Positions 1 through 64,000 of a stretch of DNA of 64,000 nt are shown here, piece after piece; position 1 is the stretch's first letter; every line of letters begins with the position of its first letter. The stretch comes from Rivibacter subsaxonicus (GTDB taxonomy: Bacteria > Pseudomonadota > Gammaproteobacteria > Burkholderiales > Burkholderiaceae_C). Both the position numbers and the translations under genes were made by a program. The stretch is from the NCBI RefSeq assembly GCF_004217215.1, contig NZ_SHKP01000007.1:372001-436000 (forward strand), read 5' to 3'. Below the pieces are notes generated by a model, which saw only the letters and a list, made by a program, of their open reading frames with translations, was not told the origin of the DNA and did not search any database.

Positions 1-1
1 G

Positions 2-1015
2 CACGCGCGTCCGGTGCCGCGCATCGGTGGCGTCGGCATTGCACTGGGCACGCTCGCTGCGGTGCTGATGCTGTGGCGGCAGCAGCCCGCCGTCGGCGCG
101 CAGGCGCTGGTGCTGCTGGCCTGCGCGCTGCCAGCCTTGGGCGCCGGCCTGGTCGAGGACCTGACCAAGGGCGTCAGTCCGGGCCAGCGCTTGGCCTGGA
201 CCGCTGGTTCGGCTCTGCTGGCCGCATGGCTTCTCGGCGCGGTCGTCACGCGAACCGGCATTCCCGGGCTCGACCTGATCGCGGCCACCGCGCTCGGCTC
301 GGTGCTGCTGGCGGTCTTCGTGGTGGCGGGGGTCGCCAACTCGGTGAACATCATCGACGGCATGAACGGCCTGGCCTCGATGTGCGTCGTCATCATGATG
401 GCCGGGCTGTGCTACGTGGCCTTCGACGTCGGCGATCAACTGGTGGCATTTGCCGCGCTGGCGGTCATCGGCGCGGTGCTCGGCTTCTTCATGTGGAACT
501 ACCCGCGCGGCCTGATCTTCCTGGGTGACGGTGGCGCCTACTTCCTAGGCTTCATGTTGGCCGAACTCGGCATCCTGCTGGTGGTGCGCAATCCACAGGT
601 GTCGCCGATCTTTCCGCTGTTGCTCTGCGCCTACCCGATTTTCGAGACCTTGTTCTCGATGTACCGCCGCAAGGTGGTGCGCGGCCGCGCGGTCGGCATG
701 CCCGACGGCATCCACCTTCACACGCTGATCTACCGGCGCCTGATGCGCTGGGCGATTGGCGCGACCGATGCCGCGATACTGACCCGACGCAACTCGATGA
801 CCTCGCCCTATCTTTGGGTGATGTGTTCGCTGTCCGTGATCCCCAGCGTGCTGTGGTGGGGAGACAGCGCGATGCTCTCGGCATGGATGCTGCTGTTCGT
901 GGCGTCGTATGTCCTGCTTTACAGCAGCATCGTGCGCTTCAGGACACCGCGGATCCTGATCGTGCGACGGCGCTCGCACGCGTCGCCAAGCTCCGGATCC
1001 GATCCCGGGCGATAA
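2..1015 (+). CDS. WecA/MraY-type sugar-phosphate transferase (glycosyltransferase family 4), 5' end cut off
   Basis: Membrane enzyme of the family that moves a sugar-1-phosphate from a UDP-sugar to undecaprenyl phosphate, the first lipid-linked step in making O-antigen or other surface glycans. The frame is open to the window edge, and its first residues (HARPVPRIGG) match the interior of the family, so the true start lies outside. Counting from codon 14, the Asp-rich motif NIIDGMNGLA is at 112-121 and the FLGDGGAYFLGF motif at 169-180; both are hallmark catalytic loops. Many hydrophobic segments alternate with short loops, as expected of a polytopic protein. The cytosolic C-terminal tail is long and basic. 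The exact sugar is not decidable from sequence. The gene ends 7 bases before the RNA helicase gene. Confidence 0.85.
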   Translation, partial: HARPVPRIGGVGIALGTLAAVLMLWRQQPAVGAQALVLLACALPALGAGLVEDLTKGVSPGQRLAWTAGSALLAAWLLGAVVTRTGIPGLDLIAATALGSVLLAVFVVAGVANSVNIIDGMNGLASMCVVIMMAGLCYVAFDVGDQLVAFAALAVIGAVLGFFMWNYPRGLIFLGDGGAYFLGFMLAELGILLVVRNPQVSPIFPLLLCAYPIFETLFSMYRRKVVRGRAVGMPDGIHLHTLIYRRLMRWAIGATDAAILTRRNSMTSPYLWVMCSLSVIPSVLWWGDSAMLSAWMLLFVASYVLLYSSIVRFRTPRILIVRRRSHASPSSGSDPGR

Positions 1016-1022
1016 TCCGGGA

Positions 1023-2495
<1,473 letters not shown>

Positions 2496-2549
2496 CTCAG
2501 GTCCAGCACGACCGACTCCCGCACCGAGGCGTCGGATCCCGGTCAGCCA

Positions 2550-2960
2550 ATGACGGCACGGCGCTGGCGCCTGCTGTTTGTGCTGGCAGTGCTGGTGGCG
2601 CTGTTCTTCGCGCTCAAGCCGGCATCGACCGAGCCGGAACCCATCGAGTATCTCGACAAGCTCGAGCACATTGCCGCATTTGCCGTGCTCATGGTGCTTG
2701 GCGTGCTGGCCGCACTGCGACCGGTATGGGCGCTCGCGCTGGGGCTGCTGGCGCTGGGCATCGGCATCGAGATCGCCCAGGCCTTCACGCCAGACCGAAC
2801 ACCCGACGTCAGGGATGTGGTGGCCGACGCGATTGGCATCGTCACCGGCTTGCTGCTGTACGTGCTCTGGCGCGAGCTCAGCCAGCGGCGAGCCAGCCGA
2901 ACACCGCTGGCAGGTTCTTCGCAAACTGCGGCGGCGACTGACGCCACTCGGCCACGCTGA
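2550..2960 (+). CDS. VanZ-like small membrane protein
   Basis: A 136-residue protein with four hydrophobic segments (roughly residues 8-22, 40-60, 65-82 and 92-110). The pattern DKLEHIAAFAVL near 36-47 followed by IEIAQAFTPDRTPDVRDVVADAIG near 74-97 is typical of the VanZ family. The family is named after a teicoplanin-resistance protein, but chromosomal homologues such as this have no established function. The 3' end overlaps the convergent methyltransferase gene by 83 bases. Nothing nearby suggests a resistance cluster. Confidence 0.8.
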   Translation: MTARRWRLLFVLAVLVALFFALKPASTEPEPIEYLDKLEHIAAFAVLMVLGVLAALRPVWALALGLLALGIGIEIAQAFTPDRTPDVRDVVADAIGIVTGLLLYVLWRELSQRRASRTPLAGSSQTAAATDATRPR

Positions 2961-3675
2961 GACTGCGATTCCAGCCGCCTTCGAGCGTGAGGCCGCAGGC
3001 CACCGACAGACGCGTGGTCGGCCGCAGGTGCGCCAGCAGGGCGGCCATCAGCGCCTCGTTGCGGTAGGGCGTCTCGATCGCCAGTTGGGTCTGGCGTTCG
3101 GACAGCGAGCGCGCCTCCAGCGTGCGAATGCGTGCGGCGCGGCCGGCCTCGTCCTGCGGCAGGTAGCCGACGAACGCAAAGCTCTGGCCGTTGAGCCCGC
3201 TGGCGGCAACCGCCAGCACGATCGAACTCGGGCCCGACAGCGGCCGCACCTCGATGCCGGCCTTGTGCGCGGCGGCGACCAGATCGGCGCCGGGGTCGGC
3301 CACCGCCGGCAGTCCGGCCTCGGACAGCAGGCCGATGTCCTGCCCCTGATCCAGTGCCGGCTGCAGCAGCGGTCGCAGGTCGGGCGTCACGACCAGCTTG
3401 GCGCCACCCTTGGGCGCGCGCGGCAGCTCGCGAATGTGGAGCGCCTGCAGCGGCTGCACCAGCGGCACGATGGCGTTGACGCGCTTGAGGAAGGCGCGAG
3501 TCGTCTTGGCGTTCTCGCAGACCCAGTGCGTCAGCGTGGCGGCGGCGTCGATCGCGCCCAGCGGCAACACCTGCTGCAGGTCCGGCTCGGCCGCGCCCGG
3601 GGCCAGTGCGCCGAGGTCGAGAGTATTCGGCACGAGCACCAGGGCGCCGCGGCGGGAGGGCGGGGTCGGGCTCAT
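2878..3675 (-). CDS. SAM-dependent methyltransferase of the tetrapyrrole methylase (RsmI-like) family
   Basis: 265 residues. Family members use S-adenosylmethionine to methylate rRNA (RsmI, 2'-O-methylation in 16S rRNA) or other targets. The glycine-rich LLSEAGLPAVADPGADLV region near residue 100 and the PLSGPSSIVLAVAASGL segment that follows are the SAM-pocket signatures of this fold. The start is set at the ATG that overlaps the stop of the upstream maf gene (ATGA), so the two are probably translated in a coupled way. Burkholderiales usually carry a separate true RsmI elsewhere; this maf-linked paralogue may have another target. The longer upstream open frame is a GC-driven artefact. Confidence 0.8.
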   Translation of the reverse strand: MSPTPPSRRGALVLVPNTLDLGALAPGAAEPDLQQVLPLGAIDAAATLTHWVCENAKTTRAFLKRVNAIVPLVQPLQALHIRELPRAPKGGAKLVVTPDLRPLLQPALDQGQDIGLLSEAGLPAVADPGADLVAAAHKAGIEVRPLSGPSSIVLAVAASGLNGQSFAFVGYLPQDEAGRAARIRTLEARSLSERQTQLAIETPYRNEALMAALLAHLRPTTRLSVACGLTLEGGWNRSLSVAEWRQSPPQFAKNLPAVFGWLAAG

Positions 3676-4292
3676 CGGCTCGAGTGCAAGCTGGCCGCAT
3701 GCAGCGGGTCGAATCCGGCCTCGCGCAGCAGCGCGCAGGTGGCAATCAGCGGCAGTCCGACCAGTGCCGTCGGGTCGTCGGATTCGATGGCGTCGAGCAG
3801 CCCGATGCCGAGCGTCTCGCTCTTGGCGCTGCCGGCGCAGTCGTAGGGTTGCTCCAGGCGCAGGTAGGTTTCGATCTCGGCATCGCTCAACTGGCGAAAA
3901 CGCACCCGCACGGGCACCAGCCGCATCGCCTCGAAGCCGGTGGCCGATCGCACGACGGCAACCGCGGTCTGGAACACGACGCTGCGTCCGCGCATCGCGC
4001 GCAGTTGCGCCACGGCGCGCTCGTGGGTTCCGGGCTTGCCGATGGCCAGGCCGTCGAGGTCGGCGACCTGGTCGGAGCCGATCACGACGGCGTCTTGGCA
4101 AGTCGCCGCCACCGCACGCGCCTTGGCCAGCGCCAGCCGCTGCGCCAGTGCCGCCGGCAACTCGCCGGGCTGCGGGGTCTCGTCGACATCGGGGCTGGTG
4201 ACGTCGAAGGGCAGGCGCAGGCGTTCGAGCAACTCGCGGCGGTAGCGCGAGGTCGAGCCGAGCACGAGACGGGGCAGGGCGGGCGTGGTCAT
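3672..4292 (-). CDS. maf: Maf-family nucleotide pyrophosphatase (YceF-like)
   Basis: Hydrolyses non-canonical nucleoside triphosphates to monophosphates, a housecleaning role; the YceF branch prefers 7-methyl-GTP. The 206-residue protein starts with the LVLGSTSRYRRELL motif (residues 9-22), the substrate-binding signature S-x-R-R. It continues with VIGSDQVADLDG around residues 66-77, which holds the conserved Asp, and LGKP-like IGKPG. Length is normal for Maf. It is the first gene of a leftward pair with the methyltransferase and stands divergently from yceD, 43 bases away, a arrangement common in Burkholderiales. Assignment to the YceF rather than YhdE branch is tentative. Confidence 0.88.
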   Translation of the reverse strand: MTTPALPRLVLGSTSRYRRELLERLRLPFDVTSPDVDETPQPGELPAALAQRLALAKARAVAATCQDAVVIGSDQVADLDGLAIGKPGTHERAVAQLRAMRGRSVVFQTAVAVVRSATGFEAMRLVPVRVRFRQLSDAEIETYLRLEQPYDCAGSAKSETLGIGLLDAIESDDPTALVGLPLIATCALLREAGFDPLHAASLHSSR

Positions 4293-4335
4293 CGACTGCC
4301 ATTGTCCGGCAGGCCGCGCGCCTACACTTGGCGCC

Positions 4336-4944
4336 ATGGCCGCGTCCCGAAACACCAACCCGCTCCGGCTCGACGTTGCCGCGTTCGCCGAGCATCGCGA
4401 TGCGCTGTCCGGCAGCTGGCCGCTGGCCGAGCTCGAGCGGCTGGCCGAGATCGAACGCGGTGCGAGCGCCAGGGCGGCCGAGCCGCAATCGGCAAGCGCC
4501 GCCGACGCGGTTTCCTGGGCGCTGCACGGCGAGCAGCGGACACGGCTCGGCGCCGAGCCCGAGACCTGGCTCCATGTCGAGGCCCGTGCCATTGTTTCGA
4601 TGGAATGCCAGCGCTGCCTGCAGCCCGTGGCCGTGACGGTGGTGGCGGACCGCTGGCTGCGCTTCGTGCCCGGCGGCGAGGAAGCCGCGGCTGCGCTGGA
4701 CGACGACAGCGACGACGACGTGCTGCCGCTGCAGCGCGCGGTCGATGCCCGGGCGCTGATCGAAGACGAACTGCTGCTCGAGCTGCCCCTGGTGGCCCGC
4801 CATGAGTCGTGCCCGCGACCGCTGCCGATGTCGGCCGGCGAGGAGGCGCTCGAGCCGGCCGCTGACGAAGACGGGGCTGCAGCAGAGCGGCCGAGCCCGT
4901 TTGCGGTGCTGGCGCAACTCAAGGTGCCAGGCAAGGGGCACTGA
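4336..4944 (+). CDS. yceD: YceD/DUF177 family protein, 23S rRNA accumulation
   Basis: Small acidic protein of the DUF177 family, which in E. coli and chloroplasts is needed for normal 23S rRNA accumulation and nearly always precedes rpmF, as it does here. The CQRCLQPV motif near residue 93 is the conserved Cys-pair segment of the family, followed by a strongly acidic stretch (DDDSDDD). The ATG at 4336 is preferred over an upstream in-frame codon because family alignments begin close to it, and because it leaves room for a divergent promoter region shared with maf. The encoded protein is about 202 residues, slightly longer than E. coli YceD because of the Ala/Glu-rich tail. Confidence 0.85.
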   Translation: MAASRNTNPLRLDVAAFAEHRDALSGSWPLAELERLAEIERGASARAAEPQSASAADAVSWALHGEQRTRLGAEPETWLHVEARAIVSMECQRCLQPVAVTVVADRWLRFVPGGEEAAAALDDDSDDDVLPLQRAVDARALIEDELLLELPLVARHESCPRPLPMSAGEEALEPAADEDGAAAERPSPFAVLAQLKVPGKGH

Positions 4945-5000
4945 TCCCGGACTGGCGCATGGCGCTGTGGGGCGGTCATGACGGCACTCGGCCGGGTTGC

Positions 5001-5012
5001 TTGTGCTACAAT
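5001..5012 (+). promoter_or_regulatory. Possible extended -10 promoter before rpmF
   Basis: TGC followed by TACAAT at 5007-5012 makes an extended -10 element 164 bases before rpmF. No good -35 is visible, so this rests on the -10 alone. It would drive rpmF and probably plsX-fab. Confidence 0.35.
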
Positions 5013-5175
5013 CTCAGGCTTTTCGGGGCTCTGCGAGTCCCAACATGTGGCAAGTGAGCGTGGCCCGAGAAAGCCCCTGGCATAGCGGGGCACCGGTCGA
5101 GCGGCAGGCACGGTTGTTGTGCATGCCCCCACGGCGCCACGAACCCAGCGCCACCTCTGAATTCAGGAGCCCATC

Positions 5176-5358
5176 ATGGCCGTTCAACAAAACAAGAAGT
5201 CGCCTTCCAAGCGCGGCATGCACCGCTCGCACAACGCCCTGGTCACGCCGGGTACCGCGATCGAGCCGACCACCGGTGAAGTGCATCTGCGCCACCACAT
5301 CAGCGCCAACGGTTTCTACCGTGGCCGCAAGGTGCTCAAGACCAAGGCCGACGCCTGA
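5176..5358 (+). CDS. rpmF: 50S ribosomal protein L32
   Basis: Structural protein of the large ribosomal subunit. The 60-residue sequence begins [20 protein letters not shown], the classic L32 N-terminus, and continues through [20 protein letters not shown]. It lacks the zinc-binding cysteines of the C+ form, as usual in proteobacteria. An AGGAG-type ribosome binding site (caggagccc) lies just upstream. It sits between yceD and plsX as in most proteobacteria, linking ribosome supply with lipid synthesis. Confidence 0.97.
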
Positions 5359-5440
5359 TTTGAGTCCGTCTGCCTCGGGCGCCCCAGGGCCTTTGTGCGG
5401 ACTGCTTTTCTCCTTGCTTGATGCTGGCCGCCAGCCTCCG

Positions 5441-5478
5441 ACCCGGCCCTCTGCGTTGCAGGCGGCCGGGTTTGCGCT
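5441..5478 (+). terminator. GC-rich hairpin between rpmF and plsX, possible attenuator
   Basis: Inverted arms ACCCGGCC (5441-5448) and GGCCGGGT (5464-5471) are followed by a short mixed T stretch (ttgcgcttt). The weak T-run suggests partial termination, which would let rpmF be expressed above the downstream lipid genes. Confidence 0.35.
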
Positions 5479-5497
5479 TTGCTGAACTGAAGCTGCG

Positions 5498-6589
5498 ATG
5501 AGCATTGCTCCCCTGCCGGGCCCGATTCGCATCGCGGTCGACGCGATGGGCGGCGACCACGGGCCGGCGATCACGCTGCCCGCGGTGCGCGCTTTCCTTG
5601 CGGCCCACCCGCAGGCCGAGGTGTTGCTGGTCGGCAAGCCCGAGGCGCTCGCCGGCGCGGCCGGGATCGAGCGCTGCAGCGTCGTGCCCGCCAGCGAAGT
5701 CGTCACGATGGACGACCCGGTCGAGGTTGCCCTGCGGCGCAAGAAGGACTCGTCGATGCGCGTGGCGATCACGCAGCTCAAGCCGGCCGTTCCCGATGCA
5801 CGCGCGGCGGCCGATGCCTGCGTCTCGGCCGGCAATACCGGCGCTCTGATGGCGGTGTCGCGCTATCTGCTGAAGACGCTCGATGGCATCGATCGGCCAG
5901 CCATCGCCACCGTCATGCCGAATGAACACGACGGTCACACCACGGTGCTGGACCTCGGCGCCAACGTCGACTGCACGGCCGAACACCTGCTGCAGTTCGC
6001 GGTGATGGGATCGGCGCTGGTGGCCGCGGTCGAGGGTAAGGAAGAGCCGAGCGTCGGCCTGCTCAACATCGGCGAAGAGGCGATCAAGGGCAGCGAGACG
6101 ATCAAGCGTGCCGGCGAACTGCTGCGCGCGGCGGCCGACGGCGGCCACCTCAACTTCCACGGCAACGTCGAAGGCAACGACATCTTCAAGGGCACCACCG
6201 ATCTGGTGGTCTGCGATGGCTTCGTCGGCAACGTGGCGCTCAAGACGGCCGAGGGCCTGGCTGCGATGCTCACCAGCATCATCCGCCAGGAGTTCACGCG
6301 CAACTGGTACACCAAGTTCGCGGCGCTGGTGGCGCTGCCGGTGCTCAAGCATTTCAAGCACCGCGTCGACCACCGGCGCTACAACGGCGCCGCGTTGCTG
6401 GGTCTGCGCGGCCTGGTGTTCAAGAGCCATGGTTCGGCCGATGCCTTTGCCTTCGAGCAGGCGCTGAACCGGGCCTATGATGCGGCTCGCAACCGACTGC
6501 TAGATCGGGTCCACGACCGCATCCTCGAGACGCTGCAGGCCATGCCGGCCGGCGATTCGGCGGAAGCCTCGGTGGCCCAGGCCGCATGA
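5498..6589 (+). CDS. plsX: Phosphate acyltransferase PlsX
   Basis: Converts acyl-ACP to acyl-phosphate, the acyl donor used by PlsY for the first acylation of glycerol-3-phosphate; a peripheral membrane protein in phospholipid synthesis. The 363-residue sequence has the N-terminal [12 protein letters not shown] motif near residues 10-21, SAGNTGALM near 112-120, and the substrate-site segments [14 protein letters not shown] and [11 protein letters not shown] downstream. Length and order match the family. The last four bases form an ATGA overlap with the fabH start, so PlsX and FabH are probably translationally coupled. Confidence 0.96.
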
Positions 6590-7605
6590 CTTCCACCGCC
6601 CTCCCGTCCGCCGCGAACGCCGTGACCGGCGCCAGGTTCTCGCGCATCAGCGGCACTGGCAGCTATCTGCCGCCGCGCCGCCTGAGCAATGCCGACATCG
6701 TCGCCGACCTCGCGCAACGCGGCATCGAGAGCTCGGACGAGTGGATCGTCGAGCGCACCGGCATTCGCGCCCGGCATTTCGCCGCGCCCGAGGTCAACTC
6801 GAGCGACCTGGCGCTGGAGGCCTCGCGCCACGCGCTCGAGGCGGCCGGACGCGCGGCAGCCGACATCGACCTGATCATCGTCGCCACCTCGACGCCCGAC
6901 ATGGTGTTCCCGTCGACCGCCTGCATCCTGCAGCGCAAGCTCGGCGTGCATGGGTGCCCGGCCTTCGACGTGCAGGCGGTCTGCTCGGGCTTCGTCTACG
7001 CCCTGACGGTGGCCGACGCGATGATCCGGTCCGGCAGCGCGCGCTGCGCACTGGTGGTGGGCACCGAGGTCTTTTCTCGCATCCTCGATTTCAACGACCG
7101 CACCACCTGCGTGCTGTTCGGCGACGGCGCCGGCGCCGTGATCCTCGAGGCGAGCGAGCAGCCCGGGCTGCTGGCGACCGACCTGCATGCCGATGGCCGC
7201 CATGTCGATATCCTCTGCACGCCCGGCACGGTGTCCGGCGGCGAGGTGCTGGGCCAGCCGCTGCTCAAGATGGACGGCCAGGCCGTGTTCAAGCTCGCGG
7301 TCGGCGTGCTCGAGCAGGCCGCGCGCGCGGTGCTGGCCAAGGCCGGTCGCAGCGAGGCCGACATCGACTGGCTGATCCCGCACCAGGCCAACATCCGCAT
7401 CATGAACGGCACCGCGCGCAAGCTGAAGCTGCCGCTCGAGAAGCTGGTGGTGACGGTCGACGAGCACGGCAACACCTCGGCCGCCTCGATCCCGCTCGCG
7501 CTGGACCATGCGGTTCGCAGCGGCAAGATCGGGCGCGGCGACACCGTGATGCTCGAAGGCGTCGGTGGCGGCTTCACCTGGGGCGCGGTGCTGCTCGATT
7601 TCTGA
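6586..7605 (+). CDS. fabH: 3-oxoacyl-ACP synthase III (FabH)
   Basis: Starts fatty acid synthesis by condensing acetyl-CoA with malonyl-ACP. The catalytic Cys is at 133 in [10 protein letters not shown], the His lies in [10 protein letters not shown] near residue 265, and the Asn in [11 protein letters not shown] near 295, giving the complete Cys-His-Asn triad of FabH. The 339-residue length is about 15 longer than E. coli FabH because of an N-terminal Ala/Ser-rich extension (residues 1-18); a later start is not clearly better, and the ATGA overlap with plsX supports this one. Confidence 0.96.
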
Positions 7606-7667
7606 TCCGTGCCGGCGCTGCGCCGGCCGCGACACTTCCAAGAGAACTTTCGGAGACCGATCCAGCC

Positions 7668-8609
7668 ATGACGACCGCATTTGCATTCGTCTTTCCCGGC
7701 CAGGGCTCGCAGACCGTCGGCATGCTCGACGCGTGGGGCGAGCATCCGGCCGTGCGTGACACGCTGGCCGAGGCCTCGGCAGCGCTCGGCGACGACCTCG
7801 CCGCGCTGATCCACGCCGGACCGAAGGAGCAGCTCGACCTGACCGTCAACACCCAGCCGGTGATGCTGGCCGCGTCGATTGCCTGCTGGCGCGCCTGGCG
7901 CGCCGAGGGCGGCCCGGCGCCGGTCGCGGTGGCCGGTCACTCGCTCGGCGAGTACAGCGCGCTGGTCGCCGCCGGCAGCCTGCAACTCGGCGACGCGATC
8001 AGGCTGGTGCGCCTGCGCGCACAGGCGATGCAGGAGGCCGTTCCGGCCGGCGTCGGCGCGATGGCAGCGGTGCTCGGCTTGCCGGCCGCCGCGGTGGTCG
8101 AAGCCTGTGCCGAGGCGACCGCCGTCACCGGCGAACCGGTCTCGGCCGCCAACTTCAACGATCCGGCGCAGACCGTGATCTCTGGCACCAAGGCGGCGGT
8201 GGACAAGGCCTGCGAGTTGGTCAAGGCCAAGGGCGCCAAGCGGGCGTTGCTGCTGGCGGTCTCGGCACCGTTCCATTGCGCGCTGATGAAGCCCGCTGCC
8301 GATCGGCTCAAGCTGGCGCTGACCGACGTGGCGATCGCCACGCCGCAGATTGCGCTGATCAACAACATCGACGTGCGCGCCGAGACCGATCCGGCAGCGA
8401 TCCGCGAGGCCCTCTACCGCCAGGCCTTCGGCCCGGTGCGCTGGGTCGAGACGATCCAGGCGATGCGCGCGCGCGGCGCGACCCATGTCATCGAGTGCGG
8501 CCCAGGCAAGGTCCTGCAAGGGCTGGCCACACGGGTCGATCGCGAACTGGTCGCCGGCGGCATCGGCGACCCGGCGACGATGGCCGCCACCAAGGAGTTG
8601 CTGGCATGA
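7668..8609 (+). CDS. fabD: Malonyl-CoA:ACP transacylase (FabD)
   Basis: Transfers the malonyl group from CoA to acyl carrier protein, supplying the extender unit for fatty acid elongation. FVFPGQGSQTVGML (residues 8-20) is the N-terminal family signature and GHSLGEY (90-96) holds the catalytic Ser92. The ATG at 7668 is chosen because the preceding open frame overlaps fabH in another frame and has no homology character. 313 residues is typical. The stop overlaps the fabG start as ATGA. Confidence 0.96.
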   Translation: MTTAFAFVFPGQGSQTVGMLDAWGEHPAVRDTLAEASAALGDDLAALIHAGPKEQLDLTVNTQPVMLAASIACWRAWRAEGGPAPVAVAGHSLGEYSALVAAGSLQLGDAIRLVRLRAQAMQEAVPAGVGAMAAVLGLPAAAVVEACAEATAVTGEPVSAANFNDPAQTVISGTKAAVDKACELVKAKGAKRALLLAVSAPFHCALMKPAADRLKLALTDVAIATPQIALINNIDVRAETDPAAIREALYRQAFGPVRWVETIQAMRARGATHVIECGPGKVLQGLATRVDRELVAGGIGDPATMAATKELLA

Positions 8610-9355
8610 GCGATCTCTCGAGCCTGAAGGACCAGGTTGCCCTGGTCACCGGCGCCAGCCGCGGCATCGGCCGCAGCATCGCGCTTGCGCTCGCCGAGCA
8701 AGGGGTGCGCGTGATCGGCACCGCGACCACCGAGGCCGGCGCCGCCGCGATCGGCGAGGCGCTGGCCGCCTCCGGCGGCAGCGGCCTCAAGCTCGACGTG
8801 ACCGACGCCGGTGCGCTCGACGCTGCCGTCGACGCCATCGTCAAGCAGCACGGTGCGATCCACATCCTCGTCAACAACGCCGGCATCACGCGCGATCAGC
8901 TGGCAATGCGGATGAAGGACGAGGACTGGGACGCGGTGCTCGACACCAACCTGAAAGCCGTGTTCCGCGCCAGCCGCGCCGTGATGCGGCCGATGATGAA
9001 GCAACGCTACGGCCGCATCGTCAGCATCACCTCGGTGGTCGGCGCCTCGGGCAACCCGGGCCAGGCCAACTACGCCGCCGCCAAGGCCGGCGTGGCGGGC
9101 ATGACGCGGGCGCTGGCGCGCGAACTCGGCAGCCGTGGCATCACCGTCAACTGCGTGGCGCCCGGCTTCATCCAGACCGACATGACCGAGGCGCTGCCCG
9201 AGGCCCAGAAGGCCGCGTTGATGGCACAGATTCCGCTTGGCCGACTCGGTGCGCCCCAGGAGATCGCGGCGGCGGTGGCCTTCCTGGCCTCGCCCGCCGC
9301 CGGCTACATCACCGGCACCGAGTTGCACGTCAACGGCGGCATGTTCATGAACTGA
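8606..9355 (+). CDS. fabG: 3-oxoacyl-ACP reductase (FabG)
   Basis: NADPH-dependent reduction of 3-oxoacyl-ACP in each elongation round. Short-chain dehydrogenase fold: TGASRGIG (15-22) is the cofactor-binding glycine motif, NNAG follows near residue 89, and YAAAKAG near residue 154 carries the catalytic Tyr and Lys, with the Ser in ITSVVG. The 249-residue length and the C-terminal GTELHVNGGMFM segment are standard for FabG. The start overlaps the fabD stop. Confidence 0.96.
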   Translation: MSDLSSLKDQVALVTGASRGIGRSIALALAEQGVRVIGTATTEAGAAAIGEALAASGGSGLKLDVTDAGALDAAVDAIVKQHGAIHILVNNAGITRDQLAMRMKDEDWDAVLDTNLKAVFRASRAVMRPMMKQRYGRIVSITSVVGASGNPGQANYAAAKAGVAGMTRALARELGSRGITVNCVAPGFIQTDMTEALPEAQKAALMAQIPLGRLGAPQEIAAAVAFLASPAAGYITGTELHVNGGMFMN

Positions 9356-9409
9356 TGCCCGTCGCGCGGGGTGGCGGAACCGGAGCGGGCCGCTGTCACG
9401 TCGACGACT

Positions 9410-9437
9410 TAGGGACTCGTCCCTAGACCCTTTAGAA
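9410..9437 (+). promoter_or_regulatory. Short inverted repeat and -10-like element upstream of acpP
   Basis: TAGGGAC and GTCCCTA (9410-9416 and 9419-9425) form a perfect 7-bp palindrome with a 2-base centre, followed by TAGAAT at 9432-9437. It may be an operator with the acpP promoter, which would explain extra acpP expression; a weak terminator for fabG is the alternative. Confidence 0.35.
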
Positions 9438-9477
9438 TCCCGCCCTGTTTTTCCCGTTACCTCCCTGGAGGAGTTTC

Positions 9478-9720
9478 ATGAGCGATATCGAAGCACGCGT
9501 CAAGAAGATCATTGCCGAGCAACTCGGCGTGGCCGAAGCCGAAGTTACCCACGAGAAGGCCTTCGTGGCCGACCTCGGCGCCGACTCGCTGGACACCGTC
9601 GAACTGGTGATGGCCCTCGAAGACGAGTTCGGCATCGAGATCCCGGACGAAGAGGCCGAGAAGATCACGACCGTCCAGCTCGCGATCACCTACGCCCAGA
9701 ACCACGCCAAGGCGGCCTGA
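9478..9720 (+). CDS. acpP: Acyl carrier protein
   Basis: Carries growing acyl chains on a 4'-phosphopantetheine arm attached by AcpS, whose gene is also in this window. The attachment serine is Ser37 in [10 protein letters not shown]. The 80-residue acidic protein ends with the usual [10 protein letters not shown] segment. A strong ribosome binding site (ggagga) precedes the ATG, fitting the very high expression expected. Confidence 0.98.
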
Positions 9721-9759
9721 GCGGCTGCTGGCGGGTAGTAGAGAAGGCTTGCGCGAGCT

Positions 9760-11004
9760 ATGAGTCGTCGTCGTGTCGTCGTCACCGGGCTCGGGCTCGT
9801 CACGCCCGTCGGCCTGACGGTGACGGAATCCTGGGACAACCTCGTCGCCGGGCGTTCCGGCATCGCCAACGTCACCAAGTTCGATGCGTCGAACTTCGCG
9901 GTGCGCTTTGCGGGCGAGGTCAAGGGCTTCAATGTCGAGGAGTACATCCCGGCCAAGGAAGCCCGCCACATGGACACCTTCATCCACTACGGCCTGGCAG
10001 CCTCGCTGCAGGCGGTCAAGGATGCGGGCCTGCCCACCGGCGACGCGCTGAGCGAAGAGTTCGCCGAGCGCATCGGCTGCATCGTCGGCTCCGGCATCGG
10101 CGGCCTGCCGATGATCGAGGAGACGCACGCCGAACTCACCGCGCGCGGGCCGCGTCGCATCTCGCCCTTCTTCGTGCCGGCCTCGATCATCAACATGATC
10201 TCGGGCCACGTGTCGATCCAGTGCGGCTTCAAGGGGCCGAACCTGGCCATCGTCACCGCCTGCACGACCGGGCTGCACTGCATCGGCCAGGCCGGCCGGA
10301 TGATCGAGTACGGGGACGCCGACGTGATGATCGCCGGCGGTGCCGAGAGCACGGTCTCGCCGCTGGGCATCGGTGGCTTTGCGGCGGCGCGTGCGCTGTC
10401 GCTGCGCAACGACGACCCGGCGGCCGCCTCGCGGCCCTGGGACAAGGATCGCGACGGCTTCGTGCTCGGCGAGGGCGGCGGCGTGATGGTGCTCGAGGAG
10501 TACGAGCACGCCAAGGCACGCGGCGCGAAGATCTACGCCGAGTTGACCGGCTTCGGCATGAGCGCCGATGCATTCCACATGACCGCGCCCGATGTCGACG
10601 GTCCGCGCCGCGCAATGCAATCCGCATTGCGTAACGCCGGTGTCAACGCCGATGCCGTGCAGTACCTCAACGCCCACGGCACCTCGACGCCGCTGGGCGA
10701 CCTCAACGAGACCAACGCCATCAAGCTGGCGTTCGGCGAGCATGCGAAGAAGTTGGTGGTGAACTCCACCAAGTCGATGACCGGCCACCTGCTCGGTGGC
10801 GCCGGCGGCATCGAGTCGGTGTTCACGGTGCTGGCGATCCATCACCAGGTCTCGCCGCCGACCATCAACATCTTCAACCAGGATCCGGAGTGCGACCTCG
10901 ACTACTGCGCCAACACCGCGCGGGAGATGAGGATCGACGTCGCCGCCAAGAACAACTTCGGCTTCGGCGGCACCAACGGCTCGCTGGTCTTCAAACGGGT
11001 CTGA
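9760..11004 (+). CDS. fabF: 3-oxoacyl-ACP synthase II (FabF)
   Basis: Elongating condensing enzyme of fatty acid synthesis, also important in controlling unsaturated chain length. Thiolase fold with catalytic Cys168 in VTACTTG, His in NAHGTSTPLGD near residue 305, and second His in SMTGHLLGGAGG near 342. It is 414 residues, complete and of normal length. It follows acpP after 39 bases, as in most proteobacteria. Confidence 0.96.
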   Translation: MSRRRVVVTGLGLVTPVGLTVTESWDNLVAGRSGIANVTKFDASNFAVRFAGEVKGFNVEEYIPAKEARHMDTFIHYGLAASLQAVKDAGLPTGDALSEEFAERIGCIVGSGIGGLPMIEETHAELTARGPRRISPFFVPASIINMISGHVSIQCGFKGPNLAIVTACTTGLHCIGQAGRMIEYGDADVMIAGGAESTVSPLGIGGFAAARALSLRNDDPAAASRPWDKDRDGFVLGEGGGVMVLEEYEHAKARGAKIYAELTGFGMSADAFHMTAPDVDGPRRAMQSALRNAGVNADAVQYLNAHGTSTPLGDLNETNAIKLAFGEHAKKLVVNSTKSMTGHLLGGAGGIESVFTVLAIHHQVSPPTINIFNQDPECDLDYCANTAREMRIDVAAKNNFGFGGTNGSLVFKRV

Positions 11005-11045
11005 TGCCTCGGCATCGGTCGGCGGCCCTGGGCTGAGTCCGATCG

Positions 11046-11543
11046 ATGCGACCGGCGCCCGCGGTCACCGTCAGATGGCGCACCGGGCCGGCCTGGCTCG
11101 CGGCGGCGCTGCTGCTGTCGATCCTGGCGCTGGCCACCAGCCTCGCCTGGGCCTGGCTCAAGGGTGGCGGCGCCTGGCTGCTGCCGTTGGCCAGCGCCGC
11201 CATGGTCGGTTTGGGCCTGTGGCCGCTGCGGCCTCGACCCGCACAGCGGCTGCGCTGGGACGGCCATGACTGGTGGCTGACGCCGACCGGCGCGGCCAGC
11301 CATGACGACGCCGAGGAGCAGATCGGCCAGGTGGCCGTCGCGCTCGACCTCGGCCAGCACCTGCTGCTGCGCTTCGTTCCCACCGAGCGCCCCGGCCGCA
11401 CGGCGACGATCGGCCTGCCGGGAATCCGGTGGCTGGCGCTCTCGCGTCGCGCCACCGATGGCGACTGGCACGGCCTGCGCTGTGCGCTACATTCATCGGG
11501 CCCTGCCGGCGCGGAGCCCGCTGCCGTCGATCCACCCGCATGA
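11046..11543 (+). CDS. YgfX-like two-helix membrane protein
   Basis: 165 residues. Two hydrophobic helices (about 16-38 and 42-60) are followed by a soluble domain with paired Trp residues (DGHDWWLTP) and a C-terminal DWHGLRCALHS segment. This layout, two N-terminal membrane spans and a small beta-rich cytoplasmic part ending in a W/F..LR..L motif, resembles the YgfX family, but similarity is weak and the family's role is disputed. Its position between fabF and rpoE is common for an unnamed Burkholderiales gene. Treat the family call as tentative. Confidence 0.6.
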   Translation: MRPAPAVTVRWRTGPAWLAAALLLSILALATSLAWAWLKGGGAWLLPLASAAMVGLGLWPLRPRPAQRLRWDGHDWWLTPTGAASHDDAEEQIGQVAVALDLGQHLLLRFVPTERPGRTATIGLPGIRWLALSRRATDGDWHGLRCALHSSGPAGAEPAAVDPPA

Positions 11544-11627
11544 GCCAATGACGCCAGCCCGCTCCCTTCGTTCGCTGCCCCCCGAGGGGGTGCTCGGCGC
11601 GTTTTGGGTGGCCCGGCACGCGCCGAC

Positions 11628-12242
11628 ATGAGCACCGCAGCCGACGACGATGCCCTGCTGGTCGAGCGCGTCAAGCGCGGTGACACGCGCGCCTTCGAGA
11701 TGCTGGTCGTCAAATACCAGCGCCGCATCGAGCGGCTGATCGCGCGCATGGTGCGCGACGTCGACCTCGTCCCCGACATCGCCCAGGAAACCTTCATCCG
11801 CGCCTACCGCGCGCTGCCGCAGTTCCGCGGCGAAAGTGCCTTCTATACCTGGCTCTACCGCATCGCGGTCAACACGGCCAAGAAGCAGTTGATGGAACTC
11901 AAGCGCGATCCGCTGGTCTTCGAGGCGGCGCGCTTCGGTGGCGACGAGGACGGCGACGAAACTTCCCGCGCCGAGAACGAACTAAGCGACGGCGAGACCC
12001 CGGAGTCGGTGCTGGCGACCAAGGAAATCGCGCTCACGGTGAACGCGGCGATCGAATCGCTGTCAGACGATCTGCGGCAGGCGATCACGTTGCGCGAGAT
12101 CGAGGGTCTCAGCTACGAAGAGATCGCTGCCGTGATGAATTGCCCGATCGGCACCGTGCGCTCGCGGATCTTCCGCGCCCGCGACACGATCGCTCAAAGG
12201 CTGCGACCACTGCTCGACACCCGCGAAGGCGAGCGTTGGTAG
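11628..12242 (+). CDS. rpoE: RNA polymerase sigma-E factor (RpoE/AlgU type)
   Basis: ECF sigma factor directing the envelope stress response. Region 2 spans about residues 15-90 (RIERLIARMVRD, then QETFIRAYRALPQFRGES with the -10 recognition helix and a conserved Trp in FYTWLYRIAVN). Region 4 lies at about 135-190 (LREIEGLSYEEIAAVMNCPIGTVRSRIFRARD). The ATG at 11628 gives 204 residues, the family norm, and removes eight unlikely upstream codons. The next two genes encode its anti-sigma factor and modulator, so the locus is a complete sigma-E operon. Confidence 0.95.
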   Translation: MSTAADDDALLVERVKRGDTRAFEMLVVKYQRRIERLIARMVRDVDLVPDIAQETFIRAYRALPQFRGESAFYTWLYRIAVNTAKKQLMELKRDPLVFEAARFGGDEDGDETSRAENELSDGETPESVLATKEIALTVNAAIESLSDDLRQAITLREIEGLSYEEIAAVMNCPIGTVRSRIFRARDTIAQRLRPLLDTREGERW

Positions 12243-12272
12243 CCGCCCTGGTTTGAATTCAGGAGTCAGTAG

Positions 12273-12935
12273 ATGAAGTCCCCCCCGATCAACCTGCAGC
12301 CCGAGGACCTGTCCGCGTTGTGCGACGGCGAGGCCGACGCCTCGGTGGCCGCCGCGGCGTCCCTGGCCTGGCGCGACGACGCCCAGTTGCGCGCGCGCTG
12401 GCACAGCTTCCACCTGATCGGCGACGTGCTGCGCTCCGAAGACCTGGCCCGCCCGGCTGCGGCCGACGCCACCTTCCTGCAGGCGCTGCGCGAGCGACTG
12501 GCCGCCGAGCCGGTGGTGCTGGCGCCGACCGCCGAGGCCGGGGGTGCCGCATCGCCGACGCCGTCGCAAGCACCGGCCCGCAGCGTTGCCCGCCGGCGCT
12601 GGATGGGTTCGGGCGCGATTGCCGCCGGCTTCGTGGCCGTCCTGGGCTCGGTGTTCGTGCTGCGGGCACCGAGCGGCGTCGAGGCCGGCTCGGCCCAGAT
12701 GGCGGCCGGTCCGGCAACAGCGGTTCCCGCACTGGTGGCCGCGGTCGAGGCGGTGCCGACGCCGCGCGCCCTGGTCGCCGAGCCGACGCGGGCAATCGCC
12801 GCCAACGGCTCCTTGCTGCGCGATGCCGGCCTCGACCGCTACCTGGCGGCGCACCAGCAGTTCGGAGGCAACTCGGCGCTGGCGGTGCCTTCGGGCTTCA
12901 TGCGCAACGCGACCTACGAAGGGCCGAGCCGCTGA
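12273..12935 (+). CDS. rseA: Anti-sigma-E factor RseA
   Basis: Inner-membrane protein that holds sigma-E inactive until cleaved under envelope stress. The N-terminal cytoplasmic domain carries LSALCDGEAD (residues 13-22) and WHSFHLIGDVLR (47-58), the typical RseA sigma-binding features. A single hydrophobic span lies near residues 111-131 (WMGSGAIAAGFVAVLGSVFVL), followed by an Ala-rich periplasmic part. 220 residues, same order as in other proteobacteria; rseB follows after 1 base. Confidence 0.9.
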   Translation: MKSPPINLQPEDLSALCDGEADASVAAAASLAWRDDAQLRARWHSFHLIGDVLRSEDLARPAAADATFLQALRERLAAEPVVLAPTAEAGGAASPTPSQAPARSVARRRWMGSGAIAAGFVAVLGSVFVLRAPSGVEAGSAQMAAGPATAVPALVAAVEAVPTPRALVAEPTRAIAANGSLLRDAGLDRYLAAHQQFGGNSALAVPSGFMRNATYEGPSR

Positions 12936-12936
12936 T

Positions 12937-14001
12937 ATGTCGAAGCTGGCCCTGAATGCTGCTCCGGTGCAGCGCGAGCGCCTCTGGAGCGCGCTGGCCT
13001 GCGTCAGCGCGGCCTGGTTCACCGGGGCGGCGCCGGCGCGGGCGCAGACGGCCGATCCGCTGGTCGATGCGCGCGAGGCGCGCCGCTGGCTTTCGCGCAT
13101 GCACGAAGCGGCCGGGCGCAAGAGCTTTCAAGGGATCTTCGTCGTCAGCGCCGGCGGCGCCGTGTCGAGCTCGCACATCGTCCACTACTGCGACGGCCGC
13201 AACCAGTACGAGCGCATCGACTCGCTCGACGGCCAGCGGCGCCGGGTCCTGCGACACAACGACACCGTGCTCACGCTGTGGCCGACGAGCCGGGTCGCGC
13301 TGTTGGAGTCGCGCGAGGCGCTCGGCGAGTTCCCGTCGCTGCTGCAGTCCAGCGCCGATCGCATCGTGCGGCTCTACGACGCGCGCCCGCTCGGCGCCGA
13401 TCGGGTGGCCGGACTCGACGCGCTGGTGCTGCAACTGCAGCCCAGGGACGCCTATCGTTTCGGGCTGCGGCTGTGGGCCGAGAAGAACTCCGGACTGCTG
13501 TTGCGGGCCGAGGTGCTTGGCGATCGCGACGAGGTCATCGAGTCTTCGGCCTTCTCGGAGGTGCAGATCGGCATCCGTTCGCAGCCCGAGCAGGTGCTGC
13601 AGGCCATGCGCCGGCTCGAAGGCTACCGGGTCGAGCGTCCGGTGCTCGATCCGACCGATCTCGAGCGTGAGGGCTGGCTCACGCGCCAGCTGCCGCCCGG
13701 ATTCGTGCTCAGCCGCAGCGTCAAGCGCGTGATCGACATCGAGCAGCCGCGCCCCGCGGCCATGGGCGACGCCGACGCTCGGGCAACCGTGCTGCAAAGC
13801 AGCTTTTCCGACGGCTTGAACCATGTTTCGGTGTTCATCGAACCTTTTCGCCCGCAACGACACAAACGGGAGTTGTTGATGTCGATGGGTGCCACCCAGA
13901 CCTTGGCGCTTCGCCATGGAGATTGGTGGCTCACCGTGATCGGCGACGTGCCGGTTCTGACCTTGCGGGCCTTTGCCGGCGCGTTGGAACGTCGCAAGTA
14001 G
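12937..14001 (+). CDS. rseB: Sigma-E regulatory periplasmic protein RseB/MucB
   Basis: Periplasmic protein that binds the RseA periplasmic part and shields it from proteolysis, sensing mislocalised lipoproteins or lipopolysaccharide. A signal peptide covers about residues 1-36, ending at ARA-Q. The lolA-like N-domain begins near residue 45 (DAREARRWLSRMHEA), and a smaller C-domain follows residue 240 (LPPGFVLSRSVKR, then FSDGLNHVSVFIEPF). 354 residues, complete. Confidence 0.92.
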   Translation: MSKLALNAAPVQRERLWSALACVSAAWFTGAAPARAQTADPLVDAREARRWLSRMHEAAGRKSFQGIFVVSAGGAVSSSHIVHYCDGRNQYERIDSLDGQRRRVLRHNDTVLTLWPTSRVALLESREALGEFPSLLQSSADRIVRLYDARPLGADRVAGLDALVLQLQPRDAYRFGLRLWAEKNSGLLLRAEVLGDRDEVIESSAFSEVQIGIRSQPEQVLQAMRRLEGYRVERPVLDPTDLEREGWLTRQLPPGFVLSRSVKRVIDIEQPRPAAMGDADARATVLQSSFSDGLNHVSVFIEPFRPQRHKRELLMSMGATQTLALRHGDWWLTVIGDVPVLTLRAFAGALERRK

Positions 14002-14159
14002 GGCCCTGCCTCGGCGTAGCCGCGGCGCGGTGACTGGTTGCGGCGCATGGTGTTCCCGTCCCCTTGTTGCTCTGGTCCCTCGAATGCACCTCGCATGCTG
14101 GATGCGTGCGTTAGCGAGTCCTCAATCTGTCCAACTTGTCCGATCCTGAAAGAGCTTTG

Positions 14160-15725
14160 ATGCGAACGAAACTCGAGAATCTGTCGCAACGTGCACCCGC
14201 GCTGCGTCTTTGGGGCTTTGCCGCGGCCGGTGTGGTCGCGGCCGGGGTCGCGGCGACCGCGCTGACGCCGCCGAGCGTCTCGCACGCCCAGGCCCAGTCG
14301 CCAGCGGCAGTGGCCGCCGCGCGCGGCCTGCCCGACTTTGCCGATCTGGCCGAGCAGATCAGCCCCTCGGTCGTCAACATCCGCACCACGGTGCGCAACG
14401 GCGGCGCCAACGCCGGCCCCGGCCGCGGTGGCGCGCCCGAGGGCGACGAGGAGATGCAGGAGTTCTTCCGCCGCTACTTCGGCGTGCCGCCCGGCCAGAT
14501 GCCGGGCCAGCCCGGGCAGCCGCGTCGTGGCGGCCCGCGCCAGCAGCAGCCAGGCGCCGAGGAAGAAACCCCGCGTGGCGTCGGCTCCGGCTTCATCTTC
14601 AGCAACGACGGCTACGTGATGACCAACGCGCACGTGGTCGACGGCGCCGACGAGGTCTACGTCACGCTGACCGACAAGCGCGAATTCAAGGCCAAGGTCA
14701 TCGGTGCCGACAAGCGCACCGACGTGGCCGTGGTCAAGATCGAAGCCGCCGGTCTGCCGGCCGTGAAGATCGGCGATGTCAACAAGCTGCGCGTCGGCGA
14801 GTGGGTCATGGCGATCGGCTCGCCCTTCGGCCTCGAGAGCTCGGTGACGGCCGGCATCGTCAGCGCCAAGGCGCGCGACACCGGCGAGTACGTGCCCTTC
14901 ATCCAGACCGACGTCGCGATCAACCCCGGCAACTCCGGCGGCCCGCTGCTCAACCTGCGCGGCGAGGTGGTCGGCATCAACTCGCAGATCCTGAGCCGCT
15001 CGGGCGGCTACATGGGCATCGCGTTCGCGATCCCGATCGACGAGGCAACGCGCGTGGCCGACCAGCTGCGCGGCAGCGGCCGCGTCGTGCGCGGGCGCAT
15101 CGGCGTGCAGATCGGCGAGGTCACCAAGGAAGTGGCCGAGTCGCTCGGCTTGGGCAAGGCCAGCGGCGCGCTGGTGCGCGGCGTCGAAAGCGGCGGCCCG
15201 GCCGACAAGGCGGGCCTCGAGGCCGGTGACATCGTGACCCGTTTCGAGGGCAAGCCGGTCGAGAAGTCGAGCGACCTGCCGCGCCTGGTCGGCAACACCA
15301 AGCCGGGTACCAAGGCGACGGTGCAGGTGTTCCGTCGGGGCGCCACGCGCGACCTCAACGTGATGGTCGCCGAGCTCGAGCCCGATGCGACCCAGAAGGC
15401 GCAGGCACCGGCCGCCGGCGGCAAGGCGGCACCGGCCGCCGCGGCGGCGTCGATGGGGCTCGGCCTGGCCGACCTGAGCGACGCTCAGAAGCGCGAACTC
15501 AAGGTCAAGGGTGGTGTGCGCATCGACTCCGTCGAGGGCTCGGCCGCACGTGCCGGCCTGCGCGAGGGTGACGTGATCCTGGCCGTGGCCAACACCGAGG
15601 TCGCCGACATCAAGCAGTTCGAGGCCGTCGTTGCCAAGCTCGACAAGAGCAAGCCGGTCAGCGTCCTGTTCCGACGTGGCGAGTGGGCGCAGTACGCGCT
15701 GGTGCGCCCGACGACCTCGCGCTGA
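14160..15725 (+). CDS. mucD: Periplasmic serine protease, DegP/MucD type
   Basis: Trypsin-like periplasmic protease and chaperone that clears misfolded envelope proteins. Numbered from the ATG at 14160 (521 residues), a signal peptide spans about 1-43. The catalytic His158 lies in TNAHVVDG, Asp188 in RTDVAVVKIE, and Ser259 in NPGNSGGPL. Two PDZ domains follow, about 285-375 and 430-515, separated by an Ala-rich linker. The chosen ATG has AAAGAG upstream; a TTG eight codons earlier is less likely. A Gly/Pro/Gln-rich loop inserted before the catalytic His (about 82-135) is longer than usual. Operon neighbours tie it to sigma-E. Confidence 0.93.
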   Translation: MRTKLENLSQRAPALRLWGFAAAGVVAAGVAATALTPPSVSHAQAQSPAAVAAARGLPDFADLAEQISPSVVNIRTTVRNGGANAGPGRGGAPEGDEEMQEFFRRYFGVPPGQMPGQPGQPRRGGPRQQQPGAEEETPRGVGSGFIFSNDGYVMTNAHVVDGADEVYVTLTDKREFKAKVIGADKRTDVAVVKIEAAGLPAVKIGDVNKLRVGEWVMAIGSPFGLESSVTAGIVSAKARDTGEYVPFIQTDVAINPGNSGGPLLNLRGEVVGINSQILSRSGGYMGIAFAIPIDEATRVADQLRGSGRVVRGRIGVQIGEVTKEVAESLGLGKASGALVRGVESGGPADKAGLEAGDIVTRFEGKPVEKSSDLPRLVGNTKPGTKATVQVFRRGATRDLNVMVAELEPDATQKAQAPAAGGKAAPAAAAASMGLGLADLSDAQKRELKVKGGVRIDSVEGSAARAGLREGDVILAVANTEVADIKQFEAVVAKLDKSKPVSVLFRRGEWAQYALVRPTTSR

Positions 15726-15780
15726 ACCATGGGCGACAGAGCCTGGGCGCCGGCGGCGCCCGAGCGCTGACCCACCCAGG

Positions 15781-15811
15781 CCCGGCGACCGACTCGGTTG
15801 CCGGGTCTTTT
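15781..15811 (+). terminator. Rho-independent terminator after mucD
   Basis: Stem arms CCCGGCGACCG (15781-15791) and CGGTTGCCGGG (15795-15805, one mismatch) are followed by TCTTTT. It closes the sigma-E operon. Confidence 0.8.
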
Positions 15812-16110
15812 CATTTGGTGGGAGCGGCTCGCTCGCCCAGGACGGGGTGGCGGCCGATCAGCGGGCGTTTGCAAAAGTTAGCATGCGCACACATCTAGTC
15901 GATTCCGGGCGATTCAGCCGGATCTTCGATAGAATCTGCGCTTCGCCACGCCGGTTTGCGTGCCTGACAAGCGCCGCTGCTGGTGGCCTTCGAACGATCC
16001 ACATGCCGTCCACAGGCATTTGTGGATAAGGTGTTGAAAACAATTCCTGTTGGAGCGTCGCAACGTCGCAAAAGCGAGCATCGGTGCGGTTTCCAAGGGG
16101 GTGACTTCGA
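15812..16110. other. Intergenic region with a DnaA-box match and no gene
   Basis: Between the mucD terminator and the small-RNA candidate I see no credible coding frame. The stretch holds a TAGAAT -10-like hexamer near 15931 and a perfect TTATCCACA DnaA-box match on the minus strand at 16021-16029, within a local CCACA...TGTGG symmetry. A single box is probably incidental or regulatory. Confidence 0.5.
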
Positions 16111-16188
16111 TACAATGAAGGTCCAACAAAGCAGTTGCCATTTTCTTTTGTTGGAAGGCGCGTCACCGGTTTGACGTGCCTTTTTTTT
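16111..16188 (+). ncRNA. Candidate two-hairpin small RNA upstream of lepA
   Basis: A -10 element TACAAT at 16111-16116 places a start at about 16122. From there a 9-bp perfect stem (TCCAACAAA 16122-16130 with TTTGTTGGA 16147-16155, loop of 16 bases) is followed directly by a second stem (16157-16165 with 16172-16180, one G-U pair) and eight T residues at 16181-16188. This is the layout of a roughly 67-nt Hfq-type small RNA with its own terminator. No clear -35 is present and no coding frame fits. A lepA leader hairpin pair is the alternative, but lepA starts 120 bases later. Confidence 0.55.
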
Positions 16189-16308
16189 GCTCGCGACACA
16201 GCTCGATCAGTGCATCGCCTGACCGGCTCGTCGTGAAGTTCGGCGCCGCGGTCTTCGCGATGGTCGCCGCCGTCGCGGCTTGAATCACCAGGCAGTACAG
16301 CAGGTCAC

Positions 16309-18115
<1,807 letters not shown>

Positions 18116-18123
<8 letters not shown>

Positions 18124-19132
18124 CGCCACCACCACCGCCACCGCCGTCGCCTCGCCGCCCGCCATGAGTGCCTTGACCGCCGTCCTCTACGGGGCGCTGG
18201 TTGCCTACCTGGGCGGCTGGTATCTCGGCGCCTGGACCGGCAACTTCTCGCTGCTGCTGCTGGTCCTTTCGCTGGTGACCTTCGGCTACTGGCTGGCCGA
18301 GCGTTTCCACTTCCTGCCGGCACGCCAGGCTGCCGCACGCTCGCTCGAAGCCAGCGACGCGCAACGCCGCGACAAGTTGCATCGCCAGGGCATCACGCAG
18401 GTCGACACCTCGGTCGACAGCGCACGCGAGGCGGTGCTGGCCCAGCCCTGGTGGCTCGACTGGACCGCCGGCCTGTTCCCGGTGATCCTGGTCGTGTTCC
18501 TGCTGCGCTCGTTCCTGTTCGAGCCCTTCAAGATCCCGTCGGGCTCGATGATCCCGACGCTCGAGATCGGCGACCTGATCCTGGTCAACAAGTTTCACTA
18601 CGGCATCCGGCTGCCGGTGAGCAACACCAAGATCATTGCCAACAACGATCCCAAGCCGGGCGACGTGATCGTGTTCCGCTACCCGCCCAACCCGCGTGTC
18701 GACTACATCAAGCGCGTGGTCGGCCTGCCCGGCGACGAGGTGGCCTACATCAACAAGCGCCTGACGATCAACGGCAAGCCGGTGCCGCAGACGCCGCTGC
18801 CCGACTACTACGACGACGACAGCCTGCGCTATTCGCAGATGTTCAGCGAACAGCTCGGCAGCGTCGAGCACCGCATCCTCAACGAGCGCAACGCGCCTGG
18901 CTTCGTCATGCCGCTGCCCGAGTTCCAGTCCGACCGCGAGGCCTGTCGCTACAGCGCCGAGGGCGTGGTCTGCAAGGTGCCGGCCGGTCACTACTTCGTG
19001 ATGGGCGACAACCGCGACAACTCCCAGGATTCACGCTACTGGGGCTTCGTGCCGGATGCCAACCTCGTCGGCCGCGCCTTCTTCGTCTGGATGAACCTGG
19101 GCAACCTCAGGCGCATCGGATCGTTCCAATGA
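18116..19132 (+). CDS. lepB: Signal peptidase I
   Basis: Inner-membrane enzyme that removes signal peptides from exported proteins. Two N-terminal spans (about 17-36 and 43-62) precede a cytoplasmic loop, a third hydrophobic segment (about 118-133), and the periplasmic catalytic domain. The nucleophile Ser144 is in PSGSMIPTL and the general base Lys199 in [12 protein letters not shown]; the [16 protein letters not shown] signature is near 299-314. The lepA-lepB pair is conserved in proteobacteria. Confidence 0.95.
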
Positions 19133-19158
19133 AACAACCAAAGTCGGAGGAGTTCTCG

Positions 19159-19533
19159 ATGATCTCAGCCCTACGGCGTGCGCCCCTGGCGCGCCAACGC
19201 GGTATCACCCTGCTCGGCCTGCTGTTCTGGGCCGTGATCATTGCGACCCTCGCGCTGGTCGTGATGAAGGTCCTGCCTTCGGTCAACGAGTACTACACGA
19301 TCCAGAAGGCGGTCAACAAGATCGCCAGGGAAGGCGGCAGCACGGTGCAGGACGTGCGCAACGCCTTCGAGAAGCAGAAGGAGATCGAGTACTCGATCCA
19401 GAGCATTGCCGGCAAGGACCTCAACGTGAGCAAGGAGAACGACAAGCTCGTGGTCAGCTTTGCCTACGACAAGGAGATCCTGCTGATGGAGCCGGTGTAC
19501 CTGCTGATCAAGTACAGCGGCCGTTCGCAGTGA
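19159..19533 (+). CDS. DUF4845 membrane-anchored protein
   Basis: A 124-residue protein with one N-terminal membrane helix (about 13-35, GITLLGLLFWAVIIATLALV), whose start resembles a type IV pilin leader, followed by a small periplasmic domain with alternating charged residues. It matches the DUF4845 family found between lepB and rnc in Betaproteobacteria; function is unknown. The ATG at 19159 has a strong GGAGGAG ribosome binding site; an earlier in-frame ATG at 19129 would overlap the lepB stop and is less likely. The stop overlaps the rnc GTG start. Confidence 0.82.
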   Translation: MISALRRAPLARQRGITLLGLLFWAVIIATLALVVMKVLPSVNEYYTIQKAVNKIAREGGSTVQDVRNAFEKQKEIEYSIQSIAGKDLNVSKENDKLVVSFAYDKEILLMEPVYLLIKYSGRSQ

Positions 19534-20231
19534 ACGCGCCGGCGCCAGCCCCGGAGGCTGCGCTACCGGCGTTGCAGACGCGGCTGCAGCACCGCTTTTC
19601 CGACCCGGCCCTGCTGCAGCGCGCGCTGACCCACAAGAGCTTCGGCGCCGACCACAACGAGCGGCTCGAGTTCCTCGGTGACGCGGTGCTCACCGCGACC
19701 ATCTCGGCACTGCTCTTCGACCGCTTTCCCGAAGCCCCCGAGGGCGACCTCACGCGCGTGCGGGCCCACCTGGTGCGCGAGGAGATGCTGCACAGCATCG
19801 CGCTCGATCTGGGCCTGTCCGCCCTGCTGCGCCTGTCCGAGGGCGAGGCCCGCAGTGGCGGGGCGCAGCGCGCCTCGATCCTGGCCGACGCGCTCGAGGC
19901 GCTGATCGGCGCGGTCTACCGCGATGCCGGCTTCGCACCGGCGCGGCAACTGGTCGAGCGGCTGTTCGCGCCGCGCCTGGAAGCCAGCGCCGCCGAGGGC
20001 TGGACCAAGGACCCGAAGACCGAGTTGCAGGAGTGGTTGCAGGCGCGTCGCGAGCCGCTGCCCGAGTACCGCATCGACTCCACCCGTGGCCGCCAGCACG
20101 ACCAGACCTTCGTCGTCGCCTGCCGCATCGTCTCGCGCGGCATCGAGGCGCTCGGCGAAGGACGTTCGCGGCGCGCGGCCGAGCAGGCCGCGGCAAGCGC
20201 CGCTCTCGATACACTGCGTTCCCCGGTCTAG
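19530..20231 (+). CDS. rnc: Ribonuclease III
   Basis: Cleaves double-stranded RNA in rRNA processing and mRNA turnover. The RNase III domain has the signature ERLEFLGDAVL (about 46-56) with catalytic Glu and Asp, and a second acidic site near ADALEALIGAVY (115-126). A double-stranded RNA binding domain follows from about residue 155 (KTELQEWLQARR...). The GTG start overlaps the previous stop as GTGA. It pairs with era as in most bacteria. Confidence 0.95.
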   Translation: MNAPAPAPEAALPALQTRLQHRFSDPALLQRALTHKSFGADHNERLEFLGDAVLTATISALLFDRFPEAPEGDLTRVRAHLVREEMLHSIALDLGLSALLRLSEGEARSGGAQRASILADALEALIGAVYRDAGFAPARQLVERLFAPRLEASAAEGWTKDPKTELQEWLQARREPLPEYRIDSTRGRQHDQTFVVACRIVSRGIEALGEGRSRRAAEQAAASAALDTLRSPV

Positions 20232-20294
20232 TCCTTCGGACTGCATGCCGGCCGCGCCGCCCGCGCGCCCTCGCTGGCTCCACGCCCGCACACG

Positions 20295-21257
20295 ATGACC
20301 GACACCGCCGCTCCCCCGCCCGACTCGCCCGAACCGACCGCCGACACCGAGCCCCGGCGCTGCGGCCTGATCGCCATCGTCGGTCGCCCCAACGTCGGCA
20401 AGAGCACGCTGCTCAACGCGCTGGTCGGGCAGAAGGTCAGCATCACCTCGCGCAAGGCGCAGACCACGCGCCATCGCATCACCGGCATCGCGACCGAGGG
20501 CACGACCCAGTTCGTGTTCGTCGACACACCCGGCTTCCAGACCCGCCATACCTCGCGTGGCACCACGGCGCTCAATCGCGCGCTCAACAAGACGGTGCAG
20601 TCGGTGCTGGGCGACGTGGACCTGGTGGTGTTCGTGGTCGAGGCCGGCCGCTTCGGCCTCGACGACGCCAAGGTGCTGGCGCTGGTGCCGCCCGGCAAGC
20701 CGGTGCTGCTGATCGCCAACAAGCTCGACCTCGTGCAGCGCCGCGCCGAACTCGCGCCCTGGCTCAAGAGCATGGGCGAGCGCCACGCCTTTGCCGAGTA
20801 CGTGCCGTTGAGCTCGAAGCGCGAGGACGATGCGAAACGCCTGCTCAAGGTCATCGAGGCCTACCTGCCCGAGCAGCCCTGGTACTACGACGAGGACGCG
20901 GTCAGCGATCGCAGCGAGAAGTTCCTCGCCGGCGAGATGATCCGCGAGAAGCTGTTCCGCCTGACCGGCGACGAACTGCCCTACACCTCGACCGTGGTGA
21001 TCGAGAAGTTCGACGAGGAACCCGGCCATTCCGGCGGCCGCTTCATGAAGATCGCCGCCACCATCATCGTCGAGCGCGATGGCCACAAGGGCATCGTCAT
21101 CGGCGATGGCGGCGAGCGCCTCAAGCGCATCGGCACCGAGGCCCGCACCGAGCTCGAGAAGCTGTTCGACGCCAAGGTCTTCCTCGAACTCTGGGTCAAG
21201 GTGCGCTCGGGCTGGGCCGACGACGAGGCGCGGCTCAAGTCCTACGGCTACGAGTGA
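20295..21257 (+). CDS. era: GTPase Era
   Basis: Essential GTPase that binds 16S rRNA near its 3' end during 30S assembly. The G domain has [14 protein letters not shown] (residues 31-44, G1), DTPGFQ (G3) and NKLDLV (G4). The C-terminal KH domain includes [18 protein letters not shown] near residue 270. About 20 residues of Ala/Pro-rich N-terminal extension precede the core, otherwise 320 residues is typical. Confidence 0.96.
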
Positions 21258-21285
21258 GCCCGGCGCGCAGCGCCTGGGGGCTTGA

Positions 21286-22077
21286 GTGAAACAGGCCCAC
21301 CATGCAGCCTACGTGCTGCATCGCTACGACTGGAGCGAGTCGAGCCTGATCCTCGACCTCTTCACGCGCGACGAGGGGCGCGTCGTGGTGGCGGCCAAGG
21401 GCGCCAAGCGACCGAGTTCGCAATGGCGCGGCGTGCTGTTGCCGTTCCAGCGTCTGCAGGTGGTGTTCGGGCGCCGGCGTACCGCCGCGGCGCAGGATCC
21501 CGAGGCCAGCGAGGTGCTGCCCTTGCGCAGCGCCGAGTGGGCCGGTGGCGCCGCGCTGCCGCGCGAGGCGGCGCTGCTGGCCGGCTTCTATCTCAACGAA
21601 CTGCTGCTGAAGCTGCTGGCGCGCCACGATCCGCACCCGGCGCTGTTCGATGCCTATGCGCTGACGCTGCCGGCGCTCGGTGCCCGCGACGACGGCCGAC
21701 TCGAATCGGCGCTGCGTGCCTTCGAACTGCTGCTGCTGCGCGAGATCGGCCTGCTGCCCGACCTGGCTCTGGTGACGCAGACCCAGGCGCCGTTGAAGGT
21801 TGCACGGCGCTACGTGCTGCGCGCCGAGTCGGGCATCGATGAAGCGGCCGATGGCGAGGGCAGCGAGTCGGCCATCCCGGCTGATGTCTGGCAGCGCCTG
21901 CAGCACGAGCTGTCGGAGCCGGTCTCGGCCGCCGCCGTCGCGGGCCTGCAGCAGGTGTGTGGCGACGCCCGTGCCGGCCTCAAGCCGATGCTGCGCAATG
22001 TGCTTCACTATCATCTGGGCACGCCGCAGCTGCGCTCGCGTCAGGTGATGCTCGAGTTGCAGGCGCAGGAGCGCTGA
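21286..22077 (+). CDS. recO: DNA repair protein RecO
   Basis: Helps RecR load RecA on SSB-coated single-stranded DNA in gap repair. The N-terminal OB-fold starts at AYVLHRYDWSESSLILDLFTR (residues 5-25) with the family's TRDEGRVVVAAKGAKRP segment. The helical C-domain follows. The GTG start lies 28 bases after era. 263 residues; the C-terminal cysteines of zinc-binding RecO versions are absent. Confidence 0.93.
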   Translation: MKQAHHAAYVLHRYDWSESSLILDLFTRDEGRVVVAAKGAKRPSSQWRGVLLPFQRLQVVFGRRRTAAAQDPEASEVLPLRSAEWAGGAALPREAALLAGFYLNELLLKLLARHDPHPALFDAYALTLPALGARDDGRLESALRAFELLLLREIGLLPDLALVTQTQAPLKVARRYVLRAESGIDEAADGEGSESAIPADVWQRLQHELSEPVSAAAVAGLQQVCGDARAGLKPMLRNVLHYHLGTPQLRSRQVMLELQAQER

Positions 22078-22093
22078 AGCTTCCACATTGCCC

Positions 22094-22894
22094 ATGAATC
22101 CGCTCGTCTCCTCCGGCCTCGACTCGCGCCACGGCGGCACCACCGCGCTGTCGGTCAACCTCAACAAGATCGCCCTTCTGCGCAACACGCGCACGCTCGG
22201 CATCCCGAGCGTCACGCGCGCGGCGACCATCGCGCTCGAAGCCGGCGCGCAGGGCATCACGGTCCATCCGCGGCCGGACGAGCGCCACATCCGCCCGCAT
22301 GACGTGCACGAACTCGGCGCCCTGCTCAAGGCCTGGCCGCAGGCCGAGTTCAACATCGAGGGCAACCCGCTGCACAACCTGCTGCCGCTGGCGCGCGAGG
22401 TGGTCGCGGCCGGGCTGCCGCTGCACCAGCTGACCTTCGTGCCCGACAGCGTCGAGCAGAGCACCTCCGACCATGGCTGGAACCTGCCTGCCGACAGCGA
22501 GCGCCTGCGGCCGCTGATCGATGAAGTGCACACGCTCGGCGCGCGCGTGAGCCTGTTCATGGATCCGCTGCCCGAGGCCATGGCGCAGGTGCGCGCGCTT
22601 GGTGCCGAACGCGTCGAGCTCTACACCGAAGGCTACGCGCGCGCCCACGGCACGACGCAGCAGGCCGAGGTGCTGGCACGCTACGCGGCAGCGGCCGAGG
22701 CCGCGCTGCGCGCCGGGTTGCGCCTTAACGCCGGCCACGATCTCAATCGCGACAACCTGGCCGACTTCCTGCGCGCCGTGCCCGGCATCGAGGAAGTCTC
22801 GATCGGCCACGCGCTGGTGGCCGACGCGCTCGAACTCGGCTTGGCCGAGACGGTGCGCGACTACCTGCGTTGCATCCGCAACGCCGAGACCTGA
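22094..22894 (+). CDS. pdxJ: Pyridoxine 5'-phosphate synthase PdxJ
   Basis: Last step of the long pathway to vitamin B6, condensing 1-deoxyxylulose 5-phosphate with 3-amino-2-oxopropyl phosphate in a TIM barrel. Motifs include LSVNLNKIALLRNTR near residues 16-30, ITVHPRPDERHI near 57-68, and the LRLNAGHDLNRDNL motif near 213-226 with the phosphate-binding His. 266 residues from the ATG at 22094. recO-pdxJ-acpS is the classic order. Confidence 0.95.
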   Translation: MNPLVSSGLDSRHGGTTALSVNLNKIALLRNTRTLGIPSVTRAATIALEAGAQGITVHPRPDERHIRPHDVHELGALLKAWPQAEFNIEGNPLHNLLPLAREVVAAGLPLHQLTFVPDSVEQSTSDHGWNLPADSERLRPLIDEVHTLGARVSLFMDPLPEAMAQVRALGAERVELYTEGYARAHGTTQQAEVLARYAAAAEAALRAGLRLNAGHDLNRDNLADFLRAVPGIEEVSIGHALVADALELGLAETVRDYLRCIRNAET

Positions 22895-22900
22895 GTCGCC

Positions 22901-23302
22901 GTGATCTACGGCATCGGCACCGATCTCTGCGACGTGCGACGCATCGCCGCGACGCTCGAACGCAAGGGTCCGCGCTTTGCCGAGAAGGTGCTCGGCCCCA
23001 ACGAGCTCAAGGTCTGGCAGGCCCGCTCAGCACGGGTGCCCGAGCGCGGCCTGCGCTACCTGGCGAGCCGCTTCGCCGCCAAGGAAGCTTTTTCCAAGGC
23101 CATTGGCCTGGGCATGCGCATGCCGATGAGCTGGCGCGCCTGCGAACTGCTCAACGCGGCCAGCGGCCAGCCGCAGATCCGCCTGCATGGCGCGCTGAGC
23201 GACTGGTTCGAGGCACGCGGCCTGCGTGCCCACGCGACCATCACCGACGAATCCGACTACGCGGCCGCCTTTGTGGTGGTCGAGACGCTGACAACACCAT
23301 GA
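22901..23302 (+). CDS. acpS: Holo-ACP synthase AcpS
   Basis: Transfers 4'-phosphopantetheine from CoA to Ser37 of the acyl carrier protein encoded upstream in this window. [15 protein letters not shown] holds the metal-binding Asp8, and [13 protein letters not shown] near 52-64 holds the catalytic Glu. 133 residues with GTG start. The stop overlaps the nagZ ATG. Confidence 0.95.
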
Positions 23303-24375
23303 GCCTGCACGCCCCCGTCATCCTCGACATCGCCGGCACCGAACTCAACGCCGACGACCGCCGCCGTGTCGCGCACCCGCTCACCGGCGGCCTGATCTTC
23401 TTCACCCGCAACTGGGTCGGCCGCAGCCAGATCACCGACATCGTCGCCGAGCTCAAGAGCATCCGGCCCGACCTGCTGATCACCATCGACCACGAGGGCG
23501 GCCGCGTGCAGCGCTTTCGCACCGACGGTTTCACCCACCTGCCGGCGATGCGCCGCCTCGGCGAACTATGGATGGACGATGGCAGGAAGGGCGTCCCCGG
23601 CACCGGCGCGATGCGTGCGGTCGATGCCGCCACTTCGGCCGGCTATGTGCTCGGCGCCGAGCTGCGCGCCTGCGGCATCGAGCTGAGCTACACGCCGGTG
23701 CTCGACCTCGACCATGGCCGCAGCGAGGTGGTCGGCAACCGCGCCTTCCACCGCGACCCGCGGGTCGTGACCGTGCTCGGCCAGAGCCTGATGCTCGGCC
23801 TGCGCCAGGCCGGCATGGCCAACTGCGCGAAGCACTTTCCGGCCCATGGCTACGCGGTGGCCGACTCGCATGTGGCGCGCGCGGTCGACGAGCGCAGCCT
23901 CACGCAGATCCTGGCCGAGGACGCCCAGCCCTACGACTGGCTCGCGAGCGGCATCAGCTGCGTGATGCCCGCGCACGTGACCTTCCCCAAGGTCGACGAG
24001 TGGCCGGCCGGCTTCTCGGCCCGCTGGCTCAAGGACATCCTGCGCACCCGCATGGGCTACGCCGGCGCGATCGTCTGCGACGACCTCAGCATGGAAGGCG
24101 CCCGCATCGCCGGAAGCGCGCTCGATGGCGGTCTCAAGGCGCTCAACGCCGGCTGCGACCTGCTGCTGCTGTGCAACCAGAGCAAGGTCGACGGCGGCCG
24201 GCCGGTCGACGAACTGCTCGACGGCTTGCAGGCCGCACTCGAGCGCGGCCAGTGGCAGGCCGATCCGATGAGCGAGCAGCGCCGCCTGGACCTGCTGCCG
24301 CAGAGCGCGCCGCTCACGTGGGACGAACTGATGCGCGACGCGCGCTACCAGCGCGCGCTGGAGCGGCTGCCTTAG
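23299..24375 (+). CDS. nagZ: Beta-N-acetylhexosaminidase NagZ
   Basis: Cytoplasmic glycosidase (family 3) that removes GlcNAc from anhydromuropeptides during peptidoglycan recycling. [11 protein letters not shown] near residues 55-65 and [14 protein letters not shown] near 177-190 are the family signatures; the latter carries the catalytic Asp-His pair, and DDLSME near 259-264 holds the nucleophile Asp. 358 residues, standard. Last gene of the rightward housekeeping run. Confidence 0.93.
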
Positions 24376-24439
24376 TTGTCGAGTTCCAGACGCTTGTTCA
24401 TGGCGACGATGCCGCTCCATGAGCGGCACGAGTTGATCA

Positions 24440-25057
24440 TCAGCCCGGCCGGTGCGCTCGAATCAACGCCGCCGAATCCGCATGCCCGCCCGCCTCCAAC
24501 GCCGCAGCCGCCCCCTGCGCGTCGGCCTCGTTGCGGTTCTGGCTGACCTTCCACTTGGCGTCGATGCGCTCGATCGTGAGTTCGAGGCCGACGATCGCGC
24601 GCAGGTTGGCGGCGATGAAGTCGGTCGGAGCGTCGCTCGGTTTCCAGGGCTGCGCCTGGGCTGCCTCGTGGGTCTTGGTCAGCGTGCTCACCAGCGCGTG
24701 CAGTTGCTGCACATCGTCGAAGAAGCGCAGCGGGCCGTGCACATGCACCACCGCGTAGTTCCAGGTCGGCACGACCTTGCCGTGCTCGCGCTTGCTCGGG
24801 TAGCCCGAGGGGCTGATGTAGGCCTGCGGGCCCTGGAACACGGCCAGCGCGCTGCCCTGGATCGCGCTCTGCCATAGCGGGTTGGCGCGCGCCACATGGC
24901 CGCGCAGCACGTTGCGCTCCACGTCGAGCATCAGCGGCAGGTGGTTGGCGACCAGACCGTCGGGCGTGGCCACCACCAGGGTGGCGAGCGGGTGCGCCTT
25001 GAGCAGCGCGTTCCGGATGGTCGGGTCGTCGAGGCGGAAGTGGGCGGGCTGGTACAT
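24440..25057 (-). CDS. FMN-binding negative transcriptional regulator, PaiB family
   Basis: Flavin-binding split-barrel protein. The 205-residue sequence opens [11 protein letters not shown], the typical PaiB start, with [21 protein letters not shown] near 22-42 and [28 protein letters not shown] near 82-108. PaiB in Bacillus represses sporulation and protease genes, but most proteobacterial members have no known target and may be pyridoxamine-phosphate-oxidase-like enzymes. The start at 25057 is preferred to one three codons earlier. It faces the helicase gene across 34 bases. Confidence 0.87.
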
Positions 25058-25091
25058 CGTTCGCATCCTACGGCCTGATAAGTTCAGGCTC

Positions 25092-27743
25092 GTGCGCGAT
25101 CCTTCGACCACCGCCTCGCCGAGCGACGCCGCGCCGCTGCAAGCGGCGCGGGCCTGGTTCTCGGCCCGGGGCTGGCAACCGGCCGCGTTCCAGGTCGAGG
25201 CGTGGCAGCACATGCTGGCCGGGCGCAGCGGCCTGCTCCATGCGAGCACCGGCTCGGGCAAGACTTACGCGGTGTGGTTCGGTGCCTTGCTGCGGGTGTT
25301 GGTGGAGAAGAAGAAACGAGAGCAGGGCGCACCGCCGCTGCGAGTGCTCTGGATCACTCCGATGCGGGCGCTGGCCGCCGACTCCTTGCGCGCGATCACG
25401 CTGCCGCTGGCCGATCTGGCGCCGCACTGGACCGCCGGCATCCGCACCGGCGACACGCCGAGTGCCGAGCGCGCGCGCCAGGACCGGCGCATGCCGACGG
25501 TGCTGGTCACCACGCCCGAGTCGCTGAGCCTGATGCTCTCGCGCGAACACGCACGCGAAGAGCTGGCGCAGCTCGACGTGGTGATCGTCGACGAGTGGCA
25601 CGAGCTGATGGGCAACAAGCGCGGCGTGCAGGCGCAGCTCGCGCTGGCGCGGCTGCGCACCTGGAACCCGGCGCTGCTGGTCTGGGGCCTGAGCGCCACG
25701 CTCGGCAATCTGGACGAGGCGGCGCGCACGCTGCACGGCCATGCCGAGGGCGCGCTGGTGCGCGGCCATGTCGACAAGACGCTCGTGATCGACACGCTGC
25801 TGCCGGCCAACCCGGGTCGCTTCTCGTGGGCCGGCCACCTGGGCGCGCAGATGCTGGAACCGCTGGTGGCCGAGCTGGAGGCCTCGGGCACCGCGCTGGT
25901 GTTCACCAACACCCGCTCGCAGGCCGAGATCTGGTACCAGCTGATCATCAACGCGCGGCCCGATTGGGCCGGGCTGGTGGCGCTGCATCACGGCTCGCTG
26001 GCCCACGAGGTGCGTGAGTGGGTCGAGGCGGGGCTCAAGGCCGGCAAGCTGAAGGCGGTGGTCGCGACCTCCTCGCTCGACCTTGGCGTGGACTTCCTCC
26101 CGGTCGAGCGCGTGCTGCAGATCGGCTCGGCCAAGGGCGTGGCGCGGCTGCTGCAACGGGCCGGCCGCAGCGGCCACCAGCCGGGGCGGCCGAGTCGCAT
26201 CACGCTGGTGCCGACCAACACGCTGGAGCTGGTCGAGGCCGCGGCCGCGCGCCGTGCTGCGCAGGCCGGTCGCATCGAGCGGCGCGAGACGCCGCAGCGC
26301 CCGCTCGACGTGCTGGTTCAGCACCTGGTGACGCTCGCACTCGGTGGCGGCTTCGAGGTGCTGCCGCGCGACGGCGCGCAGGGCGGGCACGACGCACCGG
26401 CGCTGCTCGACGAGATCCGGCGTGCTCATGCGTACCGCGATCTCACGCTCGAACAGTTTCGCTGGGCGCTCGACTTCGTCGAGCGCGGTGGCGCCAGCCT
26501 TGGCGCTTATCCCGAATACCACCGGGTTCGCATCGAGGCCGATGCCGACGGCGTGCTGCGCGCCGGCGTGCCCGACCGCGGCATCGCGCGCCGGCATCGC
26601 ATGTCGGTCGGCACCATCGTCAGCGATGCCTCGATGCAGGTGAAGTGGATCACCGGCGGCACGATCGGCTCGATCGATGAGGGCTTCATCGCGCGCCTGA
26701 AACCCGGCGACTGCTTCATCTTTGCCGGCCGCGTGCTCGAGTACGTGCGCACGCGCGAGATGGCGGCCTACGTGAAGCGCGCAGCGCGCAACCGTGGCGC
26801 GGTGCCGGTCTGGGGCGGCGGCAAGATGCCGCTGTCGACCGAGATGGCGAGCGCCGTGCTCGATCTGCTGCAGGGCGCGGCGCAGGGCGATGACGATCCG
26901 GTCTGGAGCGAGCCCGAGCTGCAGGCGGCGCGGCCGATGCTGCAGACGCAGGTGCAGCTCTCGCGGCTGCCGACGCCACGGACGCTGCTCGTGGAGACCT
27001 GCGACTCCCGCGAAGGCCATCACCTCTGCCTCTATCCCTTTGGCGGTCGCAACGTGCACATCGGGCTGGCGCAGCTGTTCGCGTGGCGGCTGTCGAAGCA
27101 CCAGCCCAACACCTTCAGCCTGGCGGTCAACGACTACGGGCTCGAACTGCTGAGCGCGCTGCCGATCGAGCTGGGCGCGGTGCTCGACCACTCGTTGTTC
27201 GATTCCTCGCGGCTGCTCGACGACGTGTTGCAGAGCCTCAATTCGGGCGAGCTGGCACAACGCCGCTTTCGCGAGATCGCGCGCGTCGCCGGCCTGGTGT
27301 TCACGGGCTTTCCCGGCGCACCGAAAAGCACGCGCCAGCTGCAGGCCTCGAGCAGCCTGTTCTACGAAGTATTCCGCAAGTACGACGCCGGCAACCTGCT
27401 GCTGACGCAGGCCGACGCCGAGGTGCTGAGCCAGGAGCTCGAGATCGGCCGCCTGGCCGCCACGCTGGCGCGCATGCAGACGCTGCGCATCGAGCACGTG
27501 GCGCTGCCGATGCCGAGCCCGATGAGCCTGCCGCTGATGGTCGAGCGGCTGCGCGAGAAGCTCACGACCGAGAAGCTGGCCGACCGCTTGCAGCGGATGC
27601 TGCAGGAACTGGAGGCGGGCGCCGCACGGGCCGAGACCTCGCTCAGCCGCCCAGCAGCCGCAGGCGCTGCGTCACGTCGTCGCGCTCGGGGTGCAGGGCC
27701 TGCAGCAGGCGCAGGTAGCCGATCGCGCGCGGCGCGTCCTTGA
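25092..27743 (+). CDS. Lhr-type DEXH-box helicase (ligase-associated helicase family)
   Basis: Superfamily 2 helicase of the large Lhr group, acting on DNA in repair. From the GTG at 25092 (883 residues), Walker A ASTGSGKT is at 51-58, the Walker B box is DEWH near 170, and the motif III segment GLSATLGN follows. Motif [19 protein letters not shown] is near 352-368. The winged-helix and Lhr-core domains follow to about 840. The family is often encoded beside an ATP-dependent DNA ligase and a metallo-exonuclease; neither is here. The last 40 or so residues are Ala/Arg-rich and overlap the convergent gene by 101 bases, so the C-terminus may be an extension specific to this lineage. Confidence 0.88.
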
Positions 27744-28950
27744 GGTAGGCCGCGGCGCTGACCGCCAGTTCGAGCACCATCGTGCGGCGCTGCTCGCGCT
27801 CGCTGATCTCCTGCCCCAGTTGCGAGCCGGCGATGCTGTCCAGATGATGCCGCTGCTGGTCACGCAGGCGCGCCACCGCCAGCGAGCCATCGTTGAGCGT
27901 GAGATAGCGGTCGGCATCTTCGAGCGCCTCGGCGGCCCGGCCCTGCTTGAAGCGCGCGGTCCCGCGCAGCCACCAGCCGTCCTCGAAGGCCGGATCGACC
28001 TCGATCGCGCGGCTGGCGGCGGCCTCGGCCATATCGTGGCGGCCGATGTTGGCGACGCAGAAGGCCAGCCGGCACAGCTCGGTCGGCCGCAGCCGTGCCA
28101 CCAGCGTCTCGGGCGATTGCTCGCGCTGCAGATCGGCCAGCAGCGCCTTCATCGCCTCGGCCACCGGCTGCTGGCCGGCGGCGGTGTAGACCGCGTGACC
28201 GGCCATCGCGCTCATGAACAGGCGGGCCTCGGCGTCTGCCGCCACCTCGGCCTCTCCGGCCGCGCGTGCGAGCCGGCGGGCGCGGTCGAAATGCCCGGCC
28301 GCCACCGGCAGCAGGCGATCGCTCGGGATGTCGAGCACCGCGTGGCCGAGCCGGCACAGGAACTCGGCCGAGTCGGCCTGGGCCGGGAAGGCCTGCAGGT
28401 AGGCCTCGAACAACGAGAGGCGGTCGAGGCGATTGATGCCGACGGCAGCCCGTTCGAAGTCGCCGCGCGAGATGCGCGTGCCCTGGGCCTCGATGCCCAG
28501 CGTGTTGCGGCCGGCCTGCAGAAAGAACTCGTCGGCCCACGGGTCGGCAAAGCTGATCCACCCGGCGTCGCGGTCGATCGTGCCGATCTCGGTGTAGTGG
28601 TGCGTCTCGCGGTCGGACAGCAGCGCGGTGTCACCGGCCTCGGCGAACCACCAGAGGTGGCGGGCCGGCACCGCCACGCCGCGCTCCAGCGGCAGCCGGC
28701 GCTGGCGCGACCAGATCGGGAACACGCTCAGGTCGGGCATCTCGTTGCGCAGCGGCGAGTAGGCGCGACGCGAGATCTCCGCCATCTCGCCGAGATCGAC
28801 GCGCGTCATCGGGCGCGGATTCGGGCTGCTGCCGGCGTGGCCGACGCCGCCCAACGCGAACATCGTGGACCACAGCTTGCCGTTGTCCACGTAGACCTGC
28901 AGTCGCGGGTCACGCGGCGGTCGCGGCAGCAGGCCATCGTCGGCGTTCAT
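27643..28950 (-). CDS. Unknown protein with C-terminal TPR-like repeats
   Basis: 435 residues, not recognised. The N-terminal 190 residues are rich in Trp and aromatic residues ([17 protein letters not shown], then [10 protein letters not shown]) and look like a globular domain. From about residue 190 the sequence turns into helical repeats; [31 protein letters not shown]-type units near 318-350 resemble tetratricopeptide repeats, which bind other proteins. No signal peptide is seen. The start overlaps the stop of the upstream unknown gene (ATGA), so the two form a cotranscribed pair and may act together. Confidence 0.75.
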
Positions 28951-29690
28951 TCGGCTTCCTTGTAGATCGCCACCGGCAGCGAGGTGTGCTGGCGCAGCTC
29001 GCGCGCGCCGACGCGGTAGAAGGCGCGCAGGCAGAAGCGGTAGAGCCCGCCGGCGTTGGCGCTGACGGTGATGCGCAGCGGCTGCGGCGCGTCGCGCGGG
29101 CCGATCGCGAGCAGCGAGGCCGGGTCGGTGTCGAGGAAGTTGGCGCTCTCCGCCAGCAGCGGGCGGCTGCGGCCCTCGGAGTCGCGCATCATGCGACGCG
29201 CGCGTCCCACGCGTTCGCCCTCGAGCTCGACGAAGAAGCGCAAGGGCTCGACGAGGCCGGCACCATGCACCGCGTCGGCGGCCAGGCCGGCCTCGTACTC
29301 GGGGCGCGCCTCGGGGCTGAACGCGATCAGGTGCAGGTCGAGACGCTCAAGCAGGATCTGCTGCTCGCTCTGGCCGTTGTGGGCGAGGGTCAGCGCAAGC
29401 CGCACGCCCTCGATGAACACCGGCTCGCTGCCGTCGGCGCTGGCGAAGGGACCGGGCGCGCCGTCGAGCGGCATCAGCACCTCGGCCGAATCGAGCGCCG
29501 AGATCTCGAGGTCGGCACCGAACAAGGCCCGCACGCTCTTGAGCGCGGCCGGCGCGCCGGGCACGAAGGCGCCGGGCACCTCGAGCAGCTTGACGATCGG
29601 CTCACCGACCTCGGTGGCGATGGTTCGCACCCGCTCCCAGAGCGCCTGGCGCGGGCTGCGCTGGTTCCAGGTCCACGGCTTGGCCGACAT
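28947..29690 (-). CDS. Unknown protein, first gene of a coupled pair
   Basis: 247 residues, function unknown. It has no signal peptide or membrane segment; the middle part alternates beta-rich stretches (VFIEGVRLALTL, LLERLDLHLIAF) with charged loops, and the C-terminus (ITVSANAGGLYRFCLRAFYRVG) looks like a beta-sandwich edge. It is translationally coupled to the following TPR-like protein. The pair lies between an Lhr helicase and arginase, neither of which suggests a role. Confidence 0.7.
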   Translation of the reverse strand: MSAKPWTWNQRSPRQALWERVRTIATEVGEPIVKLLEVPGAFVPGAPAALKSVRALFGADLEISALDSAEVLMPLDGAPGPFASADGSEPVFIEGVRLALTLAHNGQSEQQILLERLDLHLIAFSPEARPEYEAGLAADAVHGAGLVEPLRFFVELEGERVGRARRMMRDSEGRSRPLLAESANFLDTDPASLLAIGPRDAPQPLRITVSANAGGLYRFCLRAFYRVGARELRQHTSLPVAIYKEAE

Positions 29691-29786
29691 GCTGCTTCCC
29701 GAAGGAGGCGCGCAGTGTCGATCCGGGTCCTGGGCTCGTCAATCCTGCGGCGATGCCCGCCGCGCCGTGCGTGGCAGCGCCCGCGG

Positions 29787-30719
29787 CTAGTGGCCCTTGC
29801 GCATCAGCGTGCTCTTGCCGAACAGGCTCTCGATCAGGTCGAGCGCGACCACCGCGGTGCGGTTCTTCACGTCGTAGGCCGGGTTCAGCTCCATCAGGTC
29901 GAGCGAGGCCATGCGACCGGTGTCGGCGATCATCTCCATGCAGAGTTGCGCCTCGCGGTAGGTCGGGCCGCCGTTGACCGTGGTGCCGACGCCGGGCGCG
30001 ATCTCGGGCTCGAGGAAGTCGACGTCGAAGCTGACGTGCAGATGGGTGTTGGCATCGAGCGTGGCGAGCGCCAGCTCCATCGCGTGGCGCATGCCCATCT
30101 CGTCGATGAAGCGCATGTCGAAGACCTCGAGGTCCTGCTGGTGCACGAAGCGCTTCTCGCCCGGGTCGACGCTGCGGATGCCAATCTGGCGCACCCACTT
30201 CGGGCTGATCGCCGGCACATGGCCGCCGATCTCGATCAGTTCCTGCGGGCCGTGGCCGCTGAGGCAGGCGACCGGCATGCCGTGGATGTTGCCGCTCGGC
30301 GTGAGCTGGCTGGTGTTGAAGTCGGCATGCGCGTCGAGCCACAGCACGCGCAGCTTCTTGCCCTGCTCGCGGCAGTGGCGCGCCACCGCGCTGATCGAGC
30401 CGATCGCCAGGCAATGGTCGCCGCCCAGCAGCACCGGCAGGTTGCCCTGCGCGAGTTCGGCGTACACCGCCTCGTGCACCGAACGGTTCCAGGCCGTCAC
30501 CTCGGGCAGGTGGCGGTAGCCGTCCGTCGGCGGCTGCCAGGGGTTGGCCGGCCCGATCAGGTTGCCGCGATCGACCACCGTCAGCCCATGCGCCTCGAGC
30601 GCCGGCTGGATGCCGGCCACGCGCATCGCCTCGGGGCCCATCGAGGCGCCACGTGCGCCGGCGCCGATGTCGGTGGGGGCGCCGATCAGCGCGACGGTGG
30701 GAACGGGATTCGTGCTCAT
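29787..30719 (-). CDS. rocF: Arginase
   Basis: Hydrolyses L-arginine to ornithine and urea using a two-manganese centre. Metal ligands are visible in GGDH (residues 99-102), DAHADFNT (129-136) and SFDVDFLEP near 239-247. The start IGAPTDIGAGARGASMGPEAMR matches the arginase rather than the agmatinase branch. 310 residues, complete. Monocistronic by spacing. Confidence 0.9.
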   Translation of the reverse strand: MSTNPVPTVALIGAPTDIGAGARGASMGPEAMRVAGIQPALEAHGLTVVDRGNLIGPANPWQPPTDGYRHLPEVTAWNRSVHEAVYAELAQGNLPVLLGGDHCLAIGSISAVARHCREQGKKLRVLWLDAHADFNTSQLTPSGNIHGMPVACLSGHGPQELIEIGGHVPAISPKWVRQIGIRSVDPGEKRFVHQQDLEVFDMRFIDEMGMRHAMELALATLDANTHLHVSFDVDFLEPEIAPGVGTTVNGGPTYREAQLCMEMIADTGRMASLDLMELNPAYDVKNRTAVVALDLIESLFGKSTLMRKGH

Positions 30720-30774
30720 TGCAAACAGGGCGTGGTGCCGGATATCGGGAAGGGATGGAAGTGGCTCGGCGGCT

Positions 30775-31698
30775 TCAAATGTCTTCGGCCAGGCGGCCCT
30801 TGTCGGCGCCGGAGGGCTCGTTCGGGACCAGCCCGTAGTGCTGTTCGATGACGCCCCAGGCCTCCTCGGCGCTCTCGACGAAGTGGAACAGCTTGAGGTC
30901 GTCGGCGCCGATCATGCCGGTGCCGACCAGCAGCTCGAAGTTGATCAGCTTGGTCCAGAACTCGCGTCCGAACAGCAGGATCGGGCGCTTGCGCACCTTG
31001 CCGGTCTGCTGCAGCGTCATCACCTCGAACAGCTCGTCGAGCGTGCCGAATCCGCCCGGGAAGCACACCAGCGCAATGCTGCGCATCAGGAAGTGCATCT
31101 TGCGGATCGCGAAGTAGTGGAACTGGAAGCACAGCTCCGGCGTGATGTACGGATTGGGCGCCTGCTCGTGCGGCAGCACGATGTTCAGACCCACGCTCGG
31201 GCCGCCGGCCTCCAGCGCGCCACGGTTGCCGGCTTCCATGATGCCGGGGCCGCCGCCGGTCACGACCACGATGTTGTGGTCGAGCCGCTGCGATGCCTTG
31301 GTCACCATGTTGGCAAAGCGTTGGGCCTGCTCGTAGTGATGCGACATCGCCAGTTGCATCTCGGCGCGCTTGATCGCGGCCTCGTCGCCGGTGGTGCGCG
31401 CCGCATCGCAGACGGCACGCGCGGCATCGGGCGGCAGGATGCGCGCGCTGCCGAAGATCACGATCGTCGAGTCGATGCCGAACTCGCGCTGCACCATCTC
31501 GGGCTTGAGGTACTCGAGCTGCAGGCGGATCGAGCGCAGGTCCTCGCTGAGCAGGAACTCGCTGTCGGCGAAGGCCAGCCGGTAGCTGCTGTCGGGGCCG
31601 GCATAGGGCTCGCCGAGCTGCTGCTGCTCGGCGGCGGCCTTGGCCGCCTCCTGGCGGGCCGAGCGGAAGTTGCGTGAGGAAAGCTTGGAATCGTTCAT
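30775..31698 (-). CDS. LOG-family protein (TIGR00730, Rossmann-fold nucleotide monophosphate nucleosidase type)
   Basis: Members release the base from nucleoside monophosphates; plant LOG activates cytokinins and bacterial PpnN recycles purines. The nucleotide-binding motif GGGPGIMEAGNRGA lies near residues 147-160, and the catalytic PGGFGTLDE near 222-230. The 307-residue length, with an N-terminal helical extension, is longer than the small LOG proteins (about 190) but shorter than PpnN (about 450). Nine bases plus the stop separate it from moeB upstream, so the two may share a transcript. Confidence 0.85.
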   Translation of the reverse strand: MNDSKLSSRNFRSARQEAAKAAAEQQQLGEPYAGPDSSYRLAFADSEFLLSEDLRSIRLQLEYLKPEMVQREFGIDSTIVIFGSARILPPDAARAVCDAARTTGDEAAIKRAEMQLAMSHHYEQAQRFANMVTKASQRLDHNIVVVTGGGPGIMEAGNRGALEAGGPSVGLNIVLPHEQAPNPYITPELCFQFHYFAIRKMHFLMRSIALVCFPGGFGTLDELFEVMTLQQTGKVRKRPILLFGREFWTKLINFELLVGTGMIGADDLKLFHFVESAEEAWGVIEQHYGLVPNEPSGADKGRLAEDI

Positions 31699-31710
31699 CG
31701 GATCGGGAGC

Positions 31711-32511
31711 TTAGTCCTTGGCGGTGCCGCGCGTGCCGCAGACGCTGCAGTCGACGCGACGTGCAATGCCGAATTCGCGCCACTGCAGGCCGCGCGCATC
31801 GAACATCTGGAGCCGGCCGGTGGCGACGTCGCCGACGCCGGCGAGCAGCTTGAGGGCCTCGGCCGCCTGCAGGCTGCCGATGATGCCGACCAACGGCGCG
31901 AACACCCCGAGCGTGGCGCAGGCCACCTCCTCGTAGGCGGCGTCCTCGGGAAACACGCAGGCGTAGCAGGGGTTGGCGGCGCGCCCGGGGCGGGCCGGAT
32001 CGTCGCGCTCGCGGGTGTCGATCACCATCAGTTGGCCGTCGAAGCGGATCGCGGCGCCCGACACCAGCGGCCGCGCGTGCGCGACGCAGGCGCGGTTGAC
32101 GGCATGCCGGGTCGCGAAGTTGTCGCTGCAGTCGAGCACCACGTCGGCGGCGCGCACCAGCGCGTCGAGACGGCTGCCGGACACTCGCTCGGCCACGGCG
32201 TTGACGCGCACCAGCGGGTTGATCGCGCGCATGCGGGCCGCGGCCGACTCGACCTTCAGTTGGCCGACGCTGCCGGTGTCGTGCGCGACCTGGCGCTGCA
32301 GGTTGCTCAGATCGACCCGGTCCGGGTCGGCCAGAGTGATCGTGCCGACCCCGGCCGCAGCCAGGTAGAGCAGCGCCGGTGAGCCGAGGCCACCGGCGCC
32401 GATCACCAGTGCATGCGACGCAGCCAGCCGCTCCTGGCCCTCGATCCCGAACTCGTCGAGCAGGATGTGGCGGCCGTAGCGCAGCAGGGCGTCGTCGTCG
32501 AGTTCGGGCAT
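31711..32511 (-). CDS. moeB: MoeB/ThiF-type adenylyltransferase
   Basis: Adenylates the C-terminal glycine of a sulfur-carrier protein (MoaD or ThiS) in molybdopterin or thiamine synthesis. RYGRHILLDEFGIEGQ near 12-27, the ATP loop GAGGLGSPALLYLA near 38-51, and the DNF segment CSDNFATRH near 129-137 are present. Zn-binding Cys pairs are visible as CYAC (near 182) and CSVC (near 258). The ATG at 32511 is preferred over a TTG ten codons earlier, which lies within the ctpA terminator. It could serve MoaD, ThiS, or both. Confidence 0.88.
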   Translation of the reverse strand: MPELDDDALLRYGRHILLDEFGIEGQERLAASHALVIGAGGLGSPALLYLAAAGVGTITLADPDRVDLSNLQRQVAHDTGSVGQLKVESAAARMRAINPLVRVNAVAERVSGSRLDALVRAADVVLDCSDNFATRHAVNRACVAHARPLVSGAAIRFDGQLMVIDTRERDDPARPGRAANPCYACVFPEDAAYEEVACATLGVFAPLVGIIGSLQAAEALKLLAGVGDVATGRLQMFDARGLQWREFGIARRVDCSVCGTRGTAKD

Positions 32512-32540
32512 CGGTGTCGTGATGAAGCGCTGGGTGCTCA

Positions 32541-32572
32541 AGAAAAAGGGCCCGCGCGGGGCCCTTCTTGGC
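32541..32572 (-). terminator. Rho-independent terminator after ctpA
   Basis: On the minus strand, arms AAGGGCCC and GGGCCCTT (32546-32553 and 32559-32566) are followed by TTTTTCTT, directly after the ctpA stop. Confidence 0.8.
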
Positions 32573-32589
32573 GCAGGCCGTCGAGCGCT

Positions 32590-34035
32590 TCAGTTGAGCT
32601 TGGACTCGTCGGCCTTGCGTTCGGTCTGGGTCTTCGAGGCGAGCACGGTCTTGCCCTTGAGCTGGTTGAGCGCCTGCTGCAGCGGGAAGTCCTCGGCCGA
32701 ACCGAACTCCGGCAGCGGCTTGGGCGCCTTGTTGCCGTTCTTGGCCTGCTCTTCCTCGATCTTCTTGATCGCGTCTTCGCGAGCCTTCTCGCGCGCGGCG
32801 ATCTTGGCCTGGTCCTCGGCGCTGCCACCGGTGATGTGCTTGTCGAGGTCGGCCTCGCGCGGACGCAGCGCCGCAAACACATTGCCATCGGCGGTCTCGT
32901 CGAGCCAGACGTCGGGAACGATGCCCTGGGCCTGGATCGAGCGGCCGCTCGGCGTGTAGTAGCGCGCGGTGGTGATCTTCAGCGCGGTGTCGGGCGAGAG
33001 CTGACGCACCGTCTGCACCGAGCCCTTGCCGAAGGTCTGCGAACCCATGACGGTGGCGCGCTTGTGATCCTGCAGCGCGCCGGCGACGATCTCGCTGGCC
33101 GAGGCCGAGCCTTCGTTGACCAGCACCACCAGCGGCACGTTCTTGAGCGCCTCGGGCAGCCGCTTGAGCGGATCGCTGCCGCGGCGGGCGTAGGACTCCG
33201 GGTTGGCCTTGAAGGTGGCCTTGGATTCGGCGATCTGGCCGTTGGTGCTGACCACCACCGTGTCGCGCGGCAGGAAGGCGGCCGACACCGCGACCGCACC
33301 CTCGAGCAGGCCGCCCGGGTCGTTGCGCAGGTCGAGCACGATGCCCTTGATGTTGGGATCCTGCTTGTACAGCTCGCCCAGCTTGGCGGCGAAGTCCTCG
33401 ACCGTGCGGTCCTGGAACTGGGTCAGGCGGACCCACGCATAGCCGGGCTCGAGCAGTTTGGCGCGCACGCTCTGGACGCGAATCTCCTCACGCGTGATCG
33501 TCACCGGGAAGCTGCGGTTCTCGCTCTTACGGAACACCTGCAGCGTGACCTTGGTGTTGGGCTCGCCACGCATGCGCTTGACGGCCTGGTCCATGCCCAG
33601 GCCCTTGACGAAGGTGTCGTCGATCTTGGTGATCAGGTCGCCGCTCTTGATGCCGGCGCGGAAGGCGGGCGAGCCCTCGATCGGCGAGACCACCTTGACC
33701 AGGCCGTCTTCCATGCCGATCTCGATGCCGACGCCGACGAACTTGCCGCTGGTGCCTTCGCGGAATTCCTTGAAGCTCTTCTTGTCGAAGTACTGGCTGT
33801 GCGGATCGAGGCCGGCCACCATGCCGCCGATGGCGTCGGTGATCAGCTTCTTCTCGTCGACCGGCTCGACATAGTCTTTCTTGACGATGTCGAAGACCGA
33901 GGCGAGCTGCTGTAATTCCTCGAGCGGCAACGGTGCCGACGGATTGCGGGCAATGGCCTGGAGTTGCATCGTGGCCAGCGCGCCTGCGATGGCCCCCAGA
34001 GCAACCCAACCGCCGACTTTCAATTTCACGCCCAT
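32590..34035 (-). CDS. ctpA: Carboxy-terminal processing protease CtpA (S41 family)
   Basis: Periplasmic serine protease that trims protein C-termini or controls peptidoglycan hydrolases. It has 481 residues: an N-terminal signal or anchor helix (about 8-28), a PDZ domain near 95-180 (GVGIEIGMEDGLVKVVSPIEGSPA), and the protease core. The nucleophile lies in GSASASEI (309-316) and the general base is Lys337 in FGKGSVQT. A charged, Lys/Glu-rich tail (about 410-450) precedes the end. The start at 34035 places the signal segment at the N-terminus; the longer frame upstream lacks similarity. Confidence 0.92.
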   Translation of the reverse strand: MGVKLKVGGWVALGAIAGALATMQLQAIARNPSAPLPLEELQQLASVFDIVKKDYVEPVDEKKLITDAIGGMVAGLDPHSQYFDKKSFKEFREGTSGKFVGVGIEIGMEDGLVKVVSPIEGSPAFRAGIKSGDLITKIDDTFVKGLGMDQAVKRMRGEPNTKVTLQVFRKSENRSFPVTITREEIRVQSVRAKLLEPGYAWVRLTQFQDRTVEDFAAKLGELYKQDPNIKGIVLDLRNDPGGLLEGAVAVSAAFLPRDTVVVSTNGQIAESKATFKANPESYARRGSDPLKRLPEALKNVPLVVLVNEGSASASEIVAGALQDHKRATVMGSQTFGKGSVQTVRQLSPDTALKITTARYYTPSGRSIQAQGIVPDVWLDETADGNVFAALRPREADLDKHITGGSAEDQAKIAAREKAREDAIKKIEEEQAKNGNKAPKPLPEFGSAEDFPLQQALNQLKGKTVLASKTQTERKADESKLN

Positions 34036-34194
34036 GACTGTGCCTTCAAGCTTTGCGGTTCCAGTATAGGACCGCGCCTGCTCTTGGTGCCGGGAGCCAC
34101 CCCAAAGTTGCGTGGCGGGCCGGGCATTGCTACCGGGTGATCTCTCCAAATGCCGACCGGCGGCGGCCAGCGGCGGACAGCCGGGCGCGGCCTC

Positions 34195-35277
34195 TCAGCC
34201 GGCGCGCGCAAAGGTCACGACATGCTCGATCTCGGCCCGGATGCCGATCCACTCGCCGATCTGGTGGTCGTGGTGGCTCGGCACGTGGGCCAGCAGCTGC
34301 TCGCCGCTGGCCAGGCGCAGCGTGTAGAGAAACTCCGAGCCGCGAAAGGCCTTGCGCTCGATGCAGGCCTTCAGCGGCGAGGCGTCGTCGTGGACGATGT
34401 CGTCGGCGCGCAGCAACACCTCGAGCCCGGCGCCGCCGCTCGCCGGCGCCGCCGGTGTGCCGCTGCGATCGGCGAAGTCGCCGAGCGGCGTGCGCACGCG
34501 CAGGCCGGCCGGGCCCTGGACCAGTTCGGCCGGCGCGAACACGCCGTGGCCGATGAAGTCGGCCACGAAGCGCGTCGCCGGCCGGTGGTAGAGCGCGTAG
34601 GGCTCGTCCCATTGCTCGAGCCGGCCGCGATGCATCACGCCGATGCGGTCGCCCAGCGCAAAGGCCTCGAGCTGGTCGTGGGTGACGAACAGGGCGGTGG
34701 TGCCGGTGCGCTTGAGGATCGCGCGCAGTTCCTGCGCCAGCCGCTCGCGCAGGTCGACGTCGAGGCTGGAGAAGGGCTCGTCGAGCAGCAGCAGCGCCGG
34801 CCGGGCCGCCAGCGCCCGCGCCAGCGCGACCCGCTGCTGCTGGCCGCCCGAGAGCTGGTGCGGTGCCCGTGTCGCGGTGTGGCCGAGGCCGACCAGGTCG
34901 AGCAGCTCGGCGACCCGCGCCGCGCGCGCCGAGCGCGACTCGCCGGCCAGGCCGAAGCCCACGTTCTGCGCCACGCTCAGGTGCGGGAACAGCGCGTAGT
35001 CCTGGAACACCATGCCGACCCGACGCCGTTCGGGTGACACATGCGCGCCGCCGCCTTCGGACAGCAGCTGGCCGGCCAGGCTGATGCGGCCCGAGTGCAG
35101 CGGCTCGAGGCCGGCCACCGCGCGCAGCAGCGTCGTCTTGCCGCAGCCCGAGGGGCCGATCAGCACGCCGATCTCGCCGGCGGCAAGTCCGAAGCTGACC
35201 GCCTCGACCGCAGCCGTGCGCTCGGCCGCGTGTGCGGCGGGGTAGCAGACGGTGGCTTGGTCGATCTCTAGAAACAC
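34195..35277 (-). CDS. fbpC: ABC transporter ATP-binding protein, ferric iron type (FbpC-like)
   Basis: Cytoplasmic ATPase of a metal-type ABC importer. Walker A GPSGCGKTT (41-49), Q-loop VFQDYALFPHL near 91-101, signature LSGGQQQR near 142-149, Walker B LLLLDEP near 162-168, and H-loop THDQ. A C-terminal regulatory domain follows residue 240. The gene is divergent from the fbpB-type permease gene at 35372, with a shared 94-base promoter region. No gene for a periplasmic iron-binding protein lies beside them. Substrate is inferred from subfamily style. Confidence 0.85.
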   Translation of the reverse strand: MFLEIDQATVCYPAAHAAERTAAVEAVSFGLAAGEIGVLIGPSGCGKTTLLRAVAGLEPLHSGRISLAGQLLSEGGGAHVSPERRRVGMVFQDYALFPHLSVAQNVGFGLAGESRSARAARVAELLDLVGLGHTATRAPHQLSGGQQQRVALARALAARPALLLLDEPFSSLDVDLRERLAQELRAILKRTGTTALFVTHDQLEAFALGDRIGVMHRGRLEQWDEPYALYHRPATRFVADFIGHGVFAPAELVQGPAGLRVRTPLGDFADRSGTPAAPASGGAGLEVLLRADDIVHDDASPLKACIERKAFRGSEFLYTLRLASGEQLLAHVPSHHDHQIGEWIGIRAEIEHVVTFARAG

Positions 35278-35303
35278 GCCTCTATGATACCGGTCGTGTT
35301 ACC

Positions 35304-35322
35304 AATGAAACTCGTTCGCATT
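35304..35322. promoter_or_regulatory. Possible Fur-type operator between the two transporter genes
   Basis: The 19-base stretch AATGaaactcgttcgCATT has inverted AATG/CATT ends and interior AA/TT symmetry, resembling a degenerate Fur box. It sits between the divergent transporter genes, where an iron-responsive repressor would control both. Weak match. Confidence 0.35.
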
Positions 35323-35371
35323 CAGCATCGCGTGTTACCGCCGCTCGTCTGCCTGCGCGGTCGCACCTGAG

Positions 35372-37063
35372 ATGCTGCGCCACCTCGACCTGCGCCTGCT
35401 GGCGATGGCGCTGTGCGCGCTGCTGGCGCTGCCGGTGCTGGCGATCGGCCTGGCCTGGCTGAGCCCGCAGGCCAGCAGCTGGGAGTTGCTGCAGCACCTG
35501 GTGTCGACCGTGCTGCCGGGCTACGCGCTGAACTCGATGCTGCTGGTGCTGGGCGTGGCCCTCGGTGTGGCGCTGCTCGGCGGCGCCACGGCGGCGGCGG
35601 TGGCGCTGTTCGAGTTTCCGGGGCGGCGCCACTTCGAATGGGCCCTGCTGCTGCCGCTGGCGATGCCGGCCTATGTGCTGGCCTACGCGATGACCGACTT
35701 CCTGCAGTACAGCGGGCCGCTGCAGGGTGGGCTGCGCGCCGCGTTCGGTTTCAAGGGGCCGCTCTGGCCCGACGTGCGCAGCCTGCCGGGCGCGGTGCTG
35801 CTGTTCACGCTGGCGCTCTATCCCTACGTCTACCTGCTGACGCGCGCGGCGCTCGCCGAGCGCGGCGTGCATCTGATGGAGGCCGCGCGCATGCTCGGTG
35901 CGCCGCTCGCGCGCCGGATTCGCGAGGTGGCGCTGCCGCTGGCGCGACCGGCCATCGCCGCCGGCGTCGCGCTGGCGATGATGGAAACGCTGGCCGACTA
36001 CGGCGTCGGCTCCTTCTTCGGTCTGAGCACCTTCACGACCGGCATCTACAAGGCCTGGCTGGTGGCCGACGATCGCATCGCGGCGGCCCAGCTCGCCACC
36101 GTGCTGCTGCTGGTGGTCGGCGTGCTGCTGGCGGCCGAACGGCGTGCGCAGACGCGGCTGCGTTTCTCGGGCACCCGCGGCGGCGGACGCGTCGCGCCCA
36201 CCGAGGCCGGGCGTGGCGGTCAAGTCGCGCCGTCGCGCGAGGGCAGCCTGGTGCCGCTGCACGGCGCCGCCGCGGCCGGCGCGCTGGCGCTGTGCGCGCT
36301 GCCGGTGCTGCTCGGCTTCGTGCTGCCGGTCGGCATCCTGCTGCGCGCGGTGCTGATCGAGGCCGCGCACGGCGGGCCGGAGGGCCTGGGCGGGCTGCCG
36401 TGGGATCGCTTCATCGGCTGGGCCTGGACCAGCCTGCGTCTGGCCACGATCGCGGCCGTGCTCGCGGTGGCACTGGCGCTGCTGCTCGGCAGCGTGCTGC
36501 GCCAGCCGCGCCACGACCGCCGCGCGGCCGCCGCCGGCTGGCTCGCGCGGGTGGTCTCGCTCGGCTACGCGGTGCCGGGTGCGGTGATCGCGGTCGGCCT
36601 GCTGCTGCCGGTCGGTTGGTTCCAGCAGGCCGGCGCGCCCGGTGCGGCGTTGCTGACCGCGCTCTTCACCGGCACCGCCTTCGGCCTCGTCTACGCCTAC
36701 CTGGTGCGCTTCAGCGCGGTGGCGCTGCAATCGGTCGAGGCCGGCTACACGCGCATCCCGGCCAGCTTCGACGACAGCGCACGCCTGCTCGGCGCCGGCC
36801 CCGGCCGGCTGTTTGCCGGCGTCCACCTGCCGCTGCTGCGGCGCTCCGCGCTGGCCGCCGGCCTGCTGGTATTCGTCGACGTCATGAAGGAGCTGCCGGC
36901 CACGCTGATGCTGCGGCCCTTCAACAGCGACACGCTGGCGGTGGTGGCCTACAACCTGGCGCGCGACGAGCGGCTGGCCGAGGCGGCGTTGCCGTCGATC
37001 GCCATCGTCGTGGTCGGGCTCGCGCCGGTGCTGCTGCTGTCGCGGGCCATGCGTTCGCGCTGA
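35372..37063 (+). CDS. fbpB: ABC transporter permease, ferric iron type (FbpB-like, duplicated)
   Basis: 563-residue inner-membrane permease with two homologous halves of about six helices each, as in FbpB/SfuB. Each half has an EAA-type loop: EAARMLGAPLARRIREVALPLARP near residues 170-189, and SARLLGAGPGRLFAGVHLPLLR near 470-491. The cytoplasmic loop between the halves (about 255-295) is unusually rich in Gly and Arg. It belongs with the divergent ATP-binding gene. Without an adjacent binding protein the substrate stays an inference. Confidence 0.87.
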   Translation: MLRHLDLRLLAMALCALLALPVLAIGLAWLSPQASSWELLQHLVSTVLPGYALNSMLLVLGVALGVALLGGATAAAVALFEFPGRRHFEWALLLPLAMPAYVLAYAMTDFLQYSGPLQGGLRAAFGFKGPLWPDVRSLPGAVLLFTLALYPYVYLLTRAALAERGVHLMEAARMLGAPLARRIREVALPLARPAIAAGVALAMMETLADYGVGSFFGLSTFTTGIYKAWLVADDRIAAAQLATVLLLVVGVLLAAERRAQTRLRFSGTRGGGRVAPTEAGRGGQVAPSREGSLVPLHGAAAAGALALCALPVLLGFVLPVGILLRAVLIEAAHGGPEGLGGLPWDRFIGWAWTSLRLATIAAVLAVALALLLGSVLRQPRHDRRAAAAGWLARVVSLGYAVPGAVIAVGLLLPVGWFQQAGAPGAALLTALFTGTAFGLVYAYLVRFSAVALQSVEAGYTRIPASFDDSARLLGAGPGRLFAGVHLPLLRRSALAAGLLVFVDVMKELPATLMLRPFNSDTLAVVAYNLARDERLAEAALPSIAIVVVGLAPVLLLSRAMRSR

Positions 37064-37074
37064 AATGCCGGCCC

Positions 37075-38016
37075 TCAGCCCTGCTGCGCCGACTCGCGCT
37101 CGGCGGTGCGCAGCAGCCAGTCGGCAAAGGCCTTGACCTCGGGTCGGTCGGCGCCGAAGCGGCCCAGCAGCAGGTAGTAGCCACGCGGCGAGGAGAAGCG
37201 CTGGTCGTGCTGCCCGGGCTGGTCGAACAGCGCCACCAGCCGGCCTTGGCGGATATGGCGCTGCACCAGCGGGCTCACGCCGAGCGCCACGCCCTGGCCC
37301 TCGACGGCTGCGTGGATGAGCTGGTCGTACTGGTTGAACTCCAGGATGCCGGCCGGTCGCAGCTCGTGCTGCTGCATCACCTCGAGCCAGACGCGCCAGG
37401 ACCCGGTCGGCCACACCGTTTCCGCCGCCTCGTACTGCAGCAACACCTGGTGGCGCAGGTCGGCCGGCACCCGCAGCGGACGTTCCGGCCGGTCCAGCAG
37501 CGCCGGGCTGCAGACCGGGATCACCTGCTCGCCGAAGAGCCTGGTCGCACCCGGTGGTGCCAGCTCGGGCGGGCAGTAGCGCACCGCGGCCTCGACCCGG
37601 TCGCGCTCGAGGTCGAGCAGGCGGTTGTTGGCATCGATGCGCAGGTCGATGTCCGGGTGCTGCTCGCGAAAGTCCATCAGCCGCGGCACCAGCCACAGCG
37701 AGGCGAAACCGATGCTGCATGAGACCGTGACCGAGCGCGCCGCGCTGCGCTCGCGGATCCGCGCGGCGCTGTCGCCGAGCACCCGCAGCGCCTCCGATGC
37801 CGCGCGGAACAGCTCCTGGCCAGCGGCCGTGAGCCGGATCGCGCGGTGGCGGCGTTCGAACAGCGGCGTGCCCAGTTGTTCCTCGAGCGCCTGCACCTGG
37901 CGGCTGACGGCCGACTGCGTCAGGAACAGCTCGGCCGCCGCCTTGGTGAAGCTCAAGTGGCGCGCGGCGGCCTCGAAGCCGCGCACGAGGTCCAGCGAGG
38001 GCAGGTTGCGGTTCAT
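37075..38016 (-). CDS. LysR-family transcriptional regulator (GcvA-like)
   Basis: DNA-binding regulator. The N-terminal winged helix-turn-helix covers about residues 8-67 (FEAAARHLSFTKAAAELFLTQSAVSRQVQALEE), followed by a periplasmic-binding-protein-like effector domain (about 95-300). The sequence LPSLDLVRGFEAAARHLSFTKAAAEL is typical of the GcvA branch. It is divergent from a DUF2917 gene, an association repeatedly seen in Burkholderiales, and may control it. Effector unknown. 313 residues. Confidence 0.9.
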   Translation of the reverse strand: MNRNLPSLDLVRGFEAAARHLSFTKAAAELFLTQSAVSRQVQALEEQLGTPLFERRHRAIRLTAAGQELFRAASEALRVLGDSAARIRERSAARSVTVSCSIGFASLWLVPRLMDFREQHPDIDLRIDANNRLLDLERDRVEAAVRYCPPELAPPGATRLFGEQVIPVCSPALLDRPERPLRVPADLRHQVLLQYEAAETVWPTGSWRVWLEVMQQHELRPAGILEFNQYDQLIHAAVEGQGVALGVSPLVQRHIRQGRLVALFDQPGQHDQRFSSPRGYYLLLGRFGADRPEVKAFADWLLRTAERESAQQG

Positions 38017-38177
38017 GGGTCGATGCTCTCATGCATTCTCGTGGCGCATGCAAATCATGCGAAACGATCGTTTGAAGCCGATCCGCTTGGCATCGAAGAT
38101 TAGCGCATGGAGTCGAGCCGTTCCCGGGACCGGGCAAGCAACGGAAAGAATTCCTTCAGTGCATGCAAGGAGCCATC

Positions 38178-38513
38178 ATGAGCCTTCATCCCCAGATCAC
38201 CCGCGAAGCCAGCGCCGCCACTTTGCGCAAGGGCCAGTTGCTGGCGCTGGCGGGCCGCTCGGGCCTGCGCATCGACTGCCGCGAAGGCAGCCTCTGGATC
38301 ACCCAGGACCGCGACCCGGTCGACGTCGTGCTCGAAGCCGGGCAATCACATGTGCTGGCCGGCGACGAGCGGGTGCTGGTGCAGGCGCTGGCGCCGGCGC
38401 GGCTTGTCGTGCGTCCGCCGCTGCGACCGGCAGGTGCCGGTTGGGTCGCGCGGCTGCAGCGTCGCTGGCCGGGATGGCTCGGCGGGCAGATGCTGTCCGG
38501 GTCGGCGCACTGA
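38178..38513 (+). CDS. DUF2917 family protein
   Basis: 111 residues with the DUF2917 features LLALAGRSGLRIDCREGSLWITQDRDPVDVVLEAG (about 20-54): a short beta-rich fold containing GxLWIT and a conserved ...D(V/I)VL..G turn. The function is unknown. The ATG at 38178 has AAGGAG seven bases upstream, which beats an ATG five codons earlier. The gene faces the LysR regulator and ends just before the left tRNA copy that bounds the integrated element. Confidence 0.8.
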   Translation: MSLHPQITREASAATLRKGQLLALAGRSGLRIDCREGSLWITQDRDPVDVVLEAGQSHVLAGDERVLVQALAPARLVVRPPLRPAGAGWVARLQRRWPGWLGGQMLSGSAH

Positions 38514-38535
38514 GCGCCGCGGGGCGTCAGTCGCC

Positions 38536-38610
38536 TGGTCCCGCCGACAGGAATCGAACCTGTATTTGCCGCTTAGGAGGCGGCCGTTCTATCCATTGAA
38601 CTACGGCGAG
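38536..38610 (-). tRNA. tRNA-Arg (anticodon CCT), element-side copy
   Basis: Acceptor stem CTCGCCG/CGGCGGG with one T-G pair, D arm GTTC...GAAC, anticodon loop CTCCTAA giving CCT, T arm ACAGG/CCTGT around TTCGATT, and encoded CCA. The 5' flank is element DNA and has no convincing -10 element, so expression may depend on read-through from the element's leftward genes. Confidence 0.93.
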
Positions 38611-38612
38611 GG
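38536..38612. repeat. Left attachment repeat (77-bp direct repeat)
   Basis: Identical over 77 bases to 48180-48256. It contains a whole tRNA gene plus two bases beyond its 5' end, which is longer than the usual partial tRNA duplication at an attachment site. Confidence 0.92.
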
Positions 38613-38624
38613 CGATGGCCTACG

Positions 38625-38685
38625 CCGTTCCCCCGGACTAGAGTCCGTTCCCCTTCCTGTTCTCCCTTGTTGTGATGTACATCAC
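38625..38685. promoter_or_regulatory. Left-end symmetry elements: GTTCCCC repeats and GTGATGTACATCAC palindrome
   Basis: CCGTTCCCCC at 38625-38634 and CCGTTCCCCT at 38645-38654 flank a CGGACTAGAGTCCG palindrome (38634-38647). They resemble the CTGTTCCCCC repeats at the integrase end and may be integrase arm sites. A perfect 14-bp palindrome GTGATGTACATCAC (38672-38685), followed by another ATGTACATCAC, resembles an operator for a dimeric regulator. Confidence 0.4.
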
Positions 38686-38692
38686 ATGTACA

Positions 38693-38899
38693 TCACAGCA
38701 GGTCGTCCACCTTCTGGAGTCCTCGCTCCTGGAGCAACTCCCGGCACTTCCGAAGAGCAGCGTTCACTGTCTGCCCGACCGCGGAACGGCTGACACCGAT
38801 GGCCTGAGCAATCTCTGCGTTGGTCAGGTCTGCGTCCCTGTCCGACGAGCCGAAGGGACGCCCAGACTGACGACCAGTCTTCCGCCTCTGGCGGGTCAC
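38693..38899 (-). CDS. Small sigma-70 region 4-like helix-turn-helix protein
   Basis: 68 residues with a basic N-terminus and the segment LTNAEIAQAIGVSRSAVGQTVNAALRKCR, which matches sigma factor region 4, the helix-turn-helix contacting -35 elements. No region 2 is present, so it is not a full sigma factor; it probably acts as a transcription regulator in the capsid operon. GTG start overlapping the upstream stop as GTGA; GGAAGGA lies upstream. A palindrome just past its stop might be its own operator. Confidence 0.7.
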   Translation of the reverse strand: MTRQRRKTGRQSGRPFGSSDRDADLTNAEIAQAIGVSRSAVGQTVNAALRKCRELLQERGLQKVDDLL

Positions 38900-39171
38900 T
38901 GAAGAGTCCTTCCCTCTGAGACCCCTTGCACCTGGCAGTCCGCGGCTACGAGGTTGACGATCTGCAGGCGCTTCACGAGGAAGTTGTTCTGGTCGTCCAG
39001 GCAGACCACGGCCTCGTCCGCGGAGGGCTCGTACATCAGGGCCTGGACCTCGTTGATCCTGGCGACCATGACCCCACCCAGCGGGGCGGAAGGATCAGCG
39101 GTCTTGGCCCAGTCGATCAGGACCTGGACCGCGCCATGGACCAGTGCCTTGTCCGCATCTGTCCCGTCCAT
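38896..39171 (-). CDS. Unknown 91-residue protein following the capsid gene
   Basis: Not recognised. A soluble protein with one helix (ALVHGAVQVLIDWAKTA, about 9-25) and a beta-rich C-terminal half (VMVARINEVQALMY, then NFLVKRLQIVNLVA). It starts one base after the capsid stop with no clear ribosome binding site, suggesting translational coupling. By position it could be a head-completion, scaffold or decoration partner, but nothing in the sequence proves that. Confidence 0.6.
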   Translation of the reverse strand: MDGTDADKALVHGAVQVLIDWAKTADPSAPLGGVMVARINEVQALMYEPSADEAVVCLDDQNNFLVKRLQIVNLVAADCQVQGVSEGRTLQ

Positions 39172-39172
39172 G

Positions 39173-40117
39173 TCAGGACACCCGGAAAGCGGCCACCGCG
39201 GAGGGGAGGCATTTGCTCCAGGCGAGGAAGGATTCCGCTCGGACAGAGAACAGATTCAACTGCCACAGACTGACCGCGGAGATGGTGTCGGTCTCCGGGC
39301 TGTCAGACATCTCGACCATGCCTTCCTCTGAGTTCGCGAGATCCACGGTCAGAACCGTTGCCGCGATGGCAGAGGCGCAGTACGCGATGACCAGGTTGGA
39401 CTCGACCGCAGGGCTGACGACCACGGACTGGAAGACGCTCTGCCCTGGATACATGGCCGCGAACTGAAGGCCCGCCGTGTAGCCCATCAACAGGGAAACA
39501 GGCCCTGCGGCAGAGACGACCTGAGCCGCGACAGCCAGACCCGCTGGAAGCGTGGCCGTCGAGATCGTCAGGCCGTCCAGGATCGACAACGGAGCGTCTG
39601 CCATCGAAGGGATGGCGACAAGGGCCGCGTCGACCGACTTCGTGATGGACCTGACCATCGCATCCTCGACAGCTTGCTCCAGAGTCTCCAGATACCGCGG
39701 ATTGTTCGCAGCACCAGAACCGTCTGCGCCGCCGACCTTGAATAGGTCCCGCGAGAACACTGCCATCGTGATGATCTTCTTCGGCGGAAGTGCCGTGCTG
39801 CCAATCAGCCACTTGCTGACCGGCTTGAGCTTCTGTTCCCCGAGCCAGTAGCTGATCGGGTCCTGGAGGACCGTGGCGACGCGGAAGTTCGCGATTGCCG
39901 GTCGGAGGTTCATCTGGCCGATCAGGGACTCCTCTTGGACCCTGGAGACGATCCCGTCGTCCAGGCGCAGTCCCGCGAAGTCCTGAGTGCCAGAGATACC
40001 TACCGCAGCCCGTTCCAGCACGGCCTTGGTCAGCGGAGACAACCCCTGACTATTCATGGCCGCATGGGCACCAGGAAACCGGCCAAGCGCAGTGATGGCT
40101 TTCGCAATTGACGACAT
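39173..40117 (-). CDS. Phage major capsid protein, HK97 type
   Basis: 314 residues with features of HK97-fold capsid subunits. The core motif PISYWLGEQKLKPVSK (about 87-102) and TALPPKKIITMAVFSRDL (about 108-125) match the P-domain pattern of a Y/WxGEG...PVS...L.PKK segment. The C-terminal SLWQLNLFSVRAESFLAWSK (about 282-301) matches the terminal strand and helix that in other capsids reads WQ.N..A.RAE...W. There is no long scaffolding delta domain and no protease gene, so assembly may proceed without maturation cleavage. AAGGAG lies eight bases before the ATG. It follows the 88-residue gene after 12 bases and is the only structural phage gene in the element. Confidence 0.8.
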   Translation of the reverse strand: MSSIAKAITALGRFPGAHAAMNSQGLSPLTKAVLERAAVGISGTQDFAGLRLDDGIVSRVQEESLIGQMNLRPAIANFRVATVLQDPISYWLGEQKLKPVSKWLIGSTALPPKKIITMAVFSRDLFKVGGADGSGAANNPRYLETLEQAVEDAMVRSITKSVDAALVAIPSMADAPLSILDGLTISTATLPAGLAVAAQVVSAAGPVSLLMGYTAGLQFAAMYPGQSVFQSVVVSPAVESNLVIAYCASAIAATVLTVDLANSEEGMVEMSDSPETDTISAVSLWQLNLFSVRAESFLAWSKCLPSAVAAFRVS

Positions 40118-40129
40118 TTTGGGTACTCC

Positions 40130-40396
40130 TTAGGTAATGACAAGGAAATGGCCGACTCGGCCTGGGTGCGGGACGACTTCATACCCGAATAGCCTGAGCA
40201 AATACGAGTTCTGCTCCGCGGACGGGATCTCTGGGTTCAGGCGCATCTGAAGCACTCCCGTCGGGCCGAATCGGATAGCCACGATCTGCTCCTTGCCACC
40301 GATCACTGCCCAAAGGCAGGATTCCGCGGGAATATCGTCAAGTTCTCCGCCCAGAAGCCTGAAAACTCCGATTTCGTCGGTCGCTTGGAACAGCAT
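40130..40396 (-). CDS. Unknown 88-residue protein preceding the capsid gene
   Basis: Not recognised. Beta-rich sequence (VFRLLGGELDDIPAESCLWAVIGG, then VLQMRLNPEIPSAEQNSYLL) without membrane segments. A good AGGAG lies upstream of the ATG and it leads the capsid operon, so a head accessory or regulatory role is possible. A head-decoration protein is one guess; it cannot be confirmed here. Confidence 0.6.
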   Translation of the reverse strand: MLFQATDEIGVFRLLGGELDDIPAESCLWAVIGGKEQIVAIRFGPTGVLQMRLNPEIPSAEQNSYLLRLFGYEVVPHPGRVGHFLVIT

Positions 40397-40543
40397 TTCT
40401 GGCTCCTAGAAGGGGGGGGATATGGGGCCCCTGGAAAGTTGAAAACTTAGTCTCTGATTGGGGGACGGTGGCGTATGAGGGTCTATTCAATAGAAATTCT
40501 GACCATCCCCCCAACCCATGTCCCCATCTCTCCACAAACAAAA
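40397..40543 (-). promoter_or_regulatory. Likely promoter region of the capsid operon
   Basis: About 147 bases without a gene, bounded upstream by a leftward terminator. A possible promoter is TTGGGG (about 40508-40513 on the complementary strand), then about 16 bases, then TATTGA. It also holds runs of G and C. Weak match; no operator symmetry stands out. Confidence 0.35.
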
Positions 40544-40572
40544 ACAGCCTGAACTGATTTAGTCCAGGCTGT
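40536..40572 (-). terminator. Rho-independent terminator, leftward
   Basis: Arms ACAGCCTG (40544-40551) and CAGGCTGT (40565-40572) with a 13-base loop; read leftward the hairpin is followed by TTTTTGTTTG. It insulates the capsid operon from the cargo genes upstream. Confidence 0.8.
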
Positions 40573-40759
40573 CTTCTGAATCTTTGAGTGACAGGATCAT
40601 TGGTCCTGTGTCCTTGTCCCTTTCCTCCGAACAACTCTCACAGAGTCCCAATCTGAATGCCGGCACAGAGACATGGAATCGGTTCCAGCAGTTTCTGCAG
40701 GAATCCTTGGACGGTCTGTCTGCGGGTATCTGGTATCGGCTGGAGCCCATGGCGGGCAT
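40559..40759 (-). CDS. Possible small zinc-ribbon protein
   Basis: A frame ending in the loop of the terminator encodes about 66 residues with CRNC and CESC pairs 17 residues apart, which fits a zinc ribbon. The tail is acidic (EDSLD). The ATG at 40759 is one of several possible starts and none has a good ribosome binding site; a GTG at 40795 is also in frame. Codon use is moderate. Real but uncertain. Confidence 0.4.
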   Translation of the reverse strand: MPAMGSSRYQIPADRPSKDSCRNCWNRFHVSVPAFRLGLCESCSEERDKDTGPMILSLKDSEDSLD

Positions 40760-40974
40760 TGCATCGGACCGTGGCGGGGTCCGTCCACCTATCACGGTTC
40801 CGGGGTTTTTGCCAACGTGGGCGGCTGCCCACGGAAGCGGGGAACGGATGGGGCGACCAAAAGGGGGAGGGCATCCCCACCGTCAGGGGGCCGGCCGAGC
40901 CACGGAATCACGCTCAGAGGCGCCGAAACCATCCGCGGAGGGGAAACCCAAGGGCCCTAAGGCCCTCGTGTGCG

Positions 40975-41193
40975 TCAGAGGCGCAGACGGATCTTCTGGG
41001 TATGGGTCGCCAGGCGGCTGTTGACCAGCCAGAAGAACACCGCGGACAGTTCCTTGCGACTCGGGTTGCCTGGGATCAGGTGGCGGTACTTGTCAGCGTC
41101 ACGCTGACTGCAGGAGAGCCCGTACGGATAGTCCTGCAGGAAGTCGATAACCGACTCTCTGAGGAAATCCCGTCGTTCACGATCTGGCTTCAC
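40975..41193 (-). CDS. Possible 72-residue unknown protein
   Basis: Charged N-terminus (DRERRDFLRESVIDFLQDYP) and the segment YRHLIPGNPSRKELSAVFFWLVNSRLATH. GTG start 31 bases downstream of the preceding gene's stop; ribosome binding site weak. Third-position GC is high on this strand, favouring a real gene. Function unknown. The 215 bases to its left hold no convincing gene. Confidence 0.45.
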   Translation of the reverse strand: MKPDRERRDFLRESVIDFLQDYPYGLSCSQRDADKYRHLIPGNPSRKELSAVFFWLVNSRLATHTQKIRLRL

Positions 41194-41223
41194 GCCAGGG
41201 ATTCTGGCGCAGTCAGCCCGCGG

Positions 41224-41982
41224 TCACTTGAAAAGCCCGATGCGCTTCGCCTCAGCTTCGATCGCGTTCAGGATACTTTCGACTTCTTGAGCGAGGTGGT
41301 TCAGAACATCCACTGCTGGCTGACCAATCACAGGCCCGACATCGAGGAGAGATATGCAATAGGTATAACCGAAAGTGAAGTCAAGCGTGCCACCGATAGC
41401 GTATCGGGCCAATTCCATCTCATTCTTCGTGTGATCCCACTTGGGGTTGGGAATCGATAGCATGCCGGGATTGCCACCTAACATATTGAACTGTATCCCG
41501 GCAGTGGCAATCGCGGTAGGAGATGTGATCCGATGCTTGTTGGTATTGGATAGCTTATTCAATGCCCAAAGGAGATCGTTCCCGCCTTTGTAGGGCTTGA
41601 ATCCAACCATCACGTCGAAGATCTCTTGCGGGATCTCCGCAGAGCCACCCTTCTGCTTGCCACGCACGTCTGCAAGAGAAGCGCCGAAGGGGAAGTAGGT
41701 ATCCATACCCTTCCCGCCGTGGGCTACAGATACCGCGTAACCGGCTTGGTCCAACGAACTACGCAGATTGTGAACCGCGTCAGACGCGATGCAGTTCAGC
41801 ACGGAGGGGAATGGCCTTACGAGCCGGAGCTTTGCGACATTTCGTTGGGCGAGCGTGTCGATTTCCGTAACCCTGGCGAAGGGGTTGCTGCCCATGAAAG
41901 CAGAGCCCTGAGCGTCCAAGTCGGCGATGTGCGTCCTGGCACGCGCTAGGGCGGCTCGTGGGCTGTCAAGTGGGTCAGTCAT
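41224..41982 (-). CDS. Unknown 252-residue cargo protein
   Basis: Not assigned to a named family. Conserved-looking helical motifs CIASDAVHNLRSSLDQAGYAV (about 64-84) and LWALNKLSNTNKHR (about 138-151) recur in uncharacterised bacterial proteins, where an HNLRSxLD helix and a NxxKHR helix pack together. The C-terminal region (VDVLNHLAQEVESILNAIEAEAKRIG) is helical. Base composition is lower in GC than the flanking chromosome. It lies 27 bases after a HEPN-like gene and may work with it. Confidence 0.65.
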   Translation of the reverse strand: MTDPLDSPRAALARARTHIADLDAQGSAFMGSNPFARVTEIDTLAQRNVAKLRLVRPFPSVLNCIASDAVHNLRSSLDQAGYAVSVAHGGKGMDTYFPFGASLADVRGKQKGGSAEIPQEIFDVMVGFKPYKGGNDLLWALNKLSNTNKHRITSPTAIATAGIQFNMLGGNPGMLSIPNPKWDHTKNEMELARYAIGGTLDFTFGYTYCISLLDVGPVIGQPAVDVLNHLAQEVESILNAIEAEAKRIGLFK

Positions 41983-42009
41983 GGCTTTGAAGCTTCAGCG
42001 GGCGCAAGT

Positions 42010-42795
42010 TTACTGAGTGAGCGGTGCCAAATGACGCATGAAGGATCGAACCGCGGCGAAGACTTCAGTCGCCTGCTCATCCGTGTAAGTTGCCTTCGGG
42101 TGCATCACTTCATTTCGCCATGCCTGTTTGACGTGGTACAGATGGGTACTGCTCTGCGACCATTGATCTCGAGCGGCTCCCTTCGGCAGGGCTTCGATTT
42201 CCTTGTTTATGTCACTCAGCAGCGGACCCCAGGGGAGGTCTATCTTGGCGATCCCGAGCTTTGTTGCCATGGCTCGAACTGCGATTTCCATGGCTCTCAT
42301 TAAGTGGAAGACAGCGGCGGTTGAACGCCCAAGCGCCAAACACTTGCCAGCCTCCTCGATATCCTCAGCGGCTGACGGAAACGATGCAGCCACCTCCGGC
42401 CCGAAATGAGGCTCATCGCGTTCGTAGAGCGCTGCTTTGTCTGGTGAGAGAACCAGGATTGCCCTTGCTTCGGTCTCAATGCGAATGACTTGAGTAAAGC
42501 CCCGCAGGTGCGCATCCAGTTGTGGCAAATGATGATCCCGCATGATCATGTCGCCGCTGGTCATGTCCACCGCCGCCGTTCGCAAATCTCCTGCAATCAG
42601 TGTTGCGAGCCTTCGGATGACCAGAAGATTCATCGCTTCACAGTCCGCCGCAAGGTTATCCGCCGCGGTGAGCCAAGTTTGATAATTGTCCGGATGCAGC
42701 GCAAGAGTGGCACCCTTGGCGGTGGAGACATGGTTTTGAAGAGTCACCATGGCTTGGACCGCACTAACTAACCGGGAGAGCGGAATCCTGAGCAT
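42010..42795 (-). CDS. HEPN-like protein, possible RNase
   Basis: 261 residues, mostly helical. The second half has the layout of HEPN domains: a helix with FHLMRAMEIAVRAMATKLGI (about 165-184) and a later helix with AWRNEVMHPKATYTDEQA, in which RNEVMH at 227-232 fits the catalytic R-N-x-x-x-H motif of HEPN ribonucleases. HEPN proteins are common toxins and phage-defence effectors. No nucleotidyltransferase (MNT) antitoxin gene is next to it, so the neighbour at 41224 could be its partner. The family assignment is by motif only. Confidence 0.55.
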   Translation of the reverse strand: MLRIPLSRLVSAVQAMVTLQNHVSTAKGATLALHPDNYQTWLTAADNLAADCEAMNLLVIRRLATLIAGDLRTAAVDMTSGDMIMRDHHLPQLDAHLRGFTQVIRIETEARAILVLSPDKAALYERDEPHFGPEVAASFPSAAEDIEEAGKCLALGRSTAAVFHLMRAMEIAVRAMATKLGIAKIDLPWGPLLSDINKEIEALPKGAARDQWSQSSTHLYHVKQAWRNEVMHPKATYTDEQATEVFAAVRSFMRHLAPLTQ

Positions 42796-42880
42796 TTCTC
42801 GAAGTCCTAAATGGGGATGATGACAATCCTACTCGAATTGAATCTGCGAAGTCTAGTTCTGGGTTGCAGTAATCGCGTCC

Positions 42881-43297
42881 TCAATTGGAGCTCTTGCCTT
42901 TGCCAGCGCTGAATCCAGCTATCACCCAAAGCGCCACCAGGACGACGCCTTCCATCAGGAGCCAAACCACTAGCGGCACCAGAAGTCCCACGATGCCGAT
43001 TTTCAAAGGGGAGGCACTGCTCACGATAATCTGCACTTCGTCCATCTTGTAGTCGCTACGCCCTTCCGCATATTTTTCCCACGGCTTCCCGCTCTCACGT
43101 TTCTGCCGTTCAGCAAGTTCTTCGGGTGTCATAGGCACCAACTGCTGACGCGTCTCTGTAGCATCGGAGCTCAGTAAACCGCTAGCGTCGCCAGTGATCG
43201 CAATGAGGACGATTCCGGCAAACCAGAGGGCGACGAATACTAGGCCAAGCCTGCGCCAGCCGTTGAGAGAAGCCATGACATTCTTCGGGGTGAGCAT
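42881..43297 (-). CDS. Two-helix membrane protein of unknown function
   Basis: 138 residues. One hydrophobic span lies at about 16-36 (GLVFVALWFAGIVLIAITG) and another at about 98-127 (IGIVGLLVPLVVWLLMEGVVLVALWVIAG), separated by a charged loop containing MTPEELAERQKRESGKPWEKY. It probably sits in the inner membrane with the loop on one side. In a satellite it could be cargo such as an exclusion or defence component; nothing identifies it. Confidence 0.6.
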   Translation of the reverse strand: MLTPKNVMASLNGWRRLGLVFVALWFAGIVLIAITGDASGLLSSDATETRQQLVPMTPEELAERQKRESGKPWEKYAEGRSDYKMDEVQIIVSSASPLKIGIVGLLVPLVVWLLMEGVVLVALWVIAGFSAGKGKSSN

Positions 43298-43605
43298 TGC
43301 GCGAGTCTACAGGCCCGCTGGCGGCGAGGGAATCGGGGAAACCGCGTGCGGGTCCTCAAACGTCGGAAAGTTGGCATTCAAAGGCCAACCCCATCGGTGG
43401 AGGAGGCAACCCCGTCGGGTCGTCGATTTCAGGGGGCAAGCGCGCATGTACGCGCATGGGAAAGTAACTTTATATATATATATTTGGCATTCAAAGGCAG
43501 ACAAAGAACCCGACGGGAAAGATCATGGAATCCTTTGTCTGCCTTTGAATGCCAAATTTCTGCGCCCTTTTTCATCGGCCCGTACGCGCGATCCCCCTGA
43601 AACCG
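43298..43605. other. Putative replication origin of the element
   Basis: A 308-base non-coding stretch next to the 3' end of the replication gene. Nested symmetry: TTTCAGGGGG at 43427-43436 is mirrored by CCCCCTGAAA at 43593-43602. Inside lies a perfect 25-bp inverted repeat (43482-43506 with 43533-43557) whose core, TTGGCATTCAAAGGC, recurs as a direct copy at 43371-43385. A TATATATATATAT tract at 43470-43483 abuts the left arm. Iterated binding sites plus an AT-rich unwinding tract is the classic layout of an initiator-dependent origin. A strong transcription terminator is the less likely alternative, since no T-run follows the arms in the rep direction. Confidence 0.6.
43482..43557. repeat. 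25-bp perfect inverted repeat within the origin region
   Basis: Arms 43482-43506 and 43533-43557, separated by 26 bases. Fifteen bases of the arm recur at 43371-43385, so at least three copies of one site are present. Confidence 0.9.
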
Positions 43606-45864
43606 TCAGAGCAATGGCAGGCGCCACCAGAACTGCCCGCGATGCACCTTCCTGAAAGTCTCGATGCCGAGAGCCGCCTTAGCCCGAGCAAGTGTCCTGG
43701 CGGACGTCCCGGCCGCCTTAGCCGCGGTCTCCATCTCCTTTGCTAGCCGAGGGGCACGCTCTAGGTGCTCGAACAGGAATTCCTGGGCGCGGGTCAGCGG
43801 GGAGTCGACTTGCGCTTCGTGCTCAGGGAGGAACCAGACCGCGTTGCCACCCAAGCCGAGCTTCCGGTTCTCAACGGCTAGCTCCGCCTTCGCCTTCTTC
43901 AACGCGCTGAGCGTGATGCCGCTTGCGCTAGCGTCGTTCTGTACTTCGGCGCTATCGACAGGCCCGTCGGCCAGTCGGTTCACCAGGAACTGCTTGGCTT
44001 GGACCACTTTCCGATCCTCTGTGGTCGGCGGGGCAATCAGGTCCCTAGCCGAGCCAACGCGTGCAGTGCCCCAGATGGTCTTGCTCGTGTGGATGAACTC
44101 GCCTTCGTTGGAGACGAACGCATCGGGCTCGATCACATACTCAAACCCGCCGCCTGATGGCCCCAAGTTGTTCTTCGCTCTAGACAACACGAACCGACGT
44201 TCATCTTCGGTCGCGAAGAGTTCTGCCGCCACCAAGACGATTCGAGAGATTGCCGTGAACGCCTGCGACGCCAGCACCCGATCTAGAACAGGCTTCCTCT
44301 CTGTGCCCTTTGCAAAGTGCGTCAGGCCCAGCGTGACCAGCTTGCAACGCTCAGTCAGATCTACGACGGGTTGGAGTCCGCGTCGGACGTCGCCGGCTTT
44401 GTGGGAGTCACCGTCAATGGCTGAGATCAACGGGTCGATCATCAGCATCTGAACCCCGCCGAGTCTTGTGATCGCCTGTTCCAGCTTTGGCATGTCAAAG
44501 GCAGGATCGAACAGCCTCACCTCGCCAGGGCCTAACTCCTTCGTCTCGCCCACCACGAAATAGATCATCGACGGGTCGCCTCCCATCGACACGAACCGCG
44601 GTAGCAGCGTGGCTCCGATTGAGTCCTCGCCAGTCCAGACGACCACCTTGCCCATTTTGGCCCGATGACCGTCAGGGAAGCAGCCCCCGACTGACACGGT
44701 TGCCAGGAGTGACATGCCAGTCGTGCTCTTGCCAACTCCCCCCTCGCCGGCGAGGAGGTGAACCGCCCCCTTCGCCAACCAACCGGGCCACAGCCACTCG
44801 GTAGCAGTCATCGGCACGCTGTCACCTCTGACCAGCACCCCGTCGTCCTTCTGCCCTTCAGCGGCACGAGAACCGGCCTCAGAGCCGCCAAACGCCTCCG
44901 CGGCGTCAGCGGCACGGGTCCGACCCTTCGTGGCGCTGTACGCCCGTTCCGCGGCTCGGACGTCCCCGTCGTGATCCAGAACGACGTGAGCGGCCCATGC
45001 ATCAAAGACCCCTGACAGCGGATCGCCAGCATGGTGACTGACCCAGAGGTCGTCCTTCCCAGGTATCCGGCTGATTCCCGGCATCCCGGTGGCCAGGGGG
45101 TGAGACCACCTGCCAGTGCCCTCGTCCTCGACGTAGTTGTGCTCCCTGAGCAGGTCCTCGACCTCGTGATCCCGGTTGAACTCCATTCGCCTGGACGACG
45201 GGAAGGCCAGTTTCTCTCCGTCCTGGCCCATCGAGGCAGAGACAGTGCCTCCGACAGCCTTGGCCATCGTCTGCTCGATCTCATGCCGGTACCCAATGTC
45301 CTCTGAGGCCCTCAGCCAGACCTCCAGGAGCTTGCCGTCCAGTTCCTGAAGGTCCTCGAAACTGCCTTCCAGCTTCTGCTTGTACTCGGTCAACCCATCC
45401 GCGGACAGGTACTTCGTGCCTCCCAAGCAGTCTTGGAGATTTGGGCTTCCGGCTCGCAGTTCGCCCAGAGTTCCGTGCTCAGTGGTCCTGAACCGGAGCC
45501 ACTTCAAGATCACACCCGCGGGGAGTCTGAATAGGAACTTGCCGCCACTGCCTGGACGGGTGCTTGAAGTCCAGATGCCACGTTCCCAGTCCGTCGAGGC
45601 GATACCCAGAGCTTTGAGCCCGGCCTTGAACCGCTCCACGTCATCAAAGTCCACGGAACAGAGTCCCGACCCGCTGAGATGTATTCCGAAGTTCGCGTCT
45701 TCAGGGGCATTCCGGATCTGGGCAGCGGTCAGGAACCGAGTATTCCATTCCTGACCGCTCGGCCTCTTGGACAGCGGCTGAAGTTCAACGACCTTGAATC
45801 CCTGTCTCCGGGCTTCGAGGGCGATTTTCTTACGAGGATTTACGAGAGCAGGTCGCTGGGACAT
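43606..45864 (-). CDS. Replication protein: primase-polymerase fused to a RecA-type helicase
   Basis: 752 residues. The N-terminal part (about 10-185) looks like a bifunctional primase-polymerase domain, with VDFDD (71-75) as the metal-binding acidic motif, STRPGSGGKFLF (101-112) and GELRAGSPN (134-142). The central domain is a hexameric RecA-type ATPase: Walker A AGEGGVGKST at 372-381, VVWTGEDS at 408-415, and Walker B QMLMID at 472-477, close to RepA-type plasmid and satellite helicases. The last 130 residues carry two winged-helix-like segments, perhaps for origin binding. It would start and unwind its own replication at the nearby origin. GGAG is 10 bases before the ATG. The protein explains why the element can replicate independently of the host initiator. 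Confidence 0.85.
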   Translation of the reverse strand: MSQRPALVNPRKKIALEARRQGFKVVELQPLSKRPSGQEWNTRFLTAAQIRNAPEDANFGIHLSGSGLCSVDFDDVERFKAGLKALGIASTDWERGIWTSSTRPGSGGKFLFRLPAGVILKWLRFRTTEHGTLGELRAGSPNLQDCLGGTKYLSADGLTEYKQKLEGSFEDLQELDGKLLEVWLRASEDIGYRHEIEQTMAKAVGGTVSASMGQDGEKLAFPSSRRMEFNRDHEVEDLLREHNYVEDEGTGRWSHPLATGMPGISRIPGKDDLWVSHHAGDPLSGVFDAWAAHVVLDHDGDVRAAERAYSATKGRTRAADAAEAFGGSEAGSRAAEGQKDDGVLVRGDSVPMTATEWLWPGWLAKGAVHLLAGEGGVGKSTTGMSLLATVSVGGCFPDGHRAKMGKVVVWTGEDSIGATLLPRFVSMGGDPSMIYFVVGETKELGPGEVRLFDPAFDMPKLEQAITRLGGVQMLMIDPLISAIDGDSHKAGDVRRGLQPVVDLTERCKLVTLGLTHFAKGTERKPVLDRVLASQAFTAISRIVLVAAELFATEDERRFVLSRAKNNLGPSGGGFEYVIEPDAFVSNEGEFIHTSKTIWGTARVGSARDLIAPPTTEDRKVVQAKQFLVNRLADGPVDSAEVQNDASASGITLSALKKAKAELAVENRKLGLGGNAVWFLPEHEAQVDSPLTRAQEFLFEHLERAPRLAKEMETAAKAAGTSARTLARAKAALGIETFRKVHRGQFWWRLPLL

Positions 45865-45983
45865 AATGGAAACTCCATTCGGAGGTTAGGTTGGTCCTGA
45901 GGCGGGTTAGGCTTTCCACGGATGGGGTTTCCTTTCCAGAAGACGTTGATAGGCTCCGGGGCGTTTCCCGGAGCCTATTTTTT
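45839..45983 (+). ncRNA. Candidate antisense RNA over the rep leader
   Basis: On the plus strand TTTACG (45839-45844), a 17-base spacer and CATAAT (45862-45867) form a promoter that overlaps the rep start codon. Transcription from about 45874 would run 110 bases to a strong terminator: 12-bp perfect stem (45949-45960 with 45967-45978), 6-base loop and six T residues (45978-45983). The RNA would be complementary to the untranslated leader of rep mRNA, the arrangement used by plasmids and satellites to limit replication. No coding frame fits this stretch. Confidence 0.55.
45949..45983 (+). terminator. Strong rightward terminator facing against the element's genes
   Basis: ATAGGCTCCGGG/CCCGGAGCCTAT stem with loop GCGTTT and a T6 tail on the plus strand only. 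No plus-strand gene precedes it, which is the main evidence for the antisense transcript. Confidence 0.85.
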
Positions 45984-45987
45984 GTGC

Positions 45988-46194
45988 TCATTTGCCTGGC
46001 CGTTTCGGGGGCAGCCGTGCATAGCATCCGACATACACGCGTTCGATGTAGCCACGATCCACGAGTTTGCGGAGGTGGGGGTTCAGGTTGAGCCGATCAG
46101 GAACCTGTGGCAGTTTCTTCAGAAGGTCCAGCAGGTCGATGCGAACGCCGACGGGAGGGAAGGCGGCAAGAATCTCTTCGTTTCGAACTCTCAT
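45988..46194 (-). CDS. Small winged-helix protein
   Basis: 68 residues, MRVRNEEILAAFPPVGVRID then LLDLLKKLPQVPDRLNLNPHLRKLVDRGYIERV, a pattern of three helices and a beta wing as in winged helix-turn-helix DNA-binding proteins. The ATG at 46194 has GAGGA eight bases upstream; a longer frame to 46275 lacks such a site. Likely a regulator of the element or a replication accessory protein. It is upstream of rep and probably in the same transcript. Confidence 0.65.
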   Translation of the reverse strand: MRVRNEEILAAFPPVGVRIDLLDLLKKLPQVPDRLNLNPHLRKLVDRGYIERVYVGCYARLPPKRPGK

Positions 46195-46276
46195 TTCAAA
46201 GTCCTCGGTGGTGGTTGAACAGAAGGCGGACTTTGATACGGGTTTTCTTCCCGTGAGCCACCGATTTTCTGCCATC

Positions 46277-46294
46277 TACCTATCGCGGTAGGTA
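46277..46294. promoter_or_regulatory. Palindrome between the AlpA-like and winged-helix genes
   Basis: TACCT (46277-46281) and AGGTA (46290-46294) mirror each other around ATCGCGGT, overlapping a TATACC -10-like hexamer on the minus strand. Probably an operator-promoter for the leftward replication genes, perhaps bound by the AlpA-like or winged-helix protein. Confidence 0.45.
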
Positions 46295-46303
46295 TACCCA
46301 GCG

Positions 46304-46489
46304 TCATGGCCGCCCTCTGACCAAGTGCTTGTCCTGTGCATCCAGGACTGATCCAGCCCAGGCCACACGCCGCGGGGAGATATTCACAGGTGGAGGGAAT
46401 CGCCCCGCGGTGACGAGCCTGTGCAGCGTGCTACGGCTAAACCCATAGCGACGGCAGACTTCGGGGGCTGAGAACCAGTGCATGAGCAA
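46304..46489 (-). CDS. alpA: AlpA-family helix-turn-helix regulator
   Basis: 61 residues, WFSAPEVCRRYGFSRSTLHRLVTAGRFPPPVNISPRRVAW, the characteristic MerR-like helix-turn-helix of AlpA/Vis regulators. In P4 and related satellites this small protein activates excision or late genes and competes with phage repressors. TTG (46489) with GGAG upstream and ATG (46483) are both possible starts. It is separated from the preceding gene by 32 bases. Confidence 0.85.
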   Translation of the reverse strand: MLMHWFSAPEVCRRYGFSRSTLHRLVTAGRFPPPVNISPRRVAWAGSVLDAQDKHLVRGRP

Positions 46490-46521
46490 ATGGTCTCCCG
46501 ACCAATGCCCTGCGGGGGAAA

Positions 46522-46839
46522 CTATCCCAATAGTTTCCTGAGCCAGACCTTCGACGGCACCGGGCCAAGGCGCAGTTCCACCCAGACCCGCTCGACGCTC
46601 GCAGCGGTGACCGCTTCCCCGCGTTCAACGAGGACAGCCTTGCAGCGGTCAAGCCTCTCTCTCGTTGGCTTGCCAGCCCGTTCCCGGATGGTCTGAGCCT
46701 TCAGGGCATTCATCCGGTACTTGGCAGCCTGTTGGAACGCTTGCTCGACTTCGGCGAGCCACGCAGCTTCATCCTCCGCGTCTCCGCTGAGGTATATGCG
46801 GATCGCGGCATCGAACAGCCGTTTGGCCCGCTCGCTCAT
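46522..46839 (-). CDS. Unknown 105-residue protein coupled to the integrase
   Basis: Helical protein (FDAAIRIYLSGDAEDEAAWLAEVEQAFQQAAKYRMNALKA, about 9-48) with a possible helix-turn-helix near 75-92 (GEAVTAASVERVWVELRLG). Its ATG overlaps the integrase stop as ATGA, so it should be made in step with the integrase. It might help recombination directionality, but no family is recognised. Confidence 0.6.
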   Translation of the reverse strand: MSERAKRLFDAAIRIYLSGDAEDEAAWLAEVEQAFQQAAKYRMNALKAQTIRERAGKPTRERLDRCKAVLVERGEAVTAASVERVWVELRLGPVPSKVWLRKLLG

Positions 46840-48032
46840 GGCGCGATCAGGTCCCCGTACTGCTGCACTGCTTCTGCCCGCTGGGCGAGGAACTGCGTGC
46901 GGTCGTATGCCCTTCCCAGAGCAGTCCGCGGAGCGTGGGCAAGCTGGGCCTCCAGGACGTCCGGACGGACTCCGGCTTCGGCCATGACTGTGCGGAAGGA
47001 CGCTCTGACGCCGTGGGCCGACTGCCCGAAGCCGGTCCTGTCGAAGCACGCTCCCAGAGTGGCATCTGACAGCCCCTTCCGCGGATCATTCCTGCCTTGG
47101 AACACCAGAGGTGACACCGGGTTGTGTGACGCCTTCAGACCGCGGAGGATCTCGACCGCCTGACGGCCGAGAGGCACCACGTGCGGGTCACCATTGGCCT
47201 TGTGTTCCACGCTGCGTTTCATCTCGCTCGACGGGATGGTCCACAGACCTTTGTCCAGGTCCAGCTGGTCCCACTTCATGAGGCGGATGTTCCCCGGCCT
47301 CTGAGCAGTGAGCATCAAGACCTTGCAGGCAGCCACGACGACAGCGGCGCCGGTCAGGGATGCATAGCACTGCCGCAGAGGTTCCACGTCCAGAAGAGCT
47401 TCCGCGTGCTTGGTCGGTGGCTTGGGTGCCATGACCCCTTCCAGGTCGTTCGCACAGTTCCGCTCGACCTGACCCTCCGCCAGCGCCACTTGCAGAGCAC
47501 GCTTGATGATCCTCACGCAGAAGCTGGCGGTGTCTCTCACCCCGCGAGCCTCGATGCTGCGGACCATCTGCAGGAGCATCGGAGCAGTCAGGTCCCCGAC
47601 GGGTGTGTCTCCGAGCCTCGGATAGATGTCCCGCTCCGCGGCGGCGACGTACCTTGACAGGTAGTCCGCGGACCACTTGGGCTTGTCCAGTTCCACAGAC
47701 CGTTCGATCGCCAGCCGAAGGGTGTGCGCAGCCGCCTCAGACGCTCGCTGCGCCTCGCGACGCTGCTGGACTGGATCAACCCCTTCGGCCAGCAGACGAC
47801 GCGCCTGGAGGCCGTTCTCTCGGGCCGCTGCCAGCGTGACGACGGGATGGATGCCCAGAGCCAGGCGCGTCTGCTGCTTGTCCGCAGGGCGCGAGTACTT
47901 CAGGAACCAACGACGGGAGGCAGACGAGACCTCTAGGTACAGGCCGGGACAGGGGCCACCGTCGAAGACGCGGACGAACTTCTTGTCAGGAGGGCAGACC
48001 GTCTTGCGGACTGCTGCTTCGGTCAGGGCCAT
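46836..48032 (-). CDS. int: Tyrosine recombinase (P4-type integrase)
   Basis: Site-specific recombinase that inserts and excises the element. 398 residues: an N-terminal DUF4102-type arm-binding domain (about 1-90, with FLKYSRPADKQQTRLALGIHPVVTLAAAR), a core-binding domain (about 105-205), and the catalytic domain with Arg245 (TAQRPGNIR), His340 and Arg343 (HGVRASFR), His366 (LAH), and Tyr376 (AYDRT). All five key residues are present. Its gene lies 148 bases from the right tRNA copy, which is its attachment site. Confidence 0.95.
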   Translation of the reverse strand: MALTEAAVRKTVCPPDKKFVRVFDGGPCPGLYLEVSSASRRWFLKYSRPADKQQTRLALGIHPVVTLAAARENGLQARRLLAEGVDPVQQRREAQRASEAAAHTLRLAIERSVELDKPKWSADYLSRYVAAAERDIYPRLGDTPVGDLTAPMLLQMVRSIEARGVRDTASFCVRIIKRALQVALAEGQVERNCANDLEGVMAPKPPTKHAEALLDVEPLRQCYASLTGAAVVVAACKVLMLTAQRPGNIRLMKWDQLDLDKGLWTIPSSEMKRSVEHKANGDPHVVPLGRQAVEILRGLKASHNPVSPLVFQGRNDPRKGLSDATLGACFDRTGFGQSAHGVRASFRTVMAEAGVRPDVLEAQLAHAPRTALGRAYDRTQFLAQRAEAVQQYGDLIAP

Positions 48033-48038
48033 GGTCCA

Positions 48039-48164
48039 GGGGGAACAGAGTTCTTGGAGACCCTGAATCTATCCCTTCTGTTCCCCCTGACTCTGAAACT
48101 TCATGGAGTTCTGTGACACTCCATGAACACAACTCGCCTATGACAACTTGGGTTCTGTTCCCCC
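48039..48164. promoter_or_regulatory. Integrase-end repeats and hairpin, probable attachment-site arms
   Basis: CTGTTCCCCC occurs at 48078-48087 and 48155-48164, and inverted at 48039-48048. Between the last two lies a perfect 10-bp inverted repeat (TTCATGGAGT 48100-48109 with ACTCCATGAA 48118-48127). Similar GTTCCCC motifs occur near the left end. These fit integrase arm-binding sites and a site for an excision factor. Confidence 0.5.
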
Positions 48165-48179
48165 GCTGAGAGGGGCTGG

Positions 48180-48254
48180 TGGTCCCGCCGACAGGAATCG
48201 AACCTGTATTTGCCGCTTAGGAGGCGGCCGTTCTATCCATTGAACTACGGCGAG
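48180..48254 (-). tRNA. tRNA-Arg (anticodon CCT), chromosomal-promoter copy
   Basis: Same 75 bases as the left copy, with encoded CCA. On its 5' side (48266-48271, minus strand) lies TACAAT, a good -10 element placing a start about five bases before the tRNA. This side is therefore the original host promoter, and the 3' half was supplied by the element. Confidence 0.95.
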
Positions 48255-48256
48255 GG
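48180..48256. repeat. Right attachment repeat (77-bp direct repeat)
   Basis: Identical to 38536-38612, at an offset of exactly 9,644 bases. It marks the right junction between element and chromosome. Confidence 0.92.
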
Positions 48257-48412
48257 GCGGCGGAGATTGTAGGTGGCGGGTCCGGTGCAGGCCGTGGCCA
48301 CTCGTGCCACTCGCAGAGCTCGTGGCCCTCGAGTGGCGGCCTCATGCCCGTCGCAGAGCTCCGGTCCTTCGAGCCGTCCAAGGCCGAACTTTCGGCCTCG
48401 GAGCCGCGGCTC

Positions 48413-51400
48413 TCAGTCCCATCTGAATATCCAGATCAGGTCGAGGGCGGACTCGTCGCCGCTCTGGGCGCGCAGCGTGAAGCGGTTGGCGATGCGGTAG
48501 GTCAGCTCCCAGGTGCCGCTGCTGGCGTTGATGCCGCGGCGGTAGCCGACGTAGACGCGGTCGCTGAGCTGGCGGCCGATCGCGACGATGGTGTCGCGGG
48601 TCGCGCCGTCGCTCTGGCTGACCGAGAAGGTGTCGAAGCCCATGGTGCGGAACAGGCCGCCGGCGCCGCCTTCGCCGGCCAGCAGCGCCAGCGCGGCGCG
48701 CTGCATGATCAGCATGTCGGTGCCGCCCAGGCTGTCGTAGGGGCGGCCGGTGATCAGCAGCGCCAGCACCTCGGTGTCCGGCTTTTCGGGTTCCGAGAAG
48801 AGCCGGATCCGTGGCGCGTTGACGGTGCCGGTGACGCGCACCCCGACGCGGTCGTCGAGGTTGGGCCGGATAGCCTCGATGTCGAGCAGCGGGTTGGCCA
48901 CGTCGCCGGCAAAGCTGATCACGCCGCGCTCGATCGTCAGGCGCTGGCCGTAGGCCTCGAAGCGTCCGGACTCGGTGCGGATCTCGCCGGTCGCGCGCAG
49001 CGCGTTGCGTGGCGCGGTCAGCCTGATCTCGCCGGCGAGCCGGGCGTCGAGCCCGTGGCCGCGCAACTGCAGGTTCTGGCCGGCATTGACCACGAGATCG
49101 AGATCGATGCTGCGCTGCGCCGCCGCCGCGTCGACCGCGACGGCCGCGTCCGGGTCGTCGCCGGCGCGCTTGACCACCACGTCGTCGCCCAGGCGCGGGG
49201 CGCCGAAGCGGCTGATGTCGATCAGCCCCTCGTCGACCTCGAGCCGGCCGCGCAGCGCCACCTTGTTCGGCGCCAGCCGCACCTGGGCGTCGCCGCTGAT
49301 CACGATGCGGCGGTCGACCCGGCCCAGCACGGTGGCGTGGCGTGCCGCGAAGTCGAGCAGCACGCTCGCCTCGGGGCTGGTGCGGGCGCTGCCGGTGGCT
49401 TCGAGCGTGCCCTCGCCGGCCTTGAAGCGCAGCGTGGTCAGCTCGACGGTCTCGCCGCGGAAGTCGAGTTCGAGGGTGCCGTCGCGCAGGTCCACGCCCT
49501 CGAGCGTGTTGCGCAGCACCATGTCGCGGCCACGCACGGTGCCGAGGATCCGCGGCGCGCCCACGGTGCCAGAGACCTGCAGTGCGGCGTCGAGCTGGCC
49601 ACCCAGGCGCCAGCCGGCTGGGACCCAGATCGCCCAGGCGGCCAGGCTTTCGACCTGGGCCCGCAGCTGGCCTTCGATCCGGGCATCGGCGCGCGGCACC
49701 AGGTCGAGCGGGGTGGCGGCGATCGCCAGGTCGGCCTCGACGCGACCCAGGTAGCTGCCATTGAGGCGTTGCGTCAGCTGCCACTGGCCGTTCTCGGCGA
49801 CCACCTTGACCAGCGCCTCCTCGAGCCCGAGCGAGCGCACGCCGCCGAAGTCGCTGAGCTGCAGATCGCCGCCGGTGCGCGCCAGTTCGAGCTTCAGCGA
49901 TACCTCGGGGCGCGCGTGCAGCTCGAGCCGGCCGCCCACGCGCAGGTCGCCGGCCCAGCCGAAGTCGGGCTGGAAGCGCCGCAGCACCGTCGCGACCTCG
50001 AAGGGCTCGAGCTCGGCCGAGACGTCGAAGGTCGGCGCAGCACCCGCCTGGCGCTCGCCCTGCAGCGCGCTCCAGCCGAGCGTGGCGCCGGCCAGTTCGG
50101 CGCGACCCGGCGCCACGCTCCACTGCAGACGCTCGGGACTGTTCTGCAGCAGGAACTCGAGATCGCGCGCCAGCAGCAGCGGCGTCGCCGGCAGCTTGGA
50201 GGCCGCGGCCGGCGGCGCCGGCAAGGGTGGCCAGGCGGCGCTTGCCAGCGGCGCCGAGGCGCTGCCGGTGGCGGCCGGCGGCGTTGTCGCGGGCTTGGTC
50301 GCCGCCGGCAGCGCCGCCGCGACGGCACGCGCCTGGTCGCGGCTCAGCGGCCGCAGCAGCAGCTGCGGCAGCTTGAGCGCCCAGCGCTGCTCCTCGCCGC
50401 TGCTGCTCCAGTTGCCGCGTGCGGTGGCGTCGAGCACCAGCGGCCGCACGTCGGGCGGCGGCGCCTCGTCGCTGGCGGGCGGGGCCAGCACCGCGCGCAG
50501 CTTGGCCTCGTGCTCGGCCAGGCTGCCGTCGAGCCGCAGCGCCAGCACCGGTAGCGTCAGCGCCGGCAGCGAGATCTGGTCGCCGCGCAGCTCGGCCTTC
50601 AGGGCCGCCTGGCCGAGCGCGTCGAGACCCTCGGCGCGCGCCGGCGGCAGCGTCGCCTCCCAGCGTCCGCGCAGCTTCTGCACGCGCAGACCCTTGCTGC
50701 GCAGATCGTCGAGCTCGACCGTGCCGCGCGTGAGGAGCGGGGTCGAGGCGCTGCTCGTGGCGTCAGCTGCCGCGCCGCGCGCCGGCAGCAGCCAGGCGCC
50801 GACGCCGCCGCGCGCCTCGGCCTTGAGGAACACGCGCCCGGACAGATCGGGCTGGCCCAGCGCGCGCGTCAGCGCGCCGGTGCGGCCGATGGCCGGGGCG
50901 TCGAGCGTCAGCAGCAACTGTTCGGCCTGGGTGTCGGCGCTGCCGCGCGGCAGCAGCAGCAGGCTGGCATCGAGCTGGTTGCCAGCGGCGCGCGCGGCTG
51001 CGCTCGCGCGCACGCCGCCGCGGCCGTCGGCCTCGGCTTGGGCGTCGGCCTGAAGTCGCACGCCGCCGAGCCAGCTGTCGTCGCCCAGCCGCGCCTTGGC
51101 GCTGCCTTCGAGCAGCGCCAGCCAGTCGGCCACGCCGGCACCGGGCCGCGGTGCGCTGGCGCGGAACTCGAGCTCGCCATCGAGCGAGTTGCGCGCCTGG
51201 CGCCAGGCGCCGCTGGCGTCGCCCGGCAGCCAGAGCGAGGGATCGAAGTCGCTCAGTTGCAGGCGGCCATCGCCGCTCCAGCGGCCGCCGCCGGCCTCGC
51301 GCAGCAGCGCGCTGCCCTCGAGCCGCGCCGGGCCGGTGGCGGCGAGCAGGCGTTCGATGTGCAGGCGCCGCGGATCCAGCTCGGCGGTGGTCTCGAATCG

Positions 51401-52882
51401 CACCGGGCCGGCGCGCAGCGGTGCCGGCGCGCGCCGCGCGGCCTCGCCGAGCAGGGTGCCGCGCAGCTGGGTCTGCAGGCGCACGGTGCCGAAGGCCGCC
51501 TCGGCGGCGGTCGGTGCGGCATGCTCCAGCCGCAGCGGCCCGCTGAGTTGCAGCGACGGCGCGCGCGCGTCGAGCTGCGGCAGCGCGACGCCGTCGAGCG
51601 TGAAGCGCAGATCGCCGGTGGGCCAGCGCGAGGCGGCCGCGGCAGCAGCCGGCGGCGTGGCCACCGGCTCCGCGCTGCGCTCGGGCAGGGCAAAGCTGCC
51701 GCTGACCGACAGGCGCCCGGCCGGAACACCGCCGGCACCGGCCAGGCGCGCATCGCCGCGCTCGATCTGCCAGTCGCGACCACCGCCGCGGGCATCGAGC
51801 TCGAGCCTGGCCAGCGGCAGCCGGCCGGCGTCCCAGCGTCCGGGCAGGCCGTTGTCGATCGCGGCGCGCAGCACCAGCGGCTCGGCGGCGTCGAACTGGA
51901 AGCCGAGTTCGCCGTCGAGCCGGGTCTGCGGCGCGCTCGCGCCGAGCAGCGCGGCCAGCGGCTGCAGGTCGAGCTGCGCGAAGCGAGCGTCGAGCCCGCT
52001 CAGCGGCGCCGCGGCGAAGGGCGTGACGCGCGCTTCGGCGTCGAGCCGCTGGCCTTCGAGTGCCAGCGCCGCACTGGCGTCGAAGCCGGCGAGCGGCCCG
52101 CGTGCGCCGAGCGTGAGTTCGAGTCCCTTGGCCCAGGCCGGCAGCAGTGTCGTGGGCGGCGCCGGATGCTCGCCGGCCCCCGCCGGAGCCGCGGCCGGCA
52201 GCGCCCGGACTTCGATCTGCGCCTGCAGCGGCAGCGGCCCGCTGGCGCCGATCTGCGCCGAGCCGCTGGCCGCCAGGCCGTTCCAGCGCAGCGCCAGCTG
52301 CTCCACCCGATGCACCGCGCCGAGTTCGACGCGGGCGCCGATGCCTTCGAAGGGACGGTCGAGGCCGGCGATGGTGAGCCGGTCGACCTGCAGGCGCTCG
52401 ACGCGGGCTTGCACCGGCAGCGCCAGCGAGGTCGGCGCCTTGGCGCGCGGCGCCTTGGGGTCGGCCTTGGCCGGGGCGATGTCGAGCGTGCGTGCTCTCA
52501 GCGACTCGAGCTCGATCGCGACGAAGGGCGCCTGGCGCTGCCACTGGCGCAGGCGCAGCCCGCTCCACGCGAGTTCGGTGGCGTAGACGCGGGTGCCGCC
52601 GGTGTCGATGCGCAGCGTGCCGACGCCGAAGCTGCCGTCGCCGCCGAGCAGGGTGCCGTGGATGCCGCTGACGTCGATGCCGGGCATGCGACCGACCGCC
52701 TGCTCGACCCACCAGCGGGTGCCGGTCTCGGTGCGCAGCGACAGCACCAGGCCGGCGCCGGCGAGCAGCACGAGGGCGACGAGGCCGCCCAGCAGTCCGA
52801 ACAGCCAGCGCCAGCCGCTGCGCCAGCGTGGCGCCGGCGTGCTGGCGACCGGGTCGCCCGGTGTGGCGGCGCGCTCGTCCAT
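48413..52882 (-). CDS. tamB: Translocation and assembly module protein TamB
   Basis: Very long inner-membrane-anchored protein (1,489 residues) that spans the periplasm; AsmA/DUF490-type beta groove proteins move phospholipid or help outer-membrane protein assembly with TamA. A single N-terminal helix lies at about 25-48 (WLFGLLGGLVALVLLAGAGLVL). The repeated beta-strand pattern fills the middle, with an Ala/Pro-rich low-complexity linker near residues 830-900. The conserved C-terminal DUF490 region ends with TYRIANRFTLRAQSG and a terminal aromatic (FRWD), as TamB does. Its start overlaps the tamA stop by one base. Confidence 0.93.
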   Translation of the reverse strand: MDERAATPGDPVASTPAPRWRSGWRWLFGLLGGLVALVLLAGAGLVLSLRTETGTRWWVEQAVGRMPGIDVSGIHGTLLGGDGSFGVGTLRIDTGGTRVYATELAWSGLRLRQWQRQAPFVAIELESLRARTLDIAPAKADPKAPRAKAPTSLALPVQARVERLQVDRLTIAGLDRPFEGIGARVELGAVHRVEQLALRWNGLAASGSAQIGASGPLPLQAQIEVRALPAAAPAGAGEHPAPPTTLLPAWAKGLELTLGARGPLAGFDASAALALEGQRLDAEARVTPFAAAPLSGLDARFAQLDLQPLAALLGASAPQTRLDGELGFQFDAAEPLVLRAAIDNGLPGRWDAGRLPLARLELDARGGGRDWQIERGDARLAGAGGVPAGRLSVSGSFALPERSAEPVATPPAAAAAASRWPTGDLRFTLDGVALPQLDARAPSLQLSGPLRLEHAAPTAAEAAFGTVRLQTQLRGTLLGEAARRAPAPLRAGPVRFETTAELDPRRLHIERLLAATGPARLEGSALLREAGGGRWSGDGRLQLSDFDPSLWLPGDASGAWRQARNSLDGELEFRASAPRPGAGVADWLALLEGSAKARLGDDSWLGGVRLQADAQAEADGRGGVRASAAARAAGNQLDASLLLLPRGSADTQAEQLLLTLDAPAIGRTGALTRALGQPDLSGRVFLKAEARGGVGAWLLPARGAAADATSSASTPLLTRGTVELDDLRSKGLRVQKLRGRWEATLPPARAEGLDALGQAALKAELRGDQISLPALTLPVLALRLDGSLAEHEAKLRAVLAPPASDEAPPPDVRPLVLDATARGNWSSSGEEQRWALKLPQLLLRPLSRDQARAVAAALPAATKPATTPPAATGSASAPLASAAWPPLPAPPAAASKLPATPLLLARDLEFLLQNSPERLQWSVAPGRAELAGATLGWSALQGERQAGAAPTFDVSAELEPFEVATVLRRFQPDFGWAGDLRVGGRLELHARPEVSLKLELARTGGDLQLSDFGGVRSLGLEEALVKVVAENGQWQLTQRLNGSYLGRVEADLAIAATPLDLVPRADARIEGQLRAQVESLAAWAIWVPAGWRLGGQLDAALQVSGTVGAPRILGTVRGRDMVLRNTLEGVDLRDGTLELDFRGETVELTTLRFKAGEGTLEATGSARTSPEASVLLDFAARHATVLGRVDRRIVISGDAQVRLAPNKVALRGRLEVDEGLIDISRFGAPRLGDDVVVKRAGDDPDAAVAVDAAAAQRSIDLDLVVNAGQNLQLRGHGLDARLAGEIRLTAPRNALRATGEIRTESGRFEAYGQRLTIERGVISFAGDVANPLLDIEAIRPNLDDRVGVRVTGTVNAPRIRLFSEPEKPDTEVLALLITGRPYDSLGGTDMLIMQRAALALLAGEGGAGGLFRTMGFDTFSVSQSDGATRDTIVAIGRQLSDRVYVGYRRGINASSGTWELTYRIANRFTLRAQSGDESALDLIWIFRWD

Positions 52883-54816
52883 CAGAAGCTCAGCCCCACC
52901 GAGAAGTGCAGCCGTGCCTGCTTGACCTGCTGGCCGTAGGCCACGTCCATGCGCAGCGGCCCGATCGGGCTGCGCCAGCGAATGCCGACGCCGTAGCCGA
53001 GTGCGGCATCGAAACCGTCCCAGCTGTCGGCGGCGTTGCCGGCGTCGACGAAGACCGCGCCGTACCAGTCGCGCCAGCGCTCGCTCAGCCGGTGCATCAC
53101 CTCGACCGAGCCGGTGGCCATGACGTTGCCGCCGACGGTGGAGCCGTCCCGCTGTGGCCCGAGCGACTGGTAGGCGTAGCCGCGCACCGAGTCATCGCCG
53201 CCGGCGCGGAACTTCAGCGAGTCGGGCAATTCGACTTCGTCGCGCGTGAGGATGGTGGCGCCTTCGCCGCGCGCCTGCAGCAGCCATCCGCCACCGAGCG
53301 GCATGTACCAGACCAGCCGCCCCTGCACGCGCCCGAAGGGCCCCTGCTGTTGGTCCGAGTCACGCGCGTAGCCGCCGCCGCCCTGCAGCGTCCAGATCGT
53401 GCCGCGGGTCGGGAACACCAGGTTGTTGACGTCGCGCCGCGTCCACTGGTAGTTCGCCCAGATGGCCCGGTCGATGCCGCGCTGGGTGGTGGTCTCGAGC
53501 GCGGTTTCGTTGAACTCGGCGAACACCAGGCGCGTGAAGCGCAGGCTGTCGAGCGAGCGGCCGACGCGCAGGCGCCGGGTCTGGGTGATCGAACCTCCGG
53601 CGTCGAGGTAGTCGGCGCTGGCGCCGACCAGGTGGCGCCAGCCGCCCTGCTTGGGGTAGCTCAGCAGGTCGACGCTGAGGCTGCGCTCGAGGCTGCCGAT
53701 GTTGGCCCGTGCGCTGAAGATCCAGTCGGTGTCGAAGAGCCGGCGGTGGGTGTATTCGATGCCGAAGCGCGGGCCGGTGTCGGTGCTGTAGCCGACGCTG
53801 AAGGTGGCTTCCTGGAACTTGCGCTCGCGCAGGCGGGCGATGACGACCGCGTCGTCGGCCTGCTCGGGCTCGCTGGTGTCGAGCTCGACCGCGATGCCGT
53901 CGTAGAGGCCGACCTTGGACAGCGCCTCCTGGTAGTCGATCAGCATCTGCTCGGAAAAGATGGTGCCGAGGTCGAATGGCCGCACGTTGAGGGCGGCGCT
54001 CTCCGGCGTGCGCTGCAGCCCCTCGATGCGCACCGAGCCGACGCGGAACAGCGGCCCGCTGTCGGTGGCGACGAACAGCCGCACGCTGGCCTGCGCCGCA
54101 TCGACATGGGCGCTGGTGCCGAGGAAGCTGGCAGTCGGGTAGCCGTAGCTGCGCAGGTCGGCCAGCAGCGCGGTCTTGGACCGGCTCCAGGCCCGCTGGG
54201 TGAACAGCTCGCCCTCGTCGAGCGACCATCGGCGCTGGGCGCGGCGCCAGCGGTTCTGGGCCCGTTCGTCGCCGGCGTTGACGCTGTCGAGCAGCGGCCC
54301 CTGCAGCTCGAGCTGCAGGCGCGAGATGCGCGCCTGCACGCCGGGTCGCACGCGCAGCGTCACCGTCGGCAGCGTGCCACCGCTCGCGGCCGCGGCGTCG
54401 GAGCGCCCGATCTCGACCTCGGGCTCGAAGAAGCCCTCTGGCTCGAGCAGGGACTGAACCTGCGCCGGCGCGGCCGCCATCAGGCGACCGAGTTCGGTAT
54501 CGGAGACATCGTCCTCGCTGGCGAAGCGCGCAAGGTCGAGATGACGTTCGAGCAGCTCGCGCAGCGGCGAGGGTGTGACGATCACCAGGCGGTAGGTCTT
54601 GCCCTCGATCGTGGAGCTGCCGCTGTCGAACAGGTTGGCGCGCTCGTCCTGCTCGTGGCGCTCCTCGTCGCGGGCCTCGGCCGCAAGGCTGTCGAGGCCG
54701 GCGTCGCGGGTCTGGGCGGCCAGGGGTTGCGCCGCCGCCAGCGCCAGCAGCAGGGCCGGCGCCCACCAGCGGCGCCGTCCGGCCCGGCGCAGCTGCGCGA
54801 CGCTGGCCACGCTCAC
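52882..54816 (-). CDS. tamA: Outer-membrane assembly protein TamA (BamA/Omp85 family)
   Basis: Outer-membrane 16-strand barrel with N-terminal POTRA domains, working with TamB. Signal peptide about 1-35 (ends LAA-Q). Three POTRA-like units lie at about 50-290, and the surface antigen (Bac_surface_Ag) barrel follows from about 300 to the end. FRAGGDDSVRGYAYQSLGP near residue 530 is the lid-lock motif region typical of Omp85 proteins, and the final strand ends in HFSVGLSF. GTG start overlaps the previous stop as GTGA. 644 residues. Confidence 0.93.
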   Translation of the reverse strand: MSVASVAQLRRAGRRRWWAPALLLALAAAQPLAAQTRDAGLDSLAAEARDEERHEQDERANLFDSGSSTIEGKTYRLVIVTPSPLRELLERHLDLARFASEDDVSDTELGRLMAAAPAQVQSLLEPEGFFEPEVEIGRSDAAAASGGTLPTVTLRVRPGVQARISRLQLELQGPLLDSVNAGDERAQNRWRRAQRRWSLDEGELFTQRAWSRSKTALLADLRSYGYPTASFLGTSAHVDAAQASVRLFVATDSGPLFRVGSVRIEGLQRTPESAALNVRPFDLGTIFSEQMLIDYQEALSKVGLYDGIAVELDTSEPEQADDAVVIARLRERKFQEATFSVGYSTDTGPRFGIEYTHRRLFDTDWIFSARANIGSLERSLSVDLLSYPKQGGWRHLVGASADYLDAGGSITQTRRLRVGRSLDSLRFTRLVFAEFNETALETTTQRGIDRAIWANYQWTRRDVNNLVFPTRGTIWTLQGGGGYARDSDQQQGPFGRVQGRLVWYMPLGGGWLLQARGEGATILTRDEVELPDSLKFRAGGDDSVRGYAYQSLGPQRDGSTVGGNVMATGSVEVMHRLSERWRDWYGAVFVDAGNAADSWDGFDAALGYGVGIRWRSPIGPLRMDVAYGQQVKQARLHFSVGLSF

Positions 54817-56006
54817 TTGCTGAGCAACCGCATCGCGCCTTCGAGGCCGGCCAGCGTCAGCGGGAACATGCGCTGCTGCACCAACTGCTGCACCACCGCG
54901 ATGCTCTGGCGGTACTGCCAGACGCCCTGCGGCTCGGGGTTGATCCAGGCGTACTTGGGGAAGGCGTGAGTGAGCCGTTGCAGCCATTCGGCACCCGGCT
55001 CCTCGTTGTTGTACTCGACGCTGCCGCCGGGCTGCAGGATCTCGTAGGGGCTCATCGTCGCGTCGCCGACGAAGATCAGCTTGTAGTCGCGGTTGTACTT
55101 GCGGATCAGGTCCCAGGTCGAGAACTTCTCGGCGAAGCGGCGCCGGTTGTTCTTCCAGACGAAGTCGTAGACGCAGTTGTGGAAGTAGTAGAAGTCGAGG
55201 TGCTTGAACTCGCTCTTGGCGGCCGAGAACAGTTCTTCCACGCGGTGCACATGCTCGTCCATCGTTCCGCCGACGTCCATCAGCAGCAGCACGCGCGCCT
55301 TGTTGTGGCGCTCGGGAATCATCTTGATGTCGAGCAGGCCGGCGTGGGCCGCGGTGCTGCGGATCGTGTCGTCGAGGTCGAGCTCGAGCTCGGAGCCCTC
55401 GCGCGCGAAGCGGCGCAGCCGGCGCAGCGCGACCTTGATGTTGCGGGTGCCGAGCTCCTTGGTGTCGTCGTAGTCCTTGTAGGCGCGCTGCTCCCAGACC
55501 TTGACCGCGCTCTTGCTGCCACCCTTGCCGCCGATGCGGATGCCCTGCGGGTTGGCGCCGCTGTTGCCGAAGGGGCTGGTGCCGCCGGTGCCGATCCACT
55601 TGGAGCCGCCCTCGTGGCGCTCCTTCTGCTCGTCCAGGCGCTTCTGGAGTGTTTCCATCAGCTCGTCCCAGCCCATCTTCTCGATCGCGGCGATCTGCTC
55701 GGGGCTGAGTTGCAGCTCGAGCGTCTGCTTGAGCCAGTCGAGCGGGATGTCCTTGGTGGCCTCCGACACCAGCTGCACGCCCTTGAAGTAGGACGCGAAG
55801 GCGCGATCGAACTTGTCGAAATGGGCCTCGTCCTTGACCAGCACCAGGCGCGACAGGAAGTAGAACTTGTCGATCGAGGGGCCGCTGCCGCCCTCGGCGC
55901 TGTCGTCGATGACGCCGGCCTGCAGCGCCTCGAGCAGCGTCAGGTACTCCTTGACCGAGACCGGCAGCTTGGCCGCGCGCAGCGTGTAGAAGAAGGCGGT
56001 GAGCAT
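54813..56006 (-). CDS. VWA-domain protein, CoxE/YehP-like
   Basis: 397 residues. The C-terminal half is a von Willebrand A domain; the metal-ion site reads LLLMDVGGTMDEH (about 240-252), a D-x-G-G-T variant of the classic D-x-S-x-S. The N-terminal half (about 1-200) is helical. With the MoxR ATPase gene two positions upstream, this forms the common MoxR-VWA pair, thought to act as a chaperone for metal-enzyme or complex assembly. A GNAT gene lies between. Client protein unknown. Confidence 0.85.
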   Translation of the reverse strand: MLTAFFYTLRAAKLPVSVKEYLTLLEALQAGVIDDSAEGGSGPSIDKFYFLSRLVLVKDEAHFDKFDRAFASYFKGVQLVSEATKDIPLDWLKQTLELQLSPEQIAAIEKMGWDELMETLQKRLDEQKERHEGGSKWIGTGGTSPFGNSGANPQGIRIGGKGGSKSAVKVWEQRAYKDYDDTKELGTRNIKVALRRLRRFAREGSELELDLDDTIRSTAAHAGLLDIKMIPERHNKARVLLLMDVGGTMDEHVHRVEELFSAAKSEFKHLDFYYFHNCVYDFVWKNNRRRFAEKFSTWDLIRKYNRDYKLIFVGDATMSPYEILQPGGSVEYNNEEPGAEWLQRLTHAFPKYAWINPEPQGVWQYRQSIAVVQQLVQQRMFPLTLAGLEGAMRLLSK

Positions 56007-56013
56007 CGGAACC

Positions 56014-56619
56014 TCACTCGGTCGACGTGGCCCGGGGACGGTCGAGCTGCCAGCGCAGATGCGCCTTCACCGTCGGCCACTCAGCGGCCACGATGCTGTA
56101 GACCGCGGTGTCGCGCAAGGTGCCGTTCGACGCGAGCTGGTGGCTGCGCAGCATGCCGTCGAGCTGGGCGCCCAGGCGCTCGATCGCGCGCCGGCTCTGG
56201 GTGTTGAAGCGGTGGGTGCGGAATTCGACCGCGATGCAGCCGAGTGCCTCGAAGGCATGCGTCAGCAGCAGCAGCTTGCACTCGGTGTTGAAGGCGCTGC
56301 GCTGCATGCGCGCGGCGGTCCAGGTGCTGCCGATCTCGACCCGGCGGTGGACCGGGTCGATGTTCATGTAGGTCGTCATGCCGACTGGCGTGCCGGCGGC
56401 GTCGAGCGAGCAGAACGGCACCATCGAGCCGGCGCCCTGCAGCGACAGTCGCCGCTCGATCTCGGCCTCCATCCGCTCCGGCGCCGGGATGCTCGTGTAC
56501 CAGAGCTTCCAGAGTTCACCGTCGCGCACCGCGTCCGCCAACGCCGCGGCATGCGAGCGCTGCAGGGGCTCGAGGCGGGCGTGCTGCCCGCGCAGGCTGA
56601 TCGGCTCGGGCCAGGGCAT
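56014..56619 (-). CDS. GNAT-family N-acetyltransferase (RimJ/RimL type)
   Basis: 201 residues. ISLRGQHARLEPLQRSHAAAL at the N-terminus and the acetyl-CoA region ECKLLLLTHAFEALGCIAVEFRTHRFNTQSRRAIERLGAQLDG (about 115-160) follow the RimJ/RimL pattern of protein N-terminal acetyltransferases. The V/I-x-x-R/Q-x-x-G/A loop is degenerate. Inserted between the MoxR and VWA genes with 7-10 base spacing, so cotranscribed; possibly acetylates a partner. Substrate unknown. Confidence 0.85.
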   Translation of the reverse strand: MPWPEPISLRGQHARLEPLQRSHAAALADAVRDGELWKLWYTSIPAPERMEAEIERRLSLQGAGSMVPFCSLDAAGTPVGMTTYMNIDPVHRRVEIGSTWTAARMQRSAFNTECKLLLLTHAFEALGCIAVEFRTHRFNTQSRRAIERLGAQLDGMLRSHQLASNGTLRDTAVYSIVAAEWPTVKAHLRWQLDRPRATSTE

Positions 56620-56629
56620 GAAGTGCTTC

Positions 56630-57487
56630 CTAGCGGTTGTGGCGCTGCATGAACACGAGCTTCTCGAACAGCGTCAGGTCCTGCTCGTTCTTCAGCAGCG
56701 CACCGACCATCGGCGGGATCTGCACCTTGTCCTCGCCGGCCGCGGCCAGCGCGCTGGCCGGAATGTCCTCGGCCAGCAGCAGGCGCAGCCAGTCGATCAG
56801 CTCCGAGGTGCTCGGCTTCTTCTTCAGGCCGGGCAGGCTGCGGATGTCATAGAAGCTCTTCAGCGCCGCGCCGAGCAGGTTGCTCTTGAGATCGGGGAAA
56901 TGCACCGCGACGATCTTCTTCATCGTCTCGGCGTCGGGGAACTTGATGTAGTGGAAGAAGCAGCGGCGCAGGAAGGCGTCCGGCAGTTCCTTCTCGTTGT
57001 TGGAGGTGATGAAGACCAACGGCCGATGCCGGGCCTTGACCAGCTCGCGCGTCTCGTAGACGTAGAACTCCATGCGGTCGAGTTCGCGCAGCAGGTCGTT
57101 GGGAAACTCGATGTCGGCCTTGTCGATCTCGTCGATCAGCAGCGCCACCGGTTGCTCGGCGGTGAAGGCCTGCCACAGCGTGCCCTTGACGATGTAGTTG
57201 CGGATGTCGCGCACCTTGCCGGCGCTCTCGGCGTCGGCGAGCTGGCTGTCGCGCAGGCGACTCACCGCGTCGTACTCGTAGAGGCCCTGCTGGGCCTTGG
57301 TGGTGCTCTTGATATGCCATTGCAGCAGCGGCAGCTTGAGCGCGGCGGCCACTTCCTCGGCCAGCATCGTCTTGCCGGTGCCGGGCTCGCCCTTGACCAG
57401 AAGAGGCCTCCGCAGCGTGATCGCGGCATTGACCGCGAGCATCAGGTCATCGGTGGCAACGTACTGCTCGGTACCTTGAAACTTCAT
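56630..57487 (-). CDS. MoxR-family AAA+ ATPase
   Basis: 285 residues. Walker A GEPGTGKT (33-40), Walker B LLIDEIDKAD near 114-123, sensor ITSNNEKELPDAFLRRCFFHYI near 163-184 with the Arg finger region. MoxR ATPases act with VWA proteins in assembly or repair of enzyme complexes; the VWA partner is encoded downstream. The start at 57487 fits the family N-terminus (MKFQGTEQYVATDDL); the longer frame upstream is dismissed. Confidence 0.9.
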   Translation of the reverse strand: MKFQGTEQYVATDDLMLAVNAAITLRRPLLVKGEPGTGKTMLAEEVAAALKLPLLQWHIKSTTKAQQGLYEYDAVSRLRDSQLADAESAGKVRDIRNYIVKGTLWQAFTAEQPVALLIDEIDKADIEFPNDLLRELDRMEFYVYETRELVKARHRPLVFITSNNEKELPDAFLRRCFFHYIKFPDAETMKKIVAVHFPDLKSNLLGAALKSFYDIRSLPGLKKKPSTSELIDWLRLLLAEDIPASALAAAGEDKVQIPPMVGALLKNEQDLTLFEKLVFMQRHNR

Positions 57488-57580
57488 GGTGCAAAGGCTG
57501 CTAGAGGGCTCGCGGGCGGGCCGGCCGCGGGGCTGGTAGACACCGCCTCGGACGGGGTCGGGCCAGTATAGGGCGGCCCG

Positions 57581-57586
57581 TATAAT
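57581..57586 (+). promoter_or_regulatory. Consensus -10 element (TATAAT) before the cytochrome gene
   Basis: A perfect TATAAT, 110 bases upstream of the cytochrome c start. No matching -35 is apparent. Confidence 0.45.
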
Positions 57587-57695
57587 CGCTCGCTGACCTT
57601 CAGGCCCGCGCTGCGCCACGTCGCCGCGCGTGGCGCCCATAGCCGCCGATTCGCCTTTTCGCGTCCGGCGGTTTTCACTGACCGCCGCGTTGAAC

Positions 57696-58373
57696 ATGAA
57701 CCTCCCGATCTCCGCGAAGACCCTGCTGGCCGTGCTCGCCGGCGCCCTGATGGCAAGCGCTGCCCTCGCCCAGGACAAGGCCGTCAGCGGCGACGCTGCC
57801 AAGGGCCACAAGAAGGCCGCGATGTGCATCGGCTGCCACGGGATCGAGGGCTACCAGGCCAGTTTCCCCGAGGTCCACAAGGTGCCGATGATCGCCGGCC
57901 AGAACGCCAAGTACATCGTGGCTGCGCTCGCCGCCTACCAGAAGGGCGAACGGCGCCACCCGACGATGCGCAGCATCGCCGCGCCGCTGACCGAGCAGGA
58001 CATGGCCGACCTCGCCGCCTACTACGAGACGCAGGGCGGCCCGCGCGCCGAACTGCCCAAGGAGCCGGCGCTGCAGCCCGATGCCAAGGTGGCCGAGCTG
58101 CTGAAGAAGGGCGTCTGTGCCTCGTGCCACGGTGCCAACTTCAGCACCCCGATCGACGCGAGCTACCCCAAGCTCTCGGGCCAGCATGGCGACTACCTCT
58201 ACGTGGCGCTGAAGAGCTACCAGGTCGAGAAGAACCCGAAGGTCGGCCGTGCCCATCCGGTGATGCGCGCCCAGGCGGCGCCCTTCACGCATGCCGAGCT
58301 CAAGGCCATGAGCAAGTACCTCGAGTCGCTGCCCGGCGACCTGAAGACGGTACCGCAGTCGAAGTTCCACTGA
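57696..58373 (+). CDS. Dihaem c-type cytochrome, c4-like
   Basis: Periplasmic electron carrier. 225 residues: signal peptide about 1-25 (ends ALA-Q), then two haem sites, CIGCH at 44-48 and CASCH at 141-145. The Met ligand candidates lie in PMIAG/HPTMRSIAAP and HPVMRAQAAPF. The two halves are clear duplicates, each about 90 residues, as in cytochrome c4. It probably feeds a terminal oxidase. The start at 57696 is at the signal peptide; the preceding in-frame codons lack it. Confidence 0.9.
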   Translation: MNLPISAKTLLAVLAGALMASAALAQDKAVSGDAAKGHKKAAMCIGCHGIEGYQASFPEVHKVPMIAGQNAKYIVAALAAYQKGERRHPTMRSIAAPLTEQDMADLAAYYETQGGPRAELPKEPALQPDAKVAELLKKGVCASCHGANFSTPIDASYPKLSGQHGDYLYVALKSYQVEKNPKVGRAHPVMRAQAAPFTHAELKAMSKYLESLPGDLKTVPQSKFH

Positions 58374-58408
58374 GATGAAGCGGCGGCCCGGCCGCCCGCT
58401 CACCCGCA

Positions 58409-58443
58409 GACAGCCGCAGCGATCCTGCGGCTGTCGTGTTTTT
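58409..58443 (+). terminator. Rho-independent terminator after the cytochrome gene
   Basis: Arms GACAGCCGCAG (58409-58419) and CTGCGGCTGTC (58425-58435), loop CGATC, then GTGTTTTT. Confidence 0.85.
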
Positions 58444-58486
58444 GCGAGCTGCCTACACTGCCGACGATGCAGAAACGGGAGTTCTC

Positions 58487-60067
58487 ATGAGATCCGGATC
58501 GATTCGCTTCCTCGCCGCCGCGCTGCTGACCGCCGCGCTGCCGCTGTCGGCACAGACCCTGCGCTGGTCCTCGCAGGGCGACCTGCAGACGTTGGACCCG
58601 CATTCGCTGAACGAGTCGCTGACCAACGCACTCAACGGCCAGGTCTACGAGAGCCTGGTCAACCGCGGCAAGCAGCTCGAGATCGTGCCGGTGCTGGCCA
58701 CCGAGTGGCAGCAGACCGCGCCCACCGTCTGGCGCCTCAAGCTGCGGCCCAACGTCAAGTTCCACGACGGCGCGCCGTTCAGCGCCGACGACGTCGTGTT
58801 CTCTGTTCAGCGCGCCGCGGCCGGTAGCTCGGACATCAAGGTCTATGCGACGGCGCTCGGCGAGGTGCGCAAGATCGATGCCTTGACGGTCGAGTTCAGG
58901 CTGGCACAGGTCAATCCGATCTTCCTGCAGCACCTGACGACGATCCAGATCATGAGCAAGGCCTGGAGCGAGAAGCATGGCGTGGCGCGTCCGCTGGACT
59001 TCAAGGCCAAGGAGGAGAGTCACGCCTCGCTCAACGCCAACGGTACCGGGCCGTTCACGCTGGCCGCGCGCCAGCCCGACGTGAAGACGGTCTACAAGCG
59101 CAACCCGGCCTGGTGGGGCAGCTTCGAGGGCAACCTGCAGGAGGTCGTCTTTTCACCGATCAAGAGCGATGCCACGCGGGTCGCGGCGCTGATCTCGGGC
59201 GAGATCGACCTCGTGCTCGACCCGGCGCCGCAGGACATGCCGCGCCTGCGCAACACGGCTGGCGTGAAGGTGGTCGACGGCCCCGAGAACCGCCTCCTCT
59301 TCATCGGCATGGACCAGAGCCGCGACAAGCTGCTGTTCGGTCGGGTCGACGGCGACCGCAACCCCTTCAAGGACCCGCGCGTGCGCAAGGCGCTCTACCA
59401 GGCGATCGACATCGACACCATCAGGACCAAGCTGATGCGCGGCCAGAGCCTGCCGACCGGCGGCCTGACGCCCTCGCCGCTAGGCGCCTTCAACGACCCC
59501 GAGCTCGAACGACGCCTGCTGCCCTACGACGTGGCGGCGGCGAAGAAGCTGATGCAGGAGGCCGGCTTCGGCAACGGCTTCGAGGTCACGCTCGATTGCC
59601 CCAACAACCGCTACATCAACGACGAGGAGATCTGCCTCGCGCTGGCGGCGATGTGGGCCCAGCTGAACGTCAAGCTCAAGGTCAACGCGATGCCGCGCAG
59701 CACCTACTTCCCGAAGGTGCAGAAGTTCGACACCTCGCTCTACCTGCTCGGCTGGGGCGGCTCGATCACCGATGCCGAGACCGTAATGACGCCGGTCTAC
59801 CGCAGCCGCGGCGAGGGCGGCATCGGCTCGTGGAACTTCGGCGGCGTCAGCAACGCGAAGTTCGACGAACTGGCCGCGGCATCGAGCCGCGAGCCCGACC
59901 CGAAGAAGCGCGAGGCGCTGATCAAGGCCGCGCTTGGCGAGTACCGGCAGCAGGCGCACGTCATCCCGCTGCACCGCCAGGTGATCCCCTGGGGCATGCG
60001 CAGCAACGTCAGCGTGGTGCACCGGGCCGACAACTGGCTCGAGTGGCAGTGGGTCTCGGTGAAGTGA
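58487..60067 (+). CDS. Peptide-type ABC transporter substrate-binding protein (SBP family 5)
   Basis: 526 residues with a signal peptide of about 1-23 (ends LSA-Q) and no lipobox Cys. The SBP_bac_5 pattern is clear: LDPHSLNESLTNALNGQVYESLV near 38-60, a long conserved middle with FHDGAPFSADDVVFS, and GPFTLAARQPD. It binds peptides or similar solutes for import. No permease or ATPase genes lie beside it, so it is an orphan component. GGGAG lies about seven bases before the ATG. Confidence 0.88.
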   Translation: MRSGSIRFLAAALLTAALPLSAQTLRWSSQGDLQTLDPHSLNESLTNALNGQVYESLVNRGKQLEIVPVLATEWQQTAPTVWRLKLRPNVKFHDGAPFSADDVVFSVQRAAAGSSDIKVYATALGEVRKIDALTVEFRLAQVNPIFLQHLTTIQIMSKAWSEKHGVARPLDFKAKEESHASLNANGTGPFTLAARQPDVKTVYKRNPAWWGSFEGNLQEVVFSPIKSDATRVAALISGEIDLVLDPAPQDMPRLRNTAGVKVVDGPENRLLFIGMDQSRDKLLFGRVDGDRNPFKDPRVRKALYQAIDIDTIRTKLMRGQSLPTGGLTPSPLGAFNDPELERRLLPYDVAAAKKLMQEAGFGNGFEVTLDCPNNRYINDEEICLALAAMWAQLNVKLKVNAMPRSTYFPKVQKFDTSLYLLGWGGSITDAETVMTPVYRSRGEGGIGSWNFGGVSNAKFDELAAASSREPDPKKREALIKAALGEYRQQAHVIPLHRQVIPWGMRSNVSVVHRADNWLEWQWVSVK

Positions 60068-60208
60068 CCACCCCGAAGCGGCCTGCGGCCGCCTCCCCTC
60101 AAGGAGCGACGCGAGCGGCCCGGCAGAGCCGGTTCCGCCGCGTCTGCTGGCTAGGCTGAAGCGGGCGCAGTCGGGCGCGACTTCAATCGCCGTCGATGCG
60201 AATCGCGC
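60068..60208. other. Intergenic region with GC-rich sequence, possible dispersed repeat
   Basis: 141 bases. The stretch GCGGCCTGCGGCCGC near 60080 followed by a CTCAAGGAGCGACGCGAGCGGCC motif looks like a small dispersed repeat of the kind found in Burkholderiales. A related-looking GC-rich piece (ctcccttcgttcgctgcccc) lies at about 11563-11582, but the two are not clearly alignable. No gene is seen. Confidence 0.3.
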
Positions 60209-60640
60209 TCAACGGGTCGCCCGACGCCGGATGCAATCGATATAGGCCTCGCCGTCGGGCGGCAGGCCGCTGCGCTGCGAGGACCAGATCATCTCGCCCA
60301 GGCACTCCATCGCCTCGTGCTGCGCCTCGTGCAGCGAGCCGCGCCGTGCGGCGAGCAGCGCCACCGCTTGCTTGATGCCGCGCGGCTGGTCGATCTGCAC
60401 CTGCTCGCTGATCGACAGGTGCATCGCCAGGTGCAGGAAGGGGTTGCTGCGGCCTTCCTCGACCGTGTAGCTGGCGGCGACCGCGGCGTCGGCATTGGCC
60501 AGTTCGGCGTGGTACTCGGGATGCTGGTCGATCCAGTCGGCGGCCAGCGCCTCGAGCGGCGCCAGCAGTTCGGCGGCACGCTGCTTGCGGCGGACCTCGC
60601 AGAAGAATCGCCGTACGTCGTGCTGGCTCGGGGTGAACAT
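60209..60640 (-). CDS. DUF1841 family protein
   Basis: 143 residues matching DUF1841: [20 protein letters not shown] at the start, then [26 protein letters not shown] (about 60-85), and [23 protein letters not shown] near the end. A helical protein with conserved His residues (HLAMHL). Function unknown; common as a single gene in Beta- and Gammaproteobacteria. Divergent from the nitroreductase gene with a 43-base gap. Confidence 0.85.
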
Positions 60641-60683
60641 CGGACAATTGTCGCGTCATCCCTCAGATCGCGGGCTCCTCCTC

Positions 60684-61259
60684 ATGCAAGTCAGTACCGA
60701 ACGACTCTTCACCGAGGCCCGCAGCCACAACGGCTGGCTCGACCGGCCGGTGCCCGACGCGCTGCTGCGCGAGCTCTACGAACTTCTTCGTTGGGGGCCG
60801 ACCTCGGCCAACTGCTCGCCGCTGCGTGTGCTGTTCGTGCGCAGCGCCGAGGCCAAGGCGAAGCTGGTGCCGCTGATGGCACCGGGCAACCGCGAGAAGA
60901 CCGCAGGCGCCCCGGTCGTCGCGATCCTCGGCATGGACCTGGGCTTCCCCGACACGCTGCCGAAACTGTTTCCGCACACCGATGCGCGCTCGTGGTTCGC
61001 CGGCGACGAGGCCAAAATTGCCGAGACGGCGTTTCGCAACGGCAGCCTGCAGGGCGGCTACCTCATTCTTGCGGCGCGTGCGCTCGGGCTCGATTGCGGG
61101 CCGATGAGCGGCTTCGACGCCAAGGCGGTCGACGCCGCGTTCTGGGGCGGCACGCAGGTCAAGACGAACTTCGTCTGCGGCCTTGGCCATGGCGATCCGG
61201 CCAAGCTCTTCGGCCGCAGCCCGCGACTCTCCTTCGACGAAGCGTGCCGGGTGCTGTAG
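60684..61259 (+). CDS. Nitroreductase-family flavoprotein (RutE/HadB-like)
   Basis: 191 residues. FMN-dependent reductase. [43 protein letters not shown] is the usual start of the RutE/malonic semialdehyde reductase branch, and the C-terminal [26 protein letters not shown] fits. In E. coli RutE reduces malonic semialdehyde; here no rut genes are near, so the natural substrate is unknown. Start ATG at 60684. Confidence 0.85.
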
Positions 61260-61270
61260 TCGGTTGCTCG

Positions 61271-61909
61271 CTAGTCGGTGGTCTGCCAGGCTGGCAGCCG
61301 CCAGTCGTAGCGCACCGCCAGCAGGCGCAGGCCGACGGTGAGGGCCGTCGCCGCCAGCAGCGCCGTGGCCTGGGCCAGCCCGAGCGCCTCGGCGACCACG
61401 GCCGCCCAGCCGCCGGCAAAGGCGCAGATCGCGTAGGGCCGGTGGTCGCTGAAGGCGGCCGGGATCTCGTTGACCACGATGTCGCGCAACACGCCTCCGA
61501 AGACCGCGGTCACGACGCCCATCAGCACCGCGATCAGCGCCGGCAACCCACCCTCGAGCGCGAGTTGGGTGCCGGTGGCGGCGAACAGGCCGAGGCCGAG
61601 CGCGTCGGGCCACAGCATCGCGCGCTCGGTCGGCTTGAAATGCCGGCCGCGCATCCACAGCATCGCGCCGATCGCGAGCAGGAACACGCCGACCACGTAG
61701 TGCCAGTGCGCGACCCAGAAGAAGGGTCGGCGGTCGAGCAGCACGTCGCGCAGCGTGCCGCCGCCGAAGGCGGTGACGCCGGCGACCACCACCACGCCGA
61801 CCGCGTCGAGCCGCTTGCGCGCGGCCACCAGCACGCCGGAGAGCGCAAAGGCGGCGGTGGCCGCCGCCTCGACAACGATCTGCGCCGTTGCCAGTCCGGG
61901 AATCTGCAT
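61271..61909 (-). CDS. TRIC-type (UPF0126/YadS) membrane channel protein
   Basis: 212 residues with seven hydrophobic helices in two repeated halves, each with a glycine hinge: TAFGGGTLRDVLLDR near 46-60 and TAVFGGVLRDIVVNE near 133-147. These GGGxxRD/GGxxRD motifs define the bacterial TRIC cation channel family. Physiological role in bacteria is unknown. Confidence 0.88.
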   Translation of the reverse strand: MQIPGLATAQIVVEAAATAAFALSGVLVAARKRLDAVGVVVVAGVTAFGGGTLRDVLLDRRPFFWVAHWHYVVGVFLLAIGAMLWMRGRHFKPTERAMLWPDALGLGLFAATGTQLALEGGLPALIAVLMGVVTAVFGGVLRDIVVNEIPAAFSDHRPYAICAFAGGWAAVVAEALGLAQATALLAATALTVGLRLLAVRYDWRLPAWQTTD

Positions 61910-61928
61910 CTATGTGCTCGCTGATCCG

Positions 61929-62687
61929 ATGATGCTGCCGATCATCACCGATCCCGCCTTCTACGCGGTGGCCGTGCCGGCGGTGCTGCTGATGGGCCTG
62001 AGCAAGAGCGGCTTCGGCGCCGGCTTCGGCGCGCTCGCGGTGCCGCTGATGGCGCTGGCGGTGCCGGTGCCGCAGGCGGCGGCGATCATGCTGCCGCTGC
62101 TGGCGGTGATGGACCTGACCGGCCTGCAATCGCTGGCCCGCCATGCCGACCGTTCGTTGCTGTGGCTGCTGGTGCCGGCCGGACTGCTCGGCACCCTGGT
62201 CGGCACCGCCAGCTTCGGGCTGCTGCCGGCGCACACCGTGGCCGGCGTGGTCGGGCTGCTGACGCTGGCCTTCCTGGCCCAGCGCAAGCTTTTCCCGCCG
62301 CGCGCCGACGCCCACCAGCCGCCGCGCTGGGCTGGCGGCCTGCTCGGCGTGGCCGCCGGCTTCACCAGCTTCGTGGCCCACGCCGGCGGCCCGCCGATCA
62401 TGGCCTACGTGCTGCCGATGCGGCTGGCGCCGCTGCGCTTTGCCGGCACCTGCGCGGTGTTCTTTGCCGTGATCAACGCCTCCAAGTGGATTCCCTATGC
62501 GGCGCTCGGCCTGATCGATGCGCGCAACCTGGCAACTTCCCTCGTGCTGATGCCGCTGGCGCCGCTTGGCGTCTGGGTCGGCGTGCGACTGGCCAGGCGC
62601 GTCTCGGCGCTCTGGTTCTACCGCCTGGTCGAGGCGGGAATGCTGGCGACGGGGCTGAAGCTGGTCTGGGACGGTTGGGCCGGCTGA
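61929..62687 (+). CDS. TSUP/TauE-SafE family membrane transporter
   Basis: About 252 residues, eight or so hydrophobic helices. GLSKSGFGAGFGALAVPL near 22-39 and SFVAHAGGPPIMAYVLP near 149-165 are the duplicated TauE/SafE signatures. The family exports or imports sulfur compounds or organic anions such as sulfoacetate. Divergent from the TRIC gene by 19 bases. Two ATG codons in a row mark the start. Substrate unknown. Confidence 0.88.
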   Translation: MMLPIITDPAFYAVAVPAVLLMGLSKSGFGAGFGALAVPLMALAVPVPQAAAIMLPLLAVMDLTGLQSLARHADRSLLWLLVPAGLLGTLVGTASFGLLPAHTVAGVVGLLTLAFLAQRKLFPPRADAHQPPRWAGGLLGVAAGFTSFVAHAGGPPIMAYVLPMRLAPLRFAGTCAVFFAVINASKWIPYAALGLIDARNLATSLVLMPLAPLGVWVGVRLARRVSALWFYRLVEAGMLATGLKLVWDGWAG

Positions 62688-62745
62688 GTCGCAGCCATGT
62701 CCCTTGGATGTGGGGTCGTTCGAAACTTCCCGAGTTCGTGATCTT

Positions 62746-62755
62746 GTAATTACAG
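62746..62755. promoter_or_regulatory. TGTAATTACA palindrome upstream of the GntR gene
   Basis: Perfect 10-bp palindrome 53 bases before the regulator's ATG, in a locally AT-rich stretch. It resembles GntR-family operators, so the regulator may control its own operon and malonyl-CoA decarboxylase. Confidence 0.5.
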
Positions 62756-62807
62756 AATTTCCTAACTACGCTAGGAACATTCCGCTTCGGAGTTGCCTGG
62801 AACTGTC

Positions 62808-63539
62808 ATGAGCGACCTCAGCGATCTCGGCCCCCTGGTTCGTCCCGCCTCGTTGCACGAGTCGGTTGCCGCCCGGCTGCGTGCGCTGATCTTCGATCGA
62901 GGTCTCGCGCCCGGCACGCTGATCGACGAGCTGGCGCTGGCGCACGAGTGGGGCATCAGCCGCACGCCGCTGCGCGAGGCGCTCAAGGTGCTGGCCTCCG
63001 AGGGCCTGGTGCAGCCGCAGCCGCGCCGCGGCTGTGTGGTTGCCGAGATCAGCGAGGACGACGCGCGCCAGCTGTTTCCGGTGATGGCGCTGCTCGAGGG
63101 GCGCTGTGCCTTCGAGGCGGCGCGCAACGCGAGCGACGCCGAACTGGTCGAGCTCGAGGGCCTGCACGCGCAACTCGAGCACCACGCGGCGATCGGCGAC
63201 ACCGACGGCTACTACCGCGCCAACCACCTGTTCCACACCCGGGTGCAGGCGCTGGCGCACAACCCCTGGCTGTCTCGCGCGACCGACCAGCTGCGCGTCT
63301 TCATGCGCCTGCTGCGCGGCCGCCAGCTGAACCTGCCGGGGCGCATGGATGTCTCGATCGGCGAGCACCGCGCGCTGATCGCGGCGCTGCTCGCGCGCGA
63401 CGCCAAGGCGGCCCAGCGCGAGATGCATGACCACCTGATGGCGCAACTCGAGGCGCTGGAGGCGCTGCGCGCCACCGAGGCGATGGGGCATGCGCCGAAG
63501 GTAGTGCGCAAGGCTGTGAAGCCGAGGAGCCGTCGATGA
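62808..63539 (+). CDS. GntR-family regulator with FCD domain
   Basis: 243 residues. The winged helix-turn-helix covers about 16-80 (LALAHEWGISRTPLREALKVLASEGLVQPQPRRG) and the helical FCD ligand domain about 88-215, with conserved Asp and His ligands (FHTR). FadR-subfamily regulators of this type usually sense organic acids. The stop overlaps the ATG of the malonyl-CoA decarboxylase gene, so it probably controls malonate or malonyl-CoA use, like MatR. A basic tail ends the protein. Confidence 0.9.
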   Translation: MSDLSDLGPLVRPASLHESVAARLRALIFDRGLAPGTLIDELALAHEWGISRTPLREALKVLASEGLVQPQPRRGCVVAEISEDDARQLFPVMALLEGRCAFEAARNASDAELVELEGLHAQLEHHAAIGDTDGYYRANHLFHTRVQALAHNPWLSRATDQLRVFMRLLRGRQLNLPGRMDVSIGEHRALIAALLARDAKAAQREMHDHLMAQLEALEALRATEAMGHAPKVVRKAVKPRSRR

Positions 63540-64000
63540 TGTTCAAGCTGGCGACCGACACCCCTTCACCCGAGCGCGGCGCCGCGTTCGGCCTGTTCGC
63601 GCGCCGCCCGGGTGGCAGCGGTTCGCGCGCGGTGGCGCGCGTGATCGACGGCTGCCGCCGGCTGCTGTCCGAGCGCGGCGAAGCCAACAGCCAGGCCATC
63701 GCGGCCGAGCTGATGCCGCGCCTGGTCGCACTCGACGAAGACGCGCTGCGGCGCTTCTTCCAGCACCTGGCGCAGGACTTCGGCCCCGATCCGCAAGGCG
63801 TGCTGCTCGCGGCACAGCGCTTCGCCGAGCAGCCCGATGCCGAGCGCCTGATCGCGCTGACCGCGGTGTCGGAGCCGCCGCGCCAGGAGCTGCTGCGTCG
63901 CCTCAACCGTGCTCCCGGTGGCACCGCCGGCATCCTGCGGCTGCGCCGCGCACTGCTCGATGCCTTGAAGAGCGAGCCGGGACTGGCGGCGGTCGAGGCC
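63536..64000 (+). CDS. Malonyl-CoA decarboxylase, 3' end beyond window
   Basis: Converts malonyl-CoA to acetyl-CoA. The 155 visible residues follow the family's N-terminal helical domain: RVIDGCRRLLSERGEANSQA near 35-54, LDEDALRRFFQHLAQDFGPDP, then EPPRQELLRRLNRAPGGTAGIL near 120-141. The catalytic GNAT-like domain lies outside the window. A GAGGAG site precedes the ATG, which overlaps the regulator's stop. Together with FabH/FabD substrates upstream in the genome it may control malonyl-CoA level, but its own operon suggests growth on malonate. Confidence 0.85.
   Translation, partial: MMFKLATDTPSPERGAAFGLFARRPGGSGSRAVARVIDGCRRLLSERGEANSQAIAAELMPRLVALDEDALRRFFQHLAQDFGPDPQGVLLAAQRFAEQPDAERLIALTAVSEPPRQELLRRLNRAPGGTAGILRLRRALLDALKSEPGLAAVEA

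Follow-up and report, generated by a model that had tools for sequence, protein, structure and literature searches.

The window, that is, the whole 64,000-nucleotide stretch of DNA analysed here, harbours at positions 38536-48256 a compact mobile element of 9,644 bp, bounded by an exact direct repeat (Table 1). The sequence-only reading of this locus had placed the unit in tRNA-Arg(CCT), which holds with one correction: the 77-bp repeat, exact at both ends, encloses the entire tRNA gene in each copy. GC content per 1-kb bin is 56-65% within the element, as compared to 70-79% in the flanks. Matches to the right flank were considered as evidence of an empty site and rejected, as no empty site is visible in them.

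Table 1. Features of the element in window coordinates
Feature	Position	Strand	Evidence and remarks
Left direct repeat, 77 bp	38536..38612	.	Contains tRNA-Arg(CCT) 38536-38610, - strand
68-aa helix-turn-helix protein	38693..38899	-	Sigma70_r4 5.7e-6
91-aa protein immediately 3' of capsid gene	38896..39171	-	phrog_3699 0.0011 (function unknown)
HK97-type major capsid protein (MCP) without delta domain, 314 aa	39173..40117	-	phrog_617; AAGGAG 5' of ATG
88-aa protein immediately 5' of capsid gene	40130..40396	-	No Pfam/PHROGs family
78-aa open frame	40559..40795	-	Weakest gene call in the set; no PHROG match
72-aa protein, no assigned role	40975..41193	-	Scanned against Pfam/PHROGs
252-aa cargo protein	41224..41982	-	Homologue in element L083 (1.1e-16 / 2e-16)
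261-aa HEPN-like cargo protein	42010..42795	-	HEPN 3.5e-4, 21.1 bits vs cut-off 22; no PADLOC match
138-aa cargo protein	42881..43297	-	Membrane-like by eye; no Pfam match
Origin-like repeats	43366..43560	.	25-nt perfect inverted repeat and extra core copy
Replication protein, 752 aa	43606..45864	-	Prim-Pol 1.4e-8 and AAA_25 helicase 4.4e-27 (Pfam)
95-aa protein	45988..46275	-	No PHROGs match
AlpA-like excisionase/regulator, 61 aa	46304..46489	-	phrog_66 1e-6, phrog_2790 1.6e-6
Small protein of ~105 aa, no assigned role	46522..46839	-	Start ATG 46839 picked by eye
Tyrosine integrase, 398 aa	46836..48032	-	Pfam Arm-DNA-bind_3, Phage_int_M, Phage_integrase (arm, core, catalytic domains)
Right direct repeat, 77 bp	48180..48256	.	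tRNA-Arg(CCT) 48180-48254, - strand; adjoins integrase

Gene content of the element

All 14 called proteins were compared with Pfam, PHROGs or both. The resulting matches confirm the integrase, the AlpA-like regulator and the primase-helicase that had been read from the sequence, and the origin-like region has repeats that would suit a replication origin. The arms of the inverted repeat lie at 43482-43506 and 43533-43557, and a further core copy is found at 43371-43385 along with an AT run, all of them downstream of the replication gene. The replication protein has matches in 24 of 399 genomes of the order, its own genome counted. About 3 kb of cargo separates its gene from the capsid gene, and PADLOC returned zero defence matches for nine element proteins. 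Pfam matches to Ndc80_HEC and Picorna_P3A, as well as a weak TerS match, all on small proteins, were set aside as chance.

As stated in the sequence-only reading, the element carries no recognisable terminase, portal or tail gene. Neither these genes, nor a protease, nor any structural gene besides the MCP were found among the 14 proteins by Pfam/PHROGs or in a second scan of all 198 open stretches of at least 30 aa against terminase, portal, protease, tape-measure, TerS and HNH references, a scan able to miss diverged genes, having overlooked the portal and TerL of element L143. P4-like satellites carry a P4 alpha-type replicase and psu, delta and sid genes; the names of P4 alpha, psu, delta and sid, and those of lysis genes, are absent from the Pfam/PHROGs matches of the element proteins. 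With an integrase, a regulator, its own replication module and a fixed site, and without a full structural and lysis set, the element corresponds in its anatomy to a phage-inducible chromosomal island (PICI). Its ends and gene set bear out the earlier description: a small, satellite-like unit that encodes its own replication protein and only one MCP.

A very divergent capsid protein

The 314-aa protein matches the PHROGs major head protein family listed in Table 1 (5.7e-6) in an alignment that covers the mature capsid part, and has no Pfam family match. Against eight phage MCPs, profile comparison yields an E value of 2.2e-15. The HK97-type capsid gene proposed from the sequence thus stands, its capsid identity being secure only at profile level. 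A tblastn search against phages and plasmids returned only phage-type MCPs, at less than 60% identity. An encapsulin, that is, a cellular nanocompartment, was also weighed but discarded, since the gene is part of a mobile element with defined ends and has relatives that adjoin phage head genes.

In the trees, the window MCP is placed among phage MCPs without firm support, with the longest end branch (2.4-2.5) and no more than 27% full-length identity to any other row. The protein is also shorter than its relatives, stretches present in the others being missing. Single-sequence structure prediction gave a pLDDT of 33, and no close relative was found for dN/dS. Pattern scans, which require near-identical peptides and carry little information on distant kin, returned nothing from viral contigs (window capsid, replication protein, L048 capsid, alignments A5 and A4) or from genome contigs (window capsid, alignment A5). 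Because of its long branch, the activity of the window MCP is the least certain, and the protein may no longer be able to assemble.

The shortening and the long branch favour a remnant, in which a capsid-forming PICI (cfPICI) or prophage would have been stripped of its other head genes and the capsid gene would itself be in the course of loss. We regard this explanation as decidedly unlikely. The called genes of the window element are open, the 77-bp repeat is exact, and the capsid gene is preceded by a strong ribosome-binding site and shows the GC pattern of coding sequence; further evidence on this point comes from the relatives.

Related capsid genes and the absence of the delta domain

Profile searches were seeded with the window MCP and two satellite MCPs, strong relatives being defined by E < 1e-38 and weaker matches being excluded from the counts. 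They yielded 23 strong relatives in other genomes, 6 in head operons that also encode terminase and portal and 17 in incomplete neighbourhoods, a ratio biased toward satellites because two satellite MCPs were among the seeds. The incomplete neighbourhoods, viewed as 20-kb stretches that bound the visible length, comprise 13 in which neither terminase nor portal was found, two with portal only and two with terminase only (one partial); an integrase is present in 14. The co-occurrence in other genomes that the sequence-only reading had called for is therefore found, in neighbourhoods that hold a related MCP without the terminase-plus-portal set. The portal (PF04860, phrog_12) and TerL (PF03354, phrog_9) have zero matches in the genome hosting the window, which therefore has no resident helper of this type.

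Besides the MCP, the elements of the relatives carry varying combinations of protease, portal, HNH, TerS, TerL and tape measure. Some of them show signs that are consistent with a remnant: the TerL of L091 is without its N-terminal part and accompanied by genes that are transposase-like by eye, and the integrase of L048 is divided between two frames. The neighbourhoods of the weaker matches L098, L099, L101, L135, L136 and L138-L143 were inspected too. In the reference scan, L098, L139 and L141 have an MCP without TerL and portal; L143 gave the same result, yet both genes are present by PHROG.

An N-terminal extension of at least 90 residues is found in the MCPs of all six prophages and all four public phages. 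Of the 17 MCPs from incomplete neighbourhoods, 15 do not have it and one does; the remaining one is truncated at the edge of its contig. An HMM for delta, the N-terminal scaffold domain, recognised 6 of 7 control MCPs (E 1.3e-5 or better), but its best E value was 0.16 over the 1.5-kb upstream regions of 17 capsid genes, that of the window included, and 1.1 across the whole window element, in which no delta domain was found. Additionally, no separate scaffold was recognised.

The satellite MCPs without a delta domain form one clade with 97-98% bootstrap (13 rows in two trees; 14 of 15 in another). For the pair L096/L097, dN/dS values of 0.154 (MCP) and 0.09 (protease) point to purifying selection. 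Repeats were found at both ends of ten elements, whose lengths lie within 9,480-10,985 bp, a range that holds the window element; no trusted repeat pair was obtained for L082, L087, L088, L090, L091, L094 and L132, and L100, L133 and L137 were left out of the search. The clade, the narrow size range and the dN/dS of this one pair therefore argue against simple decay, as do relatives without the terminase-plus-portal set, in line with the sequence-only reading, which had judged decay less likely.

Possible roles in head assembly

Lone MCP homologues have been reported in SaPIbov5 (PMC8569155) and in PmCI172 and EcCICFT073 (PMC6092414), and the earlier suggestion that such a satellite was possibly undescribed does not hold in that form; the new part is the clade of MCPs without a delta domain. 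In SaPIbov5, whose host is Staphylococcus, the shells are described as containing Ccm as their only SaPIbov5 protein, and redirection as requiring no other; Ccm shares only 24% identity with the helper MCP, its delta domain (residues 1-87) is cleaved, and its mechanism provides a solved precedent for MCP-based redirection (PMC8569155). The resemblance of SaPIbov5 to the window element lies in an MCP homologue carried by a satellite; Ccm has a delta domain, whereas none was found in the window MCP and 15 of the 17 relatives from incomplete neighbourhoods. Among Gram-negative PICIs, PmCI172 is reported to encode an MCP homologue in a strain that makes small capsids, and the DNA of EcCICFT073 to be packaged in phage-sized heads (PMC6092414); their lone MCP homologue likens them to the window element by description only. 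Likewise by description only, and in other hosts, Streptomyces satellites of the Mulch and Flayer systems are said to encode encapsidation functions (PMC10690885).

With moderate confidence, we propose that the element is a PICI-type satellite, the MCP of which joins or replaces shell subunits of a helper that gives portal, terminase and tail. Upon induction, the integrase and the AlpA-like protein would excise the element at tRNA-Arg, and the Prim-Pol/helicase protein would replicate the element from the repeats that follow the replication gene; the helper phage, whichever its identity, would then contribute portal, terminase, protease and tail. The element MCP, which appears to begin near the usual cleavage point of phage capsid precursors, without an N-terminal scaffold domain, would enter the growing shell beside or instead of helper subunits and redirect assembly to a smaller head. 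A head of this composition could hold about 10 kb, so that the element would be packaged and transferred and the helper genome shut out, as Ccm does for SaPIbov5.

The capsid-supplying satellite of the sequence-only reading is thus retained as regards the presence of an MCP homologue, but not as regards supply of a complete capsid: for so diverged an MCP, without a delta domain and with no portal beside it, a mixed shell of the Ccm type is the better fit. It is unlikely, in our view, that the MCP alone forms the entire shell of the satellite on a portal from the helper, with protease, portal and terminase borrowed in a cfPICI-like manner. Ccm is described as unable to form shells alone (PMC8569155), no delta domain or separate scaffold was recognised here, and the window element as well as L050, L095, L132, L133 and L137 are without a recognised protease or portal. 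In favour of such a shell, the varied head and tail mixtures of the relatives look as if each element gave a different share of the particle, and the full cfPICI L099 is inserted at the site used by L097, the two sharing 95.8% identity over 1.4 kb that include the integrase.

A lone, diverged MCP without a delta domain, in a host genome without helper head genes of this type and with HEPN-like cargo nearby, could also act as an interference device that poisons the assembly of incoming phages, guarding host and element while itself remaining unpackaged. We consider this improbable, as the replication gene, the origin-like repeats and the narrow size range suggest a transferred element; Ccm, moreover, does both, and the two explanations overlap.

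Extending the proposed mixed-shell satellite to its relatives, we tentatively suggest a satellite family, deeply diverged within Burkholderiales according to the earlier reading, with its own lineage of pre-trimmed MCPs without a delta domain. Such an MCP would be unable to start a shell alone, and would enter the helper procapsid and reset its size; members would differ in which parts of protease, portal, tape measure or terminase they add, with the window element as a minimal form that has the MCP alone. Satellites remodel phage heads by several unrelated routes, and a recurrent scaffold-free MCP lineage would, if true, constitute a second route by which the MCP itself becomes the size switch, and would open to direct test how the delta domain influences head size.

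The mixed head and tail gene sets of related elements provide a natural series from minimal PICIs to cfPICIs. The cfPICIs L036, L099, L138 and L140 share with the window element a tRNA/tmRNA integrase, an AlpA-like gene, a replication gene and an MCP; theirs is a delta-bearing MCP accompanied by protease, portal and TerL, whereas the window element has the MCP alone, and HNH and TerS, present in L099, L138 and L140, are both missing from it. Size was rejected as a mark of capsid-only elements, two full cfPICIs being about equally long; lengths near that of the window element are seen in L140 (~10.9 kb, by one repeat) and L099 (~11.2 kb).

Integration, gene order and the single capsid gene

The integrated element of the window is bounded by an exact 77-bp repeat, each copy of which encloses a whole tRNA-Arg(CCT) gene, and its GC content in one-kb bins is 56-65% versus 70-79% in the flanks. 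Among the matches listed, a tRNA match lies 53-746 bp from the right-flank match, on the same strand, in at least 5 of 39 other related genomes (G406, G408, G409, G411 and G414), an adjacency of matches and not an empty site. Since a tRNA accompanies the right flank in these genomes, the resident gene would seem to be the right-hand tRNA.

All assigned genes lie on the minus strand, in the order integrase, small protein, AlpA-like regulator, 95-aa protein, Prim-Pol/AAA_25 replication protein (rep), cargo (membrane-like, HEPN-like and 252-aa proteins plus small frames), 88-aa protein, capsid protein, 91-aa protein and 68-aa HTH protein. The 252-aa cargo protein, a possible accessory or defence gene, has a homologue in L083, another capsid-bearing element. 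The sequence immediately 3' of the replication gene contains a perfect 25-nt inverted repeat, whose core recurs once more, and an AT run. According to PMC6092414, the origin of PICIs lies directly downstream of the replication gene, the position occupied by these repeats, which may be regarded as a candidate origin.

The 314-aa product of the capsid gene matches the phrog_617 major head protein (5.7e-6) over the mature part. An AAGGAG motif precedes the ATG, and GC by codon position (0.61/0.49/0.77) is similar to that of the integrase and rep genes. Searching with this major capsid protein (MCP) by tblastn retrieved 21 phage and 14 plasmid records, with 20.7-26.1% identity in the 34 listed, and in profile comparison a set of eight phage MCPs and one of thirteen satellite MCPs scored E 2.2e-15 and 7.4e-15, respectively. 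Profile A3, built from eleven satellite MCPs and the window MCP, matched six PDB sequences with E values of 1 or lower, the best being a major capsid protein (6.5e-16) and the HK97 gp5 entries scoring 7e-5 to 9e-5. The C-terminal half of the window MCP is devoid of stretches present in its relatives.

Further structural genes were not found among the 14 called proteins of the element, each compared with Pfam, PHROGs or both, nor did any of its 198 open stretches of at least 30 aa match the head and tail references. Likewise, the host genome gave no match to portal (PF04860, phrog_12) or terminase (PF03354, phrog_9) profiles.

Relatives of the capsid protein and their neighbourhoods

On its own, the window capsid had matches in 4/399 genomes of the order, its own included, the others at only 7e-5 to 5e-4. 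Profile A1, combining it with two of these weak matches (L048 and L050), reached 54/399 genomes of the family at E 0.01, and A3 at 1e-6 reached 26/389 of the order and 5/360 of the class, the own genome counted in each search. Outside the window there are 23 strong relatives (E < 1e-38): the A1 family search gave 17, the A3 order search 5 more, two of which (L048 and L050) necessarily match as profile members, and the A3 class search 1 more. The use of two satellite MCPs as seeds skews the sample toward satellites.

All 23 neighbourhoods, fetched as stretches of up to 20 kb, were read against reference proteins picked by eye, with PHROGs bearing out examples of each kind. The terminase-plus-portal set is incomplete in 17/23. 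As the reference scan at times misses diverged genes (e.g., in L143), larger unlabelled frames, some and not every one, of the thirteen neighbourhoods with neither gene were rescanned with PHROGs; in these frames neither a terminase nor a full portal was detected, and L050 and L133 contain a C-terminal stretch common to portals and tail fibres. Contig ends truncate L082, L100, L133 and L137.

Genes recognised in the neighbourhoods of the 23 relatives
Gene content	Neighbourhoods
Terminase and portal (6)	L049, L084, L086, L092, L093, L134
Neither found (13)	L048, L050, L083, L088, L089, L090, L095, L096, L097, L100, L132, L133, L137
Portal without terminase (2)	L082, L085
Terminase without portal (2)	L087 (full), L091 (N-terminal part missing)
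Protease	L087, L088, L089, L096, L097, L100
Tape measure	L048, L082, L085, L089, L090, L100
TerS and HNH	L083, L087
HNH	L048, L090, L100
MCP as sole recognised structural gene (5)	L050, L095, L132, L133, L137
Integrase (14/17 incomplete), by similarity to window integrase	L050, L082, L083, L088, L091, L096, L097, L132
Integrase, by PHROG	L048 (split over two frames), L085, L087, L089, L090, L095
Integrase not found	L100, L133, L137
Strong match to window rep (6/17)	L088-L091, L096, L097

L091, whose transposase-like genes were recognised by eye, is a decaying member of the group. Another locus, L035 (genome G218), is perhaps a satellite carrying just a tail-length gene; its tape-measure-like protein was called both on visual inspection and because it resembles the L085 tape measure (1e-16).

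Coordinates of the features in the window and in related loci
Locus	Position	Feature
Window	38536-48256	integrated element
Window	39173-40117 (-)	MCP gene
Window	41224-41982	252-aa cargo protein
L083	12024-12767	homologue of the 252-aa protein
L050	10561-11469	post-capsid gene; stretch shared with tail-fibre and portal PHROG profiles
L133	4360-5172	post-capsid gene; stretch shared with tail-fibre and portal PHROG profiles
L087	10506-11648	post-capsid gene; stretch shared with tail-fibre PHROG profiles
L100	831-1502	post-capsid gene; stretch shared with tail-fibre PHROG profiles
L091	5683-8514	transposase-like genes adjoining the terminase
L096	13065-14153	topoisomerase-type protein (phrog_6247, ~1e-51) between AlpA and rep
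L097	5660-6565	topoisomerase-type protein (phrog_6247, ~1e-51) between AlpA and rep
L132	9402-10805	lone MCP retaining the delta domain, adjoining integrase
L035	8458-15329	rep relative, then 1165-aa tape-measure-like protein; no capsid gene noticed between

Distribution of the delta domain and phylogeny

The N-terminal scaffold (delta) domain accounts for at least 90 residues ahead of the mature part in 10/10 phage-type MCPs (6 prophage, 4 public). Among the 17 relatives with an incomplete set, the domain is present in L132 and L100 is truncated, while the other 15 begin at the mature N-arm (15/16 versus 0/6, Fisher 9e-5; versus 0/10, 2e-6, on rows related by descent, the trees needing just 2-3 changes of delta state). 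Since start codons were chosen by hand and the frame stays open further upstream in L082, L089, L090 and L133, a delta HMM was applied. On control MCPs outside its training set it scored 3.9e-16 to 1.3e-5 in 6/7 and 0.019 in the seventh; the 17 delta-less capsid genes scanned were those of the window, the 15 relatives and L094, which probably completes L100, and over the 1.5 kb preceding these genes the best score was E 0.16. Across the whole window element it was E 1.1.

When the window row is omitted from the tree, a branch with support 98/97 sets apart 13 delta-less satellite MCPs, and the 10 phage MCPs make up another side. With L087 and L137 added, 14 delta-less MCPs form a clade (97/95), outside which falls L137, from elsewhere in the class. 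The window MCP, with an end branch of 2.4-2.5, is placed with the phage MCPs; the AU test does not reject a constraint that groups it with the satellites (p 0.067; 0.42 with L087 and L137; 0.065 with L132 also forced). As judged from these trees, the window MCP may be an independent capture.

Among open-licence papers, judged by title or abstract start, we found none on a delta-less satellite MCP lineage or on such elements in Burkholderiales, and the novelty of the lineage is claimed within that scope.

Possible assembly role, mobility and element size

According to PMC8569155, the SaPIbov5 protein Ccm is an MCP homologue (24% identity) that is unable to build shells by itself; occupying the pentamers in the phi12 shell, it changes the form of that shell from prolate to small and isometric. 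By analogy, the window MCP could act as Ccm does. Given that the delta domain is missing, we infer, as for every assembly step, that a helper MCP would provide the scaffold or that the window MCP would enter after nucleation. The layout of L132 is closer to that of Ccm.

L096 and L097, delta-less MCP elements from two species of one genus, have ~6 kb in common at 93-96% identity next to different tRNA genes; their MCP genes have a dN/dS (own Nei-Gojobori script) of 0.154 and their protease genes one of 0.09. L097, holding only the delta-less MCP and protease, occupies the same tRNA-Ser site as L099, a full capsid-forming PICI (cfPICI), and over 1.4 kb, integrase included, the two are 95.8% identical. 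At the sequence level, this pair shows that whole modules are exchanged.

Repeat pairs delimit ten elements, which are 9,480-10,985 bp long (mean 10,060), partners being detectable just within the fetched stretches. The pairs are exact in the window, L098 (51 bp; weaker MCP set), L048 (48 bp) and L095 (19 bp), and imperfect in L083, L085, L089 and L096, in the last outside its tRNA; those of L050 and L097 are 14 bp long and lie at the ends of tRNAs. Of two cfPICIs, one is ~10.9 kb long (by a 17-bp repeat; a longer imperfect one lies beyond it) and the other ~11.2 kb (as deduced from alignments), about the same as these elements; size is thus a property of the wider group.
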